Source: an uncultured Carboxylicivirga sp.
Lineage (GTDB): Bacteria > Bacteroidota > Bacteroidia > Bacteroidales > Marinilabiliaceae
Length of the DNA: 64,000 bases
Reading direction: 5' to 3'
NCBI RefSeq assembly: GCF_963668385.1
Contig: NZ_OY764327.1
Location: 4,870,501 to 4,934,500 of the forward strand
A program made the position numbers and the translations under genes. This document shows positions 1 to 64,000 of the stretch, piece after piece; the stretch's first letter is position 1; every line of letters begins with the position of its first letter. The notes under the pieces were generated by a model, which saw only the letters and a program-made list of their open reading frames with translations, was not told the DNA's origin and did no database searches.

Positions 1-1200
1 ACTTAAATAACCACTTTTACGATCAGTGTCGCGCACCAGAATAATGTATTCCTTATCCACCATATTCTGATTATACTTACCCGATACTTCAGCTAAATCT
101 TCGGTCAATAAGGCCAGACGTTCTTTCTTTATTTTCTGATCCACATCATCGGGCCAGCTATACGATGCAGCACCAGGACGTTTCGAATACATAGCGATGT
201 AGGCCATATTATATTCAAACTCTCGCATGGCTTTACGTGTATTCTGAAACTGCTCTTCCGTCTCCCCTGAGAATCCAACAATAATATCAGTAAACAAAGT
301 AGCCTGTGGAATCAATTCACGAATAGCTTCAATCGATTCACGATATTTCTTTACTGAATGCTTACGGTTCATTTTAATCAGCACTTTGTCATCACCCGAT
401 TGAATGGGAAGATGAATCTGCTTACCCAAACATTTGTATTTGGCAATCACCTCTACAACTTCTCTGCCCATATCGCGTGGATGCGGTGAAGTAAAATACA
501 CCCAAAAACGATGTTGCGTTGATTCACCTATCTTACCGATCTCGTCAAGTAGCTGAGCAAAATTGATTTCCGCTCCTTTCTTATCCAACCCGTACGAGTT
601 TACATTCTGTCCTAATAAAGTAATTGATTTATATCCTTTCTCAACCAGATTTCTCACCTCATTTATTATTTCCACCGATGGACGACTCACTTCACGTCCA
701 CGTGTATAAGGTACTGCACAGAACGAACAAAATTTATCACATCCATTTTGGATTGGGATAAAAGCTTCAAAAGAACTATTGTATTTAGGCTTTACCTTCC
801 AGAAGAAGTTAATTTCTTCCTTCGGATTCAAATTATCTTTTTCTAATCCGGCAGGAGTTGTTACACCATATTGCGATAACATTTGCGGAAACTTAGGTAG
901 CTCGCGCATGGCAAACACAATATCAAAAAGCTTTAGAAACTTCTTCTCATCCGCCGGAAGAATACATCCGCTAATAAAAGTAATCAGGTTCTGCGATTGT
1001 TTGCGCTTATTCCAAAGTGCAATTTTTGAATACACCTTATCAATGGCTTTCTGACGAACCGAACAAGCCAATATTCCAATTATATTCGCCTCCTCTTCAT
1101 TTTCCACCCATTGATACCCCATGCCTTCCAGCACATTCCGCACTCTCTCACTGTCAGACATATTCATCTGACACCCCAATGTTACTAAATGGTATTTCAT
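1..1200 (-). CDS. miaB: tRNA methylthiotransferase MiaB-like, 3' end outside window
   Basis: Radical-SAM enzyme that would add a methylthio group to N6-isopentenyladenosine at position 37 of tRNAs. I translated the strand by hand from the ATG at 1200. The N-terminal UPF0004 domain has cysteines C10 (LGCQMN), C46 (ACSVRQ) and C79 (SGCIL) for the auxiliary cluster. The radical-SAM motif CDKFCSFC gives C154, C158 and C161, followed by VPYTRGREVSRP. About 400 residues are present; the C-terminal part, with the TRAM domain, is cut by the window edge. It lies 39 bp downstream of the flavoprotein gene on the same strand, so the two are probably cotranscribed. The wording KPKYNSSFEAFIPIQNGC and the short N-terminal domain remind me more of MiaB from candidate-phyla bacteria than of the usual Bacteroidota MiaB, but I could not test this. 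Confidence 0.85.
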   Translation of the reverse strand, partial: MKYHLVTLGCQMNMSDSERVRNVLEGMGYQWVENEEEANIIGILACSVRQKAIDKVYSKIALWNKRKQSQNLITFISGCILPADEKKFLKLFDIVFAMRELPKFPQMLSQYGVTTPAGLEKDNLNPKEEINFFWKVKPKYNSSFEAFIPIQNGCDKFCSFCAVPYTRGREVSRPSVEIINEVRNLVEKGYKSITLLGQNVNSYGLDKKGAEINFAQLLDEIGKIGESTQHRFWVYFTSPHPRDMGREVVEVIAKYKCLGKQIHLPIQSGDDKVLIKMNRKHSVKKYRESIEAIRELIPQATLFTDIIVGFSGETEEQFQNTRKAMREFEYNMAYIAMYSKRPGAASYSWPDDVDQKIKKERLALLTEDLAEVSGKYNQNMVDKEYIILVRDTDRKSGYLS

Positions 1201-1239
1201 TCTTTTAGCTTCTAGCTGTTAGCTACTGGCTTTAATTTC

Positions 1240-1920
1240 TTAAAAATATACTTCTGCATGGATGTTATCTGTACTTACACCCTGATCCTCCAAAATATCA
1301 TACACATCATGTATCATATTGCAATTACCACACAAGAAATACTGAACATCCTTTCCGAATTTGTTCTCTTTCAGGTAATCTGTCACTCTTCCGTAATAAT
1401 TACCGGTTCCTTCGCGCGATGTACATTTCACATAACGCTTTTTGTCATATTTCTCCGATTCATAACCTTCAGAACCATATTTTACACCATGCAATAAGGT
1501 ATAATCAATACCCGGCTTTGATTGCACAAAACTATGAAATGGTGATATACCAGTTCCACTAGCGATAAATACATACTTCTGATTCTTTGGTAAATCTTTA
1601 TTGATGGTGAAATAACCAACAGGCTCTTCAACCACAACAAAACCACCTTTCTGAAGTTTTTTCAAACTTGGAGAAACTAAACCATTCTCCACTTCCTTCA
1701 CCAAAATCTCGATAAAATCATCCTCTTCGGCACTGTATATCGAATACTCACGGGTATGAATACCGTTTGGCGGACCTACACAAATATGCTGTCCTGCTTC
1801 GAACTCCATTCCTTTACGTTCAAATCGCATTACAAAAGTTGAATCGGTTAAACTTCTCACCTCTAATATCTCGTGTAAATCTGTTTTAATCTTATTAGCA
1901 ACGGGTACTTTCTGACTCAT
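1240..1920 (-). CDS. Ferredoxin-NADP reductase-like flavoprotein
   Basis: Single-chain FAD/NAD(P)H oxidoreductase of the ferredoxin-NADP+ reductase superfamily, 226 aa, cytosolic with no signal peptide. The N-terminal beta-barrel carries the FAD motif REYSIYSA (about residues 57-64). The nucleotide-binding half starts at IASGTGISPF (about 118-127), followed by HGVKYGSEG and the LCGNCNMIHD motif near the C-terminus. The final residues HAEVYF resemble the aromatic C-terminal end that stacks on FAD in this family. The electron partner cannot be told from sequence; ferredoxin or flavodoxin is the usual choice. It is the first gene before miaB on this strand. Since MiaB needs low-potential electrons, a supply role is possible but only inferred from adjacency. 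Confidence 0.8.
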   Translation of the reverse strand: MSQKVPVANKIKTDLHEILEVRSLTDSTFVMRFERKGMEFEAGQHICVGPPNGIHTREYSIYSAEEDDFIEILVKEVENGLVSPSLKKLQKGGFVVVEEPVGYFTINKDLPKNQKYVFIASGTGISPFHSFVQSKPGIDYTLLHGVKYGSEGYESEKYDKKRYVKCTSREGTGNYYGRVTDYLKENKFGKDVQYFLCGNCNMIHDVYDILEDQGVSTDNIHAEVYF

Positions 1921-1955
1921 ATTCTTAAATATTTTTCTTCCTATTAATAACAGGT

Positions 1956-1963
1956 CAAAGCTA
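1956..1963 (-). promoter_or_regulatory. Possible -7 promoter box for the flavoprotein-miaB unit
   Basis: Read on the minus strand this is TAGCTTTG, an exact match to the Bacteroidota -7 consensus TAnnTTTG, 36 bp before the start codon at 1920. No well-spaced -33 TTTG is seen, so support is moderate. Confidence 0.4.
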
Positions 1964-2138
1964 TAAACAGGCTAGATTCAATTTGGTTTAATCAAATAAA
2001 TTGCAAATTTGGTACTTTTTTACCGAATATAAATCATATCATGTCTCCATTTTAAGATATTTTAATCTTTAATTATCGTTTATACAACCAATTAATCCCC
2101 TAAATACTATTCTGATTTAATTTTTTATAACATTTTTT

Positions 2139-2146
2139 TACTTTTG
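2139..2146 (+). promoter_or_regulatory. -7 promoter box upstream of DUF5684 gene
   Basis: TACTTTTG matches TAnnTTTG exactly. Transcription would begin near 2153, giving a leader of about 80 nt before the ATG at 2236. The -33 element is weak. Confidence 0.5.
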
Positions 2147-2235
2147 CCGTAACAATCAAAATTGGAGCCTGAACCATAAACGGGGTGTATACCGAAAAAC
2201 CTTACGAGTAGGATTTAACTTAAACCAAAATAAGA

Positions 2236-2643
2236 ATGGAAACAATGGATTATTCTGAGTCAACAGGCATGTTAGGTGCTATGGCTGGTGTTGGATTATT
2301 TATTTACTTTTTGATTATTGCATTTTTTATTATCGTTGCATGGAAAATTAATACAAAAGCAGGTAAACCTGGCTGGGCTTGCATAGTTCCAATCTATAGT
2401 ATGATTGTTACCTTAGAAATTATTGGAAAGCCTTATTGGTGGATCATTATGTACTTTATTCCTTTTGCTAATATTATTTTTGGAATCTGGACACTAAATT
2501 TACTAGCAAAAAGTTTTGGTAAGAGTGAAGGTTTTACCTTAGGACTTATCTTTTTAGGATTTATTTTCTTCCCAATATTAGCATTTGGTAGTGCTGAATA
2601 TCAAGGCCCTGCAGGAGCACCTACAGCCCCAACATTAGCATAG
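2236..2643 (+). CDS. Small integral membrane protein, DUF5684-like
   Basis: A 135-residue membrane protein with three to four hydrophobic segments: about residues 14-37, a middle pair around 50-85 containing GKPGWACIVPIY and KPYWWIIMYFIP, and 100-118. The pattern K(A)GKPGWA-IPIYN-W and a C-terminal segment that starts after FGKSEGFTLGL fit the DUF5684 family, sometimes named signal peptidase I-like although it has no catalytic Ser/Lys dyad. Function is unknown. The tail is alanine/proline-rich (GPAGAPTAPT). It is a monocistronic unit, with its own promoter candidate and a strong terminator 20 bp after the stop. Confidence 0.75.
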   Translation: METMDYSESTGMLGAMAGVGLFIYFLIIAFFIIVAWKINTKAGKPGWACIVPIYSMIVTLEIIGKPYWWIIMYFIPFANIIFGIWTLNLLAKSFGKSEGFTLGLIFLGFIFFPILAFGSAEYQGPAGAPTAPTLA

Positions 2644-2662
2644 TATTCACAAAATATAACAG

Positions 2663-2693
2663 ATACCGTGTTCATTTGAGCACGGTATTTTTT
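2663..2693 (+). terminator. Intrinsic terminator after DUF5684 gene
   Basis: Perfect 8-bp stem ATACCGTG / CACGGTAT (2663-2670, 2681-2688) with a 10-nt loop, running into a T tract. Confidence 0.8.
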
Positions 2694-2862
2694 ATTCAAC
2701 TCATTTATGAGTATTTATAAAATGCACAGAACAATTAATAGGCTTTAATACTTTACAAGAAAAATGTAAATCATTACCAATTTCAACAATACTTATCCTA
2801 ATAATGAATACATTTTATTATTTTCACCCAAAATCATACTTGTAAACTTTATCCACATATAT

Positions 2863-3741
2863 ATGAATATTATACTAGGAGGGTTATTCTATTTCTTTAT
2901 AGTATTAATTGGAATCCTTCCCTTCTTTATACTTTATGGCTTATCTGATTTTGCAAGAATCGTAATTGGAAATTGGATTAAATACAGACGTAATGTTATC
3001 GTAGAAAACCTAACAAGAGTTTTTCCTGATAAAAAAGAGGCTGAAATAAATAAACTAGTTAAACTGGTTTATAAAAATTTAGCAGATAATTTGGCTGAAA
3101 GTCTTAAAACTTTCACTTTACGTAAATCAACAATTGCCAAGCGACATAAAATCCTGAATCCTGAATTACTTGAAAAATATCTGAATAATGGACAAAGTGT
3201 AATTGGGGTTACAGCTCACTACAACAATTGGGAATGGGGAAGCGTATCGGCGGGAATACAAACACCTTATCATTATATCGCCTTTTATAAACCTATCAAT
3301 AATCGGATCATTGATAAGGCTATCTTAAAAAGTAGATCCAGATGTGGGACACAGTTAGTATCCATATATGAAACATCGAAGTGCTTTGAAGAGAATAAAA
3401 ACAATCCAAGTATATATTTGATGGCAGCCGATCAAGGACCATCAGCAAAGCAGATTAAACATTCGTATTGGATTGATTTTCTAGGGCAAAAAACTGCTTT
3501 CTTACACGGAATTGAAAAACACGCAAAAGCCAATAATTACCCTGTTGTATATATAGATATTCAACGGGTAAAACGTGGGTATTATACTGTTGAGCTTTCT
3601 GAATTATGTGATGATCCAAGTAAATTAGATGATGGTGAATTGACAAAACGCTATGCAAAGAAAGTGGAAGAAATAATCATTGCACAACCCGAAAACTGGC
3701 TTTGGTCGCATAAAAGATGGAAACGATCTCCAAAACAATAA
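2863..3741 (+). CDS. Lysophospholipid/lipid A acyltransferase (LpxL/HtrB family)
   Basis: Inner-membrane acyltransferase expected to transfer a secondary acyl chain onto a lipid A precursor, 292 aa. One hydrophobic N-terminal anchor spans residues 4-28. The family motif HX4(D/E) is visible as HYNNWEWG around residues 118-125, followed by the basic segment around AILKSRSRCGTQLV. ADQGPS and the C-terminal WLWSHKRWKR motif, typical of Bacteroidota LpxL-like enzymes, are present. Length is normal for the family. It stands alone between two terminators. Exact acyl donor and position are not deducible. Confidence 0.85.
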   Translation: MNIILGGLFYFFIVLIGILPFFILYGLSDFARIVIGNWIKYRRNVIVENLTRVFPDKKEAEINKLVKLVYKNLADNLAESLKTFTLRKSTIAKRHKILNPELLEKYLNNGQSVIGVTAHYNNWEWGSVSAGIQTPYHYIAFYKPINNRIIDKAILKSRSRCGTQLVSIYETSKCFEENKNNPSIYLMAADQGPSAKQIKHSYWIDFLGQKTAFLHGIEKHAKANNYPVVYIDIQRVKRGYYTVELSELCDDPSKLDDGELTKRYAKKVEEIIIAQPENWLWSHKRWKRSPKQ

Positions 3742-3760
3742 TTGACAAAACATTATACTA

Positions 3761-3791
3761 AAAACGGCAACCTGATTCAAGTTGCCGTTTT
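3761..3791. terminator. Bidirectional terminator between acyltransferase and purL
   Basis: Stem AAAACGGCAAC / GTTGCCGTTTT (3761-3771, 3781-3791), perfect over 11 bp with a 9-nt loop. The A- and T-rich arms let it serve both convergent genes. Confidence 0.85.
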
Positions 3792-3810
3792 TAGTATTAT
3801 CTAATTTGAA

Positions 3811-6800
3811 TTACTTCTTTTCTTCAACCCATTTGCGAGCATTTACAAAAGCTTCTATCCAAGGCGAAACCTCATCATTACGATCGGTTGGGTAATGCGC
3901 CCATTGCCATGGGAAGATCGCTCTTTCTAAATGAGGCATCATAGCTAAATGACGACCATCTTTAGAACAGATAGCTGCAGTTGCGAAATCACTTCCATTA
4001 GGATTAGCAGGATAAGCATTATACGAATATTTACCTGCAATGTGATATTGATCCTCAGCATAAGGCATATTAAATTTTCCTTCACCGTGTGCAATCCAAA
4101 CACCTAGACGGCTTCCTGCCAATGTATTTAACATTACTGAGTTATTATCAGCAATATCCATGTTTACAAAGTTCGATTCGAATTTATGCGACTCGTTGTG
4201 TAACATAGTTGGTTTCTCAGCGTGATCGGGATAAACCAGACCTAACTCTACCATTAACTGACAACCATTACAAACACCTAAACTCAAAGTATCTTCACGA
4301 GCATAGAAGGCATCCAATGCAGCTTTTGCTTTTTCGTTATAAAGGAAAGCACCGGCCCATCCTTTAGCAGAACCCAAAACATCAGAGTTAGAGAATCCAC
4401 CCACAAAAACAATAAAGTTAATGTCTTCCAGTGTTTCTCTTCCTGTAATTAAGTCGGTCATGTGAACATCCTTCACATCAAAACCGGCTAAGTACATTGA
4501 GTAAGCCATCTCACGATCACCATTCACTCCTTTTTCACGAATAATAGCCGCTTTAACACCTGATTTTCCTTTACGTACAGCATCTAAACCTAAATCGGCC
4601 AGTTTACCACTGAATCCTTCATTAAAGTTGAATTGTAAAGGTTGATTTTTATAATTATCGAAACGCTCTTTAGCCAACTTCTCAGTACTTTGTCTTCTGT
4701 CTAACAAGTAAGAAGTTTTGTACCAGGCATCTCTCATTTCGTCAATATCGAAAGATAAAGTATCGGCTCCTTTAGTAATAGTTAAAGTACGTTCTGCAAC
4801 AGGAGAACCAATTACAGTGTAGCCTAATTCTTTTTCTTCTAACAGAGCAGTTACTTTAGCAGCATCTTTCACCTGAATCAATACACCAGGATTTTCAGCA
4901 AAAAGAATCTTCACTAAATCTTCTTCAGCGATATCTGATAAATCTGCTTTGATACCGTGAGTTGTATTGGCAAAGTTCATTTCTAACAATGCAGTTGCCA
5001 TACCACCTGCAGAAATATCGTGACCAGCTAAAATCAACTCATCTTCAATTAAAGATTGAATTGTTTCCAAACCAGTTTTAAAGTAATCAGTATCAGTTAC
5101 AGTTGGAGCTTCAGCACCCAACTTATTCACCACTTGGGCAAATGAACTACCACCCAACTTATGACTATCGAACGATAAATCGATGTAGATAATTGAAGTA
5201 TCTGTATCCTTAACCAATACCGGCTCAACAATCTTTTTCACATCGCTTACTTCAGCTGCTGCCGAAATAATTACTGTTCCCGGAGAGTAAACTACTTCAC
5301 CATCCTTATATTTTTGAGTCATCGAAAGTGAATCTTTACCTGTTGGGATATTAATTCCCAAATCGGTAGCAAAATCACTTACTGCCTCAACGGCCGTATA
5401 TAAACGAGCATCTTCACCTTCGTTTTTACAAGGCCACATCCAGTTGGCACTTAACGAAACACCTTTAATACCATGAGTAAACGGAGCCCAAACAAGGTTA
5501 GTTAACGACTCGGCAATAGACAGAACAGAACCCGCAGCAGGATCGATCATTGCAGCAGCTGGTGCGTGACCTACCGAAGTAGCCAAACCAACAGTTCCTG
5601 TATAATCGATAGTAGTTGCACCCAAGTTGTTCAATGGTATTTGAACCTCACCGGCACATTGTTGCTTAGCTACTTTACCTGTTACCGAACGGTCAACTTT
5701 GTTGGTTAACCAATCTTTACAAGCAACAGCCTCTAATTGTAATACATTTTTAAGGTATTCCTCAATTTTAGATGCATCATATACAACAGGCGCAAACGAT
5801 TCTTCAACCGTTTTGTCCGTCATAATAGTTTTAGGGGGATTACCGAACATATCAGAAAGTTGCCAGTTGATTGGCGCATTTCCTTTATCGTCTTTGAAAA
5901 CGAAGCTCATATCGCCGGTTGTTTCTCCAACCACATACATTGGAGAACGCTCGCGATCAGCAACTAATTTCAAACGCTCAATATCTTTTTCTTTTAATAC
6001 CAATCCCATTCTCTCCTGCGACTCGTTACCGGCAATTTCTTTAGCCGATAAAGTTGGGTCACCCACAGGAAGTTTATCCAAATGAATTGTACCACCGGTT
6101 TCTTCAACCAACTCTGATAAGCAATTTAAGTGACCACCTGCACCATGATCGTGAATTAACACAATTGGGTTTTCATCAGCCTCGGCCATGGCACGAATGG
6201 CATTCATGGCACGTTTTTGCATCTCAGGGTTTGAACGCTGAACGGCATTCAACTCAATGTGGTTCTCAAATTCACCGGTAGCAACCGACGAAACAGCTCC
6301 ACCGCCCATTCCGATGCGGTAGTTATCTCCACCCAGCAATACTACTTTATCGCCGGCCTCAGGTGTATCTTTTAAAGCATCTGATTTTTTAGCAAAACCA
6401 ATACCTCCTGCCATCATAATCACCTTATCGAAGGCAAATTTCTTTTGGTTCTCGAAATGCTCAAAAGTCAATACCGAACCACAAATCATTGGCTGACCAA
6501 ACTTGTTACCAAAATCGCTGGCTCCGTTTGATGCTTTAATTAAAATTTGCTCCGGTGTTTGGTACAACCATGGACGAGCTTCGGTAGCCTGCTCCCATGC
6601 TCTTCCTTCTTCAGAACGTGAATAAGAAGTCATATACACTGCAGTACCTGCTAAAGGTAAAGAGGCTTTACCTCCACCTAAACGGTCTCGAATTTCACCT
6701 CCTGAACCTGTTGCAGCACCATTAAAAGGCTCAACAGTTGTTGGGAAGTTATGTGTTTCGGCCTTTAATGAAAGAACCGTATCAATTTCTTTAGTTTGGA

Positions 6801-7497
6801 AAAAATCAGGTTTATCCTGCGTTTCAGGAGCAAATTGAATAGCCTTAGGACCTTCGATAAATGCTACATTATCTTTATATGCTGAAACCAGATAATTAGG
6901 ATTTTCGTTGGAAGTACGTTTGATTAATTTGAAAAGAGAACTTGGTTTTTCTTCTCCATCAATAATAAAAGTACCATTGAAAATTTTATGACGGCAGTGC
7001 TCTGAATTTACCTGAGAGAATCCAAAAACCTCACTATCGGTTAATTTACGTCCTAATTTTTTAGCTAAACCATCCAGGTAGTTTACTTCCTCGTCGCTCA
7101 ATGCCAATCCTTCGGCTTTGTTATAAGCAGCAACGTCTTCAATTTCAACAATTGGATCAGGTTCTTTATCAATGGTAAAGATTTCCTGTGCCAATCCTTT
7201 GTATAACACCTGCAGCATAGGGTCGAACTCCGCCTGATCTGAATCCACCTCAAAAAATTCCTCAATACGAAGAATTCCTTTGATTCCCATATTTTGCGTA
7301 ATCTCCACTGCATTGGTACTCCAAGGAGTTATCATCTCCTTACGTGGACCAACAAAAAAGCCTTCTAAAGTTTTACTTTCAGAAAGCTTTGCCCCGCTAA
7401 ATAGCCATTCGAGTTTGTTAATGTCTTCAGCCAACAAGTCGGATTGGGTGCCGACAGCCAAGATTTGCTTATTGTTTCCCTTGAAAAACAGGACCAT
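3811..7497 (-). CDS. purL: Phosphoribosylformylglycinamidine synthase (FGAM synthase)
   Basis: Fourth step of purine synthesis: FGAR + glutamine + ATP to FGAM. This is the large single-chain form (1228 aa from the chosen start) with an N-terminal domain, two PurM-like halves (e.g. GAATGSGGEIRD, KAETHNFPTTVEPF) and a C-terminal class I glutamine amidotransferase. The amidotransferase shows the nucleophile in LGVCNGCQLM and the partner His/Glu in MPHLERAIFPW. I start at the ATG at 7497 (MVLFFKGNNKQ), since the 13 residues before it look non-coding and the match to PurL begins there. A -7 box lies 37 bp upstream. Product expected in the cytosol; no neighbouring purine genes. Confidence 0.97.
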   Translation of the reverse strand: MVLFFKGNNKQILAVGTQSDLLAEDINKLEWLFSGAKLSESKTLEGFFVGPRKEMITPWSTNAVEITQNMGIKGILRIEEFFEVDSDQAEFDPMLQVLYKGLAQEIFTIDKEPDPIVEIEDVAAYNKAEGLALSDEEVNYLDGLAKKLGRKLTDSEVFGFSQVNSEHCRHKIFNGTFIIDGEEKPSSLFKLIKRTSNENPNYLVSAYKDNVAFIEGPKAIQFAPETQDKPDFFQTKEIDTVLSLKAETHNFPTTVEPFNGAATGSGGEIRDRLGGGKASLPLAGTAVYMTSYSRSEEGRAWEQATEARPWLYQTPEQILIKASNGASDFGNKFGQPMICGSVLTFEHFENQKKFAFDKVIMMAGGIGFAKKSDALKDTPEAGDKVVLLGGDNYRIGMGGGAVSSVATGEFENHIELNAVQRSNPEMQKRAMNAIRAMAEADENPIVLIHDHGAGGHLNCLSELVEETGGTIHLDKLPVGDPTLSAKEIAGNESQERMGLVLKEKDIERLKLVADRERSPMYVVGETTGDMSFVFKDDKGNAPINWQLSDMFGNPPKTIMTDKTVEESFAPVVYDASKIEEYLKNVLQLEAVACKDWLTNKVDRSVTGKVAKQQCAGEVQIPLNNLGATTIDYTGTVGLATSVGHAPAAAMIDPAAGSVLSIAESLTNLVWAPFTHGIKGVSLSANWMWPCKNEGEDARLYTAVEAVSDFATDLGINIPTGKDSLSMTQKYKDGEVVYSPGTVIISAAAEVSDVKKIVEPVLVKDTDTSIIYIDLSFDSHKLGGSSFAQVVNKLGAEAPTVTDTDYFKTGLETIQSLIEDELILAGHDISAGGMATALLEMNFANTTHGIKADLSDIAEEDLVKILFAENPGVLIQVKDAAKVTALLEEKELGYTVIGSPVAERTLTITKGADTLSFDIDEMRDAWYKTSYLLDRRQSTEKLAKERFDNYKNQPLQFNFNEGFSGKLADLGLDAVRKGKSGVKAAIIREKGVNGDREMAYSMYLAGFDVKDVHMTDLITGRETLEDINFIVFVGGFSNSDVLGSAKGWAGAFLYNEKAKAALDAFYAREDTLSLGVCNGCQLMVELGLVYPDHAEKPTMLHNESHKFESNFVNMDIADNNSVMLNTLAGSRLGVWIAHGEGKFNMPYAEDQYHIAGKYSYNAYPANPNGSDFATAAICSKDGRHLAMMPHLERAIFPWQWAHYPTDRNDEVSPWIEAFVNARKWVEEKK

Positions 7498-7533
7498 GAA
7501 TGAAATTTTAGAATTGAATATTTGTTTGTGCTG

Positions 7534-7541
7534 CAAATTTA
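7534..7541 (-). promoter_or_regulatory. -7 promoter box for purL
   Basis: Minus-strand reading TAAATTTG matches TAnnTTTG. It falls 37 bp before the purL start chosen here and supports 7497 over the longer reading frame. Confidence 0.5.
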
Positions 7542-7645
7542 AGATAAAAACAGAAAAGCATCACACACAAAATCATTAAAGCTGATAAAAAATAATGATT
7601 CAACAGAAGAGCATCCATTATTTCTTAGGTCACTGTTAAAAAAAG

Positions 7646-7897
7646 TATGTACATAAGATAAGTACACAAGTTTTTATGGCTATATCGCATGTATTTAATA
7701 CGATCCCCTATGTACTTGGGTTGATCACCTTTGTACTTATCGAAAAAAACCGAGGGATAATAGTTGTCCCCAAGGGACTTGTCATCATCCCCAAGGTACC
7801 AGCCATAAGTACACAAAGGATCATCGTTCTAACCTGTGTACTTAGTCCTTTCCCCTTTGTACTCATAATAATCCCCGTTTTTATAATCACTAAATAC
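7646..7897. repeat. Degenerate 21-bp tandem repeat array (array A)
   Basis: When written in rows of 21 from 7646, twelve rows line up without any insertion or deletion. Recurring features are TTTGTACTTA at the row start and ATCATCCCC at the row end. The block CCCC falls at 7705, 7768, 7789, 7852 and 7873, all multiples of 21 apart. Individual rows differ strongly (for example CGAGGGATAATAGTTGTCCC versus TTTGTACTCATAATAATCCC). The array fills most of the gap between purL and the TPR gene. Short ORFs crossing it are by-products of a 7-codon period and lack plausible starts. Period and phase resemble array B at 36677-37012. Confidence 0.75.
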
Positions 7898-7901
7898 AAA
7901 A

Positions 7902-7933
7902 AAATGAGGTTGTCGAAACCAACAACCTCATTT
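7902..7933 (-). terminator. Intrinsic terminator after TPR gene
   Basis: Stem AAATGAGGTTGT / ACAACCTCATTT (7902-7913, 7922-7933), 12 bp, followed on the minus strand by a run of eight T. It ends the TPR gene transcript. Confidence 0.85.
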
Positions 7934-7967
7934 CAAAATTAACATAAACCATTTTGAAGCAATATCT

Positions 7968-9311
7968 TTATCTATATCTTACAGTAGTTTCAACATTAAT
8001 CCACGATCCTACAGTATATTTAGCTCCTTCCTGAATACCTTCAAAAAAACCTGTTTCTTTATCAGGTATATATTGATTGTATACATGAATTTGTCTATCG
8101 GCTTCTTCTGCACATTCAGGATCTACAGCTTTTGCCTTTTTATATTGATCGATAGCAGCCCAATAAACAGTGCGATGTTCGAAATCGTTAGAACCATACT
8201 TTTTACTTTCCATGGCATAGATGTTACCTATTAATATATAAGGCATCCCCCAATTACTTTTATCCTGAATAGATTTCATGGCATACTCGCGAGCTTTTGC
8301 CCCATCCTTTGAATAGGAAAAAGTTAATAATGCTAACTCGTAATAATATTTAGCTCTTACTTCAGTGTCTTCGACCAAATCAACAGCCTTTTTATAGTAT
8401 TCAATAGCCTGATCTGTTTTTTGTTGTTTCAAAAAATATTTAGCAAGAAAATAAGCTGCGGATGCATTGGGATTAAGTTTATAATTCTGTTCCGATGCTT
8501 TAGCAAATAATATATTATTGGTACAATCCAGATTATTCATTAATTGTAATAAACGATCAACAGCAGGTTGATCTTCTTTTATTTCTTCGTAACGCGGAGA
8601 TAATACAGCCTCGAGTTGAGCACAATCGCTCAAACCGGTATCGGCAAGCTTCTCTCCACAAGCTTTACTTATCTTTGCTAACAATTCCTGTTTTTTCGGA
8701 TCTTTTTCTTTAGCGATGTTTACATTTACAATTTCATCTACTTTAATAAATACATCCAAAACCTCATCAGGACTCATTTTATCAGCAGCTGCCAATGCAC
8801 TTGCAGTATTGAACCAATTAAGAGCAACCAAAGGCTCAACGTTCAGTTTCTCTAACTCATATGATTTTTCGAAATACCCCAAAGCCTCTTGTAATGCTTC
8901 AGTGCTATTTCTTCGATAAGTAATCAAATCAACGGCTTTACGGCCTAATATCCATCCTTCCGGATACTTGTTATGATCTCCAAAATACTTAATCCGTTGA
9001 TCGTACACCATCATTATACTATCTACATAAGCTTGTTTTTTTGAAGCATCCTTTTCCTTTTTAAGATAATGCTTGTACATAGCCACTCCATCGGAGTATA
9101 TACTGACTGTTACATCTGGACAGTTTTGAAACATCTGGCGCCAGGCCGGCATTGCATAATCGTACATCTTCTTTTTAAAGGACAAACTATACATCGAGTA
9201 GTTTTTTAAACACTCAATACTATCCTGCTCCGCTTTATTATCCTGTGCAGATACATTACTACTTAATACAAAACCAATACAAACTAATAAAAATACGCTA
9301 ATTCTCTTCAT
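7968..9311 (-). CDS. Secreted tetratricopeptide-repeat protein
   Basis: About 447 aa. The start at 9311 gives a clean signal peptide (MKRISVFLLVCIGFVLSS, cleavage after VSAQ), so I prefer it to the ATG eight codons upstream. The mature part is alpha-helical with TPR-like units, clearest at ALGYFEKSYELEKLNVEPLV and TDQAIEYYKKAVDLVED with ASAAYFLAKYFLKQQK just before. This architecture is common in Bacteroidota periplasmic or outer-membrane-associated scaffold proteins. No enzymatic motif was seen and the partner is unknown. It is transcribed alone, with a strong terminator downstream. Confidence 0.75.
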   Translation of the reverse strand: MKRISVFLLVCIGFVLSSNVSAQDNKAEQDSIECLKNYSMYSLSFKKKMYDYAMPAWRQMFQNCPDVTVSIYSDGVAMYKHYLKKEKDASKKQAYVDSIMMVYDQRIKYFGDHNKYPEGWILGRKAVDLITYRRNSTEALQEALGYFEKSYELEKLNVEPLVALNWFNTASALAAADKMSPDEVLDVFIKVDEIVNVNIAKEKDPKKQELLAKISKACGEKLADTGLSDCAQLEAVLSPRYEEIKEDQPAVDRLLQLMNNLDCTNNILFAKASEQNYKLNPNASAAYFLAKYFLKQQKTDQAIEYYKKAVDLVEDTEVRAKYYYELALLTFSYSKDGAKAREYAMKSIQDKSNWGMPYILIGNIYAMESKKYGSNDFEHRTVYWAAIDQYKKAKAVDPECAEEADRQIHVYNQYIPDKETGFFEGIQEGAKYTVGSWINVETTVRYR

Positions 9312-9592
9312 GGCAATTTCAGGTTTAAGATACATGTTAAATGTGCTTGAAACTTTTTAATCAACATTTATGCCACAACTACACAACAAACTACACTAAA
9401 ATCACTTACGGTTTTTGGAGGAAATAATAATTGTTTCATACCGTACATTAAGCGTTCGAAATCGCACAGTAGGGCGGTTTTAATAAATCTTTGTATTTTA
9501 GCATCCTTTAATAACTATTTAATATTTACCTAACCCAATATTATCATTGCTAAAAATCAAATATATATTGATTTAAATCCAAGTAAAACAAA

Positions 9593-11503
9593 ATGAAAAC
9601 GATAATAGACTTTTTTGAAGATAGTGTTGAAAAATACCCGTCTAATACATTTGTATGGGAAAAAGAAGACAAGGAATTTAAAAGTTATTCCTATACTGAT
9701 ATTAAAAAGGAAGTTCACCGTTTTGCTAACGGATTATTATCATTAAATATTAATTATGGTGATCGCTTAGCATTATTATCAGAAGGACGTCGGTTATGGT
9801 TAGAAAGTGAATTGGCTATTTTTCATATTGGTGCTATAAATGTGCCATTATCGACCAAACTAGAAGCTGATGCTGATTTAGTATTTCGTTTAAATCACTC
9901 TGAAGCTGAAACCATTATAGTATCCAAAAACCAACTACCTAAAATAAGAGCAGTTAAGGAAGAGCTTACTTCAGTAAAAAGAATATTGGTTCTAGATGAC
10001 ATTGAAGACCTAGAAGACATTGAATTAAGCTTAAATTACTTATATGAACAAGCTGATTTATTTGCTTCAAAAAATCCCCATGCCCTCACGGAGTCTATTC
10101 AAAAAGTTAAACCAGATACCTTTGGTAACATTTGTTATACATCAGGAACAACAGCCGATCCTAAAGGAATCATTCTTTCACAGCGCAACTATACTGCTAA
10201 CATTGAGCAGGCATTTAGTTATATTGATATCCCACAACACTATAAAACACTGGTAGTATTGCCATGGGATCATGCATTTGCGCATACCGCTGCCCTTTAT
10301 TCATTTATGCAAGCAGGTGCTTCAATTGCATCAGTTCAAATTGGACGTAACCAACACGAAACATTAAAAAACTTCGTCACTAATATGATGGAAGTTAAAC
10401 CTGAAATTTTAATGAGTGTTCCAGCTCTTGCCAAAAACTTCAGAAAAAACATCGAAAAAGGCATAGAATCAAAAGGTAAAATTGCTTCAACATTATTTCA
10501 CGCTGGTTTAAATTATGCCTATTGGTACAACGGAACTGGTAATAATGCAGGGACAGGACTTAAAATCCTAACTAAACCACTTTATTCACTTTTTAAATCT
10601 GTACTATTTAATAAGGTAAAAGACAAATTTGGAGGCCAATTGCAATACTTTATTGGAGGAGGTGCTTTGTTAGACATTGAACTGCAACGCTTTTTCTATG
10701 CCATTGGTATGCCAATGTATCAAGGATATGGATTAAGTGAAGCCTCTCCTATCATATCTGCAAATACCCCAAAACATCATAAATTGGGCTCTTCAGGTAA
10801 AGTTGTTAATGATCTGGAAATTAAAATTTGTGATGAAGAAGGTAAAGATCTCCCTATTGGTGAAAAAGGAGAAATTGTTGTCAGAGGTGAGAATGTAATG
10901 AAAGGATATTGGAAAAATCCCGAAGCGACTGCTGATACTATTAAAAATAATTGGCTTTATACCGGAGACCTTGGTTATTTAGATGATGAAAACTATCTAT
11001 ATGTAATGGGCCGTTTTAAAAGTCTTTTAATTGGGGCTGATGGAGAAAAGTATAGTCCGGAAGGTATTGAAGAAGCTATTATTGACCATTGCCAGTATAT
11101 TGATCAGTTTGTTCTTCACAACAATCAAAATCCATACACAACAGGTTTAATTGTACCAAACAAAGAAAAAATTCAGACTTGGTTAAAACTTCATCATAAA
11201 AACATTGAAGATGAAAGCACTCAAGAAGAAATATTGAATATGATCAAAAGTGAAATTGATCATGTTAAAAATTCTAACCTTCCTGAATTATCTTTTCCTT
11301 CACGTTGGATGCCATCAACATCGGTTATTCTCCCTGAAGAATTTTCAGAAAACAACAAACTCATTAACAGCACCATGAAGGTCGTTAGAGGTAAAGTTGA
11401 AGAATATTTCGCGCAGGAAATTAGTTATTTATACTCTGCGGAAGCAAAGAATTTCAATTCACAACAGAACAAAAACAATTTAAATGCATTTATAAAAAGT
11501 TAG
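9593..11503 (+). CDS. Long-chain acyl-CoA synthetase (AMP-forming)
   Basis: Activates fatty acids to acyl-CoA through an acyl-adenylate, 636 aa. The P-loop-like motif YTSGTTADPKG starts at Y182. The A5 motif GYGLSEASP lies about residue 378, the A7 motif YTGDLG about 458 and the A8-like LLIGADGEKYSPEGIE about 480. The long C-terminal domain and the GGGALL segment fit the FadD15/long-chain ligase clade rather than acetyl-CoA synthetase. No signal peptide or membrane span. It is an isolated gene on the + strand, and I saw no clear promoter match in the 281-bp gap upstream. Confidence 0.88.
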   Translation: MKTIIDFFEDSVEKYPSNTFVWEKEDKEFKSYSYTDIKKEVHRFANGLLSLNINYGDRLALLSEGRRLWLESELAIFHIGAINVPLSTKLEADADLVFRLNHSEAETIIVSKNQLPKIRAVKEELTSVKRILVLDDIEDLEDIELSLNYLYEQADLFASKNPHALTESIQKVKPDTFGNICYTSGTTADPKGIILSQRNYTANIEQAFSYIDIPQHYKTLVVLPWDHAFAHTAALYSFMQAGASIASVQIGRNQHETLKNFVTNMMEVKPEILMSVPALAKNFRKNIEKGIESKGKIASTLFHAGLNYAYWYNGTGNNAGTGLKILTKPLYSLFKSVLFNKVKDKFGGQLQYFIGGGALLDIELQRFFYAIGMPMYQGYGLSEASPIISANTPKHHKLGSSGKVVNDLEIKICDEEGKDLPIGEKGEIVVRGENVMKGYWKNPEATADTIKNNWLYTGDLGYLDDENYLYVMGRFKSLLIGADGEKYSPEGIEEAIIDHCQYIDQFVLHNNQNPYTTGLIVPNKEKIQTWLKLHHKNIEDESTQEEILNMIKSEIDHVKNSNLPELSFPSRWMPSTSVILPEEFSENNKLINSTMKVVRGKVEEYFAQEISYLYSAEAKNFNSQQNKNNLNAFIKS

Positions 11504-11721
11504 TAAATCGTATTAATATGTAGAAGTTTACTATATTTAATTAATTTTAAATAACGATTTTGAAATAATAGGTCTAAAAGTTTGATTCATTCATTAATAA
11601 AAACGGATAATCCATGGACTTTTTGTATCATAAATGCCTTTTTTAACGTATTTACAAAAAATTGATTTTTCTAATAACAAACTTTTTCACATTTTTACAC
11701 TCAAATTCAAAGCACATTCGA

Positions 11722-12561
11722 ATGCCGAAACCATTAAGATATGTCATCCTAACACTAACTGTGTTTGCCTTCATAAGTCAAGCATCAGCACAACGCAGAC
11801 GCAGGTCAACATTTTGGGATGGTGTCCGCCTAACTCCAAGAGCTGGTATTAATATGTTCTATGGTGACTTAGTTGACCAATCAAGAACTAGCTATACACT
11901 TGGTGGAGTTGCTGAAAAAGAATTAATGCCATCATTATCTGCTCGCGTTCAATTAATGGGCGGAAATATGAAAGGTGAACAATTTAATGGGGAGACTGAT
12001 GTTTTATACTCCTACTTTAAAAATTACTACGCTGATTTTATGGTAGGAGCTTCATTCAAACCTTTAGATCTCGCCATAGGTTACTTTAAACAAAGAACAT
12101 TTAATCCTTATCTGTTTGGCCAGTTTGGTGTAATGTATTACAACACTAAAACATGGTATGGCCCTGATGGTTATATCCCAAACACATTACGACACCAAGT
12201 TTCTGGTATCACTCCAACTGTTTCTGGAGGGGTAGGTTTTTCAATCTGGCTAAACTCTTATATTAGTGTTAATGCAGAATATGTTGCTACAATGCCATTC
12301 TCCGATATGGTGGATGGACATAAAGAATGGATGTATGATGATTCAAATGGCAATACAATTGTTGTGCAAACAGCTGACAATGACTTTTATTATACAGCAA
12401 CCATGGGAGTTTCATTCTTGCTTAAAGACAGCAAGTGGAAGAATGAGCCAAAATACAACCGTAAAGCTTACCTAAAAACACGTAAGCAAATGAATGCATC
12501 ATCCAGGAAGAATTTAAAATCGATAAATAAACGTAGAAAATCATACAGAAGAAGAAGATAA
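11722..12561 (+). CDS. Outer-membrane beta-barrel protein (DUF6089-like)
   Basis: 279 aa from the ATG at 11722, chosen because it begins a signal peptide (MPKPLRYVILTLTVFAFISQ, ASAQ). The body alternates aromatic/glycine strands (YADFMVGASFKPLDLAIGYF, NPYLFGQFGVMYYNT, YISVNAEYVATMPFSDMV), typical of a small outer-membrane barrel. The last ~35 residues form an unusually basic tail ending KRRKSYRRRR, after the final strand YYTATMGVSFLL. The tail may face the periplasm and contact peptidoglycan or RNA/DNA contaminants; this is a guess. Function unknown. A strong terminator overlaps the stop codon. Confidence 0.7.
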   Translation: MPKPLRYVILTLTVFAFISQASAQRRRRSTFWDGVRLTPRAGINMFYGDLVDQSRTSYTLGGVAEKELMPSLSARVQLMGGNMKGEQFNGETDVLYSYFKNYYADFMVGASFKPLDLAIGYFKQRTFNPYLFGQFGVMYYNTKTWYGPDGYIPNTLRHQVSGITPTVSGGVGFSIWLNSYISVNAEYVATMPFSDMVDGHKEWMYDDSNGNTIVVQTADNDFYYTATMGVSFLLKDSKWKNEPKYNRKAYLKTRKQMNASSRKNLKSINKRRKSYRRRR

Positions 12562-12590
12562 AAAAAGAGCTGCAAATGCAGCTCTTTTTT
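12561..12590 (+). terminator. Intrinsic terminator after barrel protein
   Basis: AAAAAAGAGCTGCA / TGCAGCTCTTTTTT, a perfect 14-bp stem with a 2-nt centre. It begins on the last base of the stop codon and ends in T6. Confidence 0.85.
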
Positions 12591-12611
12591 CTTTATATAC
12601 TATCCTTTTCT

Positions 12612-12619
12612 TAATTTTG
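12612..12619 (+). promoter_or_regulatory. -7 promoter box for uvrB
   Basis: TAATTTTG matches TAnnTTTG and lies 18 bp before the ATG, implying a leader of only about a dozen nucleotides. Confidence 0.5.
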
Positions 12620-12637
12620 ATACCACAACTTTAAAGG

Positions 12638-14644
12638 ATGGAATTTAAAATCACTTCTCATTTTTCTCCAACTGGAGATCAACCTCATGCTATTAGGCAG
12701 TTAAGCGAAGGTATAAACACCGATATTAAACATCAGACTCTTTTGGGCGTAACTGGTTCTGGAAAAACCTTTACAATGGCTAATGTCATAAAAGAAACAA
12801 AACGACCAACACTCATACTATCCCATAACAAAACCTTAGCAGCCCAGCTTTATGGTGAATTTAAGACCTTCTTTCCCGACAATGCAGTAGAATATTTTGT
12901 ATCCTATTACGATTACTATCAACCTGAGGCATACCTCCCAGTAACTGACACCTACATAGAAAAAGATTTATCAATAAATGATGAAATAGAGAAATTACGA
13001 CTTAGTGCCACATCTGCATTACTGTCCGGCAGAAGAGATGTAATTGTCATTTCATCAGTTTCCTGTCTTTATGGAATTGGTAACCCTGAGGATTTTCACG
13101 AAGGAATAATACACATTAAAGTAGGTGATGAAATTGGAAGAAACACATTTTTAAGAAAACTTGTCGACAGCTTATATTCCAGAAACGAAGTAATGTTCGA
13201 AAGAGGACATTTTAGAGTAAAAGGTGATACGGTTGAAATTTTCCTTGCATACTCAGATTACGCATGTAGAGTTATTTTCTGGGGCGATGAAATAGAAGAA
13301 ATTGAAACTTTTAATCCTGATAGTGGCGTCCGTATTGAATCAATGGATGAAACAACTATCTACCCTGCCAATATTTTTATAACATCAAAATCAAAAACAG
13401 AACAAGCTATCAGAAACATCCAAGATGATTTAGTAAACCATCTCGAATTTTTAAAAGAAAATGGAAAAAAACTAGAAGCTAAACGTCTTGACGAACGAGT
13501 TAACTACGACCTTGAAATGATCCGAGAATTAGGTTATTGTCCTGGTATCGAAAACTACTCAAGATATTTCGATGGACGAAGAGAAGGTACACGTCCTTTC
13601 TGTTTATTAGATTATTTTCCTGATGATTTTCTAACCATTATCGACGAGAGCCACGTTACTATCCCACAAATAAAAGCCATGTATGGTGGTGATAAATCGA
13701 GAAAAGAAAATCTTGTAGAATATGGATTCCGTTTGCCTGCCGCAATGGACAACAGACCTCTTAAATTCGAAGAATTTGAGATACTAATTAATCAAGCCAT
13801 ATATGTGAGTGCAACTCCAGCTGAATATGAGCTAGAAAGATCAGAAGGGGTTATTGTAGAACAACTAATTCGCCCTACAGGATTAATTGATCCAATCATT
13901 GATGTGAGACCAAGCTTAAATCAAATTGATGATTTAATCAATGAAATTCAAGATCGAATTGACAAAAATGAACGCACCTTAGTTACTACATTAACCAAAA
14001 GAATGGCAGAAGAATTAACTAAGTATCTCAATCGATTATCCATTAAATGTGAATATATTCACTCTGATGTTGATACACTTCAACGTGTAAAAATTATGGA
14101 GAATCTTCGTGCCGGAACTTTTGACGTACTCGTAGGTGTAAATTTATTAAGAGAAGGATTGGATCTACCAGAAGTTTCACTTGTTGCAATACTAGATGCT
14201 GATAAGGAAGGCTTCTTGCGTTCTGAACGATCACTTACACAAACAGCAGGAAGAGCTGCGCGTAATTTAAATGGGATGGTTATAATGTATGCAGATACCA
14301 TCACAAAAAGCATGCAAGCCACAATAGATAGTACCAATTACCGTAGAGAGAAACAATTAAAATACAATCACGATCACAATATTACTCCCACCCAAATTAA
14401 TAAAGGTAATACCAATATTTTGGGCACAACAGAAAAAACAGCATATGTCGAACCTAGTGGACCTGATATTGCAGCAGACCCAGTTGTTGGATACATGAGT
14501 AAGGAAGCTTTGCAAAAAGCCATTGATAAAACTAAGAAAGAGATGCAAAAAGCAGCCAAAGAATTAGATTTTATTTTAGCTGCTCAATATCGTGATGAAA
14601 TTACTCGTTTGGAAGAACTGCTAAACAAAAAGCCCTCGAAATAA
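12638..14644 (+). CDS. uvrB: Excinuclease ABC subunit B
   Basis: Damage-verification helicase of nucleotide excision repair; loads UvrC after UvrA hands over the lesion. Length 668 aa is normal. The Walker A motif GVTGSGKT is at residues 37-44. The beta-hairpin region [12 protein letters not shown] follows at about 88-99, the DEAD-like box IDESH (about 339) with VSATP after it, helicase motif [10 protein letters not shown], and a C-terminal UVR motif ([20 protein letters not shown]) that binds UvrC. It overlaps, at its 3' end, a hairpin whose T tract points the other way. Confidence 0.98.
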
Positions 14645-14653
14645 TCGAGGGCT
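14626..14653 (-). terminator. rpoD terminator embedded in the uvrB 3' end
   Basis: Stem AGCCCTCGA / TCGAGGGCT (14631-14639, 14645-14653), 9 bp. Only the minus strand has a good T run after it (GGCTTTTTG), so it terminates the sigma factor gene while its DNA encodes the last uvrB codons and stop. Confidence 0.75.
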
Positions 14654-14677
14654 TAAATAATATCCTAAATACCTTTA

Positions 14678-15538
14678 TTATCCTAGGTATGATTTCAATA
14701 ACTTACTGCGAGAAGTATGACGTAAACGTCTGATCGCTTTTTCTTTTATCTGACGTACACGTTCTCGAGTTAAACCAAAACGTTCTCCAATTTCCTCTAA
14801 TGTCATTTCCTGACATCCGATACCGAAGAATAATTTGATAATATCACTCTCTCTTTCTGTTAATGTTGCTAAAGCTCTTTCTATTTCGCGCGCTAAGGAT
14901 TCGTTGATAAGTGTTTTATCCGCATTTGGTGAATCACTATTAACCAATACATCTAATAAACTATTATCTTCTCCCTCTACAAAAGGAGCATCAACTGATA
15001 TATGACGTCCAGATACTCTCATTGTATCCGCAACCTTATCAGCCGGTAATTCTAACTTATCAGCTAATTCTTCAGGAGATGGCTTACGCTCATTTTCCTG
15101 CTCGAATTTTGAATATGCTTTATTAATTTTATTTAATGATCCAACCTGATTAAGAGGTAAACGCACAATACGCGACTGCTCTGCTAAAGCTTGAAGTATC
15201 GATTGACGGATCCACCATACTGCATAAGAGATAAATTTAAAACCACGGGTTTCATCAAACTTTTCTGCAGCCTTGATCAATCCAAGGTTACCTTCATTAA
15301 TTAAGTCAGGCAGGCTTAATCCTTGATTTTGGTATTGTTTTGCTACAGATACCACAAAACGCAGGTTAGCCCTGGTTAGTTTTTCCAAAGCAATTTGGTC
15401 ACCTTTTTTGATACGCTGTGCTAACTCAACTTCCTCTTCTACAGAAATTAAATCTTCACGTCCTATTTCTTGAAGATACTTATCAAGTGAGGCGCTCTCA
15501 CGGTTCGTTATTGACTTTGTTATTTTTAGTTGTCTCAT
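14678..15538 (-). CDS. rpoD: Primary RNA polymerase sigma factor
   Basis: Housekeeping sigma factor, 286 aa. It lacks region 1.1 and the non-conserved insert of proteobacterial sigma-70, as is usual in Bacteroidota. Region 1.2 ([12 protein letters not shown]), region 2 ([49 protein letters not shown]), region 3 and the region 4 helix-turn-helix ([20 protein letters not shown]) are all intact. It recognises the TTTG/TAnnTTTG promoters seen elsewhere in this window. Transcribed alone toward uvrB. Confidence 0.96.
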
Positions 15539-15616
15539 ATCCCTTTAGAAAATTACCGCGCGAAATTACTACAAATTAACCATTTTTCCAACTATTGACA
15601 AGTTTTATTAAAGATT

Positions 15617-17098
15617 TTATTCGTGAATATTAACAGCATAGTAGGCAACTCGTCCGTTTGGATAAACACCTGTCAGAAATAATCCATCTCCAACTTCTAT
15701 ACTTTTAATAACATTTTTAAAATCTTCAATTGATTCGATAGCAATTTTGTTAGCTTTTGTTATTATATATCCTTCTTTTATTCCACTATTTTGCAAACTC
15801 CCTTCACTAAGTTTTTCAACTTGAATACCATAGCGAACTCCTAGTTTGTATTTTTCTTTATCCGTAAGTTCTTTTAAGGTTGCTCCCAAAGTAAAATCAT
15901 CACTACTTCCAGTCAGTATCCCAGTTGTTCCACAAATATTACGTAAAGTTACGTTAAAAGTTTTCTTTTTTCCACTCCTAGAAACCATAATATTCACAAC
16001 TTCTCCCGGACGATGTCTACTTACCCTTTCCTGCAATTGAGGAACTGAATTTACTTTATCGCCATCAACACTTAAAACAATATCTCCTTTTCGAATTCCA
16101 GCTTCAGCAGCACCTCCATTTTCAGAAACTCCACCAACAAGAACTCCTTCCATTTTATCCATTGGCTCCAAACCAAATTGTTCCAAGCTTTCTTTATTCA
16201 CATCCAAAATACTAACTCCTAACAAGGCACGTTGTACTTCACCATATTCCATTAAATCAGCCACCACTTTCTTTGCAATCGATACAGGAACTGCAAAAGA
16301 ATATCCTGAATAAGAACCCGTTCTGGAAGCAATTGCTGTATTAATTCCAACTAATTCTCCTCTTTGATTAACCAAAGCACCTCCACTATTACCTGGATTT
16401 ACCGCTGCGTCAGTTTGAATAAACGATTCAATTCCATAGTTCTGACGACCATTAGCAATAATATTTATGCTTCGTGCCTTTGCACTAACAATACCCGCCG
16501 TAACTGTAGACGTCAGATTAAATGGATTTCCTACGGCTAAAACCCACTCTCCTACTTTTAAGTCATCCGAATTACCATATGATAAAAACGGAAGATCCTT
16601 CGCATCTATCTTTAAAAGAGCTATATCAGAGTTAGGATCTGTCCCAACTAATTTTGCGGAAAAAGTTCGTTTATCATTTAAGACGACTTCAATTTCTTCA
16701 GCTCCATCAATCACATGATTATTCGTTACAATATAACCATCGGTTGTTAAAATAACACCAGAACCTGCACCCATCACAGGAGCCGGCTCCCTGTTATACC
16801 CATTTCCAGGCCCAAAAAAGTAATCGAATAGAGGATTACCCGAACCTCCACCATAACTCTGTCCGCGCGACACAGTTTTTACGTGCACTACTGCATGCAC
16901 CGACTTTTCCGAAGCATATGTAAGATCTGGTAATTGAGAATTAGATTGTGGTAAACTTACATTAGCCACCGGGGTCGAATTCTCATGTACGTATCGCACC
17001 TCAGCTTCGGGTTTAACAATGTTTGAATAAACAATAACAGCAAGTACTGCACTTACAGTTGCCACAAAAAATGTCAGTAAATATTTTTTTGTATTCAT
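15617..17098 (-). CDS. degP: Periplasmic Do/HtrA serine protease
   Basis: Envelope quality-control protease/chaperone, 493 aa. N-terminal hydrophobic segment (about residues 6-24) acts as signal or anchor. The trypsin-like domain has the triad His128 (TNNHVIDG), Asp158 (SDIALLKI) and Ser238 (NPGNSGGAL). Two PDZ domains follow (about 285-375, with LLGVSILDV and GIRKGDIVLSVDG, and a shorter one about 395-490 with GIKEGYIITKANK). The glycine-rich stretch around 80-100 is the LA-loop region. Its gap to the next gene is 78 bp, with the divergent dapF on the other side. Confidence 0.93.
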   Translation of the reverse strand: MNTKKYLLTFFVATVSAVLAVIVYSNIVKPEAEVRYVHENSTPVANVSLPQSNSQLPDLTYASEKSVHAVVHVKTVSRGQSYGGGSGNPLFDYFFGPGNGYNREPAPVMGAGSGVILTTDGYIVTNNHVIDGAEEIEVVLNDKRTFSAKLVGTDPNSDIALLKIDAKDLPFLSYGNSDDLKVGEWVLAVGNPFNLTSTVTAGIVSAKARSINIIANGRQNYGIESFIQTDAAVNPGNSGGALVNQRGELVGINTAIASRTGSYSGYSFAVPVSIAKKVVADLMEYGEVQRALLGVSILDVNKESLEQFGLEPMDKMEGVLVGGVSENGGAAEAGIRKGDIVLSVDGDKVNSVPQLQERVSRHRPGEVVNIMVSRSGKKKTFNVTLRNICGTTGILTGSSDDFTLGATLKELTDKEKYKLGVRYGIQVEKLSEGSLQNSGIKEGYIITKANKIAIESIEDFKNVIKSIEVGDGLFLTGVYPNGRVAYYAVNIHE

Positions 17099-17231
17099 AA
17101 CAGTTAAGATTTAGATCAGACAATTATTAAAATTTCGCTCTAACTTAAACAAATCCCATGCCCTAAGTAAATAATCATAATAACTTAACTTTTTTTTATC
17201 CATTGTTAATGGAATTTAAACATTACCGAAT

Positions 17232-17239
17232 TACATTTG
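17232..17239 (+). promoter_or_regulatory. -7 promoter box for dapF
   Basis: TACATTTG matches TAnnTTTG about 72 bp before the chosen ATG. A TTG lies upstream (17203) but at a longer spacing than the usual 19 bp. Confidence 0.45.
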
Positions 17240-17310
17240 TATAAAATGTTAACGCATCTTTTAAATATTTGTTTTATTGACAGGTCAACTTGTCAGGATT
17301 AAATGGAAAT

Positions 17311-18090
17311 ATGATCGAATTTTATAAATATCAGGGTACTGGAAACGATTTTGTTATTATAGATAACAGAAACAATCATTTTGATGGAAGCAATACTAAA
17401 GCTGTTCGATTCTTATGCGACAGGCGTTTTGGAGTTGGTGGCGATGGACTGATGTTACTCGAAAATCATTCTGAATATGATTTTACCATGAGATATTTTA
17501 ATAGCGATGGCAACGAAGCTTCGATGTGTGGCAATGGAGGACGTTGTATTGCAGCATTTGCTGTGCATTTAAATATAGTTCCGGCCAATACAACATTTCA
17601 GTTTATGGCGGTTGATGGTTTACATGAAGCGAAATACGAAGAAGGTATTGTTTCGTTAAAAATGATTGATGTCAATAGTATTGATATTAAAGATGATTAT
17701 ACCTTTTTAAATACAGGTTCGCCCCATTTTGTACAATTTCATGATTCGGTTGATCAATTGGACATTAATAAACTAGGAAGCGAAGTTCGGTATTCCGATA
17801 CATTTAAACCAGGTGGCACTAATGCTAATTTCGTTCATTTCATTAACGATGATTCAATTAAAGTACGGACATACGAACGTGGAGTTGAAAACGAAACCTT
17901 AGCTTGTGGAACAGGTGTTGTAGCATCTGCCATATCGGCACATTTAAAAAGAAAAAACGTTAAAGAATTTAACGTTGATGTTTTAGGTGGCAAACTAAAA
18001 GTCAGCTTTGAACCCCAAAAAGACGGATTCACTAACATTTGGTTGGTTGGTCCTGCCACATTCGTTTTTAAGGGCACAATTGAAGTGTAA
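17311..18090 (+). CDS. dapF: Diaminopimelate epimerase
   Basis: Converts LL-diaminopimelate to the meso form for lysine and peptidoglycan. 259 aa from the ATG at 17311 (MIEFYKYQGTGNDFVIID). The longer frame begins with TTG and adds seven residues not expected in the family. The two catalytic cysteines are Cys73 (MCGNGGRC) and Cys199 (ACGTGV). Both halves of the pseudo-symmetric fold are complete. Single gene with a shared terminator against the convergent carbamoyltransferase. Confidence 0.96.
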   Translation: MIEFYKYQGTGNDFVIIDNRNNHFDGSNTKAVRFLCDRRFGVGGDGLMLLENHSEYDFTMRYFNSDGNEASMCGNGGRCIAAFAVHLNIVPANTTFQFMAVDGLHEAKYEEGIVSLKMIDVNSIDIKDDYTFLNTGSPHFVQFHDSVDQLDINKLGSEVRYSDTFKPGGTNANFVHFINDDSIKVRTYERGVENETLACGTGVVASAISAHLKRKNVKEFNVDVLGGKLKVSFEPQKDGFTNIWLVGPATFVFKGTIEV

Positions 18091-18109
18091 TAAATTATCC
18101 TACAATATA

Positions 18110-18140
18110 AAATGGGCACCTTTTTAGAAGTGCCCATTTT
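18110..18140. terminator. Bidirectional terminator between dapF and argF-like gene
   Basis: Stem AAAATGGGCAC / GTGCCCATTTT (18110-18120 region and 18130-18140) with A/T arms usable from either side. Confidence 0.8.
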
Positions 18141-18159
18141 TATTTTCTATATTCTCTGA

Positions 18160-19161
18160 TTAAGATCCTAAAGTTGCAACCATTACAGCTTTAATAGTGT
18201 GCATTCTGTTTTCGGCCTGATCAAACACAATAGAAGCATCTGATTCAAAAACATCTTCGGTTACTTCCAATCCATCTACTCCAAATTTTTGATATATTTC
18301 TTCTCCAACTTTGGTTTCGCGATTATGATAGGCTGGTAAACAATGTAGAAATTTACATGCAGGATTACCTGTCAGCTCCATCGTTTTACTATTTATTTGA
18401 TAAGGCATCAACAAATCAATTCGTTCTTTCCACACTTCATCAGCTTCGCCCATCGAAACCCAAACATCGGTATAAAGAAAATCACAACCTTCCACTCCAA
18501 CTTTCACATCATCAGTAATAGTTATAGTGGCTCCTGACTTTTTAGCAATCTCCTCGCATTTTTTAATCAAATCACCATTAGGCTGAAGGTGCTTAGGCCC
18601 TACTATGCGTACATCCATTCCCATAATAGCACCTCCTACTAATAAAGAGTTAGCCATATTATTGCGCGCATCACCAAGATACGCATACGACACCTGATTT
18701 AATGGTATATCAATATGCTCCATCATAGTCAAGAAATCAGCTAATATTTGCGTAGGATGAAATTCATCTGTTAAACCATTCCAAACAGGAACGCCAGCAT
18801 ATTCAGCCAATTCTTCTACAATTGATTGACCAAAACCACGATATTCAATTCCATCAAACATACGTCCCAATACACGGGCAGTATCTTTCATCGATTCTTT
18901 ATATCCAATTTGCGAACCAGAAGGTCCCAAATAGGTTACATGTGCACCCTGATCGTGCGCTGCAACTTCGAATGAACAGCGAGTTCGTGTTGATGTTTTT
19001 TCAAAAATCAATGCAATATTTTTACCCTGTAACCTTGGTTGTTCGATCCCTGCATATTTTGCAGCTTTCAGATCCTGCGCCAACTTTAACAGAAATTTGA
19101 TTTCCGCTTGTGAAAAATCAAGCAGTTTTAAAAAGTTTCTATTCTTTAAATTGAAAGCCAT
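18160..19161 (-). CDS. Ornithine carbamoyltransferase
   Basis: Interconverts ornithine + carbamoyl phosphate and citrulline, 333 aa. The carbamoyl-phosphate loop STRTRCS is at residues 57-63, followed by [18 protein letters not shown], the HPTQ motif in [10 protein letters not shown] and the ornithine-binding HCLPAYH. Because it follows carbamate kinase with a 34-bp gap, it is probably the catabolic enzyme (ArcB-like), making carbamoyl phosphate that the kinase uses for ATP. An anabolic ArgF role cannot be excluded. No arginine deiminase gene is visible here. Confidence 0.92.
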
Positions 19162-19195
19162 AATCTTATTAGATTTGATTTATTTCTTTTGTCAT

Positions 19196-20179
19196 CTATT
19201 TAGTATCATACTTATGTAAATCAGACTCATCGTAATGCATCGTAATTTTGGTTCCAAATGACTTATCAACCAGTTTCTTCGATTCGGTAATTATACTCAT
19301 CTCTCCTCCTCCTTCAACAAACTGAAGAGCTGCTTTGACCTTAGGAGCCATACTTCCTTCACCAAAGATACCTTGTTCAATGTACATTTTAGTATCTTCT
19401 GCATTCAAAAATTCTAACGCTTTTTGATTGAATTCGCCATAATTAGCATATACAAACGGAACATCTGTTAAAATATAAAATCGATCTGCTTTAATTTGCC
19501 GGGCTAACAACGAAGAGGCAACATCCTTATCAATAACGGCTTCGGCAGGTCTTATATCTCCTTGTTCATCCACATAAACAGGAATACCACCCCCACCAAC
19601 AGCAATAACAATTGTACCCATACGAGCATTACGTTCAATCACTTCCCAATTTACAATATTTATTGGCTGTGGCGACGGAACAACTCTTCGATAACCAGTT
19701 TTTGATTTCTTTTCTTCTTTAAAAGCCCATCCCTTCTTTTCTTTTAATTCAATCGCTTCGTCAAGACTAACTTGTTTACCAATTCGTTTGGTTGGATTTT
19801 GAAAAGCTTTGTCTTTGGGATCTACTTCAACAGAGGTAACTAAGGTTAAAACATTACGATGAATTCCACGCTTATGCAACACATTTTTTAAAGTACGCTC
19901 AATCATATATCCGATACCACCTTGCGAATCGGCAACACATATATCTAATGGCATTTGTGGAATTTGATACATCTGCTCTCCCGCATCATTTCTCATAACA
20001 ATATTTCCTACTTGCGGACCATTTCCATGTGAAATAACTATATCATATCCTTCCTCCAAAAGAAAAATTATATTTTCAAGAGTCTCTGCAGTATTTTGCT
20101 CTTGTTCTTCAATGGTTCCGGGTTGAGTATCTCTTAAAAGCGCATTACCGCCAAGCGCAATAACAGCCAATTTATTCAT
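19196..20179 (-). CDS. arcC: Carbamate kinase
   Basis: Transfers phosphate between carbamoyl phosphate and ADP; amino acid kinase fold, 327 aa. The N-terminal ALGGNALL, the loop SHGNGPQVGNI, AVGGGGIPV, and the ADP-binding DKDVASSLLA with ILTDVPFVYANYG are diagnostic. C-terminal GSMAPKVKAALQFVEGGG is present. First gene of a two-gene unit with the carbamoyltransferase, consistent with the last two steps of citrulline or arginine breakdown. Cytosolic. I see no ArgR-type box in the 247 bp upstream. Confidence 0.95.
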   Translation of the reverse strand: MNKLAVIALGGNALLRDTQPGTIEEQEQNTAETLENIIFLLEEGYDIVISHGNGPQVGNIVMRNDAGEQMYQIPQMPLDICVADSQGGIGYMIERTLKNVLHKRGIHRNVLTLVTSVEVDPKDKAFQNPTKRIGKQVSLDEAIELKEKKGWAFKEEKKSKTGYRRVVPSPQPINIVNWEVIERNARMGTIVIAVGGGGIPVYVDEQGDIRPAEAVIDKDVASSLLARQIKADRFYILTDVPFVYANYGEFNQKALEFLNAEDTKMYIEQGIFGEGSMAPKVKAALQFVEGGGEMSIITESKKLVDKSFGTKITMHYDESDLHKYDTK

Positions 20180-20393
20180 GATATTCTCCTTAATTTGGTT
20201 ACATCAGGGTATTAAATGCGATTTAGTGATTTTTAATTCCACAACTAATGATTTTCATCACTTAAATAAATCGGTTTTCTAAATCATTTTATTTTAACCA
20301 GTTTATAGTTTTACTTAAAAATCAATAGCCATATTTTTTTATGAACTAACATAAATAAAACACCAAGGTCAGGGCATCTTCCTATTTAATTAC

Positions 20394-20401
20394 TATTTTT
20401 G
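20394..20401 (+). promoter_or_regulatory. -7 promoter box for lipoprotein gene
   Basis: TATTTTTG matches TAnnTTTG, 25 bp before the ATG at 20427. Confidence 0.45.
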
Positions 20402-20426
20402 AAACCTTTGGTCATCATTAAGGGAA

Positions 20427-21116
20427 ATGAGAAAAATGAAACAAATTATTACTGTATTATTCATTTTAATATTAATTAGTTCATGTTCCGAAAAGAAAGT
20501 AAAAAGTTCGGATCAAGGTGTTATTACTTACGCTATTTCTTACCCAAAAGAAATGATGAATAACAGTTTATCTACTTTCCTACCGGGAGAAATGGTTAGC
20601 ACTTTTAAAAACGATGATTATAAACTTCACATTAAAGGAGATTTAAACATTTATAATTTAGAGTACATTTCACGAGCTAATGGAGATAGCTGTTTTACCT
20701 TAATGAAAATTTTAGATAAGAAGCTCTTTTACCCTCAAAAAAGTGGTGAAAAACTATTTCTGTTCACCAACGATGATGTTCAGATAAAGTTAATTAAGGA
20801 CTCTACGAAAGAAATTGCCGGATACAATTGTTCAATGGGCATTGCTCAATTTGCAAACAAAAAAATTCCTGAGATTCATTTTTACTACACAGAAGATATA
20901 AATTTTAAAACGCCTAATGCCAATACGCCTTTTAAAGACGTTCCAGGGCCTTTACTAGAATTTAATCTCTTTTATCAAGGTATGGATTTAGCATTCAAAG
21001 CTAAATCAGTTAAGCTTAAAAAGGTAAATGATGATGAATTTATCATTCCTCAAAACTATCGCGAAACAAACGCGAACGAAATAAAAGAAATCGTTTCTTC
21101 GTTAATGCAATTGTAA
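20427..21116 (+). CDS. Lipoprotein of unknown function (DUF4412-like)
   Basis: 229 aa with a lipoprotein signal: hydrophobic segment then lipobox LISSC at about residues 16-20. A second in-frame ATG three codons later would serve equally well. The mature part is beta-rich with a central motif KEIAGYNCSMGIAQF and PEIHFYYTEDI, and a 'GPLLEFNLFYQGMDLAFKAK' segment, as in DUF4412-type or GLPGLI-like proteins of Bacteroidota that measure changes in an oxidised structural element. No function can be assigned. It precedes ftsK by 95 bp, but separated by a possible hairpin. Confidence 0.6.
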   Translation: MRKMKQIITVLFILILISSCSEKKVKSSDQGVITYAISYPKEMMNNSLSTFLPGEMVSTFKNDDYKLHIKGDLNIYNLEYISRANGDSCFTLMKILDKKLFYPQKSGEKLFLFTNDDVQIKLIKDSTKEIAGYNCSMGIAQFANKKIPEIHFYYTEDINFKTPNANTPFKDVPGPLLEFNLFYQGMDLAFKAKSVKLKKVNDDEFIIPQNYRETNANEIKEIVSSLMQL

Positions 21117-21194
21117 AGCTTGCCGTTTTTATAAAGATTTCTGCCGGATACCTTATTTTGGCAACGCTTTTATTATTTTTGCGCTTGGCAAGCT
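21117..21194. repeat. Inverted repeat around the ftsK promoter region
   Basis: AGCTTGCC at 21117-21124 is repeated inverted as GGCAAGCT at 21187-21194, 62 bp apart. Between them lies TATTTTTG (21174-21181), an exact -7 match 31 bp before the ftsK ATG. The arms could flank an operator or form a terminator-like fold for the preceding gene; the large loop makes the former more likely. Confidence 0.4.
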
Positions 21195-21211
21195 AATTAC
21201 AACTTATTCTT

Positions 21212-23686
21212 ATGGCCAAAAAACAAAAAAAGCAGAAAGCAAAAAAAACACCTGTTGCAGAACAATTAAACCTTTGGATTGATAACCTACGTCACTTTAA
21301 AGTGAGGTTTATAGCCGGTATAATAACTATTGGTATTAATTTCTTTCTGTTACTTGCTTTTTTCTCTTATTTATTCACAGGATTTGCTGATAAAAGTAAA
21401 TTCGACATCCCTTTATGGGAATTAATTTCAAATGCGGATATTACAGTCGAGAACTGGACCGGAAAATTTGGAGCATATTTAGCCGACTATTTCATTAACG
21501 ATGGAATTGGGGTAAGTGCTTTTTCTTTAATACTATTATTATTTGTAGCTGGCTTCCGGTTATTAGGAGCACGTATATTACCGTTAAAGAAAACTTTTTA
21601 CCACTGTTTTTTCATCACAATATGGTTATCAATTACCTTAGGTTTTTTCTTTGCTTCAAGTGCCGATAGTCAATACCTATTATTAGGTGGTGCACATGGA
21701 TATTATATTAGTAAATGGTTATCTTCTTCAATTGGCTCAGTCGGAACCTTTATTCTATTAATTGTTTCATTGGTAGTTTACCTTTCTATAACCTTCGAAT
21801 CGTTTTACCGGGCAATGCGCAAGCCTTTTGACAATAAGGTTTCAAGCAAAGAGGATACTATTAAAGAAGAAAATGTATCCGAAAAAGAACCAGTTATACA
21901 AAGTACAATTACTCAAGAGGAAGCATTTGTTGCTTCGGTGGAAATTGCTGATGAACCGTTGGTAGAAGATCCAGAGCCTGAAGCAGAAGAAACTCCAGAA
22001 CCTATTGCAGAAAAAGTAGTGGCTGAAGAAAAAACTACCGAGGAAAGACTTACAACAGTTGAGTTAAATAAAGAAGTTGATCCAGCGCTAAAACAAGAAG
22101 AGTTCGACCTTGATCTGAAAATTGAAAAAAGCATTGAAGAAGAAGAAACTGACGTTTATGATGGCGAGCCACTTGGAGACTATGATCCTACTTTAGATCT
22201 TTCGTCGTACAAATTACCTACTATTGATTTGTTAGATGACCATAGTAGCGACAATGCTGAAGTAACAATGGATGAGTTGGAATCCAACAAAAACCGCATT
22301 GTAAAAACTCTCGAAGATTATAAGATCCAAATCAAAAACATTAAAGCAACTGTTGGACCAACGGTTACTTTATATGAGATTGTACCTGCTCCTGGTGTAC
22401 GTATTTCAAAAATCAAAAACCTCGAAGATGATATTGCACTTTCATTGGCTGCATTAGGTATTCGAATTATCGCTCCTATCCCGGGTCGTGGAACCATCGG
22501 TATTGAAGTTCCGAATTCGGAACCCGAAGTTGTTTCGATGCGTTCGATTATTGGTGCTAAAAAATTCCAAAGTACAAAATATGAGCTTCCGATTGCATTG
22601 GGAAAAACCATTTCGAACGAGACTTTTGTAATAGATTTGGCCAAAGCCCCTCATATGTTGGTAGCCGGTGCTACAGGACAAGGAAAATCGGTTGGTTTAA
22701 ATGCGATTATATCATCTTTACTTTATAAAAAACATCCTTCGCAACTTAAGTTTGTGATGGTAGACCCTAAGAAAGTGGAACTTAACATCTATTCAAAGAT
22801 TGAACGCCACTTTTTAGCCAAATTGCCCGATGAAGAGGATGCAATCATCACAGATGTACAAAAAGTAGTGAATACCTTGAACTCTTTGGCCATTGAAATG
22901 GACAATAGATACGAGTTATTGAAAGCTGCACATGCTCGTAATATAAAAGAGTATAATCAGAAATTTGTTAAGCGTAAACTAAACCCGGAAAAAGGACATC
23001 GCTTTTTACCATATATAGTAGTTATAATTGATGAGTTTGCCGATTTAATTATGACAGCCGGTAAAGAAGTTGAGTTACCAATTGCTCGTATTGCACAGCT
23101 GGCTCGTGCCGTGGGTATTCACATGATTGTTGCAACTCAGCGTCCGTCAACTAACATTATTACCGGTGTTATTAAAGCAAACTTCCCTACCAGGGTTGCA
23201 TTTAAAGTTGCGTCGATGATTGACTCACGAACTATTCTAGATTCACCGGGAGCAAACCAATTAATTGGTCGTGGTGATATGTTAATATCACAAGGAAGTG
23301 ATTTGGTAAGGGTTCAATGCGCATTTGTTGATACGCCTGAAGTTGAACGAATCAACGACTACATTGGCGAACAACGCGGTTATACATCAGCCTTCTTATT
23401 ACCTGAATATACAGGTGCCGAAAGTAGTGGAACTGAACCAGGTGAAGTTGATTTATCGAAACGCGATCAGATGTTTGAAGAAGCTGCCCGCATTGTTGTG
23501 GCAAATCAATCAGGTTCAACCTCTTTAATTCAGCGCCGTTTTTCAATTGGTTACAATAGAGCCGGTCGAATCATCGATCAGTTAGAAGCAGCGGGTATTG
23601 TTGGACCATTCGAAGGAAGCAAAGCTCGACAAGTTTTAATCCCTGATGAGTTGGAACTTGAAAAGCACTTAAGTCAGTTTAATTAA
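21212..23686 (+). CDS. ftsK: DNA translocase FtsK
   Basis: Pumps chromosome termini through the division septum and activates XerCD. 824 aa. Lysine-rich start, four membrane segments (about residues 35-57, 98-118, 133-155, 172-193), then a short acidic Glu/Pro linker (about 215-330) in place of the long linker of enterobacteria. The motor domain has Walker A GATGQGKS at residues 486-493 and Walker B VVIIDEFADLI (about 603-613). The gamma winged-helix domain for KOPS reading begins near 745 (LIQRRFSIGYNRAGRIIDQL). The LolA-like gene follows with a 41-bp gap, an arrangement frequent in Bacteroidota. Confidence 0.96.
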   Translation: MAKKQKKQKAKKTPVAEQLNLWIDNLRHFKVRFIAGIITIGINFFLLLAFFSYLFTGFADKSKFDIPLWELISNADITVENWTGKFGAYLADYFINDGIGVSAFSLILLLFVAGFRLLGARILPLKKTFYHCFFITIWLSITLGFFFASSADSQYLLLGGAHGYYISKWLSSSIGSVGTFILLIVSLVVYLSITFESFYRAMRKPFDNKVSSKEDTIKEENVSEKEPVIQSTITQEEAFVASVEIADEPLVEDPEPEAEETPEPIAEKVVAEEKTTEERLTTVELNKEVDPALKQEEFDLDLKIEKSIEEEETDVYDGEPLGDYDPTLDLSSYKLPTIDLLDDHSSDNAEVTMDELESNKNRIVKTLEDYKIQIKNIKATVGPTVTLYEIVPAPGVRISKIKNLEDDIALSLAALGIRIIAPIPGRGTIGIEVPNSEPEVVSMRSIIGAKKFQSTKYELPIALGKTISNETFVIDLAKAPHMLVAGATGQGKSVGLNAIISSLLYKKHPSQLKFVMVDPKKVELNIYSKIERHFLAKLPDEEDAIITDVQKVVNTLNSLAIEMDNRYELLKAAHARNIKEYNQKFVKRKLNPEKGHRFLPYIVVIIDEFADLIMTAGKEVELPIARIAQLARAVGIHMIVATQRPSTNIITGVIKANFPTRVAFKVASMIDSRTILDSPGANQLIGRGDMLISQGSDLVRVQCAFVDTPEVERINDYIGEQRGYTSAFLLPEYTGAESSGTEPGEVDLSKRDQMFEEAARIVVANQSGSTSLIQRRFSIGYNRAGRIIDQLEAAGIVGPFEGSKARQVLIPDELELEKHLSQFN

Positions 23687-23727
23687 TTTTGGAATAATAA
23701 TTGATAGAAAATAGGAAAACAAATCAT

Positions 23728-24372
23728 ATGAAGACATTCTATTCATTCATACTATTAATGGCGATTGCCATAGGAATTAACGCACAAGAAGCCGAAAAAG
23801 CAAAAGAAATCCTTGATAAAGTTTCGGCAAAAACAAAAGCTTATCCATCTATTGTAGCCGACTTCTCGTTTAAAATGGAAAACCTTCAAGAGAACATTGA
23901 AGAGGTTTACGATGGTTCAATCATCTTAAAAAGTAATAAATACAAAGTATCTTTAATGGATATGGAAACTTATTACGATGGCGAGGTTATGTATACTTTT
24001 AATGTTGAAGCCGATGAAGTAAACATCACTATTCCCGATCCTGATGACGAAGAAACATTAAATCCAGCAACAATATTCAATATCTATCAGGATGGTTACA
24101 AGCTTAAGTATGTTGGAGATGGTGTTGCCGAAGGTAGAGAGGTTCATGAAATTGACTTGTACCCAACCAATAGAGATAAACCTTTTTCAAGAATCAAACT
24201 ATTGATTTTTAAAGATGATTTAACACTTTTCTCGTTCCGTCAGGTTGGTAAAGATGGTAACAACTACACAGTAATTGTTAAAAACATGAATACCAGCAAG
24301 CAAATTGACGACAAAACATTTGTATTTGACACCACAGCTCATCCTGATGTGGATGTTATTGATATGAGATAA
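23728..24372 (+). CDS. LolA-like outer-membrane lipoprotein carrier
   Basis: 214 aa from the ATG at 23728; the frame continues upstream to a TTG but the signal peptide (MKTFYSFILLMAIAIGINAQ) starts here. The mature domain has the LolA-like unclosed beta-barrel pattern: helix KAKEILDKVSAKTKAYPSIV, then FSFKMEN, YDGSIILKSNKYKVSL, YYDGEVMYTFN, EIDLYPTN and LFSFRQVGKDG. Expected in the periplasm carrying lipoproteins from LolCDE to the outer membrane. Lying right after ftsK supports this call. Terminator follows. Confidence 0.85.
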   Translation: MKTFYSFILLMAIAIGINAQEAEKAKEILDKVSAKTKAYPSIVADFSFKMENLQENIEEVYDGSIILKSNKYKVSLMDMETYYDGEVMYTFNVEADEVNITIPDPDDEETLNPATIFNIYQDGYKLKYVGDGVAEGREVHEIDLYPTNRDKPFSRIKLLIFKDDLTLFSFRQVGKDGNNYTVIVKNMNTSKQIDDKTFVFDTTAHPDVDVIDMR

Positions 24373-24395
24373 TTGGTAGTTATAACGATATAAAG

Positions 24396-24424
24396 AATCC
24401 TGTCTTATGACGGGATTTTTTTTG
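24396..24424 (+). terminator. Intrinsic terminator after LolA-like gene
   Basis: Stem AATCCTGTC / GACGGGATT (24396-24404, 24408-24416; one G-U pair) with a tiny loop and a run of eight T. Confidence 0.8.
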
Positions 24425-24425
24425 T

Positions 24426-24433
24426 TACTTTTG
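24426..24433 (+). promoter_or_regulatory. -7 promoter box for the metal permease
   Basis: TACTTTTG matches TAnnTTTG immediately after the preceding terminator, about 75 bp before the ATG. Confidence 0.5.
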
Positions 24434-24508
24434 TCACATATCCAAAAATCTACATTTATCAATTTATTTTAGATTTGAACTAAACCAAATCTAATAAGTT
24501 TACTGTCT

Positions 24509-25885
24509 ATGGAAACAATACTGACCTATATAGTTGATTTTTTTTATTCTTTGTTTGACTTACTAAAAGCCATGTCGCCCTACCTTTTACTAGGTTTTTT
24601 CTTTGCTGGAATTCTCAAAGTTTGGTTTCCACAGAGTTGGATCGACAGATTCATGGGCAAAAGCAACCTTGGATCGGTAGTTAATACTGCAATCTTAGGT
24701 ATTCCACTCCCACTTTGTTCGTGCGGCGTTATTCCAACAGGTATTTCATTTTATCGGAATGGAGCCTCAAAAGGATCAAGTGTCAGCTTTTTAATTTCAA
24801 CTCCTCAAACCGGAGTTGACTCCATTATGGTTACCTATTCGTTATTAGGTTTACCATTTGCTATTATTCGGGTTGTGGTTGCTCTGGTAACCGGAGTTTT
24901 TGGAGGAGTTGCTACTAACGCAATTGCCAAAGATGATAAGGTAGATGCATCGAAGTCGGGCGAAAGTTGCGAATCGGATAAAATGGGCACCAAACAAGGA
25001 TGGAAAGGTATTTTCCGATATGGCTTTTACGAATTCCTAATGGATATAGCCAAATGGTTAGTAATTGGTATATTGATCGCTGCTGTATTGGCCGTTATTA
25101 TTCCTGATGATTTCTTTGTGAACTACCTCGATAACGAACCGCTAAGCATGTTAATCATTCTTCTAGCATCGGTGCCTTTGTATTTATGTGCAACAGCATC
25201 GGTACCCATTGCCGCTGTATTAATGCTTAAAGGATTATCTCCGGGTGCTGCTTTGGTATTATTGATGGCCGGACCCGCCACCAATGCCGCAACTATCACT
25301 ATTATACAAAAGGTATTTGGTCTAAAAACGCTTCTCTCCTATTTAGGATCGATTATATTGGGTGCCATGATTTTCGGTACTTTAATCAATACTTTTTTAC
25401 CTCGCGAATGGTTTACTTTAGCCGAACATGCCATGCACGAAGGTCATCGCCATGAGTTATTACCCGAATGGTTTCAGTTATTATCAGCTGTTCTATTAAT
25501 TGGATTGATAGCAAATGGTTACTTTCAAAAGTATATGAAAAAACAACGCTTAAAGAAGGCGGCTATCAAAACAGAAAAACTATCGAAATCTATCATATTT
25601 AATAACAATACTAAAACAGCAACTGAAACACCTGTTGCTCCTGTGTTTAATACATCGTTTACCATGGCAAAACCAACCATTAAAACAACTTATATTGTTG
25701 AAGGAATGACTTGCAGTCATTGTAAAATGAGTGTGGAAAAGAATCTAGGTAAGCTAGATGGCATAACTTCAGTTGAGGCCGATCCACAAGCAAATCGTGT
25801 TACTGTAGAAGCTACCGAGCAGAATGATTCGATGATTGAATCTACAATTGAATCACTAGGATATTCGTATAAGGGATTGGCTTGA
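24509..25885 (+). CDS. SO_0444-type Cu/Zn efflux permease with C-terminal HMA domain
   Basis: Inner-membrane permease (DUF318 family), 458 aa, with two blocks of four or so membrane helices. The conserved PLCSCG motif (LPLCSCGVIPTGISFYRNGA) is near residue 70, SFLISTPQTGVDS follows at about 93, and the mirrored LLMAGPATNAATI lies about 250. A histidine-rich loop (EHAMHEGHRHELLPEW) is near 308-323. The last ~65 residues form a heavy-metal-associated domain with GMTCSHCKMS, which would hand a metal ion to the pore. Likely exports soft metals such as Cu or Zn, by family analogy. Its last eight codons are duplicated at 33335-33360. Confidence 0.85.
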   Translation: METILTYIVDFFYSLFDLLKAMSPYLLLGFFFAGILKVWFPQSWIDRFMGKSNLGSVVNTAILGIPLPLCSCGVIPTGISFYRNGASKGSSVSFLISTPQTGVDSIMVTYSLLGLPFAIIRVVVALVTGVFGGVATNAIAKDDKVDASKSGESCESDKMGTKQGWKGIFRYGFYEFLMDIAKWLVIGILIAAVLAVIIPDDFFVNYLDNEPLSMLIILLASVPLYLCATASVPIAAVLMLKGLSPGAALVLLMAGPATNAATITIIQKVFGLKTLLSYLGSIILGAMIFGTLINTFLPREWFTLAEHAMHEGHRHELLPEWFQLLSAVLLIGLIANGYFQKYMKKQRLKKAAIKTEKLSKSIIFNNNTKTATETPVAPVFNTSFTMAKPTIKTTYIVEGMTCSHCKMSVEKNLGKLDGITSVEADPQANRVTVEATEQNDSMIESTIESLGYSYKGLA

Positions 25886-25905
25886 GTATAATCCTCAAGC
25901 CAATC
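25875..25905. terminator. Hairpin at the stop codon of the permease
   Basis: GATTGGCTTGAG / CTCAAGCCAATC, a perfect 12-bp stem (25875-25886, 25894-25905) with 7-nt loop overlapping the stop. There is no T tract, so it may protect the 3' end rather than terminate alone. A 10-bp version occurs at 33350-33380. Confidence 0.55.
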
Positions 25906-26123
25906 AGCAATAATATAATTGAAGCATACAATAGAGCATTGACACCTATTATTACCAATAGATATTTTGCATTCACATTATGTAAAAATAGAAGTAAAGC
26001 TATCAACATCTAAACCGGTATCCATCACCCCCTTACAATAAAAGTTAGTAAATTTGTTGTAGTATGAATGATTATACATAGAGTACACAATACATCCATC
26101 CCCAAAATATGCCTAACAACCAT
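25886..26123 (-). pseudogene. Remnant of a CPBP-family protease gene
   Basis: A decayed second copy of the gene at 33389-34207. Translation from the ATG at 26123 gives MVVRH, then jumps to sequence matching residue ~182 onward of the intact protein: CIIIHTTTNLLTFIVRG then a stop, and after a frame change NAKYLLVIIG and NALLYASI match NAKYLLVILG-type residues near the C-terminus. About 175 codons, including the EExxxR catalytic motif and first His, are deleted. Upstream flanking bases (ATGGATTTAATGTTTAATTC) also match those of the intact copy. Confidence 0.85.
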
Positions 26124-26134
26124 GGATTTAATGT

Positions 26135-27682
26135 TTAATTCGAAGTATTATAAGGATTATTTATTAAGTCATCGATCTTCTTGTACAACTTATTTCCATC
26201 ACTTGCATAAGGCGCCTTTGGCTCTAATATATTTCCATCACCATCCACAATCATAAAGGTTGGAAACGATAATTGATTATTATATAAGCGTTGCATGTCT
26301 TTTTTTAAGAGTTGATTGGCTTTAATATGATAACCCACCAAATTATATTCCTTCATTAAGCTCTCCCACATCTGCTTATCCTCAGTATATTCGTAAGCAA
26401 TATAAACCATCTTCATTCCTCTAGTTTTCATCAGAGTCTTAACTTCATCCATATAATTGAATTGATTACGACAAGGCATACACCATGTACCCCAACAATC
26501 GATAAGCATTGGACTTCCTTCAAACATTTTAATTATTTCCGCAATTGAATTAATTGAGTCTCCGCTAACAATTACACACTCTTCAGGCATTGGACGAAGT
26601 GCAATTAATTCATATTCTTCGGCGCGCGGCATAAGCATCTTCCGTAGCACTTTACCCGCATAACTATCCTTCATATCAGAATTATCATCAAGATATTTCT
26701 TTGAAAGCTTTAGCGAATTAGGAGCCAATGCCGCAGTATTACACATATTTTTAATGGCTTGATATTGTTTATTTGCCTCTTCAGATAAGACTTCGCCAGA
26801 TTTAGCATAAATTGGAGCAAATGAAGCATCTCCTTTCCTCTTCACAGAGGAATACACTCCATCGTGATAATCCTCCCTGAATTCAAGGTATATATCGGTA
26901 TATTCAACCATATTAAAAAGATTACTCATCTTTTTCCCTTTAACCGGATACAATTCAAATATTTGTGGATATACTTTGTTCAATTGGTTAATTATCACCG
27001 AATCTTTTATTTGAAATTGAGGCATATGAAAGGATGATCTTATGGTGGTTGCTAATCTTTCGGCATACATATATTCGATATTCATTTTTGAAATATCATA
27101 TAACTGCTGAGATATCTCACCTTTTTCTAACAGTTGATCAAACACCCGTAAATGATTTTGTATTTTAGATTTCATAGAATCCAGTAATGATTCCGGTGCG
27201 TTTAAATTCCATTCATCATGAAAAAGAGAACCATGAATATAGTTAGGTATCTTGTTGTATTCAACCAACCCCTTATTATAAGTATAAAAACTTGTAGCAT
27301 CCGTGTTATACGATTCTAAAGTGTAAACATCTACATTTAATGACGATTTCCAGTCAGCTTCCTGCTGTCCTTCACTTACAATAGAATAACGATTATCGGG
27401 CTCAATAAGAAGCCTGCACATATGGTAGTAATGATTAATAGTTTCGTAAAAATGAAAAAACTCAGCATTTGTAATATAAGCCGACACTACAAATCGTCCC
27501 AAACTATCGGGTTTAACAATGTAATTACCCAAGTTTCCCGACACTGAAGAAATAGAATATCTTACTTTACTCTTTCCATCATAATTTAAAATTTGGCCTT
27601 CGATAAAAACATTAGGCTTTTGTTGACTCCATAACTGAAAAGCTATAAGACTAAATATAAATGCGATTATTACTTTTTTCAT
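26135..27682 (-). CDS. TlpA-like thioredoxin-fold protein
   Basis: 515 aa, exported (signal MKKVIIAFIFSLIAFQLWSQ). The N-terminal ~100 residues form a beta-sandwich of the DUF4369 type seen before thioredoxin domains in Bacteroidota, then a helical middle and a C-terminal thioredoxin domain. The redox motif is WCMPC (in DCWGTWCMPCRNQF, about residue 396), with the cis-Pro in LSFPTFMIVDGDGNI. It would act as a periplasmic thiol-disulfide reductase. It sits next to the CPBP remnant. A fragment of a second copy of its 3' end is found at 34216-34279. Confidence 0.88.
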   Translation of the reverse strand: MKKVIIAFIFSLIAFQLWSQQKPNVFIEGQILNYDGKSKVRYSISSVSGNLGNYIVKPDSLGRFVVSAYITNAEFFHFYETINHYYHMCRLLIEPDNRYSIVSEGQQEADWKSSLNVDVYTLESYNTDATSFYTYNKGLVEYNKIPNYIHGSLFHDEWNLNAPESLLDSMKSKIQNHLRVFDQLLEKGEISQQLYDISKMNIEYMYAERLATTIRSSFHMPQFQIKDSVIINQLNKVYPQIFELYPVKGKKMSNLFNMVEYTDIYLEFREDYHDGVYSSVKRKGDASFAPIYAKSGEVLSEEANKQYQAIKNMCNTAALAPNSLKLSKKYLDDNSDMKDSYAGKVLRKMLMPRAEEYELIALRPMPEECVIVSGDSINSIAEIIKMFEGSPMLIDCWGTWCMPCRNQFNYMDEVKTLMKTRGMKMVYIAYEYTEDKQMWESLMKEYNLVGYHIKANQLLKKDMQRLYNNQLSFPTFMIVDGDGNILEPKAPYASDGNKLYKKIDDLINNPYNTSN

Positions 27683-27944
27683 AAGTTAGGTAATGGTATG
27701 ATTGAAATGGTTAATAAAGTTTCTTTCAAAATAAACAAAAACAATTACATTCCAACCAATAATGATACACATCATTAGCCTCTATTTTCACTCATACATA
27801 GTCATCTCTCAGTACACATAGATTCAAAACATCTTCGCCCCACATTAAGCAGCCAATTTCATAAACACAACAATATTACTTTCGATCAAAAACCAACACC
27901 TCGCAAATTAAAATATATAATCATAACGCATTGATAAATATTTG

Positions 27945-27983
27945 ATATGGCATAGTACAATGTCAATTGCCATATTGACATTG
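27945..27983. repeat. Interlocking inverted repeats
   Basis: An 8-bp and a 9-bp perfect inverted repeat share the 27953-27975 interval so that only one hairpin, or a pseudoknot, can form. They lie in a gap with no coding sequence, far from either neighbouring start codon. Confidence 0.6.
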
Positions 27984-28116
27984 TTTACCAATGTAAGTGC
28001 AGCCTGTTACCTTTATTATTTTCAAATCATTAATCATACAACAACGATTTAATTACTACTTACACCTCTTCTTATTCTTTAAACAAATCACTACATTATT
28101 AAACTTAATCAAACAC

Positions 28117-28143
28117 AAAAGCCTCCCTTTTAAGGAGGCTTTT
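28117..28143 (-). terminator. Terminator after beta-helix gene
   Basis: AAAAGCCTCC / GGAGGCTTTT (28117-28126, 28134-28143), a perfect 10-bp stem, 88 bp past the gene's stop. T-rich on both strands. Confidence 0.75.
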
Positions 28144-28231
28144 ATCACTTTTAGATTATTTTGAGTTGAAATTTTCTCTAGTACAATTTATATTTCAACG
28201 ACACATCTTTCCATTAACAGCTCTATCAATA

Positions 28232-31200
28232 TTATCGTCTTAAATAAACCTTAGTAATGTTTATTTGAGCATTACTATTAACTGAAACTATATAGATTCC
28301 TTGTGTAAATTCAGACATTTCAATCATACAGTTAGTTGAATGCGGAGTAACAACTTTTACAAGATTACCACTCGTAGAATATACTTTTACTTCGTCAATA
28401 ACAAGACTACTTTCTACATTAATAGTTGCTTGAGTTGAATAAACCTTTATACTTTGGTCTGATTCTGAATCTCCAATACCTGTTTCTGAATCGAAATAAG
28501 CAACTAAGTTGATATTAGTAGTAATATTTTTCAGAGCTAAAAGAACCTCAGAGCTAAATAATTCAGAACCGTTATACCATCCTTTAAAAGTACTACCATC
28601 ATTAGCACTTGCTTCCACTTCAGACGCATCTCCTAAATATTTAACAACTTGTTCTAGATCACCAGAAATATCACCATCACCAACTGTAGTAAAAACTACA
28701 CTTGAAAAAGCACCTTCATAAACACCAATATCAACTTTTCTGTTGATTCGATCATTACCATTGATATCACTGGTAATAATTGATGTTATTTCACTATCAT
28801 CACCTTTATCGATACATTCAGCACCACCACCTTCATTTGTATTCAATCTAAAATCCAATGGATCATCATCGTTAAAAAATGGAGTTGATACCAATGTTCT
28901 AGGAATAGCATCACCAGAACCAGCACCATTACCGGTATAACCATCCTCGACAGCACAATTATTTATATTCATTGATGTACCACTGGCATAGATTTGTGGT
29001 TTACTATCATCTGCAGTATTACCCCAAACAATGCTATTATACATATCTCCGGAACTAAAGAAGAAAGCTCCACCTGCTCTAGACTTTGCATGATTATTAA
29101 CAATATTACAATTAACCAACTTACCACCAAATTGATAATATACTCCACCACCATTATAAGCTTCATTTTGGCCAATTTGACATTGTAAAATAATTGGACT
29201 TGAATTACAAAAGATACCACCTCCATTTTCTTTGGCTTCATTATTTGTAATAATACAATTGTCAATGGTACTTTCTGAATATGCATACACACCCCCTCCA
29301 GATTCGGAAGCTTTATTATTATAAATTCTACAATTTGACCAAGAAGTATTATTTCCAGCATAAATTCCACCACCATTAATGGCTGAGTTATTCATAATAT
29401 CACAATCATTAATAACTACTCCATCATAAGCAGTAACAGCACCTCCTTCTCCATAAAAGCCTTCTGCCACATTATCATAAAGTCTGCAATTAGTAATTGT
29501 TACATTACCATCTGCATCAATAGCCCCACCAGCTATAGATCTATTAAACTTAAATGTAGAATTAGTAATCGCAAAAGAACCATCTGTTATATTAGCTAGA
29601 ATTGCACCTCCATACTCATCTGTATACCCATTTTGAAGGATTAGATTGGTTACATTAAGTATGCTAGCATTGGCTATATCAACATTAAAAATTCTACTCT
29701 CGGTATTACCATCCAATACAATAGTATCTCCATTAGATTTTAATCCATCAATTGTTAATGAACCAGCACCCAAAGTAAGTTCCGATGTCAGCGTAATTTT
29801 ATCAACATTATTAGCAAATTCAATTACATCATTATTTTCGGCATTTTTGACGCACCAAGGCAATGATTGTTCAACCATTTCATCAGCACTCTCATTGGTT
29901 ACCATAAAATATTGAGTTTCGCCAGCTCCTTTATATTCGATATACCCCAAGTCAACCGACTCACCTATAATACGAGGTTTTTTCTCAAAATCGTAACTCA
30001 AAATACCTTTAACGAAGCCATCCGAACCTGCATTAATACACTTCTGACCATCTTCGGAATCGGGATTTAATGAAAAATCTTCATTGGTTTCATCCTTACA
30101 TGGCGATGCCGATAAATCAATTATATTTTCATAATTAGATGTACCCCAAAACACATTGGTTTCCCCCCCCCTAATAGCACAATTACTCAAGGTAGTAACC
30201 CCCTGACTATCCGTCCCTGCATATTCATCAGGTTCATCCTCGGTTGAAGTAACATGTCGGTTACCACTGATAATACAATTATAAAACTTCCCCCCATTCA
30301 TACTCAAACAATACACTCCTCCACCGTAAGCAGTAAAAGCAAAACTTCGTGTTGCCACATTATTGAGGATTGAACAATTAAGTATTTGTCCCTGGAAATA
30401 ATAAATGGCTAGACCGCCTCCTCTGCCTCCACTATTACCCTCAATTAAACAGTTATAAATATTGGATGAAGAAAAAAAACAGGCGATACCTCCACCTACG
30501 GTACGAGACTTGTTTTCTCGAATAACACAATTTTCTATATAACTGTTAGCGTTTCCTCCGCAAAGAATTGCTCCACCTCTCAAATCGGCATAGTTACGGT
30601 AGAATTCACATTCTGAAATAATCGTCTTCCCTTTTTGATAAATTCCTCCTCCTTCAACATCGGCTTTACAATCGGTAATGATACAGTTCTTGATTAATAC
30701 ATCTGTGTTATTATTTGTTAAGATACCACCTCCATTAACTTCACTATATCCATTACGGATATGAAGGTTTAGTAAATCTACATGTTGATCTTCTGTTGTA
30801 TTGATTTTCAACACAATATATTGATCTTGTCCACTAATTTGTACCTTTTGTCCATCAGCCAATGCCCCGTTAATGTATATGGCTTTGCCAATCACCAGGC
30901 TTTCATCGAGTAACACTTCTGTAATTGTTGGATCAAAAGTAATGGTATCACCATCTACAGCATGATATACACACCAAGGCAACGAGTATGCATCATCAAT
31001 GCTATTACTGCTTGAGGTAACAACTAATTTTTCGGCAGTTAAGCGAATAAAATCTGACTCATATGCTCCAATATCTGTAGTATGGTATTTTATTGCCCTG
31101 TTACCCAACAAATCTGTTGTATGATAGCTCGGTACACTATTATTATCACCTGCATCTAAACATGCCAAACCATTTTCCAGTCCATTTAAATAATAATTTG

Positions 31201-32875
31201 CATTTGCCTCATCTACAAAAGGGGTTGCTGTCAGATCAACATTATTATTTCCATTTGTAAATCCTCCGGGTAAAGCTGAGTTAGATACAGTGCACAAATC
31301 ACCAACCACACGTAGGTTATCGTTTGCATTATTCCACATTAAGCAATTGGTAAAAACAGCAGCTCCAGCAGCGTTTACCCCACCACCATTTAACGCAGTA
31401 TTACCAATAAACGAGCAATTTATATAACTTCCTCCAACAGTGGCAACAGCACCTCCATCGCCTGATGACTGATTATTAACAAAGACACATCCGGTAACTT
31501 CCAGTTCACCTTCTGTAAGATCGGCATTGATAGCCCCCCCATTACCCGTTGAATTTCCATCTTTAAATACCAGATTATGCAGAGTAACTTTTTTATCTTC
31601 AACTCCTAGTACATTAAGAATACGTGATGATCCATCTGATACAAGGCTTACTCCTGCTCCTTCAATGAAAAGATTTTTATCTCCTATCATCAAATCACTG
31701 GAAATTGCAATATTAGATACTAATACACTGTCAATAATTATAGTATCACCGTCTATGCTTTTTGCTAAAATATTTGAAAATGAACTAAATACAAGAGGAT
31801 CGCTACTCTCTGATTTTACCATTAGAATAGCTGGTTCTGTTCTTGCTACGTCATACTCAAACTCAATAGCTCCAATATCTACAGTGTTGTATCGGATACG
31901 AACATCACCATTAATATCTTCCGTAAAGTCTGAAGGTAATAAACTTTCATCTCCTCCATCAATACAATACCAACCGCTTTGAGTATTAGCAAGTGAATAA
32001 TCACCACCAGCCATATCAGCAAATGGATATTCTGCTATCTGTCTGTAATTAGTTGTATGCTCCAATGGATGCTCACCAACACAATTGATATATTCGTTAT
32101 TAGTGTTTCCTTTATACGGAGAATACTCATCGCCTAATACAATCGAATTAATATATGTACAACTATTACTAGCACCACTCACTGAATCTTCACTGATATT
32201 ATTAGCAATAGTACAATTAATAAATGTACTATTTTTCACAAAGATACCACCGAAACTATACGAATCATTGTCTGTAATTAAGCAATTAATAAAATATGCT
32301 CCGTTGGCATACACAGCTGCAAGGCTACCTGGATTATGATTGTCCTGTATTTTACAATTAAACACGATTGAGTTATCAGCAGTACCTTCAATAGCTATAG
32401 CCGATCCACTACTATATATAGCAAATGAATATGTCCCTATACTGGTATTTCCACCTGTTATCAGGCAATTCTCAAGATTAAAAGTACCGTTAGTATTATT
32501 TACCTTAATACAAGCACCGTATTCGAGTGTTACAAAGCCATTTCTAACATCAAGATTTTGAATTAATACATCAACATTCTCGGCAACATCAATATTAAAA
32601 CATCGACAGGCACTTTGCCCATCAATAACAACCTTATCGCCATTGGATTTTAAACCATCAATCGTAATTGTTTTATCACCAAGAGACAGTTCGGAACTTA
32701 ATGGGACAATATTAACATCATCTGAAAATTGAATAATATCTCCAGCTTGAGCAGATGAAATTGCTTCGCGCAATGAATTAGCTCCACTATCCAAGCTACT
32801 TGTTACCGTAATTGTCTTAGCATTGGTAACAATAGGCAGTATTATAAATACTGCTAAAAGTAAATGTTTAATCAT
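28232..32875 (-). CDS. Giant parallel beta-helix surface protein with T9SS sorting domain
   Basis: 1547 aa from the ATG at 32875 (signal MIKHLLLAVFIILPIVTNA); the frame runs 35 codons further upstream without a signal-like start. Four modules follow, each a stretch of right-handed beta-helix repeats rich in NGG(A/G)I, closed by a 'choice-of-anchor Q' type motif: DINGDVRI..VDIGAIE (about residue 330), DLLGNRAI..TDIGAYE (600), DFEKKPRI..VDLGYIE (975), DINGNDRI..VDIGVYE (1380). Then comes an InlB-B-like repeat domain (TTVGDGDISG..FKGWYNG). The last ~75 residues, ending GIYIVSVNSNAQINITKVYL, are a type IX secretion sorting domain. Likely displayed on the surface as an adhesin or polysaccharide-binding protein. 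It holds a G9 tract (30163-30171). Confidence 0.85.
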   Translation of the reverse strand: MIKHLLLAVFIILPIVTNAKTITVTSSLDSGANSLREAISSAQAGDIIQFSDDVNIVPLSSELSLGDKTITIDGLKSNGDKVVIDGQSACRCFNIDVAENVDVLIQNLDVRNGFVTLEYGACIKVNNTNGTFNLENCLITGGNTSIGTYSFAIYSSGSAIAIEGTADNSIVFNCKIQDNHNPGSLAAVYANGAYFINCLITDNDSYSFGGIFVKNSTFINCTIANNISEDSVSGASNSCTYINSIVLGDEYSPYKGNTNNEYINCVGEHPLEHTTNYRQIAEYPFADMAGGDYSLANTQSGWYCIDGGDESLLPSDFTEDINGDVRIRYNTVDIGAIEFEYDVARTEPAILMVKSESSDPLVFSSFSNILAKSIDGDTIIIDSVLVSNIAISSDLMIGDKNLFIEGAGVSLVSDGSSRILNVLGVEDKKVTLHNLVFKDGNSTGNGGAINADLTEGELEVTGCVFVNNQSSGDGGAVATVGGSYINCSFIGNTALNGGGVNAAGAAVFTNCLMWNNANDNLRVVGDLCTVSNSALPGGFTNGNNNVDLTATPFVDEANANYYLNGLENGLACLDAGDNNSVPSYHTTDLLGNRAIKYHTTDIGAYESDFIRLTAEKLVVTSSSNSIDDAYSLPWCVYHAVDGDTITFDPTITEVLLDESLVIGKAIYINGALADGQKVQISGQDQYIVLKINTTEDQHVDLLNLHIRNGYSEVNGGGILTNNNTDVLIKNCIITDCKADVEGGGIYQKGKTIISECEFYRNYADLRGGAILCGGNANSYIENCVIRENKSRTVGGGIACFFSSSNIYNCLIEGNSGGRGGGLAIYYFQGQILNCSILNNVATRSFAFTAYGGGVYCLSMNGGKFYNCIISGNRHVTSTEDEPDEYAGTDSQGVTTLSNCAIRGGETNVFWGTSNYENIIDLSASPCKDETNEDFSLNPDSEDGQKCINAGSDGFVKGILSYDFEKKPRIIGESVDLGYIEYKGAGETQYFMVTNESADEMVEQSLPWCVKNAENNDVIEFANNVDKITLTSELTLGAGSLTIDGLKSNGDTIVLDGNTESRIFNVDIANASILNVTNLILQNGYTDEYGGAILANITDGSFAITNSTFKFNRSIAGGAIDADGNVTITNCRLYDNVAEGFYGEGGAVTAYDGVVINDCDIMNNSAINGGGIYAGNNTSWSNCRIYNNKASESGGGVYAYSESTIDNCIITNNEAKENGGGIFCNSSPIILQCQIGQNEAYNGGGVYYQFGGKLVNCNIVNNHAKSRAGGAFFFSSGDMYNSIVWGNTADDSKPQIYASGTSMNINNCAVEDGYTGNGAGSGDAIPRTLVSTPFFNDDDPLDFRLNTNEGGGAECIDKGDDSEITSIITSDINGNDRINRKVDIGVYEGAFSSVVFTTVGDGDISGDLEQVVKYLGDASEVEASANDGSTFKGWYNGSELFSSEVLLALKNITTNINLVAYFDSETGIGDSESDQSIKVYSTQATINVESSLVIDEVKVYSTSGNLVKVVTPHSTNCMIEMSEFTQGIYIVSVNSNAQINITKVYLRR
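30163..30171 (-). repeat. G9 homopolymer tract within the beta-helix gene
   Basis: Nine consecutive C on the + strand, G on the coding strand, covering codons AGG GGG GGG G(AA) that encode Arg-Gly-Gly-Glu. A one-base slip would frameshift the protein about two thirds along, removing the T9SS sorting domain. A G7 run (31534-31540 region) and a G6 run (near 30291) also occur in Gly-Gly codons of this gene. Confidence 0.75.
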
Positions 32876-33025
32876 AGACTTTGCGTTATTTCTAAATTTT
32901 CTACAAGAATTGGTTGAATTCCAATACAAATCAAAACAAATTAGACTGTAAAACAAAATAAAATATATAAAATCATCCAATATATACTAATAAGAACCAA
33001 GCTCTTCGATCTTCAATTCTTTTAT

Positions 33026-33033
33026 TACTTTTG
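33026..33033 (+). promoter_or_regulatory. -7 promoter box of the orphan riboswitch
   Basis: TACTTTTG matches TAnnTTTG. The one mismatch with the other copy falls at a variable position of the box, so both copies look transcriptionally competent. Confidence 0.55.
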
Positions 33034-33039
33034 TGGCAC

Positions 33040-33245
33040 TAAGGTGCGCAAGCATAATAGGGAATCCGGTGCCTCAGTAAGCTGATATTCCGGAGCTGTC
33101 CCCGCAGCTGTAAATCTCAACGTCAATAACATTATGTCACTGATTAAAACCAATTATCGGGAAGACGTTATTTGATAAGGGATAAGCCAGAATACCTGCC
33201 TTAGCATATAAACTTCGGGGCAAAGTAGTCAGATATGCACCCAGG
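33040..33245 (+). ncRNA. Cobalamin riboswitch, orphan copy
   Basis: Adenosylcobalamin-type aptamer. Closing stem P1 pairs GGTGCGCA (33043-33050) with TATGCACC (33234-33241). The conserved core has GGAATCCGGTGC, GGAGCTGTCCCCGCAGCTGT and the B12-box-like GCCAGAATACCTGCC. TGCAC-CCAG-GTGCA (33236-33249) can compete with P1. Unlike the second copy, it is followed not by cob genes but by a 17-codon chimeric ORF and then the convergent CPBP gene. Confidence 0.92.
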
Positions 33246-33306
33246 TGCAGTATATTCTTTCCGCTTCCCTCCTGAAGATAATTGTTTAACTTTTAATGCA
33301 TAAACA

Positions 33307-33360
33307 ATGCAGGAGACTCAGATTAAAGCACTTGGATATTCGCCTAAGGGATTGGCTTGA
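33307..33360 (+). pseudogene. 17-codon chimera: cobT 5' end fused to permease 3' end
   Basis: Reads MQETQIKALGYSPKGLA-stop. The first nine codons are identical to cobT at 37444. From 33335 onward the sequence matches the last eight codons of the HMA permease (GYSYKGLA-stop at 25862-25885). The junction lies in CTTGGATA and keeps frame. It is the physical breakpoint of a duplication, not a recognisable functional gene, although it has a start, a stop and a riboswitch leader. Confidence 0.85.
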
Positions 33361-33380
33361 GAATAATTTCCAAGCCAATC
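33350..33380 (+). terminator. Hairpin at the end of the chimeric ORF
   Basis: GATTGGCTTG / CAAGCCAATC (33350-33359, 33371-33380), derived from the hairpin after the permease. No T tract. It could still stop or stabilise the 3' end of the riboswitch transcript before it enters the CPBP gene antisense. Confidence 0.45.
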
Positions 33381-33388
33381 GACATATA

Positions 33389-34207
33389 CTAATCACTAAT
33401 AATATCCATATACGATGCTTCGGAATCTTCCGACTTACTAAACAGCTGACGAATCAAGTAAATTGAAGCATACAACAGAGCATTGGACCCTAATATTACC
33501 AATAGATATTTTGCATCTATATTATATAAATCGGGAGTTAAACTTTCGGCATCCATGCCGCTATCCATTAAAACCCTTGCTATAAAAGATAGTAAATTTG
33601 TTGTGCCATGAATGATTATACATAACAGTACACTTTTGGTATTGTAATAAATCCACCCCAGAAAAATACCCAATAAAAAGGCAACAATAAATTGCCAGGG
33701 ATTCAAATGAACCAGTCCAAATAACATACTGGAAATAAGTATTGCCTTTTGAGGAGAATAACGCTTGATTAATCCTTCCATCATAATACCTCTAAAAATT
33801 AGTTCTTCTAATACTGGAGCAGCTACAACCAAAAGCAAAAATGAAAATACACTTACGTCTCCCCCAAAATTCATAAACATTTCTTGCACACTTTCGGGCA
33901 TGGGTATTAAACTCAAAACAGGATAAATAATTCCAAACAAAAGACATACAGTTGCAATTATCACCAATGGAATCAATAAATAATTATCTACATTCCAATT
34001 AAAGGCGACGCTTCCTTCCTTTTTCATTTTTATTTGACGCACAATCAGGTAGGTACCGCCCATTACCAACAAATAATAAAGCAGCATGGCAATATCCTGA
34101 GGTAAAAAACGATCGGTTAACAATAACAGTGGGGCTATTCCAATACTTAGTCCAACTGCTATACCTACAATTCCGAAACTCTGTGATACATTTGGGTAAT
34201 TTCTCAT
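33389..34207 (-). CDS. CPBP-family intramembrane glutamic endopeptidase
   Basis: Membrane protease of the CAAX/bacteriocin-processing (Abi/RCE1-like) family, 272 aa with about eight hydrophobic segments. The catalytic motifs are intact: EELIFRG (Glu134, Glu135, Arg139), FGLVHLNP (His167) and IIIHGTTNLL (His200, Asn204). Substrate unknown; possible roles range from peptide processing to immunity. It is transcribed toward the orphan riboswitch. A truncated copy lies at 25886-26123, the two being about 80% identical where alignable. Confidence 0.88.
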   Translation of the reverse strand: MRNYPNVSQSFGIVGIAVGLSIGIAPLLLLTDRFLPQDIAMLLYYLLVMGGTYLIVRQIKMKKEGSVAFNWNVDNYLLIPLVIIATVCLLFGIIYPVLSLIPMPESVQEMFMNFGGDVSVFSFLLLVVAAPVLEELIFRGIMMEGLIKRYSPQKAILISSMLFGLVHLNPWQFIVAFLLGIFLGWIYYNTKSVLLCIIIHGTTNLLSFIARVLMDSGMDAESLTPDLYNIDAKYLLVILGSNALLYASIYLIRQLFSKSEDSEASYMDIISD

Positions 34208-34215
34208 GGATTTAA

Positions 34216-34279
34216 TGTTTAATTCAAAGTATGCTAAGGATTACTTATTTCCATCGCTCGGATAAGGTGACTTTTGCAC
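34216..34279 (-). pseudogene. 3' fragment of a second TlpA-like gene
   Basis: Minus-strand reading gives VQKSPYPSDGNK-stop, matching PKAPYASDGNK near the C-terminus of the protein encoded at 26135-27682. The bases between it and the CPBP start also match (ATTTAATGTTTAATTC). A 28-bp deletion relative to the intact copy removes the last residues. The rest of the gene is absent, replaced by unrelated sequence. Confidence 0.75.
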
Positions 34280-34299
34280 TAAAAACAGATAAAATTTAC

Positions 34300-34343
34300 A
34301 AAAAAAGTTCCACCCTCAATTCTCATGATCTGAAAGTGGAACT
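34300..34343 (-). terminator. Terminator of the TMEM43-like unit
   Basis: Stem AGTTCCAC / GTGGAACT (34306-34313, 34336-34343) followed on the minus strand by T7. It lies about 110 bp past the stop of the TMEM43-like gene. Confidence 0.65.
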
Positions 34344-34347
34344 CTAT

Positions 34348-34380
34348 GCAAAGCCCCGTTCACATCCCGATATTATTCTT
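34348..34380. repeat. 33-bp direct repeat, left copy
   Basis: Identical to 35745-35777 over 33 bp (begins GCAAAGCCCCGTTCACATCC), and similar for about 11 more bases. The two copies bracket the TMEM43-like gene. Confidence 0.85.
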
Positions 34381-34454
34381 ATGTATTTTGTTAGATATAA
34401 TCTTTCTGAATACAATAGAAGTTGGTACAAGTTGCACAATGAGCTAACTAAATA

Positions 34455-35645
34455 TTATTCAGACTTTCTTGCTTTAGCTCTCATAAACAAGTAAATAAAA
34501 GCACCCCCACCAACAACTAATAACGCAACACCTAGTATTGGCCTATAAACAATCCATGCAATAGCAATGGTTACAAAAGAAAGCGTAAAAGAAATTAAGC
34601 CGGAAAACAACGATAAGCCAACATCTAATAAATTACCTAAGAATGGCAGAACATCAGCAATTACAACTAATGGACGAAATATCATTGTTAAGCCACCAAA
34701 CATCATTAAAAATCCAAGCAGACGTAATATCCATGTCGTAATTGTATTTTTACTATGCTCGGCTGCAAACATTGCGTCAGAAGAGTGAATACCTTCTTTA
34801 ATTACATTGATACTGGTACCAGTTTGGGTTGCAAATGATTCAAATGTATTAGTAATTTGTTTTGAAATAATACTATAATCTCCACCTGGTTCAATGATTT
34901 GAAACGAAACCTTTACGTCCCCTACTTCTGGAGATGTTAAACTTCCATTACCTATGAATATTTTTTGGGAAATTTCAACACCAGAGCCCAACTCAACACT
35001 TCCTTCATTTAAAATAGTTGCATTTTTAAATTTCGCGGTATCTATTTTTTGAACAGCATAGGATTTGAAATTACTAATATCTGACAACAAAGATTCAGGT
35101 AACAGATATTCGCCTATTTTTGCTTGATCTGCTGTAATCGTATACTTTGAATAAGGGAAACTAGTTGGATTCATATGACCTTCAGGCACCTTAAAGCTGG
35201 CTGATTTTTCGAGTGTAGAAGTCCACTTTTTTACATAACTATAAGTTGTTTTTGTTTTTTCACTTCCACCTATCTCTTTTTCTTTTTCTTTTTTCGTTTC
35301 TTCAACCCATTGATACATTTCAATATTTCTGCGCAGCTTAAGGGCATTTACATTAATATCAAACTCAGCATCATTCAAAATTTTATCTGTTAATATCTTA
35401 CCTGTCAAATGAACAAGCTTTCCATCATTAGCTTTATCAACTACATTTGGATCAATTGTAACTACCTGAGATTGTCCTTCTTTAAGTCCTTTAGCTGTTT
35501 TAACAGCCCTGCCCTCATTCCACCATAATACTATAAATGCTCCTAAGAAAAGTATAATACCAAATAACACTGATTTAATTGATTCCATAATTCTGGAACC
35601 CCAACTCTGAGTTGTTTCCTCTGTAAATGTGTCTTGATTTTCCAT
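34455..35645 (-). CDS. TMEM43-family membrane protein
   Basis: 396 aa. One membrane segment near the N-terminus (about residues 23-43) precedes the family signature WWNEGRAVKTAKGLKEGQ, then a large hydrophilic beta-rich domain (KLVHLTGKI, IEMYQWVEE, RNIEMYQW) and three closely spaced membrane segments at the C-terminus (about 305-385). This matches the TMEM43/DUF1625 family found in bacteria and animals. Function in bacteria is unknown; a role in membrane-associated scaffolding is only inferred from the topology. The gene is bracketed by 33-bp direct repeats and follows an unknown gene on the same strand, with a 124-bp gap. Confidence 0.85.
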   Translation of the reverse strand: MENQDTFTEETTQSWGSRIMESIKSVLFGIILFLGAFIVLWWNEGRAVKTAKGLKEGQSQVVTIDPNVVDKANDGKLVHLTGKILTDKILNDAEFDINVNALKLRRNIEMYQWVEETKKEKEKEIGGSEKTKTTYSYVKKWTSTLEKSASFKVPEGHMNPTSFPYSKYTITADQAKIGEYLLPESLLSDISNFKSYAVQKIDTAKFKNATILNEGSVELGSGVEISQKIFIGNGSLTSPEVGDVKVSFQIIEPGGDYSIISKQITNTFESFATQTGTSINVIKEGIHSSDAMFAAEHSKNTITTWILRLLGFLMMFGGLTMIFRPLVVIADVLPFLGNLLDVGLSLFSGLISFTLSFVTIAIAWIVYRPILGVALLVVGGGAFIYLFMRAKARKSE

Positions 35646-35744
35646 AAATTTTAAATAATTAGTTTTGTCTTTTAAATATCCATTATGTATAAACGATCTT
35701 TAATATATTACTTTCAACATCAGGTAAAATAAATATCACGGCAA

Positions 35745-35777
35745 GCAAAGCCCCGTTCACATCCCGATATTATTCTT
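35745..35777. repeat. 33-bp direct repeat, right copy
   Basis: Overlaps the last three codons of the gene at 35770-36459, so the left copy at 34348-34380 looks like a displaced scrap of this gene's 3' end. Confidence 0.85.
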
Positions 35778-36459
35778 CTGTATTTTCTTCGTTTGACTGT
35801 TTTTTTGTTCTAGTAGCCGGATCGATAATCATACTGGCTGCTTTAAAGGCGAGGTAAAATTCTTTATCGTCGATAAACAATTCCATTAATGGTGTTATCG
35901 ATTCGCGGCACAACAAACCGGTTTCAGCGATGGTATCTTCCAATAATTCTTTACTTGTTTTTCTATCTTCAATTAATTTCCGAGGCTCGGAAACAACAGC
36001 CTTAAAATCGTTCAGCTCAGTAATCAGTTCCTCTGTCAATTCAGTTGTCCAACCAAAGGTTTTTACAACTTCACCTAACGACAATATACGGCTATACATA
36101 TTCTCAGCGTACGAAATTAACTCGCTGTCTTTTGTATCTGAACTTAATGACGAGCTAGCAGTTATAAGTAAATTATGTAAGTTCTTGTCTCGGTTAACAT
36201 TAGCATACACTTTTAACATATTACTTGCCTTTACTAGTATTGGAACCAAATCTTCTTTCGTTAATTTTTTATTACCAGCTGTTTTTAACGGAATGTTCTC
36301 AACCTTTATTAATAATGCATCTGCTTTATCGTTATTTAGTCCTAAATCATTATTGAAAGCAACAAGAATTGGAACTGACTCAATTCTAGATGAATATTCA
36401 TTTAAACATTCATATATTCTCTTATTGGCATCGTGCCTCGACTTTAATGATTTTTTCAT
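35770..36459 (-). CDS. Uncharacterised helical protein
   Basis: 229 aa, no signal peptide or membrane segment. Predicted mostly helical and highly charged, with Leu-spaced stretches such as LVPILVKASNMLKVYA, SYAENMYSRILSLGEV and TEELITELNDFKAVV that suggest a helical bundle or coiled coil. Lys-rich N-terminus (MKKSLKSRHDANKR) and Glu-rich C-terminus (NEENTEE). I do not recognise a named family. It lies upstream of the TMEM43-like gene on the same strand. Its own upstream region carries the 21-bp repeat array B. Coding is supported by length and composition. Confidence 0.6.
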   Translation of the reverse strand: MKKSLKSRHDANKRIYECLNEYSSRIESVPILVAFNNDLGLNNDKADALLIKVENIPLKTAGNKKLTKEDLVPILVKASNMLKVYANVNRDKNLHNLLITASSSLSSDTKDSELISYAENMYSRILSLGEVVKTFGWTTELTEELITELNDFKAVVSEPRKLIEDRKTSKELLEDTIAETGLLCRESITPLMELFIDDKEFYLAFKAASMIIDPATRTKKQSNEENTEE

Positions 36460-37150
36460 AATAATTAAATTTTTGTGGTGTTATAATACCAATTCGTTGG
36501 TTAATATATAATTATTATTTAATAATACATATTGAATATTTAAAAATAATATTTATCTCCTTGAGTATTTTTTTAATTTATAATAATTCTTAATAAATAA
36601 AGGTATATCATGTGCCTAAAGCAACCGGATATTGTACTGTTTCAACAAGCTTCTTAATTATCCTTACAACCTTGTTATCTATTCTTATATAATTATATAT
36701 CATCCTGTAGAATAGATAGTTTATCCTTTTACTTCAAGACTCTAACCTGACATCTTCCCGGTCTATCCTGACGTCTTCCCAATCTATCCTGATACCCTCC
36801 CGGTCTATCCTGACACCTTCCCAGTTTATCCTGAAACCATTCCACTCTATTCTAACAGATTCCCGACATATCCTAACGTCATACAAGTTAGTCCTAACGT
36901 TCTACAGGCTTATCTTTTTATCATTATATATTATACAGATACATAAATAGTCTTTTCTTTCACATTCACACTGTATCCTGATAACATCACATACTATCCT
37001 AACAAACTTACTTCCTACTTTTTGAGTTGATTACTTCTTCAGGCTTACAATTCTAGTCTTCGGTCCTCTTCCCCATGGTTCGACAAACTCACCAATTCTT
37101 AACCCTAAATCTATCCATCAAAACATCTAAACATGGCAGAGCTCCACATC
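36460..37150. other. 691-bp intergenic region upstream of the cob riboswitch
   Basis: No gene is seen. The first ~200 bp are very AT-rich. From 36677 to 37012 it is filled with 21-bp repeats (separate entry). The rest, 37013-37150, is unremarkable until homology with the orphan riboswitch begins at 37151. Confidence 0.6.
36677..37012. repeat. Degenerate 21-bp tandem repeat array (array B)
   Basis: Sixteen rows of 21 starting at 36677 line up without indels. Consensus is close to GTCTATCCTGACATCTTCCC plus one base. The best rows are 36761-36781, 36782-36802, 36803-36823 and 36824-36844. Weaker rows continue outward on both sides (e.g. ATCTATTCTTATATAATTAT at 36677 and CTGTATCCTGATAACATCAC at 36971). 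Two forward frames are open across the core because 21 is a multiple of 3 (heptads such as VYPDTFP and SILTPSQ), but neither has a usable start codon. Confidence 0.8.
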
Positions 37151-37162
37151 CAATTCTTTTAT

Positions 37163-37170
37163 TATTTTTG
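37163..37170 (+). promoter_or_regulatory. -7 promoter box of the cob operon
   Basis: TATTTTTG matches TAnnTTTG just before the riboswitch. Confidence 0.55.
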
Positions 37171-37176
37171 TGGCAC

Positions 37177-37382
37177 TAAGGTGCGCAAGCATAATAGGGA
37201 ATCCGGTGCCTCAGTAAGCTGATATTCCGGAGCTGTCCCCGCAGCTGTAAATCTCAACGTCAATAACATTATGTCACTGATTAAAACCAATTATCGGGAA
37301 GACGTTATTTGATAAGGGATAAGCCAGAATACCTGCCTTAGCATATAAACTTCGGGGCAAAGTAGTCAGATATGCACCCAGG
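37177..37382 (+). ncRNA. Cobalamin riboswitch controlling cobT-cobS-cobC-cobU
   Basis: Same aptamer as the orphan copy: P1 GGTGCGCA with TATGCACC, core CCGGTGC / GGAGCTGTCCCCGCAGCTGT, and the 3' box GCCAGAATACCTGCC. The leader ends about 60 bp before the cobT ATG at 37444. High adenosylcobalamin is expected to switch the operon off, by analogy with characterised cob riboswitches. Confidence 0.95.
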
Positions 37383-37443
37383 TGCAGTATATTCTTTCCG
37401 CTTCCCTCCTGAAGATAATTGTTTAACTTTTAATGCATAAACA

Positions 37444-38478
37444 ATGCAGGAGACTCAGATTAAAGCACTTGATCACACATTAGATCAAGCTATTACCGAA
37501 AAAATCAACGGTAAAACCAAACCATTAGGTTCATTGGGCCAACTCGAAACCGTTGGAGCCCAAGTTTGTCGCATTCAGCAGACATTACATCCAAAACTTG
37601 AAAAACCAGCTATTTTGGTTTGTGCAGGCGATCATGGCGTTACGCAAGAGGGCATTAGTCCTTTTCCACAAGAAGTAACATTTCAAATGGTAATGAACTT
37701 CCTTGCCGGAGGAGCTGCTATTAACGTATTTAGTCGTCAGCACAATATTAAATTATTAGTTGCTGATACCGGTGTTAACTTCGATTTTGAAAGCACTCCC
37801 CAATTGCTGGATAAAAAAGTAGCTAAAGGAACCCGCAACTTTGCCGTTGAACCGGCCATGAGCATACATGAATGTAAAAAGGCCATGCAAAATGGGGCTG
37901 ATATTGTTAACGAATTACATAAGGAAGGAACAAATATTATTGGCTTTGGCGAAATGGGAATTGGAAATACAACCTCTGCTGCTGCCCTTCTATGTAAATA
38001 TGCAAATATAAAACCTATTGAGGCTTGTGGTGCCGGAACTGGTCTTGATCAGAAAGGAATTCAGCATAAAGCCGAGGTGATTGAAAAAGCGTTAAGCCTG
38101 CATCAATCCTTTACTGATCCTTTGGAAATTCTTGCCTGCTTCGGAGGATTTGAAACAGCAACAATTTGTGGCGCTATGTTAAAAGCGGCTGAGTTGAAAA
38201 TGATAATAATGGTGGATGGCTTTATTGTTACCTCTGCCCTCTTAGCAGCTAATGCCATGCAACCTTCCATCCTGGATTATTGTATTTTTACCCATCAAAG
38301 CAACGAGCAAGGCCACAAACATATGCTTACACACCTAAGAGCAAATGCGTTACTTAATATTGGCATGCGATTGGGTGAAGGAACAGGAGCAGCTGTAGCC
38401 TATCCATTGATTCAGTCGGCAGTTACCTTTATTAACGAAATGAGCAGCTTTGCCGATGCAGGCGTAAGTAATCGATAA
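37444..38478 (+). CDS. cobT: Nicotinate-nucleotide:DMB phosphoribosyltransferase
   Basis: Makes alpha-ribazole phosphate for the lower axial ligand of cobalamin, 344 aa. Conserved PLGSLGQLE (about residues 26-34), CAGDHGVTQEGISPFP, GEMGIGNTTSAAAL, and the catalytic Glu within LGEGTGAAVA near residue 315. First gene of the operon behind the riboswitch. Its first nine codons are duplicated at 33307. A 14-bp hairpin lies between this gene and cobS. Confidence 0.97.
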   Translation: MQETQIKALDHTLDQAITEKINGKTKPLGSLGQLETVGAQVCRIQQTLHPKLEKPAILVCAGDHGVTQEGISPFPQEVTFQMVMNFLAGGAAINVFSRQHNIKLLVADTGVNFDFESTPQLLDKKVAKGTRNFAVEPAMSIHECKKAMQNGADIVNELHKEGTNIIGFGEMGIGNTTSAAALLCKYANIKPIEACGAGTGLDQKGIQHKAEVIEKALSLHQSFTDPLEILACFGGFETATICGAMLKAAELKMIIMVDGFIVTSALLAANAMQPSILDYCIFTHQSNEQGHKHMLTHLRANALLNIGMRLGEGTGAAVAYPLIQSAVTFINEMSSFADAGVSNR

Positions 38479-38482
38479 TACA

Positions 38483-38520
38483 AAAAGCTATTAGCCATTA
38501 GCTATCGGCTAATAGCTTTT
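38483..38520 (+). repeat. REP-like hairpin between cobT and cobS
   Basis: AAAAGCTATTAGCC / GGCTAATAGCTTTT, a perfect 14-bp stem (38483-38496, 38507-38520) with loop ATTAGCTATC and a short T run. The repeated AGCTATTAGC word resembles the sequence between miaB and the flavoprotein (1205-1233), suggesting a small dispersed repeat. In this position it could also attenuate the operon. Confidence 0.65.
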
Positions 38521-38540
38521 GTGTGTAATACATAAAAACC

Positions 38541-39320
38541 ATGAAACACCAGATAAATCTGATATTGACAGCTTTTAGTTTTTTTACTCGCATACCCATA
38601 CCGTTTAAAATTGCCTTTTCGCAGGATAACCTGAATAAATGCAATCGATACTTTCCTTTGGTTGGATATTTTGTAGGAGGAGTAGCTGCATTAATATATT
38701 GGATGGCCTCACATCTTTTGCCCGATTCTTTATCCATTTTATTATCAATGGCAGGTACCGTATTGCTTACCGGAGCCTTTCACGAAGATGGTTTTGCCGA
38801 TGTATGCGATGCATTTGGTGGAGGGTGGACTAAAGAAAAGATTTTAGTAATAATGAAAGACTCACGCGTTGGTGCCTATGGTGCCATTGGCATCATTCTT
38901 TTATTATTTACGAAATACACGGCTATTAGCAGCATTCCAACAGGCACTATTGCTTTATCGATGATTGTTGGCCATGTCATCAGCCGCTTTATGGCCGTAT
39001 GGACTATGCACACACTTCCATATGTGCGCGAAGACGATAGTAGTAAATCAAAACCCATTACAAAATCATTGCATCATAAAGACTTGGTTATAGCTGTTGC
39101 CCTAATTATTCCGTCTTTCTTTATTTTGAGTGATATACGAATACTAATTTTGATACCCCTATTGATTGTTACCAAATTATTATTGGAACGTTATTTCAAA
39201 AAGTGGGTTGGTGGCTACACCGGCGATTGTTTGGGAACCATTCAGCAAACAACCGAAATAGTTATATATTTAACCATTGTTGCTTTTTATCACAGCGAAC
39301 CTTTAATAAAACTATTTTAA
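38541..39320 (+). CDS. cobS: Adenosylcobinamide-GDP ribazoletransferase
   Basis: Cobalamin synthase, an integral membrane enzyme joining adenosylcobinamide-GDP to alpha-ribazole (phosphate). 259 aa, six or so membrane segments. Family motifs seen: FFTRIPIPF near the N-terminus, RYFPLVGYFVG, the metal-binding-type AFHEDGFADVCDAFGGG (about 85-101), and KDSRVGAYGAIG. C-terminal GGYTGDCLGTIQQTTEI is characteristic. Its stop overlaps the next start by one base (TAATG), indicating translational coupling. Confidence 0.96.
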   Translation: MKHQINLILTAFSFFTRIPIPFKIAFSQDNLNKCNRYFPLVGYFVGGVAALIYWMASHLLPDSLSILLSMAGTVLLTGAFHEDGFADVCDAFGGGWTKEKILVIMKDSRVGAYGAIGIILLLFTKYTAISSIPTGTIALSMIVGHVISRFMAVWTMHTLPYVREDDSSKSKPITKSLHHKDLVIAVALIIPSFFILSDIRILILIPLLIVTKLLLERYFKKWVGGYTGDCLGTIQQTTEIVIYLTIVAFYHSEPLIKLF

Positions 39321-39895
39321 TGAAGAAAGAAGTACTACTTATACGCCATACAACTCCTGAAGTTGAAAAAGGGATATGTTACGGTCAATTAGATTTAGAT
39401 GTAACAGCAAACTTCCCACAAGAAGCTTCAGAAATTGCTAAAACAATTGACGGATTCTATCCCGAAGTGATATATTCAAGTCCTTTACAACGATGTCAGA
39501 AATTAGCCAATCACTTGTTTCCAAACAAGGATATTACTACTGACGAAAGAATTACCGAAATGAGTTTTGGCCAATGGGAAGGTCAGAAATGGGAAGGTAT
39601 CGAACGATTTACCATGGAGCAATGGAGCAACGATTTTTTAAATCAAAGTCCCCCGGATGGAGAAAAGTTCTCAGAACTACTTAATAGAACAAACAACTTC
39701 TTCGAGCTCATTGAGAAATCGGATAAAAAATATTTAGCCGTTGTAACACACTCGGGTGTTATACGAAGCGCATTACATAAATACCTGGCTATTCCTCCCA
39801 AAAACATCTTTAATCTCGAACTCCATTTTGGATGTATAATTAAGATAACATTTAAGGGAAGCAATTACTATCAGGTTGAATTTTTAAAAGGATAA
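39320..39895 (+). CDS. cobC: Alpha-ribazole phosphatase / histidine phosphatase
   Basis: Removes the phosphate from alpha-ribazole 5'-phosphate or cobalamin phosphate. 191 aa from the ATG at 39320 (MKKEVLLIRHTTPE); a longer frame reads back into cobS and is not the gene. The catalytic RHT motif is at residues 9-11, SSPLQRCQKLA carries the second Arg, and AVVTHSGVIR holds the second His. Overlaps cobS by 1 bp and abuts cobU directly. Placement in the cob operon makes the cobalamin role likely, since this fold is otherwise broad. Confidence 0.93.
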   Translation: MKKEVLLIRHTTPEVEKGICYGQLDLDVTANFPQEASEIAKTIDGFYPEVIYSSPLQRCQKLANHLFPNKDITTDERITEMSFGQWEGQKWEGIERFTMEQWSNDFLNQSPPDGEKFSELLNRTNNFFELIEKSDKKYLAVVTHSGVIRSALHKYLAIPPKNIFNLELHFGCIIKITFKGSNYYQVEFLKG

Positions 39896-40405
39896 ATGAC
39901 AAAGATAATATTGATAACCGGCGGGCAACGATCAGGAAAAAGCAGCTATGCTCAAAATCTGGCACTTGATTTGAGTCCTAATCCGGTTTATCTAGCCACA
40001 TCTCGTATTTGGGATGAAGAACATAAACAACGAATCCTGCACCATCAGGCCGATCGCGGTCCGGAATGGACTAATATTGAAGAAGAAAAACAACTATCCA
40101 AACACCAACTTGAAGGGCGTATTATTTTGGTTGATTGCGTTACACTGTGGCTAACCAATTTCTTTTTTGATAATAAAAGCAACATCGAACAATCGCTTCA
40201 GGAAGCTAAGGATGAATTCACACAATTCATACAACAAGACGCTACATTTATATTTGTAACCAACGAAATTGGTTTAGGTGGGATGCCCGAGAACGATATC
40301 CAACGCAGATTTACCGATCTGCAAGGCTGGATGAATCAACACATCGCACAAAAGGCAAACGAAGTTTTTCTGATGGTTTCTGGATTACCCTTAAAGGTTA
40401 AATAA
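39896..40405 (+). CDS. cobU: Adenosylcobinamide kinase / guanylyltransferase
   Basis: Bifunctional enzyme that phosphorylates adenosylcobinamide and attaches GMP. 169 aa. P-loop GGQRSGKSSYA at residues 9-19, with YLATSRIWDEEHKQRILHHQ giving the conserved His for guanylylation. VDCVTLWLTN and VTNEIGLGGMPENDIQRRF are typical. Begins immediately after the cobC stop and closes the operon, followed by a strong terminator. Confidence 0.96.
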   Translation: MTKIILITGGQRSGKSSYAQNLALDLSPNPVYLATSRIWDEEHKQRILHHQADRGPEWTNIEEEKQLSKHQLEGRIILVDCVTLWLTNFFFDNKSNIEQSLQEAKDEFTQFIQQDATFIFVTNEIGLGGMPENDIQRRFTDLQGWMNQHIAQKANEVFLMVSGLPLKVK

Positions 40406-40452
40406 TTTACCTACCAGAATAAAAAAAGCATTTCATACATCTATTAAAACAG

Positions 40453-40476
40453 AAGGGGCGCTTCACAGCGCCCCTT
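40453..40476 (+). terminator. Terminator of the cob operon
   Basis: AAGGGGCGCT / AGCGCCCCTT (40453-40462, 40467-40476), a GC-rich 10-bp stem with a 4-nt loop; short T content after it. Lies between convergent cobU and the SusCD-associated lipoprotein. Confidence 0.7.
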
Positions 40477-40541
40477 CCTCACACAACTAAACCTTTAATC
40501 TACGTCCCACCACAGCTTAGAGGTTTAATATTCTTAATTAC

Positions 40542-41621
40542 TTAATATTTTACATCTTGAGTATACGAGAATTCGAATCCATTTTCAGAATCACCAATAG
40601 CAGTTGATTGAACATCCTGAATTTTTATATATCCGTAATACTCCCAAACCATATAAGTGTATTTGAACGCATATACTTTTCCAATCATTACATCAGTAAT
40701 ACTTGAAACCAAAGTAGCATCGTCAACAATTCCTACCAAAGTAGAAAACTTATCCAATTCAGCGAACTTTTCTACCTGAGCACCTTCTTCAACCTCAATA
40801 AACATAACATCTGATGATGAAAAACCTGCTGGTGCATCAAAAGATACGACTCCAACATCCGAATCGTCTTCCTCCTTTGCAGGCATAAAAGCAAAAGATG
40901 CAGAAGACGTTGACAACATATCCGTTTTTAATCCAGGCAATGTTTTTGATGCAACTGGCAATTCAATGGTTTTAGATTCTTCATAACCAGATCCTGTAGC
41001 TGTAACACGATAAACAATTGTATCACCCAATTCAAAATCAACCCCCATAATAGAATCTATCTTTTCAAATTCCATTACATTAGTTGCGCTAAATACTTCT
41101 TCAAAAACAGGATCAGTAATTTCAGCATTTTTCACTGCAGCTTCAACCATTACAGTAGCCATGTTACTAAATGCAGTTGCCCCTTCGGAACTTAAATAAA
41201 CCTTTGCTGAATCATATTCATACATAGTTGCAGCAGATACTTCGGCAGCCAACGCTTCAACAACACTAATAGAGAATCCACTAACACTTTTACTTGATCC
41301 AAAATCAATGGTTGAACTAAAACGTACACCTCCATCTATTTTCCATGCATCACCAAAATCAGCAGCTGTAAAAGTTGCACTTCCGGATTGATCGGATATA
41401 GAAACAGCTCTTTCACTAATGGCTCCTCCACTAATAATGATTTCATCAACATTTGTATTAGAGGTACTAAAGTTGACAGGAAAAGAAGTGTCAAAAATAG
41501 TAATAGAACTTACATCAGCCCGCACTGTATTAGCAGGCTTGAAACTATAGTCATCGTCCTCACAAGCTGTAAAAACAACAACCAACATTAATATAGCACT
41601 AAAGAAAAATATTTTTCTCAT
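40542..41621 (-). CDS. SusCD-associated surface lipoprotein
   Basis: 359 aa lipoprotein: signal ending VVVFTAC at about residue 20, then an acidic start (EDDDYS) like a lipoprotein export signal for the outer surface. The body looks like several beta-sandwich units without enzymatic motif. It follows susD by 23 bp and should be the third gene of the unit, in the position of SusE/SusF-type substrate-binding proteins. Substrate cannot be inferred. Confidence 0.7.
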   Translation of the reverse strand: MRKIFFFSAILMLVVVFTACEDDDYSFKPANTVRADVSSITIFDTSFPVNFSTSNTNVDEIIISGGAISERAVSISDQSGSATFTAADFGDAWKIDGGVRFSSTIDFGSSKSVSGFSISVVEALAAEVSAATMYEYDSAKVYLSSEGATAFSNMATVMVEAAVKNAEITDPVFEEVFSATNVMEFEKIDSIMGVDFELGDTIVYRVTATGSGYEESKTIELPVASKTLPGLKTDMLSTSSASFAFMPAKEEDDSDVGVVSFDAPAGFSSSDVMFIEVEEGAQVEKFAELDKFSTLVGIVDDATLVSSITDVMIGKVYAFKYTYMVWEYYGYIKIQDVQSTAIGDSENGFEFSYTQDVKY

Positions 41622-41644
41622 AATAATTGTCTTTGATAATTATA

Positions 41645-43156
41645 TTATTTCTGGAACCACAATTTTGTATCCATTTCATCACCTCCAATTGCAGTTGAAG
41701 CCGCATCCCAATTAATTTCGTTGATATTTTGCTCAACAAGTGGATATCTGGCTCTTGTTGGTATATCATTAAGTGACTCTAATGGAGAAAACTCATAGGT
41801 GAATGAATGTCCACCAGGAACACTAATGGTATAAGACTTACCTGGCATATCCAATGTTGCAGGGTAACCTGTTCTCTTATATTCAGCCCAAGCTTCTTGT
41901 GGTTGCATATAAAGTGCAATATATTTCTGTGTTATCACAGTTTCTTCTGAGGCCGCAGGCAATGTTGCTATATAAGCATCAATACTTTCTGCTGGCACAC
42001 CCCATTTTTGCATCGAAGCTTTTACTCCAGCCTCGTACCATTCTTGATTCCATCCGTTAGCTTCACTTAATAAGAAACATACTTCGGCATATTCCATATA
42101 ATTTTCAGTATATCTAGAATTTAATACCGCTTTTCCAGGAAGTGATTCCCAAGCAAAACCACCAACTTCTTCGCGACTTACACCCACAGGAATACCAACA
42201 TATTCTCCATCAGCATTAGGATCAACATAAATGCTTAAACGTGGATCAGCCCCAAAAGGACCTCTGTTACCTTTTAATAAATCAACAAATGTGTGAGATG
42301 GAGCAAAATCTAAACGATTACCAATATAGAATGCTGAGTACATTGGAGCCGAATTATCATTATTATCAGCGGTAAAAGTAACTCCAGCATTATCCGCATT
42401 ACTAGCCATTACCCCTGCACTAATAGCTGCAGCAATATGTTGATTAGCTAAAGTTGCATTTGAACCCTTAATGCGAGTTGCAATTCTTAATCGTAATGAA
42501 TTAGCAAACTTTTTCCATTGAGCGGCATCTCCACCAAACATAGCATCTCCATCAATCATATTTGCTGATAGATTGATCATGCCTTGTGCCTCTTCAAGCT
42601 CTTTTAACAAATCTGCATAGATTTTTGCCTGAGGTGCATATTTAGGTGCTGAAACAGCTTCATCACGTAAATATAAAGCCTGAAAATCAGCATCATCAGA
42701 ACCATACGAATAATACGGAACATCACCCCATTGATTAGCAGCTAATTGAAAAATATAAGCCAACATAATTCTGGCAGCTGCAATTTGGTTTTCATTATCG
42801 CCATAAGCAGCCATATCTGATTTAGTAGCTTCATCTGTATTTAATTCAATGATACTCTTCAAATCCATCGCATGGCCATATAAATCATTCCAAGCTCCTT
42901 CATTTACCGTTTCACGATATTGATATCGATCTTCTTCTGTATAGTTTATCTGTCCCCAATATTGCATCCACAATAAAGTTTGACGACCTGACAACCATTC
43001 ATCACGAGTATCAACCATAAGGTTTTTTTGAACACTGTTCATGATACCCGATGTTGGTACAACTGCTGCAGCATTAGGGTTTTCGTAATAATCAACCCCA
43101 CAAGCAGTAAAAGCAGCAATTAAGACCACTCCTGTAATATATTTAAATATTCTCAT
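41645..43156 (-). CDS. SusD/RagB-like nutrient-binding lipoprotein
   Basis: 503 aa outer-membrane lipoprotein (signal ending AAFTAC) that lids the SusC channel. The helical TPR-like fold is suggested by QYWGQINYTEEDRYQYR, AARIMLAYIFQLAANQWGDV and KFANSLRLRIATRIKGSN. The N-terminal CGVDYYENPNAA and ANQWGDVPY fit the SusD-like-2 family. Begins 15 bp after the SusC stop. No hint of the substrate; the lack of neighbouring glycosidases argues against a polysaccharide-utilisation locus and leaves peptides or other small nutrients possible. Confidence 0.92.
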   Translation of the reverse strand: MRIFKYITGVVLIAAFTACGVDYYENPNAAAVVPTSGIMNSVQKNLMVDTRDEWLSGRQTLLWMQYWGQINYTEEDRYQYRETVNEGAWNDLYGHAMDLKSIIELNTDEATKSDMAAYGDNENQIAAARIMLAYIFQLAANQWGDVPYYSYGSDDADFQALYLRDEAVSAPKYAPQAKIYADLLKELEEAQGMINLSANMIDGDAMFGGDAAQWKKFANSLRLRIATRIKGSNATLANQHIAAAISAGVMASNADNAGVTFTADNNDNSAPMYSAFYIGNRLDFAPSHTFVDLLKGNRGPFGADPRLSIYVDPNADGEYVGIPVGVSREEVGGFAWESLPGKAVLNSRYTENYMEYAEVCFLLSEANGWNQEWYEAGVKASMQKWGVPAESIDAYIATLPAASEETVITQKYIALYMQPQEAWAEYKRTGYPATLDMPGKSYTISVPGGHSFTYEFSPLESLNDIPTRARYPLVEQNINEINWDAASTAIGGDEMDTKLWFQK

Positions 43157-43171
43157 AATAATCTTTTTGCA

Positions 43172-46100
43172 TTAAAATGTTAAATTCAAGTTTAGTCCAA
43201 ATGAACGAGTTGAAGGAATAATACCACCTTCCATACCTTGAATGTTTCCTGAACCATTAACAGTTGCTTCTGGATCAATACCTTTATTATCTAATCCCCA
43301 AACAGCAAGGTTACGTCCATATGCTGAAATTCTAGCTTTTCGAATTAAAGGAGTTATTTGTGGTAAAGTATAACCAATGGTAACCTCACGTAACTTAACA
43401 TACGAAGCATCAAAAATACTAGTAGCACTAGGAGTACCGTATCCATGATAGTGATAAGCACCAAAGGCTGAAGCAGAAATACGCATATCATTTTCGCGAG
43501 AAGCTATTACATTTCCTTTTTCATCATAATCGGTTGCAATTACTCCATCCAAAACCAATCCATCTTCACGAATTGTATTTCCATTAGATGTTGCCATTGC
43601 AGTTTTTTCATCCATACCTGAATACATTGCCCACATATGTGTTAAAGAATAGTAATTTCCTCCTTTTTGAATATCTATTAATGCAGATAGATCGAAATTT
43701 TTATAACGGAAAGCATTACGAATACCCATATTATAATCTGGTAAAGCTGAACCAATTCGTTTCAATCCAGATGCTGCATAGAATCCAGTAGATTCATCAA
43801 TTACTTTATTACCATTTTGATCGTAGATATAATCATATCCCCAAATCATTTGGTATGGGTCATTTCTAGATGCATTCACATATGCTCCACCAAAAGGCGC
43901 TGCTCCTAATTGGATACGATCTAAACCTTCTGGCAACTCTAATACTTTCGAATTATTTTTTGCAAAAGTAACATCAATATCCCATCTAAAATCTGTTGTT
44001 ACAACTGGAGCTCCTGACAAAACAAATTCAACACCTGAGTTTTCAATTTTACCGGCATTAATGTATTGATTACGAAAACCTGTTGATGCACTTACTGTAA
44101 CAGGTACAATCTGATCTTCTGTTGCCCTGTTATAATAACTAAAGTCAATTGATACTCTATTATTAAAAGCAGAAGCTTCCAAACCAAATTCATACTCTGA
44201 TGTCTTTTCTGATCGTAGAGTTGGATTATTTAACGTAGCTGGCAATGAAAAAGATGGAGAACCATTAAATGGTGTACCTACGGAATAAACTGTATTTACA
44301 TTATATGGATCAGTACCATTACCTACACTAGCGTAGTTCGCACGAATCTTGGCCATGTTTAACCATGGTAAATCCAATGATTCGGAAAGAATATAACTTA
44401 AAGAAACAGATGGATAAGTATAAACATTATCGCTTGTCGGAAGTGATGTATCAAAATCCTGACGAATAGATGCATCAAGGTATACCATGTTATTCCAGCC
44501 AATACTAGCATATCCAAACCAGCTATTAATCAATTGCTTTTCTTGATAATCATTGATAGTTGGTTGATTAACTGAGTTATTTAAGTCATAAAGTCCAGGT
44601 ACAACTAATCCACCATCAGTAGAACCAATCATTGAGGTGTAATGTTGTTTACGTTGATTAGCTCCTAATGATGCCAATAAACTAAAGTCATTGACTTTTT
44701 TATTGAAGTTAATTTTACCTTCTAGGTTCAATTCTGTGCGTTGTCTGTTAGAAAGATTAAAATAAGATTGAGCCTGAGAACCAACAGCTAATCTATCTTT
44801 AATATTGAAAGTGTACGTATCTAAATAAACATTACCCTCAACATTTAAATAATCTGTTAAGTTAAATTTAATACCTGTTGTACCAAAAACACGCTCCCGA
44901 TCATCATCAGTATAATTCTCATATACTGTCCAATATGGATTATCGGAATACACTGGTGTTCCATCAGCTAATGACGCACGATTCCATGTACGTTGAGTTC
45001 CATCAGGATTCTTATAGTTAGATAGGCGATCCATATCTAATTGAGTTTGCCCCCATTGGAAAAACTTCTGAAATACAGATTTATCACCATAACCACCTTC
45101 AGGGCGTCCCTTAGTGTAAGTGTATACATAATTAATATTTGCCTTTACCTCTGCAAAACCATCCCATAATTTAGCTTTGCCATTCATATTGAATGTATGT
45201 TTATCCTGGCTTGAGTTAGGTAAGGTACCTGTCATGCTAACATTTGAATATCCTAAACGAACTGTAGAGTTTTCTTCATTAGCAATCATTGAGAAAGAGT
45301 TTGTATAAGTAACACCTGTTTCAAAGAAATCTTCATAGTTAGACTCCGGATAAACCCATGGAGCAGTTTCAGGAGCATTTGTTAAACCTTGCTCATAATC
45401 GGCAGCTCCCCACCAATGAACAACCTGACGATTAGCATCATATCGAGGTCCCCAACTCTCATCTAAGCCATATTCAACAGTCTCGTATACCTCTCCATTA
45501 GCAGCTTTTTCAGTAGTTAAACTACCTCCATACAGTTTTTGCTGACGAGGAATAATGTTAACTTGCTCAAATGAAACACCTGAATTAACTTCTACTGAAA
45601 ATGATTTCTTTCCGGCTTTACCAGATTTTGTAGTAATCATGATTACACCATTCTGACCACGGCTACCATATAAAGCGGTTGCAGCACTACCTTTCAATAC
45701 ATTAATGGTAGCAATATCATTAGGGTTAAGGTCATTAGACATATTACCATAATCGATACCACCTCCACCTGTTTGAGTTGATGTTGAGTTATAATTGGAA
45801 TTATCCAATGGTACCCCATCCACTACATATAAAGGTTGATTATTACCGGTTAAAGAACTAGCTCCACGAATCAAAACGTTTTGCGATCCCGCAAAGTTCG
45901 ATCCGGAAATCTGAACACCAGCTACTTTACCAGATAAAGCTGAAACAGCATTGGTATTATTAGCCGCTGTTAATGACTCTGCATCAACACTCTGTGAGGC
46001 ATAGCCTAAAGATTTCTTTTCTCTTGAGACACCCAAAGCTGTAACAACAACTTCGTCAACTCCTACAGATTCAGAAGCCATAACTACATTAATAGTAGAG

Positions 46101-46366
46101 CGACCGTTAATTACCACATCTTTTGTTTTCATTCCTACGAATGAATACAAAAGATTCGTCGCATCTTCGGGAACACTTAACGAATAAGTTCCGTCAACAC
46201 GAGTAATAGTACCAATAGTTGTTCCTCTTACAACAACAGATACACCTGGTATCGGCTCACCACTCTCACTGTCGGTAACAGTACCTGTGATGGTTGTTGT
46301 TTGAGCAAACATTGCGTTCAGTCCTGCAAATAATAGCAAGGACATGATTAATGCTAATCTGCGCAT
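43172..46366 (-). CDS. SusC/RagA TonB-dependent transporter
   Basis: 1064 aa outer-membrane importer. Signal peptide (MRRLALIMSLLLFAGLNAMF, cut after AQ), then a carboxypeptidase-regulatory-like domain (ITGTVTDSESGEPIPGVSVV), a TonB-box-like VDEVVVTALG, the plug (NVLIRGASSLTGNNQPLYVV and YGSRGQNGVIMITTK) and a 22-strand barrel ending in aromatic SFGLNLNLTF. The long leader upstream has an ideal promoter and repeats. First gene of the three-gene unit. Confidence 0.96.
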   Translation of the reverse strand: MRRLALIMSLLLFAGLNAMFAQTTTITGTVTDSESGEPIPGVSVVVRGTTIGTITRVDGTYSLSVPEDATNLLYSFVGMKTKDVVINGRSTINVVMASESVGVDEVVVTALGVSREKKSLGYASQSVDAESLTAANNTNAVSALSGKVAGVQISGSNFAGSQNVLIRGASSLTGNNQPLYVVDGVPLDNSNYNSTSTQTGGGGIDYGNMSNDLNPNDIATINVLKGSAATALYGSRGQNGVIMITTKSGKAGKKSFSVEVNSGVSFEQVNIIPRQQKLYGGSLTTEKAANGEVYETVEYGLDESWGPRYDANRQVVHWWGAADYEQGLTNAPETAPWVYPESNYEDFFETGVTYTNSFSMIANEENSTVRLGYSNVSMTGTLPNSSQDKHTFNMNGKAKLWDGFAEVKANINYVYTYTKGRPEGGYGDKSVFQKFFQWGQTQLDMDRLSNYKNPDGTQRTWNRASLADGTPVYSDNPYWTVYENYTDDDRERVFGTTGIKFNLTDYLNVEGNVYLDTYTFNIKDRLAVGSQAQSYFNLSNRQRTELNLEGKINFNKKVNDFSLLASLGANQRKQHYTSMIGSTDGGLVVPGLYDLNNSVNQPTINDYQEKQLINSWFGYASIGWNNMVYLDASIRQDFDTSLPTSDNVYTYPSVSLSYILSESLDLPWLNMAKIRANYASVGNGTDPYNVNTVYSVGTPFNGSPSFSLPATLNNPTLRSEKTSEYEFGLEASAFNNRVSIDFSYYNRATEDQIVPVTVSASTGFRNQYINAGKIENSGVEFVLSGAPVVTTDFRWDIDVTFAKNNSKVLELPEGLDRIQLGAAPFGGAYVNASRNDPYQMIWGYDYIYDQNGNKVIDESTGFYAASGLKRIGSALPDYNMGIRNAFRYKNFDLSALIDIQKGGNYYSLTHMWAMYSGMDEKTAMATSNGNTIREDGLVLDGVIATDYDEKGNVIASRENDMRISASAFGAYHYHGYGTPSATSIFDASYVKLREVTIGYTLPQITPLIRKARISAYGRNLAVWGLDNKGIDPEATVNGSGNIQGMEGGIIPSTRSFGLNLNLTF

Positions 46367-46371
46367 AAAAC

Positions 46372-46405
46372 AAAAGGTTTAAGTTAATAATAGTGATAAA
46401 AATAT
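46372..46405. repeat. Imperfect direct repeat in the susC leader
   Basis: AAAGGTTTAAGTTAATAATA here resembles AAAGGTTTAAATTAATAATG at 46567-46600, about 195 bp away. A second repeated word, TTTGGCGATTT, occurs at 46540-46550 and 46641-46651. The repeats suggest an internal duplication of the regulatory region. Confidence 0.6.
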
Positions 46406-46483
46406 TCTACACCATTACATATAAGCTATACACTACAAAGCGTATAACACATGTATGATATTATTATTTTTTAATTTGAATTT

Positions 46484-46503
46484 AACTATGTGAACACATA
46501 GTT
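46484..46503. promoter_or_regulatory. Palindrome in the susC leader
   Basis: AACTATGTG-AA-CACATAGTT, perfect 9-bp arms with a 2-bp centre. Either a dimeric regulator site or an RNA hairpin within the leader. Confidence 0.45.
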
Positions 46504-46657
46504 ATTGTATACAAAACACGAACGGTTTTTGTGAACAGTTTTGGCGATTTCTTTCTTTCATTGATTAAAGGTTTAAATTAATAATGGCGATAAAGGTGTT
46601 TGTTTAGTTGTTTAAAAAAATTAATTAACTCTAATTCTTCTTTGGCGATTTATGATA

Positions 46658-46688
46658 CAAAAATAGTAAAACTACAATTTAATACAAA
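46658..46688 (-). promoter_or_regulatory. Promoter of the SusC-SusD unit
   Basis: On the minus strand, TTTG (46685-46688), exactly 19 bp, then TATTTTTG (46658-46665). This fits the Bacteroidota consensus TTTG-N19-TAnnTTTG fully. Start of transcription is predicted near 46651, 285 nt before the susC ATG. Confidence 0.75.
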
Positions 46689-46887
46689 TATTATTTCAAA
46701 AATATCAATCTGTAAGGTTAATGTCTTTTTTACAAACAATTGCTTCCCATCTTTTGTTCAAGCATATACAAATATAAAAATTTAGATATCTCAAACAAAA
46801 ATATTTATGTATTTCTGTTAATTATTGTTAATTTACCAAGATTACCCATAACTACTTGGCCTTAAGATTTCTGTTATTACAAAAAAA

Positions 46888-46912
46888 AGCAGCTCAAATT
46901 AATTGAACTGCT
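46888..46912 (-). terminator. Terminator of the decarboxylase operon
   Basis: AGCAGCTCAA / TTGAACTGCT (46888-46897, 46903-46912; one G-U) followed on the minus strand by T8, 24 bp after the mmdB stop. Confidence 0.8.
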
Positions 46913-46935
46913 TTTCATAATCTTATATGATATTT

Positions 46936-48198
46936 CTATACTCCTTGCGACAAAAATGCTAACAATATACCTGCTGCAACAGCAGAACCAATAACACCTG
47001 ATACATTAGGTGCCATTGCATGCATTAATAAGTGGTTTGCTGGATCGTTTTTCAACCCTTCCATTTGTACTACCCTTGCCGAATCAGGGACAGCTGAAAC
47101 ACCTGCTGCTCCAATTAAAGGATTTATCTTGTTATCCCCCTTTAAAAACAAATTCATAATACGAGCAAATAATAAGCCCCCGGCAGTCGCAACCATGAAG
47201 GAAACAGCTCCTAAACCAAAAATTTTCAACGAATCTGTTGTCAAGAAATAATCAGCTTGAGTTGAAGCACCAACTGTCACTCCTAGTAAAATAGTAATGA
47301 TATTAATTAAAGCATTACGTGCTGTATCTGCCAATCGCTCTGTTACCCCAGACTCTTTTAGTAAGTTACCGAAAAACAACATACCCAACAAAGGTAATGC
47401 TGATGGAGAGATAAAAGTGGTTAACAATAAGCCAATGATAGGGAATAGTATTTTTTCGGTTTTAGAAACAGCTCTTGGTGGCTTCATTTTAATTAATCGT
47501 TCTCGTTTTGGAACAATCAGTCGCATAATAGGCGGCTGAATTACCGGAACGAGTGCCATATATGAATAAGCAGCAATTGCAATGGCTCCCATTAAATGTG
47601 GTGCTAATTTCGAAGATAAGAATATAGCCGTTGGACCATCTGCCCCACCAATAATACCAATTGCCCCAGCTTCCGGAGCTGTAAAACCTAAAGCAGAAGC
47701 TCCTAAAAAGGTTGCAAAAATACCTACTTGTGCAGCACCCCCCAATATCATTAACTTAGGATTTGATATTAATGACGAAAAATCAGTCATCGCACCAATA
47801 CCAAGAAATATTAAAGGCGGATAAATACCTTTTTCTACACCAAAGTATAAATAATTTAATACCGAACCTTTTTCGTAGATTCCAATTAAGTTACCTGCAA
47901 CAAAAGGCACGTTACCTATTAAAATACCTGTACCAATCGGCACCAGTAATAAAGGCTCGTAATCGTATTTTATGGCTAAGAAGATAAAAAACAAGCCCAC
48001 ACCAATCATAACTAAATTAGTAATATGAACATTGTAAAAACCTGTTTTACTCCAAAACTGCATCAGCCCATCTAAAGGGCCTCCTTGAAATCCACCACTA
48101 TCAGCTACCGTTTGACCAAAGGCTTCAAAACCACCTCCAATAAATTGTAAGCTCATTAGAATGGCAAAAACTCCTATAAGTGTTACAAATCTTTTCAT
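46936..48198 (-). CDS. Na+-translocating decarboxylase beta subunit
   Basis: Membrane subunit (OadB/MmdB/GcdB) that decarboxylates carboxybiotin and pumps Na+ outward. 420 aa from the ATG at 48198 (MKRFVTLIGVFAIL); an ATG 13 codons upstream is possible. Multiple membrane segments. Conserved GAMTDFSSLISNPKLMILG, the key Asp loop GAIGIIGGADGPTAIF, and SAVPDSARVVQ with the C-terminal helix APNVSGVIGSAVAAGILL. Last gene of the operon, so with the mmdA-type carboxyltransferase and mce it is read as methylmalonyl-CoA decarboxylase. Confidence 0.93.
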   Translation of the reverse strand: MKRFVTLIGVFAILMSLQFIGGGFEAFGQTVADSGGFQGGPLDGLMQFWSKTGFYNVHITNLVMIGVGLFFIFLAIKYDYEPLLLVPIGTGILIGNVPFVAGNLIGIYEKGSVLNYLYFGVEKGIYPPLIFLGIGAMTDFSSLISNPKLMILGGAAQVGIFATFLGASALGFTAPEAGAIGIIGGADGPTAIFLSSKLAPHLMGAIAIAAYSYMALVPVIQPPIMRLIVPKRERLIKMKPPRAVSKTEKILFPIIGLLLTTFISPSALPLLGMLFFGNLLKESGVTERLADTARNALINIITILLGVTVGASTQADYFLTTDSLKIFGLGAVSFMVATAGGLLFARIMNLFLKGDNKINPLIGAAGVSAVPDSARVVQMEGLKNDPANHLLMHAMAPNVSGVIGSAVAAGILLAFLSQGV

Positions 48199-48263
48199 AT
48201 ATCTGTTATTTTTTAATTTTAACTGAATATTCTTCAATAAATGAAGAGTCTGGAATGCAGGAC

Positions 48264-48689
48264 TTATTCCATTTCAATTAAAACATCGTTTTGTAACACT
48301 GCATCACCCACTGAAACTTTTACGGCTCCAATTGTTCCATCTTTTTCGGCCAATACATTATTCTCCATTTTCATAGCCTCCATTATCAAAAGAACATCAC
48401 CTTTTTTAACAGCATCTCCGGGCGATACCAATACTTTAAATATATTACCTGGTAATGGCGCCAATACTTTAGCTGCTCCACCACCGGTTTTCTTAGTTAT
48501 AAACCCTTCGCCAGGTTGACGCTGAACTTCTTTGCGGACTAAACGAGGGGTTTTTGCTTTTTTCACTTCCTGATGAATCTCAACCTCATATTGAGTTCCA
48601 TTTACTTCTATTGTGGCAAGATTATCCTCAAAATCGTTAACCTTAACCTGATATTTATTACCTCGAATGGTAAATTGAAATTTCTTCAT
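48264..48689 (-). CDS. Biotin carboxyl carrier subunit
   Basis: 141 aa. N-terminal ~45 residues, then a Lys/Pro/Gly-rich linker (about 43-75) and a biotinyl domain with biotinylation motif EAMKMEN, Lys107. Swings CO2 from the carboxyltransferase to the membrane subunit. Sits between the gamma and beta subunit genes, the usual order in this operon type. Confidence 0.93.
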   Translation of the reverse strand: MKKFQFTIRGNKYQVKVNDFEDNLATIEVNGTQYEVEIHQEVKKAKTPRLVRKEVQRQPGEGFITKKTGGGAAKVLAPLPGNIFKVLVSPGDAVKKGDVLLIMEAMKMENNVLAEKDGTIGAVKVSVGDAVLQNDVLIEME

Positions 48690-48716
48690 AACTACATTTT
48701 CAACTCCTCAAGGTAA

Positions 48717-49073
48717 TTACCTTGGGAAATTAACATTATTAAAACCATAAACTTTAGAACTCCAAGGCGAATAGCGTCTTTTAACCTCTTTAATAGTAAT
48801 AACATTACTTTCTTCGTCATGTAAATCACTAAAATACAAATGAAGAGCCATAGCAATAGCAGCATTGGTTTCACCGGTTAAAATCACATCTTTAGCCTTT
48901 TTTTCTCCCTGTTCTGAACCTTGTTTCTTAAGTGCTCTTCGTTTAGCACCCACATTCAAAATTTTGGGAACCATTAAAAACACTCCAATCAAGAAAATTA
49001 AGGCAACAAAAACGATAAACCATCCAACAACAGTAATCGTCCACGTCATTGAATCAACAAAATATAAACTCAT
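48717..49073 (-). CDS. Decarboxylase gamma-like small subunit (OadG family)
   Basis: 118 aa with one membrane helix (about residues 11-35, TITVVGWFIVFVALIFLIG) and a charged tail (RRALKKQGSEQGEKKAKD). Then comes a Bacteroidota-type C-terminal extension (EVKRRYSPWSSKVYGF). Holds the complex together. Placement between the carboxyltransferase (11-bp gap) and the biotin carrier supports the call; short sequence makes the family match weak by itself. Confidence 0.8.
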   Translation of the reverse strand: MSLYFVDSMTWTITVVGWFIVFVALIFLIGVFLMVPKILNVGAKRRALKKQGSEQGEKKAKDVILTGETNAAIAMALHLYFSDLHDEESNVITIKEVKRRYSPWSSKVYGFNNVNFPR

Positions 49074-49084
49074 ATGAATGTAGA

Positions 49085-50644
49085 TTAAAGTGGAATATTA
49101 GAATGTTTCTTTGGAGGATTGGTTACCTTTTTAGTTTGTAAGTTCTGGAATGCACGAATTACTCTAAATCGTGTATTACGCGGTTCAATAACATCATCAA
49201 TGTAACCATATGATGCGGCCTGATATGGATTGGCAAATGCCTGATCATATTCATCCGTTTTTTGCTGCACATAAGCAGCTTTTTCTTCGTCTGTTTCTAA
49301 TTTAGCAACAGCTCTTCCTTCCAATACCTCAATGGCTCCTTTAGCTCCCATTACTGCAATTTCGGCCATTGGCCATGCATAGTTAAAATCACCTCTTAAC
49401 TGCTTACATGACATTACATCATGAGCACCTCCGTATGATTTTCGAATAGTTACAGTAACTTTAGGTACGGTAGCTTCACCGTAAGCAAACATTAGTTTGG
49501 CTCCGTGAGTAATGATTCCGGCATACTCCTGTCCTGAACCTGGCAAGAATCCGGGAACATCAACTAATGTTAAGATAGGAATATTGAAAGCATCACACAT
49601 GCGCACAAAACGCGCGGCCTTGCGCGATGCATCACAATCTAATACACCGGCTAAAAAGTTGGGTTGATTAGCTACAACTCCAACACTTTGTCCATCTAAA
49701 CGACAAAAACCGGTAATAATGTTTTTGGCATAATTTCTATGCACCTCTAAAAATTCACCATCATCAGCAATAGAGAAGATAACCTCCTTCATATTGTAAG
49801 GCAAGTTTGGATTATCAGGTACAATAGCATTTAACTGATCATCCAAACGATCAATCGGATCGTGACATTCAATCACAGGAGGTTCTTCCATATTATTTTG
49901 AGGAAGATAAGAAATTAACTTTCTGATTAACAGAATTCCTTCTTCTTCATTTTCTACCTTAAAATGAGACACCCCCGACTTTGAAGCATGAACATTAGCT
50001 CCACCAAGATCTTCAACAGTTATATCCTCACCGGTAACTGTTTTAACAACCTTAGGTCCGGTAACAAACATGTAAGAGGTGTCTTCAGTCATCATGATAA
50101 AGTCAGTTAATGCTGGAGAATAAACGGCACCGCCTGCACATGGACCAAAGATGGCAGAAATTTGAGGAATTACACCCGAAGCCAGTATATTACGTTCAAA
50201 GATTTCGGCATAGCCGGCCAATGAAGTAACGCCTTCCTGAATACGAGCACCTCCTGAATCGTTAATACCAATAACAGGAGCTCCTACTTTCATTGCCATA
50301 TCCATTATTTTACAGATTTTTAAAGCCATTGTCTCCGACAACGAACCTCCAAAAACGGTAAAATCCTGTGCATAAACATAAACAACACGTCCATCAATGG
50401 TACCATGTCCGGTAACAACACCATCGCCCAAAAATTTCTTTTTTTCCATTGAAAAATTTGTACACCGATGCGTTACAAACATATCCAGTTCTTCGAAAGA
50501 ACCTTCATCCAGTAACATTTCAATACGCTCACGGGCAGTCATTTTGCCCTGAGCGTGTTGTTTTTCGATCCGTTTCTCTCCACCGCCCAGCTTTGCTTCG
50601 CTACGCAGGTCGATTAACTTTTTGACTTTATCTTGAGTTGACAT
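49085..50644 (-). CDS. mmdA: Methylmalonyl-CoA decarboxylase/propionyl-CoA carboxylase carboxyltransferase
   Basis: 519 aa carboxyltransferase subunit with two crotonase-like halves. Substrate-binding motifs: [18 protein letters not shown], the oxyanion glycines [30 protein letters not shown] and [11 protein letters not shown]-terminal [22 protein letters not shown] is typical. Because the neighbours are a Na+ pump subunit and methylmalonyl-CoA epimerase, it most likely takes CO2 off (S)-methylmalonyl-CoA to make propionyl-CoA. The carboxylase direction is chemically possible but no biotin carboxylase gene is present. Confidence 0.93.
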
Positions 50645-50670
50645 ATTAAAAGGTAAATTAAGGGGATGGA

Positions 50671-51081
50671 TTATTTATTAGGGTCTTCGCAAAGCTCGGT
50701 TAAAACACCAAAAGTTGATTTTGGATGTAAGAATCCGATGTTCAAACCTTCAGCACCTTTACGAGGAGTTTTGTCAATTAATCTGATACCTCTTTCCTCA
50801 GCTAAAGTTAGCTTTTCGGCAAGATTTTCAACAGCAAAAGCCAAGTGGTGGATGCCTTCACCTTTTTTCTCTAGGTATTTTCCAATTGGACCTTCTGGAT
50901 CAGTCGACTCTAACAACTCCAATTTTGTTTGACCAACCATAAAAAAGGCAGTTTTTACTTTTTGATCAGCTACTTCCTCAACTGCATAACATTCTAATCC
51001 TAAAACTTTTTCGTAATAAGGAATAGCCTCATCCAAACTCTTCACAGCAATACCAATGTGCTCAATATGCGTAGGTTTCAT
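50671..51081 (-). CDS. mce: Methylmalonyl-CoA epimerase
   Basis: Interconverts (R)- and (S)-methylmalonyl-CoA, linking the B12-dependent mutase to the decarboxylase. 136 aa vicinal-oxygen-chelate fold. Metal ligands in [15 protein letters not shown] (His near residue 8), and [12 protein letters not shown] (His about 82), with the final Glu in VLTELCED. Start set at 51081 (MKPTHIEH); the frame extends 23 codons upstream with a hydrophobic non-family sequence. First gene of the five-gene operon. Confidence 0.95.
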
Positions 51082-51117
51082 ATTTAATAATTTATTGTTT
51101 AATAAATAAATGAGTAG

Positions 51118-51125
51118 CAAAAGTA
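51118..51125 (-). promoter_or_regulatory. -7 promoter box of the mce-mmd operon
   Basis: TACTTTTG on the minus strand, 37 bp before the mce start. A TGTG lies about 20 bp upstream at the -33 position, a weak match. Confidence 0.5.
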
Positions 51126-51303
51126 GGAAGATATCGCACTTTTTCCACATTTTTTCAAGTAAAAAAACATTGTTTTACAACAGATTCTTAACTAATTTTA
51201 ACGCTAACAATCAAACCTTTAAATAAATAACACACAAATAAAGAACTAACTAAGTCATTGTAATACCGCTACTTAAAATAGCACTACAATTCTTAAACCA
51301 AAT

Positions 51304-51336
51304 CACTTATTTCTTCTTTTAACGAAGAAATAAGTG
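51304..51336. repeat. 13-bp perfect inverted repeat
   Basis: CACTTATTTCTTC (51304-51316) and GAAGAAATAAGTG (51324-51336) with a 7-nt loop. No T tract follows on either strand, about 180 bp upstream of the mce promoter. Confidence 0.6.
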
Positions 51337-51519
51337 AAAATATTATTAGTATAACCACCAATATAATAACGATTAGATACTCAATTTATAAATATACTTA
51401 CATTTTATAGTTAATAAAATACCATTTTATTAACTTAATATCTCTTTAATATTTGAAACCCAATCAGTAAAATCCCAAAGTCGGTTAACAGTAAATATTA
51501 TCAAGTTCGAACCATAAAA

Positions 51520-51546
51520 AAGAGGTGATTAATACAACCACCTCTT
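51520..51546 (-). terminator. Terminator of DPP IV-like gene
   Basis: AAGAGGT / ACCTCTT (51520-51526, 51540-51546) with T6 after it on the minus strand. Confidence 0.65.
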
Positions 51547-51568
51547 ATCTATTCTATCTATATTCAGA

Positions 51569-53698
51569 TTATAGAAAATCATCAAAATACCTACTTACTT
51601 TCTCCATTAAATGAACTCTATCATGCCCTAATACATTATGCTCGTGACGTGGATATACAAAATAATCGAGTTGAACTCCATTTTTAACGCACTCCCTAAC
51701 AAAGGTTAAACTATGTTGCCATACCACTGTTGGATCAATTGCGCCATGAATAATCATTAAACGACCTTTTAGTTGGTTCACTTTATTGTTCAGATTTGCC
51801 TTTGCATATCCTTCCGGATTCTCCTGAGGCATATCCATATATCTTTCACCGTACATTATTTCGTAGTATTTCCAATCGATAACCGGACCACCCGCTACAC
51901 CCACTTTAAATACTTCGGGATGTTCTGTCATTAAAGTAACGGTCATAAAACCTCCGAAACTCCAACCATGAACACCAATACGATCAGCATCAACATAAGG
52001 TAATGACTTCAAATAATTGATTCCCTGCATTTGATCTTCAACTTCTAGTGTCCCCAATTGACGATGTATTGCCTGCTCAAAATCTTTTCCTCTATATGGA
52101 GTACCTCTGTTATCCATTGTAAAAGAAATATAACCTTTTTGTGCCATATATAGTTGCCAACCACGAGCACCACCTTGCCATCTATTCTGAACCAATTGAG
52201 CATGAGGGCCTCCATATACATAAACAATAACAGGATATTTTTTACTTGAATCGAAATTAGGAGGCAGAACCATTCGACCATAAAGAGGTGTACTTCCATC
52301 TTTCGTTGAAAGATCAATCATTTTAATTTCACCAACTTCCATATTCTCATATGGATTTTTAGCCTGATGAATTTCTTCTATTTCTTTACCGGCAGTTGAA
52401 TACATCACTGTTCTCATTGGTTGCTTTAAGGCACTATAATTCGATATAGCATATTTACCATCTGCACTAATAGCTACCCTATGCACTCCTGCATCAGTTG
52501 TAATCCGATTTATTTTACCAGATACTAAGTTTACTTTATAGGCATGAACTTCAAGAGGAGTTTCTTTTGTAGCAGTAATGAAAATATTCTTCGATTTATT
52601 ATCAAAACCAAGAACATCAATTACTTCCCAATTACCTTTTGTAATTTGTTTAATCAACCTACCATTAATATCATATAAATATAAGTGGTTGTATCCATCT
52701 TTTACACTTTGCCAAATAAACTGGTTATTTTTACCTGGAATAAAAAGAGCTGCATGTTGTGGCTCTACCCATTTATCATCCTTCTCTTCAAATAAAGTCG
52801 AAACAAGTTCACCAGATGTTGCATCATACTTATTAAAATGTACATGATTCTGTTCCCTGTTCAACTCTGCTATCAAGATATATTTACCATCTGCACTCCA
52901 AGAAATATTGGTAAAATACCGATCTTTTGGTTCTCCTGTTTTAAGATAATGTATTTTACCGGTCGACAAATCATAAATACCAATCGTAACCTGATGGCTT
53001 GTCATTCCAGCCATTGGATATTTAATATTCTCCAATTCAGCAACACGCTCCTCAACATTTACCAATGGATAATCAGTTACCATTGATTCATCTTTCCGAT
53101 AAAAAGCCAACTGAGAAGCGTCTGGCGACCAAAAAGTACCTTTAGTAATACCAAACTCATTCCGATGTACTGATGTTCCATAAACTACTCCATCACTTTC
53201 CGGAATTGCAACTTCTTTTTCTTGACCGTCTGCATATACATACAAACCGTTCTCTTTGGTATAAGCCAGCTTAGAATTTGTTCTTAACCAATCTACATTA
53301 TCTGCTCCCTCAGGTTTAGCAATAAAGTCTACTTTTTTATTTTTTAAATCCATCAAGTAATAACCTTGCTGAGTTGAAAAGCTAACCACCGAACTGGTTT
53401 CCCACGTTAATCGGGGAAGATACTTCAATTCATCTATACCATTGTTACTCAAAATCTGATTAAAAGCTACCAAATCAAAACCCAACACTTCTTGTTTTGA
53501 ACCCTGTGATTGAAAAAACACGCTATCTTTTCGCTGAATAACCAAGTCGTTACTTTCTCCTTTAAATTTAGCATCATACGAGAACATATAATACTTATAA
53601 AAGTTCTTACCTCCCGAAATAACATCTTCGAGGCCCAATTGTGCAAATCCACTTAAGGCGTAGAAACTAAGCCCCACGAAAAACAAAATTCTCTTCAT
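51569..53698 (-). CDS. Dipeptidyl peptidase IV-like serine peptidase (S9)
   Basis: 709 aa secreted enzyme (signal MKRILFFVGLSFYALSGFAQ) that releases X-Pro or similar dipeptides. N-terminal beta-propeller (about 40-460) with WSPDASQLAFYRKDES and DGYNHLYLYDINGRLIK blades. The alpha/beta-hydrolase domain has Ser580 in GWSFGG, Asp655 in GAIDPTV and His687 in HEHNVL. Contains the DPP IV-type Glu pair region near VNVEERVAELENI. Likely periplasmic, helping peptide use. Isolated gene. Confidence 0.93.
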   Translation of the reverse strand: MKRILFFVGLSFYALSGFAQLGLEDVISGGKNFYKYYMFSYDAKFKGESNDLVIQRKDSVFFQSQGSKQEVLGFDLVAFNQILSNNGIDELKYLPRLTWETSSVVSFSTQQGYYLMDLKNKKVDFIAKPEGADNVDWLRTNSKLAYTKENGLYVYADGQEKEVAIPESDGVVYGTSVHRNEFGITKGTFWSPDASQLAFYRKDESMVTDYPLVNVEERVAELENIKYPMAGMTSHQVTIGIYDLSTGKIHYLKTGEPKDRYFTNISWSADGKYILIAELNREQNHVHFNKYDATSGELVSTLFEEKDDKWVEPQHAALFIPGKNNQFIWQSVKDGYNHLYLYDINGRLIKQITKGNWEVIDVLGFDNKSKNIFITATKETPLEVHAYKVNLVSGKINRITTDAGVHRVAISADGKYAISNYSALKQPMRTVMYSTAGKEIEEIHQAKNPYENMEVGEIKMIDLSTKDGSTPLYGRMVLPPNFDSSKKYPVIVYVYGGPHAQLVQNRWQGGARGWQLYMAQKGYISFTMDNRGTPYRGKDFEQAIHRQLGTLEVEDQMQGINYLKSLPYVDADRIGVHGWSFGGFMTVTLMTEHPEVFKVGVAGGPVIDWKYYEIMYGERYMDMPQENPEGYAKANLNNKVNQLKGRLMIIHGAIDPTVVWQHSLTFVRECVKNGVQLDYFVYPRHEHNVLGHDRVHLMEKVSRYFDDFL

Positions 53699-53970
53699 AG
53701 TTTATATATATAATCAATATTTATGCTGAATGAAGTTGCATAGTTGATTATTTTTTACGTAACATACAATGAGATCTGTTAGATTTCATTAAAATATAAC
53801 GAGATAATCAAGTTCAATACAATGAAAGAGGGCAGTGACACCTCAAAACATTACTTTAAATAGTATGTTTTTTTGAAATACGCTGGGCATTTTACAAACT
53901 TTTAGATATATTTCGGAAAAATTCGTCAATAAAATTCAATTAACGAAACGACTTCATAAATAGGATTAAA

Positions 53971-54402
53971 ATGAAAAGAAGCCTGACTACTCTCTTTCTG
54001 ATTGCAGCAATGATAGCTTTACCTTTGAGACTCAATTCTCAGGAAGATGTTTTATTTAACAATTGCATCAATCAGTTAAAGTCGCCATTTATAGCTAGTG
54101 GGCAACCATTCAAAGCCTTTTTAACAGGTGATGAAGTAGCTGAATTTCATACAACCTTTTTTGCTGGAAGTTTATACCGTGTTGTAGCAAGTAGCCATCA
54201 AGAAGGGACTATATTATTTTCGGTATACGATAAAGAGCGCAACTTGCTTTTTACAAACGAAGATCATAATTCAGCCAACTACTGGGATTTTAAAATTGAA
54301 GGATCGGTTGAGTGCATTGTTGAAGCCCGATTAGATCCTGAAAAAACAACTTCTGGTATTGCCTTATTAATGGTAGGTTTCAAGAGTTTAGAGCAACAGT
54401 AA
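53971..54402 (+). CDS. Small secreted protein of unknown function
   Basis: 143 aa with a signal peptide (MKRSLTTLFLIAAMIALPLR, cut near LNSQ). The mature protein has two cysteines at most and a beta-sandwich-like pattern (YRVVASSHQEGTILFSVYDK, NYWDFKIEGSVECIVEARL), like domains that bind on the outer side of the inner membrane. It lies 46 bp before the ABC transporter gene and probably is cotranscribed, so it may be an accessory part. I do not recognise a named family. Confidence 0.6.
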   Translation: MKRSLTTLFLIAAMIALPLRLNSQEDVLFNNCINQLKSPFIASGQPFKAFLTGDEVAEFHTTFFAGSLYRVVASSHQEGTILFSVYDKERNLLFTNEDHNSANYWDFKIEGSVECIVEARLDPEKTTSGIALLMVGFKSLEQQ

Positions 54403-54448
54403 ATCAGTAACTACTTTTCGGTAGTTAAGTTGACGTTAGGCCAGTTGT

Positions 54449-57400
54449 ATGAGTGAAGAAATATTAAAAGCTTTAATACAATTATTTGCACTTGTTGCAT
54501 TTCCTCGTACGGAAACTCAATCGCGACGTTTTATTGTAAAATCGTTTTTAAATCAGCAACTCAACAAACAGCTGATTGAAGAATATCTTACTTTATACGA
54601 CAAACTTTACGAAGAACACGAACAAAGACTCAGCGATAAAGATAAATTCAGGAAAAGGCATTCTGCCAGTTCGGTAAAAGTTTTAAAGATTGCTACCGAA
54701 ATTAATGAAGCACTTACCTATTATCAAAAAATAATTGCACTCATTCAATTAATTGAATTCCTGAATATTGACTTCGGAATGAGTGAGTATGAACGTGAAT
54801 TTATCGAAACAGTTGCTCAAACATTCAATCTTCCTGAATCGGAATATGATTCAATTATTGAATTTATCACTAGCGGCTTCGAAGATACACCTCAAACAAA
54901 TAATATTCTAATTATAAATAATGCTGTTCGATACAACAAAGAACAACACCGTCATTTATATTGGGATAATCTAAGTGGAGAATTACAGATTCTATACGTT
55001 AAATCGGTTAGCCTATTTGCATTCAAATTTAAGGGCAACAACGATTTATTCATGAACGGACAGTTGGTTAATGAACAACGAGTTCAGATACTTCGCCCCG
55101 GAAGCTCATTGCGCAATAAACGTATAGAACCCATTTTTTATAGCGACGTTATTGGTCAGTTTGTCGATGATAGCATAATTGCTCCTATTGAGTTCTCGTG
55201 CGAAAATATTGAATATCATTTTTCGAAAAAGAGCATTGGTTTACAAAACACCAACTTCGTTTCCAAATCAGGCAAACTGGTTGGTATTATGGGAGCCAGT
55301 GGAGCCGGCAAAAGCACTCTTGTTAGCGTATTAAGTGGCATGAATGCTCCAACCAAAGGTAAAGTGCTGGTAAATGGAGTTGACATCCATAAAGAAAAAT
55401 CTAAAGTTGAAGGCTTAATAGGATATGTAGCACAGGATGATTTACTTATTGAAGATCTAACAGTATTTCAGAACCTGTACTACAATGCCAAATTATGTTT
55501 CGACGATTTGCCCGAATTTCAAATTAAACGTAAAGTTTTGAAATTACTTCAGGCTTTGGGGCTATATGAAATTCGATTTATGAAAGTTGGGAGTCCTCTA
55601 AATAAGAAGATCAGCGGAGGACAACGCAAGAGGTTAAACATTGCTCTTGAATTAATTCGAGAACCAGCCATTCTTTTTCTTGATGAGCCCACTTCCGGAC
55701 TTTCATCCCGAGATTCAGATAACATTATGGATCTTCTAAAAGAACTTTCCATCAAAGGAAAATTGGTATTTGTAGTTATTCACCAACCATCATCTGACAT
55801 CTTTAAGATGTTTAATCAGCTTTTAGTTTTGGATACAGGTGGTTACTTAATTTATGATGGAGATCCGGTTGAAAGTGTTAATTATTTTAAAGCTTGCATT
55901 AACCACGTTAATCGCGATGAGAGTGAATGTCCTACATGTGGTAATGTAAATTCAGAACAAATTCTAAACATAATTAACGCTCGTATACTCGACGAATATG
56001 GTAACTTCACAAACACTCGAAAAATAGAACCATCAGAATGGTATCATCTGTTTCACGAAGGTTCAGATACTCATCCGAAGCAACTTCAGCCAAATCGCAC
56101 CCCTCTCCCTAGTATTACTTTCCGAATTCCAGGAAAATTAAAACAACTTTTCATCTTTTTAAAAAGGGACTTACTGGCCAAATTTGCCAATCGACAGTAT
56201 TTGGTAATTAATTTTTTTGAAACACCGTTATTAGCACTAATTCTTTCAAGCATCATTAAATATCACGATGTTGACAATAGTAATACTATAGGGTATACAT
56301 TTGCCAATAATCCCAACATTACCATTTACATTATTATGGCTATTATTATTGCCATATTCGTGGGCCTAACTGTTAGTGCAGAAGAAATAATTAATGATCG
56401 AAAAATCCTCAAACGAGAATCATTTCTGAATTTAAGTCGATTAAGCTATTTATTTTCCAAAGTACTTTTATTAAGTGGGCTATCAGCCATACAGTCATTT
56501 TTATTCGTTATAATTGGCAATAGCATTATTGAACTTAAAGATATGTACCTACAATATTGGCTAATATTTTTTAGTTCTTCTGTTTTTGCTAACATATTAG
56601 GACTAAACATATCAGATTCGTTTAAGAAAACAGTTAATGTTTACATTACCATACCTTTTTTAATTATTCCGCAGCTAATATTAAGTGGTGTTTTTATCAA
56701 TTTCGACAGATTAAACCCAAGCTTAAGCACCCCAGAAAAAATTCCATTCTATGGGGAACTTATTACTGCCAGATGGGGATTTGAGGCACTGGCTGTATCG
56801 CAATTTAAAGACAATGGATACGAATCCATCTTTTATACAACTGATAAATTAAAAAGTCAGGCTACTTATCGTAAAGAATATTGGTTACCGGCTTTATACA
56901 ATCATTTAAACGTGATAGAAAGAGCCTTTAACTCTAAAGTCAAAACAAAAAAAGCAAAGTATTCTTTAAACCTAATCAATACAGAACTACAGAAACACAA
57001 CACTTTATATCCTGAAAGACTACAATCACTACTAATTCCATCTCTTAACGAGTTAAATGACACCATCATCCAACAAGCAAAAAATGAATTAAATAATTTA
57101 AAGGTATTCTATAAAAATCTTTATAATATTGCTGATAAAAAACAGGATTTAAAGAAACATGAACTCAATGCAACCCCTGATAAAAGAGAGGAGTTTATTG
57201 ACCTTAAGAACAAAAATCACAACGAAGATCTGGAACGATTTGTGAGAAACACAAACCATTTTTTTGCCAACAAAATAATTGAGTACAAAGGAGAATTATG
57301 GCAAAAAGTGGATCCAATCTTTCAAGACCCGGAAAATTCATTTCTCAAAGCTCATTTCTTAGCTCCTTCAAAAAGATTAGGTTCATTAAAATTAGACACT

Positions 57401-57553
57401 TTTACTGCCAATCTAATTATAATATGGGTAATCAACCTACTATTATTTATGAATTTATACTGGAAAGGATTAGCAAACATTTTAGTTTTAGGTGAGAAGC
57501 TACGAAGCTTATTGTTACACTTAAGAAATAAGCAAAAAAAAACTGATGAGTAA
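54449..57553 (+). CDS. Fused ABC-2 transporter (ABCG-like) with TerB-like N-terminus
   Basis: 1034 aa half-transporter fusion. Residues 1-150 are helical and TerB-like (YYQKIIALIQLIEFLNIDFG, EREFIETVAQTFNLPESEYD). About 165-255 is a beta domain resembling an FHA-type fold. The ATPase follows: Walker A GASGAGKS 282-289, signature ISGGQRKR from 388, Walker B with D412-E413 (LDEPTSGL), then a His switch in VVIHQPSSD. A short Cys-pair motif CPTCGNVNSEQI lies near 493. The C-terminal ABC2 membrane domain (about 580-1020) has six helices, with a ~190-residue hydrophilic insert before the last. Substrate unknown; the eukaryotic ABCG order (ATPase first) is notable. Confidence 0.88.
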   Translation: MSEEILKALIQLFALVAFPRTETQSRRFIVKSFLNQQLNKQLIEEYLTLYDKLYEEHEQRLSDKDKFRKRHSASSVKVLKIATEINEALTYYQKIIALIQLIEFLNIDFGMSEYEREFIETVAQTFNLPESEYDSIIEFITSGFEDTPQTNNILIINNAVRYNKEQHRHLYWDNLSGELQILYVKSVSLFAFKFKGNNDLFMNGQLVNEQRVQILRPGSSLRNKRIEPIFYSDVIGQFVDDSIIAPIEFSCENIEYHFSKKSIGLQNTNFVSKSGKLVGIMGASGAGKSTLVSVLSGMNAPTKGKVLVNGVDIHKEKSKVEGLIGYVAQDDLLIEDLTVFQNLYYNAKLCFDDLPEFQIKRKVLKLLQALGLYEIRFMKVGSPLNKKISGGQRKRLNIALELIREPAILFLDEPTSGLSSRDSDNIMDLLKELSIKGKLVFVVIHQPSSDIFKMFNQLLVLDTGGYLIYDGDPVESVNYFKACINHVNRDESECPTCGNVNSEQILNIINARILDEYGNFTNTRKIEPSEWYHLFHEGSDTHPKQLQPNRTPLPSITFRIPGKLKQLFIFLKRDLLAKFANRQYLVINFFETPLLALILSSIIKYHDVDNSNTIGYTFANNPNITIYIIMAIIIAIFVGLTVSAEEIINDRKILKRESFLNLSRLSYLFSKVLLLSGLSAIQSFLFVIIGNSIIELKDMYLQYWLIFFSSSVFANILGLNISDSFKKTVNVYITIPFLIIPQLILSGVFINFDRLNPSLSTPEKIPFYGELITARWGFEALAVSQFKDNGYESIFYTTDKLKSQATYRKEYWLPALYNHLNVIERAFNSKVKTKKAKYSLNLINTELQKHNTLYPERLQSLLIPSLNELNDTIIQQAKNELNNLKVFYKNLYNIADKKQDLKKHELNATPDKREEFIDLKNKNHNEDLERFVRNTNHFFANKIIEYKGELWQKVDPIFQDPENSFLKAHFLAPSKRLGSLKLDTFTANLIIIWVINLLLFMNLYWKGLANILVLGEKLRSLLLHLRNKQKKTDE

Positions 57554-57565
57554 AACTCACCAGTT
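57541..57565. terminator. Terminator shared by the ABC transporter and siaC
   Basis: AACTGATGAG / CTCACCAGTT (57541-57550, 57556-57565) with a G-U pair. T8 follows on the minus strand; it overlaps the last codons of the transporter gene. Confidence 0.65.
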
Positions 57566-57588
57566 ATGTTTTATTTTTATACGAATAT

Positions 57589-57969
57589 TTATTCTTCCAT
57601 CTCTATCATCTTAAATGGAATATTTATGATAGACTGATAATCTTCACCAGCTTCAAACATATCCTCATCATCTTCTTCGTAATACCAGTTTATTTCAACT
57701 TTGTGCCCTTTCTTATGAATTAACTCAAGCCGTTTAAAGATATCCAAAATACATTTTGAAGAGCTGGTATTAAAATATTCTAACTGAATATTAACTCCAG
57801 TTTCTACAGCCGGCTCCTCTCCAAACTTTTCTAACCAATCAATAATAGGCTTATAGAACTCTACAGAGTTCTCAGGAATAGAGCGGCCTTTTATCTCAAC
57901 CAAGCCATTCTCTCCATCCAGTCTTACATAAGGCGTTTTAGGTGTTCCTTCACGAATAATTGTTTCCAT
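57589..57969 (-). CDS. SiaC-family regulatory phosphoprotein (DUF1987)
   Basis: 126 aa from the ATG at 57969 (METIIREGTPKTPYVRLDG); an ATG 11 codons upstream would overlap the kinase gene by 17 bp. Contains the family core LVEIKGRSIPENSVEFYKPI and EYFNTSSSKCILDIFKRL, where the Thr/Ser in NTSSSK is the phosphorylation site region in SiaC homologues. In Pseudomonas, SiaC is phosphorylated by SiaB and dephosphorylated by SiaA to control c-di-GMP. Immediately downstream of the SiaB-like gene. Confidence 0.88.
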   Translation of the reverse strand: METIIREGTPKTPYVRLDGENGLVEIKGRSIPENSVEFYKPIIDWLEKFGEEPAVETGVNIQLEYFNTSSSKCILDIFKRLELIHKKGHKVEINWYYEEDDEDMFEAGEDYQSIINIPFKMIEMEE

Positions 57970-57985
57970 ATTGGCAATTAAACCG

Positions 57986-58534
57986 TTAACTAATGTATAC
58001 ATCTAAAGAAAAAAAGATGTATTCATCATCAAATTCATAAAAATAATACTCTAACTTATTTCCAGTTTTCCTAACAATGTCCAACATTCCTAATCCACCT
58101 CCACCTTTGTCAGAAAACTCTTCATTGCTCAGGATATCACGGTACAACATTCTCACTTCCTCATCCGATAATGAATTCACCTGATCAATTCGATCTTTAA
58201 TGTAATTCAATTTTTCCTTCTTTACAAAATTACCCGTTGATATTCTGTAAAAAGTACCATCCTTGCTTAATATAATAATTCCAAAATTACTCTCTTGCTC
58301 TACCGGTGCTGTAGCCGGGGGATAATCAACATGGTGATAAAGATTCTGTAAACACTCTACAAATACATTATAAACCTTTTTACGCACCCTGTTTTTCTCA
58401 TTCTTAAGATTCAGACTATTTTCAATGGAATCCAAAGCTTCAGAAATCAATTCAGAGGTAATGCTTCCGTTGTACTCAAGCACTACTTCACCTTGTTTTT
58501 TCTCCGTATACCAATTTTTAAGTTCGAACCCCAT
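57986..58534 (-). CDS. SiaB-family protein kinase
   Basis: 182 aa, cytosolic. Divergent HATPase-type kinase: N-box-like VYNVFVECLQNLYHHVDY (about 55-72) and glycine-rich lid GGGGLGMLDIVRKTGNK (about 143-160). It phosphorylates the SiaC partner encoded 17 bp downstream. No SiaA phosphatase or SiaD cyclase gene is adjacent, so the downstream effect is unknown here. Confidence 0.88.
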   Translation of the reverse strand: MGFELKNWYTEKKQGEVVLEYNGSITSELISEALDSIENSLNLKNEKNRVRKKVYNVFVECLQNLYHHVDYPPATAPVEQESNFGIIILSKDGTFYRISTGNFVKKEKLNYIKDRIDQVNSLSDEEVRMLYRDILSNEEFSDKGGGGLGMLDIVRKTGNKLEYYFYEFDDEYIFFSLDVYIS

Positions 58535-58558
58535 TCTATCTGGTCAAGTTACCAATTA

Positions 58559-58566
58559 CAAATATA
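58559..58566 (-). promoter_or_regulatory. -7 promoter box of siaB-siaC
   Basis: TATATTTG on the minus strand, 25 bp before the kinase start. Confidence 0.45.
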
Positions 58567-58688
58567 AAAAAATAACAGAAAGTCTATCCCTTTACTCGTT
58601 TTTAAACTTACACATTTTACTGTTTGCAATTACTAATTTATGATAAAGCTACGAATTATGCTGATTAAAGGTACGAAGATTTACATAT

Positions 58689-59615
58689 CTAGATACCACC
58701 ACCCTCTGAATATAATAGGTCACGAGGTTTAAATTGTACTAATTTTGAATTAGGAGACACTGGATTAGTTACCCATACATTACCTCCAATTACTGAATTA
58801 GCACCCACCGTAATCCTACCCAAAATAGTAGCCTGAGCATAAATGACCACATTATCCTCAATAATAGGATGACGAGGCACTCCTTTAATAGGGTTACCAT
58901 CATCGTCTAAAGGGAAACTCTTAGCTCCCAAGGTAACACCTTGAAATAGCTTCACATTTTTACCAATTATTGAGGTAGCTCCAATAACAACACCAGTACC
59001 ATGATCAATCGAGAAAGACTCTCCAATCACTGCTTTGGGGTGTATATCAATTCCGGTCTCGGAGTGGGCCATTTCTGATATAATACGAGGTATTAGAGGC
59101 ACCCCAATATTTACCAAAGCATTGGCAATGCGATAATTTGATATGGCTCTGATAGCAGGATAACAAAAAATAACTTCTCCTCTACTTCTGGCTGCCGGAT
59201 CTCCCACAAAAGCAGCTTCTACATCAGTTGATAAAACACGACGAATTTCAGGCAATTGGGCCACAAATTCTGCAGCTAACTGATGTCCTATTTCATGAAC
59301 CTCGGCATCAACCATAGCTTGTGTACTAGTACATTCAAAGCATAAACCAGCCATTATCTGATCAGCTAATAATGAATATAATTTCTCTGTATTCACTCCA
59401 ATATAATAGCCAATACTATCAGAATTCATGGCTGTATCATCAAAATAACCAGGAAAAATAATTTCTCGAGCCAGATTTACAATTTGCCCTAATGCATTTA
59501 TAGATGGCATACGATGCTCTTGCACTTTTTGATGACATACAGATCTGTACGACTGTTCTTTTGCTAATTCATCAATGGCTCTTTTAACTATGGCGGATGT
59601 TTGTTTATTTGTCAT
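58689..59615 (-). CDS. Serine O-acetyltransferase
   Basis: Acetylates serine for cysteine synthesis, 308 aa (long SAT form). Alpha-helical N-terminal half, then a left-handed beta-helix of hexapeptide repeats: GIDIHPKAVIGESFSIDHGT, GVVIGATSIIGKNVKLFQGV, IIEDNVVIYAQATILGRITV. The catalytic His lies in SIDHGTG. C-terminal end LLYSEGGGI differs from the usual Ile tail that docks cysteine synthase but still ends in Ile. Overlaps the preceding gene by 11 bp. Confidence 0.92.
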   Translation of the reverse strand: MTNKQTSAIVKRAIDELAKEQSYRSVCHQKVQEHRMPSINALGQIVNLAREIIFPGYFDDTAMNSDSIGYYIGVNTEKLYSLLADQIMAGLCFECTSTQAMVDAEVHEIGHQLAAEFVAQLPEIRRVLSTDVEAAFVGDPAARSRGEVIFCYPAIRAISNYRIANALVNIGVPLIPRIISEMAHSETGIDIHPKAVIGESFSIDHGTGVVIGATSIIGKNVKLFQGVTLGAKSFPLDDDGNPIKGVPRHPIIEDNVVIYAQATILGRITVGANSVIGGNVWVTNPVSPNSKLVQFKPRDLLYSEGGGI

Positions 59616-60159
59616 AGCTTGGTTTTTGTGCTAAAATACGGTTTATATAGTTAATTGCTATTTTTTTCCTGTTTTGTTCCAAACCTTCTATAATTATGTA
59701 GTTAAAGCCATAAAACTCCAGTTCGTTTTTATAAAGCTCGAACAATTCATTTCTGATATGTCCATTTTCTCTTACATTATCAGCAATCCAAGGTATGTCG
59801 GGCTTACATAATAAAAACATATCTATCTGTAATTGTTTCAAGCTTTGATGTATCCAAATTGGACATTGCCCATAAACATATGTAAACCAGATTTTTGTTA
59901 TTATTAAAAAAGTATCAAAAAACACAATGGATGATCCTTCTTCCAAAGCTTGTTTGTATTGTTTAACTTGCCGTTGGGCGATTATCTCAACGTCTTCAAT
60001 GGTGTACTCTCGTTTTAAATTCTCAACATATTCGCGCGCAAACTCCGGTTTCCAACAAGTTTTATAATGCTTCGATAATTCGCTGCACAAAAAAGTTTTC
60101 CCCGATGATTCGGGCCCGGTCAATACAACAAATACTTTATTGTCAGATTTCACTTTCAC
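59605..60159 (-). CDS. NadR-like nicotinamide riboside kinase (AAA ATPase)
   Basis: 184 aa P-loop kinase. Walker A GPESSGKT at about residues 15-22, then WKPEFAREYVEN, VFFDTFLIITKIWF (second acidic/aromatic motif) and LLCKPDIPWIADNVREN. These match the ribosylnicotinamide kinase half of NadR, here as a stand-alone enzyme without the adenylyltransferase part. It overlaps the PnuC gene by 17 bp, which supports coupled uptake and phosphorylation of nicotinamide riboside. Confidence 0.88.
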   Translation of the reverse strand: MKVKSDNKVFVVLTGPESSGKTFLCSELSKHYKTCWKPEFAREYVENLKREYTIEDVEIIAQRQVKQYKQALEEGSSIVFFDTFLIITKIWFTYVYGQCPIWIHQSLKQLQIDMFLLCKPDIPWIADNVRENGHIRNELFELYKNELEFYGFNYIIIEGLEQNRKKIAINYINRILAQKPSYDK

Positions 60160-60778
60160 TTGACATTAGTTTTTGCCATTGTTTAAATCCCCACCAAGCA
60201 CCCGCTGTGTAGATCAAAAACAAAAAACTGTAAAAATATAAATCTGCTGAATTACCAAAAACCTGAGCCTTATAAAAATACATCACCATCGAAACAAAAT
60301 CAACGATAATCCAAATTAACCAGTGCTCAATAATTTTTCGGGCTAACATCCAGGTAGCCATAAACGAAGCTGCTGTTGTTGCAGCATCCAGATAAGGCAT
60401 TTCTGATCCAGGTATATCAAAAAAAGGCGGAACTTTTAATAATGCCACTAAAATAAGCAAATACGTTCCTAATCCGATAAGTGTTAGATTAAGTATTTGT
60501 CTGGAAGTTATATTTACAATAGGCACATCTTCTTTTTGTTTCTTTTGCAAAGAAGATGTCCAATACCACCATCCATATATGCTTACAACCAAGTAATAAA
60601 GTTGTAAACTCATATCGGCATAAAGTCTCGAATTATAAAAAACCGCAATCGACAATAACGATGCAACAATGCCCCAAGGCCATAGCCACACTTTTTCGCG
60701 AATGGAATAAAACAAATAAATGAGAGAAGCCAAAGTTCCGGCCGCTCCCATTCCATACAAGTTTATATATTCTAACAT
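60143..60778 (-). CDS. pnuC: Nicotinamide riboside transporter PnuC
   Basis: 211 aa inner-membrane carrier with seven predicted helices. Characteristic features: WPWGIVASLLSIAVFY near residue 33, LYYLVVSIYGWWYW (about 61-74), and the C-terminal RKIIEHWLIWIIVDFVSMVMYFYK and FLIYTAGAWWGF pieces that line the substrate pore. Follows the S41 protease stop by 1 bp and overlaps the NadR-like kinase start, so all four genes of this strand likely form one transcript. Confidence 0.93.
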   Translation of the reverse strand: MLEYINLYGMGAAGTLASLIYLFYSIREKVWLWPWGIVASLLSIAVFYNSRLYADMSLQLYYLVVSIYGWWYWTSSLQKKQKEDVPIVNITSRQILNLTLIGLGTYLLILVALLKVPPFFDIPGSEMPYLDAATTAASFMATWMLARKIIEHWLIWIIVDFVSMVMYFYKAQVFGNSADLYFYSFLFLIYTAGAWWGFKQWQKLMSSESEI

Positions 60779-60779
60779 A

Positions 60780-62378
60780 TTATTTTAACAACTGGGCGTA
60801 ATCTTTTTTAGTTGACAAAACATCTAATGCTTTATTATAATCTTCAGACAAAACATTAATGGTTTGAAAGTATTCTGAAGTTGAAAATAAATCACGAGCA
60901 ATTAATGCTTTTAATTGTGTCATCATCAACCTTTCCGATATCGCCAATTCTTCATCATTACGTTTAATTCCTTCTTCTTCACCTTCATTAATCATTTCTT
61001 CGATTAAGTTATTACTGATTTCGAATTGATTGCTGTATTCATCATAGGTTTTATAGGTACTTTTAAGAAGTTCGCGATTATTATCTACATATGACAGAAT
61101 AGTGCGATTAACAATTCCAGAAGCAACCAAATCGCGATAATAATCGGAATACATGGTTGTATCCATCGGAACAAAAACATCAGGCATAATTCCACCACCA
61201 CCATAAACAGTACGATGACTTACTTTTGTATGATATTTTAAGCTTTCGTCAAAGTGAATACTATCCACATTCTCCATTTCGCCATGCAAATATCGGTTAC
61301 CTATCTCGTAACGATATTCCTCTTCACCTCCACTATAATCTTTTTGAATACAACGACCCGATGGCGTATAATACTTAGCTATGGTAAGACGAATCATTGA
61401 TCCATCAGGAAAATCAAACGGACGTTGAACCAATCCTTTTCCAAAGCTACGACGACCAATTACGATACCACGGTCCCAGTCCTGAATTGCCCCAGCAACA
61501 ATTTCGCTGGCTGATGCAGAACCTTCATCCATCAACAATACTAATTTTCCTTTTTCGAATCGCCCTTTCTTTCTGGCATGGTGTTCTCTTTTCTCACTGT
61601 TTAAACCTTGCGTATAAACAATCATATTATCCGAACCAATCAACTCATCAGCAATATCAATGGCAGCTTTTAAATAACCACCACCATTACCTCGAAGGTC
61701 AATAATCATATTTTCGTATTTCTGATCTTCCAGCTTATCTAAAGCATCTACAAACTCCTGATGTGTAGTTAAAGCAAAACGGGTAATTTTGATATAAGCA
61801 GTTTTAGGATCAGCCATATAAGCGGCTTCTACACTATGAATTGGAATTTTATCGCGAACCACGGTGAAATCCAAAACTTGTCCTTTACGGTTAATGGCCA
61901 ATTTAACTTTAGTACCTTTTTTGCCTCTCAGGTATTTATAAACATCACTGTTTTTGATTCCAATTCCGGCAACATTATCACCATCAATACTAACAATACG
62001 ATCTCCGGCAGCAATACCCACTTTTTCGGATGGACCACCAATTAAAGGTGTCACTACCATTAGAGTATCATCCAAAATATTAAACTGAATACCGATACCA
62101 TCAAAACTTCCATCCAATGGTTCATTCATAGCAGCAACTTCATCGGCAGATATATAAACTGAATGCGGATCTAAACTTTTAAGCATTGCGCCAATTGCCT
62201 CTTCTGTCAGTCGAGAATCATCAACTGTATCAACATACAATGAATTAATTAACTGATAGGTCAATTGCAGTTTCTGAAGATTTTTATCCAATGTTTGTGC
62301 TTGCGCATTGATTGAGGCAGCCATTGCCATTACAATCAAACCAAGCACTACCTTATTTATTCTGGTTTTTAATCTCAT
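60780..62378 (-). CDS. S41-family C-terminal processing peptidase
   Basis: 532 aa from the ATG at 62378 (MRLKTRINKVVLGLIVM), which begins the signal peptide; eight residues upstream are doubtful. PDZ domain about 80-170 (IGIQFNILDDTLMVV, VGIAAGDRIVSIDGDNV). Catalytic Ser in DEGSASASEIVAGA and Lys in GRRSFGKGLVQ, with DLRGNGGGYLKAA typical of CtpA/Prc. The C-terminal ~170 residues are a helical extension. Periplasmic; cleaves C-termini of envelope proteins. Confidence 0.93.
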   Translation of the reverse strand: MRLKTRINKVVLGLIVMAMAASINAQAQTLDKNLQKLQLTYQLINSLYVDTVDDSRLTEEAIGAMLKSLDPHSVYISADEVAAMNEPLDGSFDGIGIQFNILDDTLMVVTPLIGGPSEKVGIAAGDRIVSIDGDNVAGIGIKNSDVYKYLRGKKGTKVKLAINRKGQVLDFTVVRDKIPIHSVEAAYMADPKTAYIKITRFALTTHQEFVDALDKLEDQKYENMIIDLRGNGGGYLKAAIDIADELIGSDNMIVYTQGLNSEKREHHARKKGRFEKGKLVLLMDEGSASASEIVAGAIQDWDRGIVIGRRSFGKGLVQRPFDFPDGSMIRLTIAKYYTPSGRCIQKDYSGGEEEYRYEIGNRYLHGEMENVDSIHFDESLKYHTKVSHRTVYGGGGIMPDVFVPMDTTMYSDYYRDLVASGIVNRTILSYVDNNRELLKSTYKTYDEYSNQFEISNNLIEEMINEGEEEGIKRNDEELAISERLMMTQLKALIARDLFSTSEYFQTINVLSEDYNKALDVLSTKKDYAQLLK

Positions 62379-62453
62379 GTTGTTTTGCTTAAAAAATTTC
62401 ACCTACTCTCCCCTACGAAAATATAAATACGAATGTTATAGAGAAAACAAAAG

Positions 62454-62478
62454 CCGGAAGCAAAAGTTTCTTCCGGCC
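62454..62478 (-). terminator. Terminator of guaA
   Basis: GCCGGAAG / CTTCCGGC (62454-62461, 62471-62478), with TTTTGTTTT after it on the minus strand. Confidence 0.8.
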
Positions 62479-62501
62479 TGAATTATGTTTTGAGCCAATG
62501 C

Positions 62502-64000
62502 CTACTCCCATTCAATGGTTGCTGGTGGCTTTGAACTGATATCGTAAACTACGCGGTTAACTCCTTTAACTTTATTTATGATTTCGTTTGAAATGCGAGC
62601 CAAGAAATCGTAAGGTAAGTGTACCCAGTCAGCTGTCATACCATCGGTAGATGTTACAGCACGTAAAGCAACTACACGCTCATAAGTACGTTCATCGCCC
62701 ATTACACCTACAGATTGAATAGGTAATAACATAGCACCAGCCTGCCATACCTGATCGTATAAACCGCTATCTTTTAGTCCTTGAATAAAGATATAATCTA
62801 CCTCTTGAAGCAATGCTACTTTTTCGGCAGTGATATCACCTAAAATACGAATAGCCAAACCTGGTCCAGGAAATGGGTGACGTCCTAATAAAGAATCATC
62901 AATACCTAAAGCTTTACCTACACGGCGAACCTCATCCTTAAATAATAAGTTAAGAGGCTCAACAATTTTAAGGTTCATTTTCTCAGGAAGACCTCCTACA
63001 TTGTGATGCGACTTAATGGTTGCCGATGGTCCGTTAACCGAAACCGATTCGATTACGTCAGGATAAATAGTTCCCTGAGCCAACCATTTTACATCTTGTA
63101 TTTTGTGTGCTTCAACATCGAAAGTTTCGATGAAAACACGACCAATGATTTTACGTTTTGTTTCAGGATCAGAAACTCCGTCTAACTCACCCAAAAACTC
63201 TTTTTTGGCATCTACACCAATTACATTCAAACCCATGTGTTTGTATGAATCCAACACAGCTTCGAACTCGTTCTTACGAAGTAATCCGTTATCAACGAAA
63301 ATACAGGTTAGATTTTCGCCAATGGCTTTATGTAAAAGAACACCTGCAACAGTACTGTCAACACCCCCGGATAAGCCTAAAACAACTTTATCGTTACCTA
63401 ACTTCTCTTTTAAGCCAGCAACTGTTGAATCAACAAACGAATCTGGTGTCCAGTCCTGAGCGCATCCACAAACACTAACCACAAAATTTTTCAAAATTTG
63501 TGTTCCTTCAGTACTGTGGTATACCTCGGGGTGAAATTGCAAACCAAATGTTGTTTCACCTTCAATTTTGTAGGCTGCAACTTTTACATCTTTGGTACTT
63601 GCAATGATTTTATAATTTTCGGGAAGCTTAGCAATTGTATCGCCATGCGACATCCACACTTGTGAATGAGAGCTTACTTCCTTCATCATAATATTTTCAG
63701 AATCTACAAACTCAAGGTTAGCTCTTCCGTACTCGCGTGTTGCCGATGGTAACACCTCGCCACCGTAGTTGTGCGATAAGAACTGAGCTCCATAACACAC
63801 TCCCAACAAAGGCATTTTACCTTTGATTTTCGACAAATCGGGAACCGGAGCATCCTCATCTCTTACACTGTAAGGACTACCACTTAAAATAACTCCTTTA
63901 ACGGTATCGTCAAATTCGGGACAGTTATTGTACGGATGAATTTCGCAATACACATTTATCTCTCTTACACGACGGGCAATCAACTGCGTGTACTGAGATC
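62502..64000 (-). CDS. guaA: GMP synthase (glutamine-hydrolysing), 5' end outside window
   Basis: Aminates XMP to GMP. Frame is open to the right edge, where [14 protein letters not shown] matches the start of GuaA; about ten residues are missing. Class I amidotransferase: nucleophile in GVCYGAQFL, His/Glu in [12 protein letters not shown]. The ATP-pyrophosphatase P-loop is [13 protein letters not shown]. The dimerisation domain ends with [11 protein letters not shown] as expected. Terminator follows, so it is the last gene of its transcript. Confidence 0.97.

Follow-up and report, generated by a model that had tools for sequence, protein, structure and literature searches.

A near-identical copy of a cobT cobalamin riboswitch in a Carboxylicivirga genome is probably a by-product of an old tandem duplication

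A second, complete copy of the cobalamin riboswitch that precedes cobT stands before a 17-codon ORF in the genome of an uncultured Carboxylicivirga sp., within a stretch of 64,000 nucleotides of contig NZ_OY764327.1 (positions 4,870,501 to 4,934,500; hereafter the window, to which all unqualified coordinates refer). This orphan copy is probably the junction of an old tandem duplication, with a riboswitch that was homogenised later and that persists as a by-product without a selected role. Judged by sequence comparison, the orphan is real and complete and is most likely inert, or nearly inert, rather than a new regulator. Ordinary duplication can thus set an intact riboswitch before unrelated DNA, and near-identical riboswitch copies can arise by homogenisation rather than through function. 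The features of the locus are collected in Table 1.

Table 1. Features of the duplicated locus, in window coordinates
Feature	Position	Strand	Evidence
ArsP-type permease with C-terminal HMA domain	24509-25885	+	PF03773, E 2.6e-49; PF00403, E 1.9e-14
Copy 1 junction region (permease tail, hairpin, deleted CPBP remnant, CPBP start)	25847-26165	none	self-alignment
Thioredoxin-like gene, intact in copy 1, lost in copy 2	26135-27682	-	PF13905, E 3.4e-8
Block 1, permease tail and hairpin	25847-25905 vs 33322-33380		85%
Block 2, CPBP 3' end	25917-26088 vs 33461-33633		80% with gaps; 142/169 aligned bases
Block 3, CPBP start region	26121-26165 vs 34205-34249		91%
Block 4, end of thioredoxin-like gene	26188-26227 vs 34243-34282		82.5%
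Duplicated cobT leader (orphan): -7 box, complete cobalamin aptamer, expression platform, start codon, 9 cobT codons	33014-33334	+	
17-codon chimeric ORF	33307-33360	+	sequence: MQETQIKALGYSPKGLA-stop
Proposed tandem-duplication junction	33329-33335	+	cobT GCACTTGATC vs permease TCACTAGGAT
Hairpin	33350-33380	none	−18.3 kcal/mol, z −4.25; no U-tract on either strand
Intact CPBP (Rce1-like) protease gene, copy 2	33389-34207	-	PF02517, E 3.8e-26
Remnant of thioredoxin-like gene 3' end, copy 2	34219-34282	-	stop at 26135 ~ 34219
Native riboswitch and cobT start	37151-37471	+	RF00174, 103.7 bits
cobT (DBI_PRT phosphoribosyltransferase)	37444-38478	+	PF02277, E 4.4e-133

The original prediction described a complete cobalamin riboswitch with a promoter box, one mismatch away from the cobT copy over 321 bp, and both parts of this description hold. 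In the Rfam scan, RF00174 matches the orphan at 33025-33217 (103.1 bits against a gathering threshold of 31.5) and the cobT leader at 37162-37354 (103.7 bits), in each case over model positions 1-189, and no other family exceeded its gathering threshold in the window. The aptamer, the -7 box and the expression platform are intact in the orphan, and 320 of the 321 bases of the two leaders are equal in a gapless alignment. The sole mismatch (C at 33028, T at 37165) falls on what we take to be a free position of a TAnnTTTG-like -7 box. A C is also found at the equivalent position in two congeneric genomes, G003 and G001; the orphan keeps the base of the relatives and the cobT copy has changed. 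Since the identity starts 12 nt 5' of the -7 box, a -33 promoter element, if there is any, is not common to both copies. A CGGGGC motif after the orphan aptamer is complementary to a CCCCG stretch (duplex of −9.1 kcal/mol, a value for complementarity only), the two presumably being the L13 and L5 loops of the cobalamin riboswitch. The source genome, a single contig of 6.27 Mb, has 10 cobalamin riboswitches. Among 217 within-genome pairs formed by 79 riboswitches from 14 congeneric genomes, the next-closest pair is only 82% identical, which rules out that the likeness of the orphan to the cobT leader arose by chance.

The predicted layout of riboswitch, 17-codon ORF, hairpin and convergent CPBP gene was located in the sequence in full. 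The ORF consists of cobT codons 1-9 (MQETQIKAL) fused in frame to GYSPKGLA, and these last eight codons are a copy of the end of the permease gene, which reads GYSYKGLA. The bases CACT.G around the break are common to cobT and permease. Similarly, the hairpin behind the ORF, which the terminator scan did not score as terminator-like, duplicates a hairpin at the permease stop (25875-25905), where the sequence from 25858 to 25920 folds at −19.2 kcal/mol (z = −4.08). A 56-codon frame also opens, at 33296, and crosses the hairpin to 33466; it is mechanical and was given no weight. No B12-related gene follows the orphan, the longest same-strand frame opening within 500 nt having 56 codons. For 75 of the 79 riboswitches of the genus, a frame of at least 144 codons opens on the same strand within 500 nt, these being mechanical frames that are not all annotated and some of which run past the sequence compared. 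Of the four riboswitches lacking such a frame, that of G011 sits at the edge of its contig, where a frame just begins, that of G009 has a second riboswitch 297 nt downstream, and one in the source genome precedes a 490-codon frame that opens just past the 500-nt limit. The fourth is the orphan, the only one of the 79 with no gene, contig edge or further riboswitch after it. On contig C72 of G009 (locus L059), two cobalamin riboswitches (10224-10422 and 9712-9927) stand on the same strand about 300 nt apart.

Self-alignment returned four collinear blocks, which follow the permease tail on one side and the orphan on the other, the 3' end of the intact permease gene being the left edge of the duplicated unit. 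Copy 1 (from 25847) has lost the middle of the CPBP gene and retains the thioredoxin-like gene intact; copy 2 (from 33335) retains the CPBP gene intact and a remnant of the thioredoxin-like gene. Collinear blocks with such complementary losses are the pattern expected from a tandem duplication followed by complementary loss. Tandem duplication with reciprocal gene loss is a general form of bacterial genome rearrangement. The bodies of the two copies are largely unlike (7.5 kb vs 4.1 kb), and therefore the duplicated unit can be read from its edges alone. The region upstream of 33014 and that upstream of the cobT leader share no homology above mononucleotide shuffles, which scored as well in 774 of 2000 cases over 100 nt, in 1239 of 2000 over 40 nt and in 481 of 500 over a longer stretch. 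The left boundary of the copy is thus unexplained and would have to reflect replacement or decay; a tandem-duplication junction that has undergone later loss need not keep homology at its left end.

A mobile element was considered and rejected: by Pfam, the two genes that separate the duplicated tails are a thioredoxin-like and a beta-helix gene, neither of them an integrase, and the homology spans parts of several genes. A plasmid search with 33014-33380 gave no match, and no viral contig was found with a 26-base riboswitch pattern. Other repeats occur nearby. A 45-base direct repeat (34348-34392 and 35745-35789, 95.6% identity), with two copies found genome-wide, flanks a TMEM43-like gene and is perhaps a second small duplication at the same locus, and an imperfect tandem repeat with a 21-base period lies upstream of the native cobT riboswitch (36741-36887).

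The gene order of relatives fits the same reading in part. The permease gene is directly upstream of a single riboswitch-cobT in G003 and G013 and is separated from it by one other gene in G001, that is, at 3 of the 10 loci of relatives; at the other 7, no permease match was found within about 1.5 kb upstream of riboswitch-cobT. The permease gene of the source genome and its counterpart before riboswitch-cobT in G003 are 82.8% identical. Neither G003 nor G001 has a CPBP or thioredoxin-like gene at the locus, and the complete unit in unduplicated form was not found. The intervening gene of G001 (locus L027, 8536-9369) is a different one, and the gap between permease and riboswitch-cobT may be a place that collects genes. 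The riboswitch-cobT leader is present in 12 of the 14 genomes of the genus, the source genome included, and was not found in G005 or G011. The best CPBP match in the genus, in G010, is 40% identical and lies on a contig other than that of the cobT leader of that genome; across 71 family genomes, the highest CPBP identity among the matches listed is 42%. An exact 29-base riboswitch pattern is also present in C. linearis FB218 and in Marinilabiliaceae bacterium A049.

The 71 family genomes were searched for the chimera with positions 33200-33700 (E ≤ 1e-6), scoring up to nine candidates per genome. The riboswitch part of the query matched the source genome, G003 and G001, and the permease-tail/CPBP part matched its own genome only, as it also did when all candidates were scored in the 14 genomes of the genus. 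The chimera was found in 0 of the 70 other family genomes at up to nine candidates each. The original prediction had named the absence of the orphan copy from all relatives and close strains as an outcome that would speak against a function; the search of the relatives agrees with part of this outcome. Its more cautious alternative, a by-product of duplication, is supported by the collinear blocks, the in-frame fusion of cobT and permease and, in part, the gene order of relatives.

We infer the following order of events. The ancestral locus would have held the permease gene, the convergent CPBP and thioredoxin-like genes, and then riboswitch-cobT. A tandem duplication, with its break in a short microhomology, would have placed the last eight permease codons behind codon 9 of cobT and so produced a second CPBP gene, a further copy of the permease hairpin and a second riboswitch, now heading a 17-codon fusion ORF. 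The two copies would then have shed complementary genes, and the riboswitches would have been homogenised later; the simplest means is gene conversion, the direct repeats being 4.1 kb apart. The orphan RNA, if transcribed, should bind B12 and so regulate how the 17-codon ORF is translated.

Homogenisation is suggested by the unequal divergence of riboswitch and flanks. In the duplicated blocks outside the riboswitch 47 of 313 sites differ, compared with 1 of 321 within it (P = 1.7×10−14, Fisher's exact test), and 44 of 300 differ (P = 8×10−14) once the 13 bases to the cobT side of the break are left out; the blocks were picked by BLAST, so that the divergence of 15% is probably low, and two of the blocks overlap by seven bases of copy 2 (34243-34249). 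Compared with G003, the source genome shows 9% divergence in the riboswitch, 17-20% in the neighbouring genes and 25% in the upstream stretch that could be aligned. Scaling with the riboswitch ratios of 0.3-0.5 from this comparison, 14-24 differences would be expected had both copies been functional since the duplication, and the probability of one or fewer is at most 1.1×10−5. The riboswitches were thus probably made identical after their flanks began to diverge, and gene conversion is the simplest and likeliest means. The main alternative is import, in which a crossover at the conserved riboswitch brought in DNA of a related species that was joined illegitimately to the permease tail, so that the flanks would diverge as between species and the riboswitch would be identical through the crossover. 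This alternative seems unlikely to us. The flank divergence of 15% is near the 17-20% of the neighbouring genes in the comparison with G003, and the riboswitch is a natural crossover site; however, no donor with a close CPBP gene was found, the 42% match noted above being the highest listed. By either route, the near-identity is no argument for function. Of the explanations originally offered for it (recent origin, gene conversion or selection), gene conversion stands as the likeliest in view of the diverged flanks, and the use of near-identity as evidence of function falls away.

It is correspondingly very unlikely that selection holds the two riboswitches identical because the orphan RNA works in trans as a sponge, a peptide source or a B12 buffer. 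The single difference in 321 sites while the flanks decayed is what such a role would predict, but the 9% difference of the cobT leader between the source genome and G003 indicates that selection alone would hardly leave so few changes, and the Rfam scan of the window gave no other RNA family at gathering thresholds. An assembly artefact, to which near-identical repeats are prone, is extremely improbable given a single contig of 6.27 Mb, a one-base difference between the copies, flanks that are distinct on either side, and tail pieces that are diverged rather than copied.

The conserved element around the cobT start codon is a more useful lead than the orphan. CCUCCUGAAG and AUGCAGGAG are invariant in 12 of 12 cobT leaders, with 26-29 variable bases between them; the pair CCUCCUGAAG ... 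AUGCAGGAG occurs at 37405-37452 and in 11 relatives (L052, L054, L055, L064, L067, L071, L072, L074, L078, L094 and L099), and was not seen in the other 66 non-orphan leaders. CCTCCTGAAG is present within 260 nt of the aptamer in the 12 cobT leaders and the orphan and in none of the 66 others, a few of which are possibly cut by contig or sequence ends. CAGGAG, which lies just inside the ORF, is able to pair with CUCCUG (duplex of −10.7 kcal/mol), which would put the start codon in a hairpin, and each of the 12 sequences folds with five or six outer pairs between the two. CAG GAG is used in all 12, though CAG makes up 20-50% of Gln and GAG 12-54% of Glu codons in the same genes; the genomes are related and no probability is claimed. 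An inner stem drawn from the leader of the source genome fits only 3 of the 12 leaders fully and was dropped, and no pair of the masking helix varies, leaving it without covariation support. These observations suggest that CCUCCUGAAG ... AUGCAGGAG is a candidate start-codon-masking element. A possible competitor is CUUCGGGG of the L13 hairpin, and its pairing with UCCUGAAG as an alternative state is suggestive only (equalled by 1-15 of 200 shuffled regions per genome, at invariant positions).

Of 13 cobT-type leaders, 12 (among them the orphan) are free of five-T runs over the 138 nt that follow the aptamer; the exception, G013, has two. The terminator scan called a weak terminator-like hairpin of five pairs at 33236-33249. 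A terminator rule of at least five consecutive bases after the stem is used in the part of PMC9600662 drawn on here. From the lack of a U-tract terminator and the invariant start-codon-masking complementarity, we infer that the cobT leader would act on translation. Against this count the weak hairpin, the 37 of 38 cobalamin riboswitches working in a B. subtilis reporter that have a predicted terminator (PMC9600662, same part), and the proposal, in the section of PMC12751083 available to us, that cobalamin riboswitches of B. thetaiotaomicron act by premature termination. The conserved pair of motifs provides a testable start-codon-masking model for the genus.

This bears on the bolder claim of the original prediction, B12-controlled RNA antisense to the protease gene, in which low B12 would let transcription pass the hairpin into the convergent CPBP gene and lower its expression, as with AspocR. 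The riboswitch, the -7 box and the convergent geometry are real, read-through is possible at a hairpin without a U-tract, and a weak terminator-like hairpin was called at 33236-33249. The absence of five-T runs from 12 of 13 leaders, that of the orphan among them, and a masking complementarity by which B12 should act on translation nevertheless argue against it. Under translational control, B12 itself would not decide how far the RNA reaches into the CPBP gene unless Rho couples the two, and translational riboswitches can alter transcription via Rho, as the excerpt of PMC12810186 describes for the Mbox leader. Moreover, the arrangement is present in 1 of 71 family genomes (up to nine candidates each) and is explained by the duplication junction. 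Antisense control is therefore highly improbable. We give as little credence to a new B12-responsive RNA that is transcribed and kept, whether for a 17-residue peptide at low B12 or for damping of CPBP by read-through; if true, a duplication junction would here have given rise to a riboswitch regulator that is seen shortly after its origin.

A search of titles and the beginnings of abstracts returned no publication about the locus and none on Carboxylicivirga riboswitches. Compared with the cobalamin riboswitch family RF00174, the orphan is alike in its full-length aptamer and as a copy of the cobT leader, and is unlike in having a 17-codon fusion ORF in place of a gene. In the portion of PMC8079631 considered here, both AspocR and Rli55 of Listeria monocytogenes rely on B12-controlled transcription termination. 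AspocR, a premature transcription termination switch that is 1,400 nt long without B12, resembles the orphan in that a B12 riboswitch is positioned for RNA antisense to a gene; the orphan differs in that its platform has no U-tract terminator, a hairpin precedes the target gene, and the relatives yielded no copy. Rli55 likewise has a B12 riboswitch ahead of a non-coding RNA, which there carries an ANTAR-like element binding EutV (PMC8079631, same portion), whereas no other Rfam family reached gathering thresholds in our window. The Mbox leader of Mycobacterium tuberculosis, compared by the description excerpted from PMC12810186, is a translational riboswitch with a small ORF and a link to Rho, and resembles the orphan in a very short ORF behind a platform that, in the orphan too, is probably translational. 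There the short ORF is conserved and has further genes downstream, whereas that of the orphan is a fusion found in one genome. In its ordered duplicated blocks, microhomology junction and complementary decay, the locus resembles tandem-duplication junctions in general, from which it differs in having an intact riboswitch and start codon at the junction, kept nearly identical to the original.
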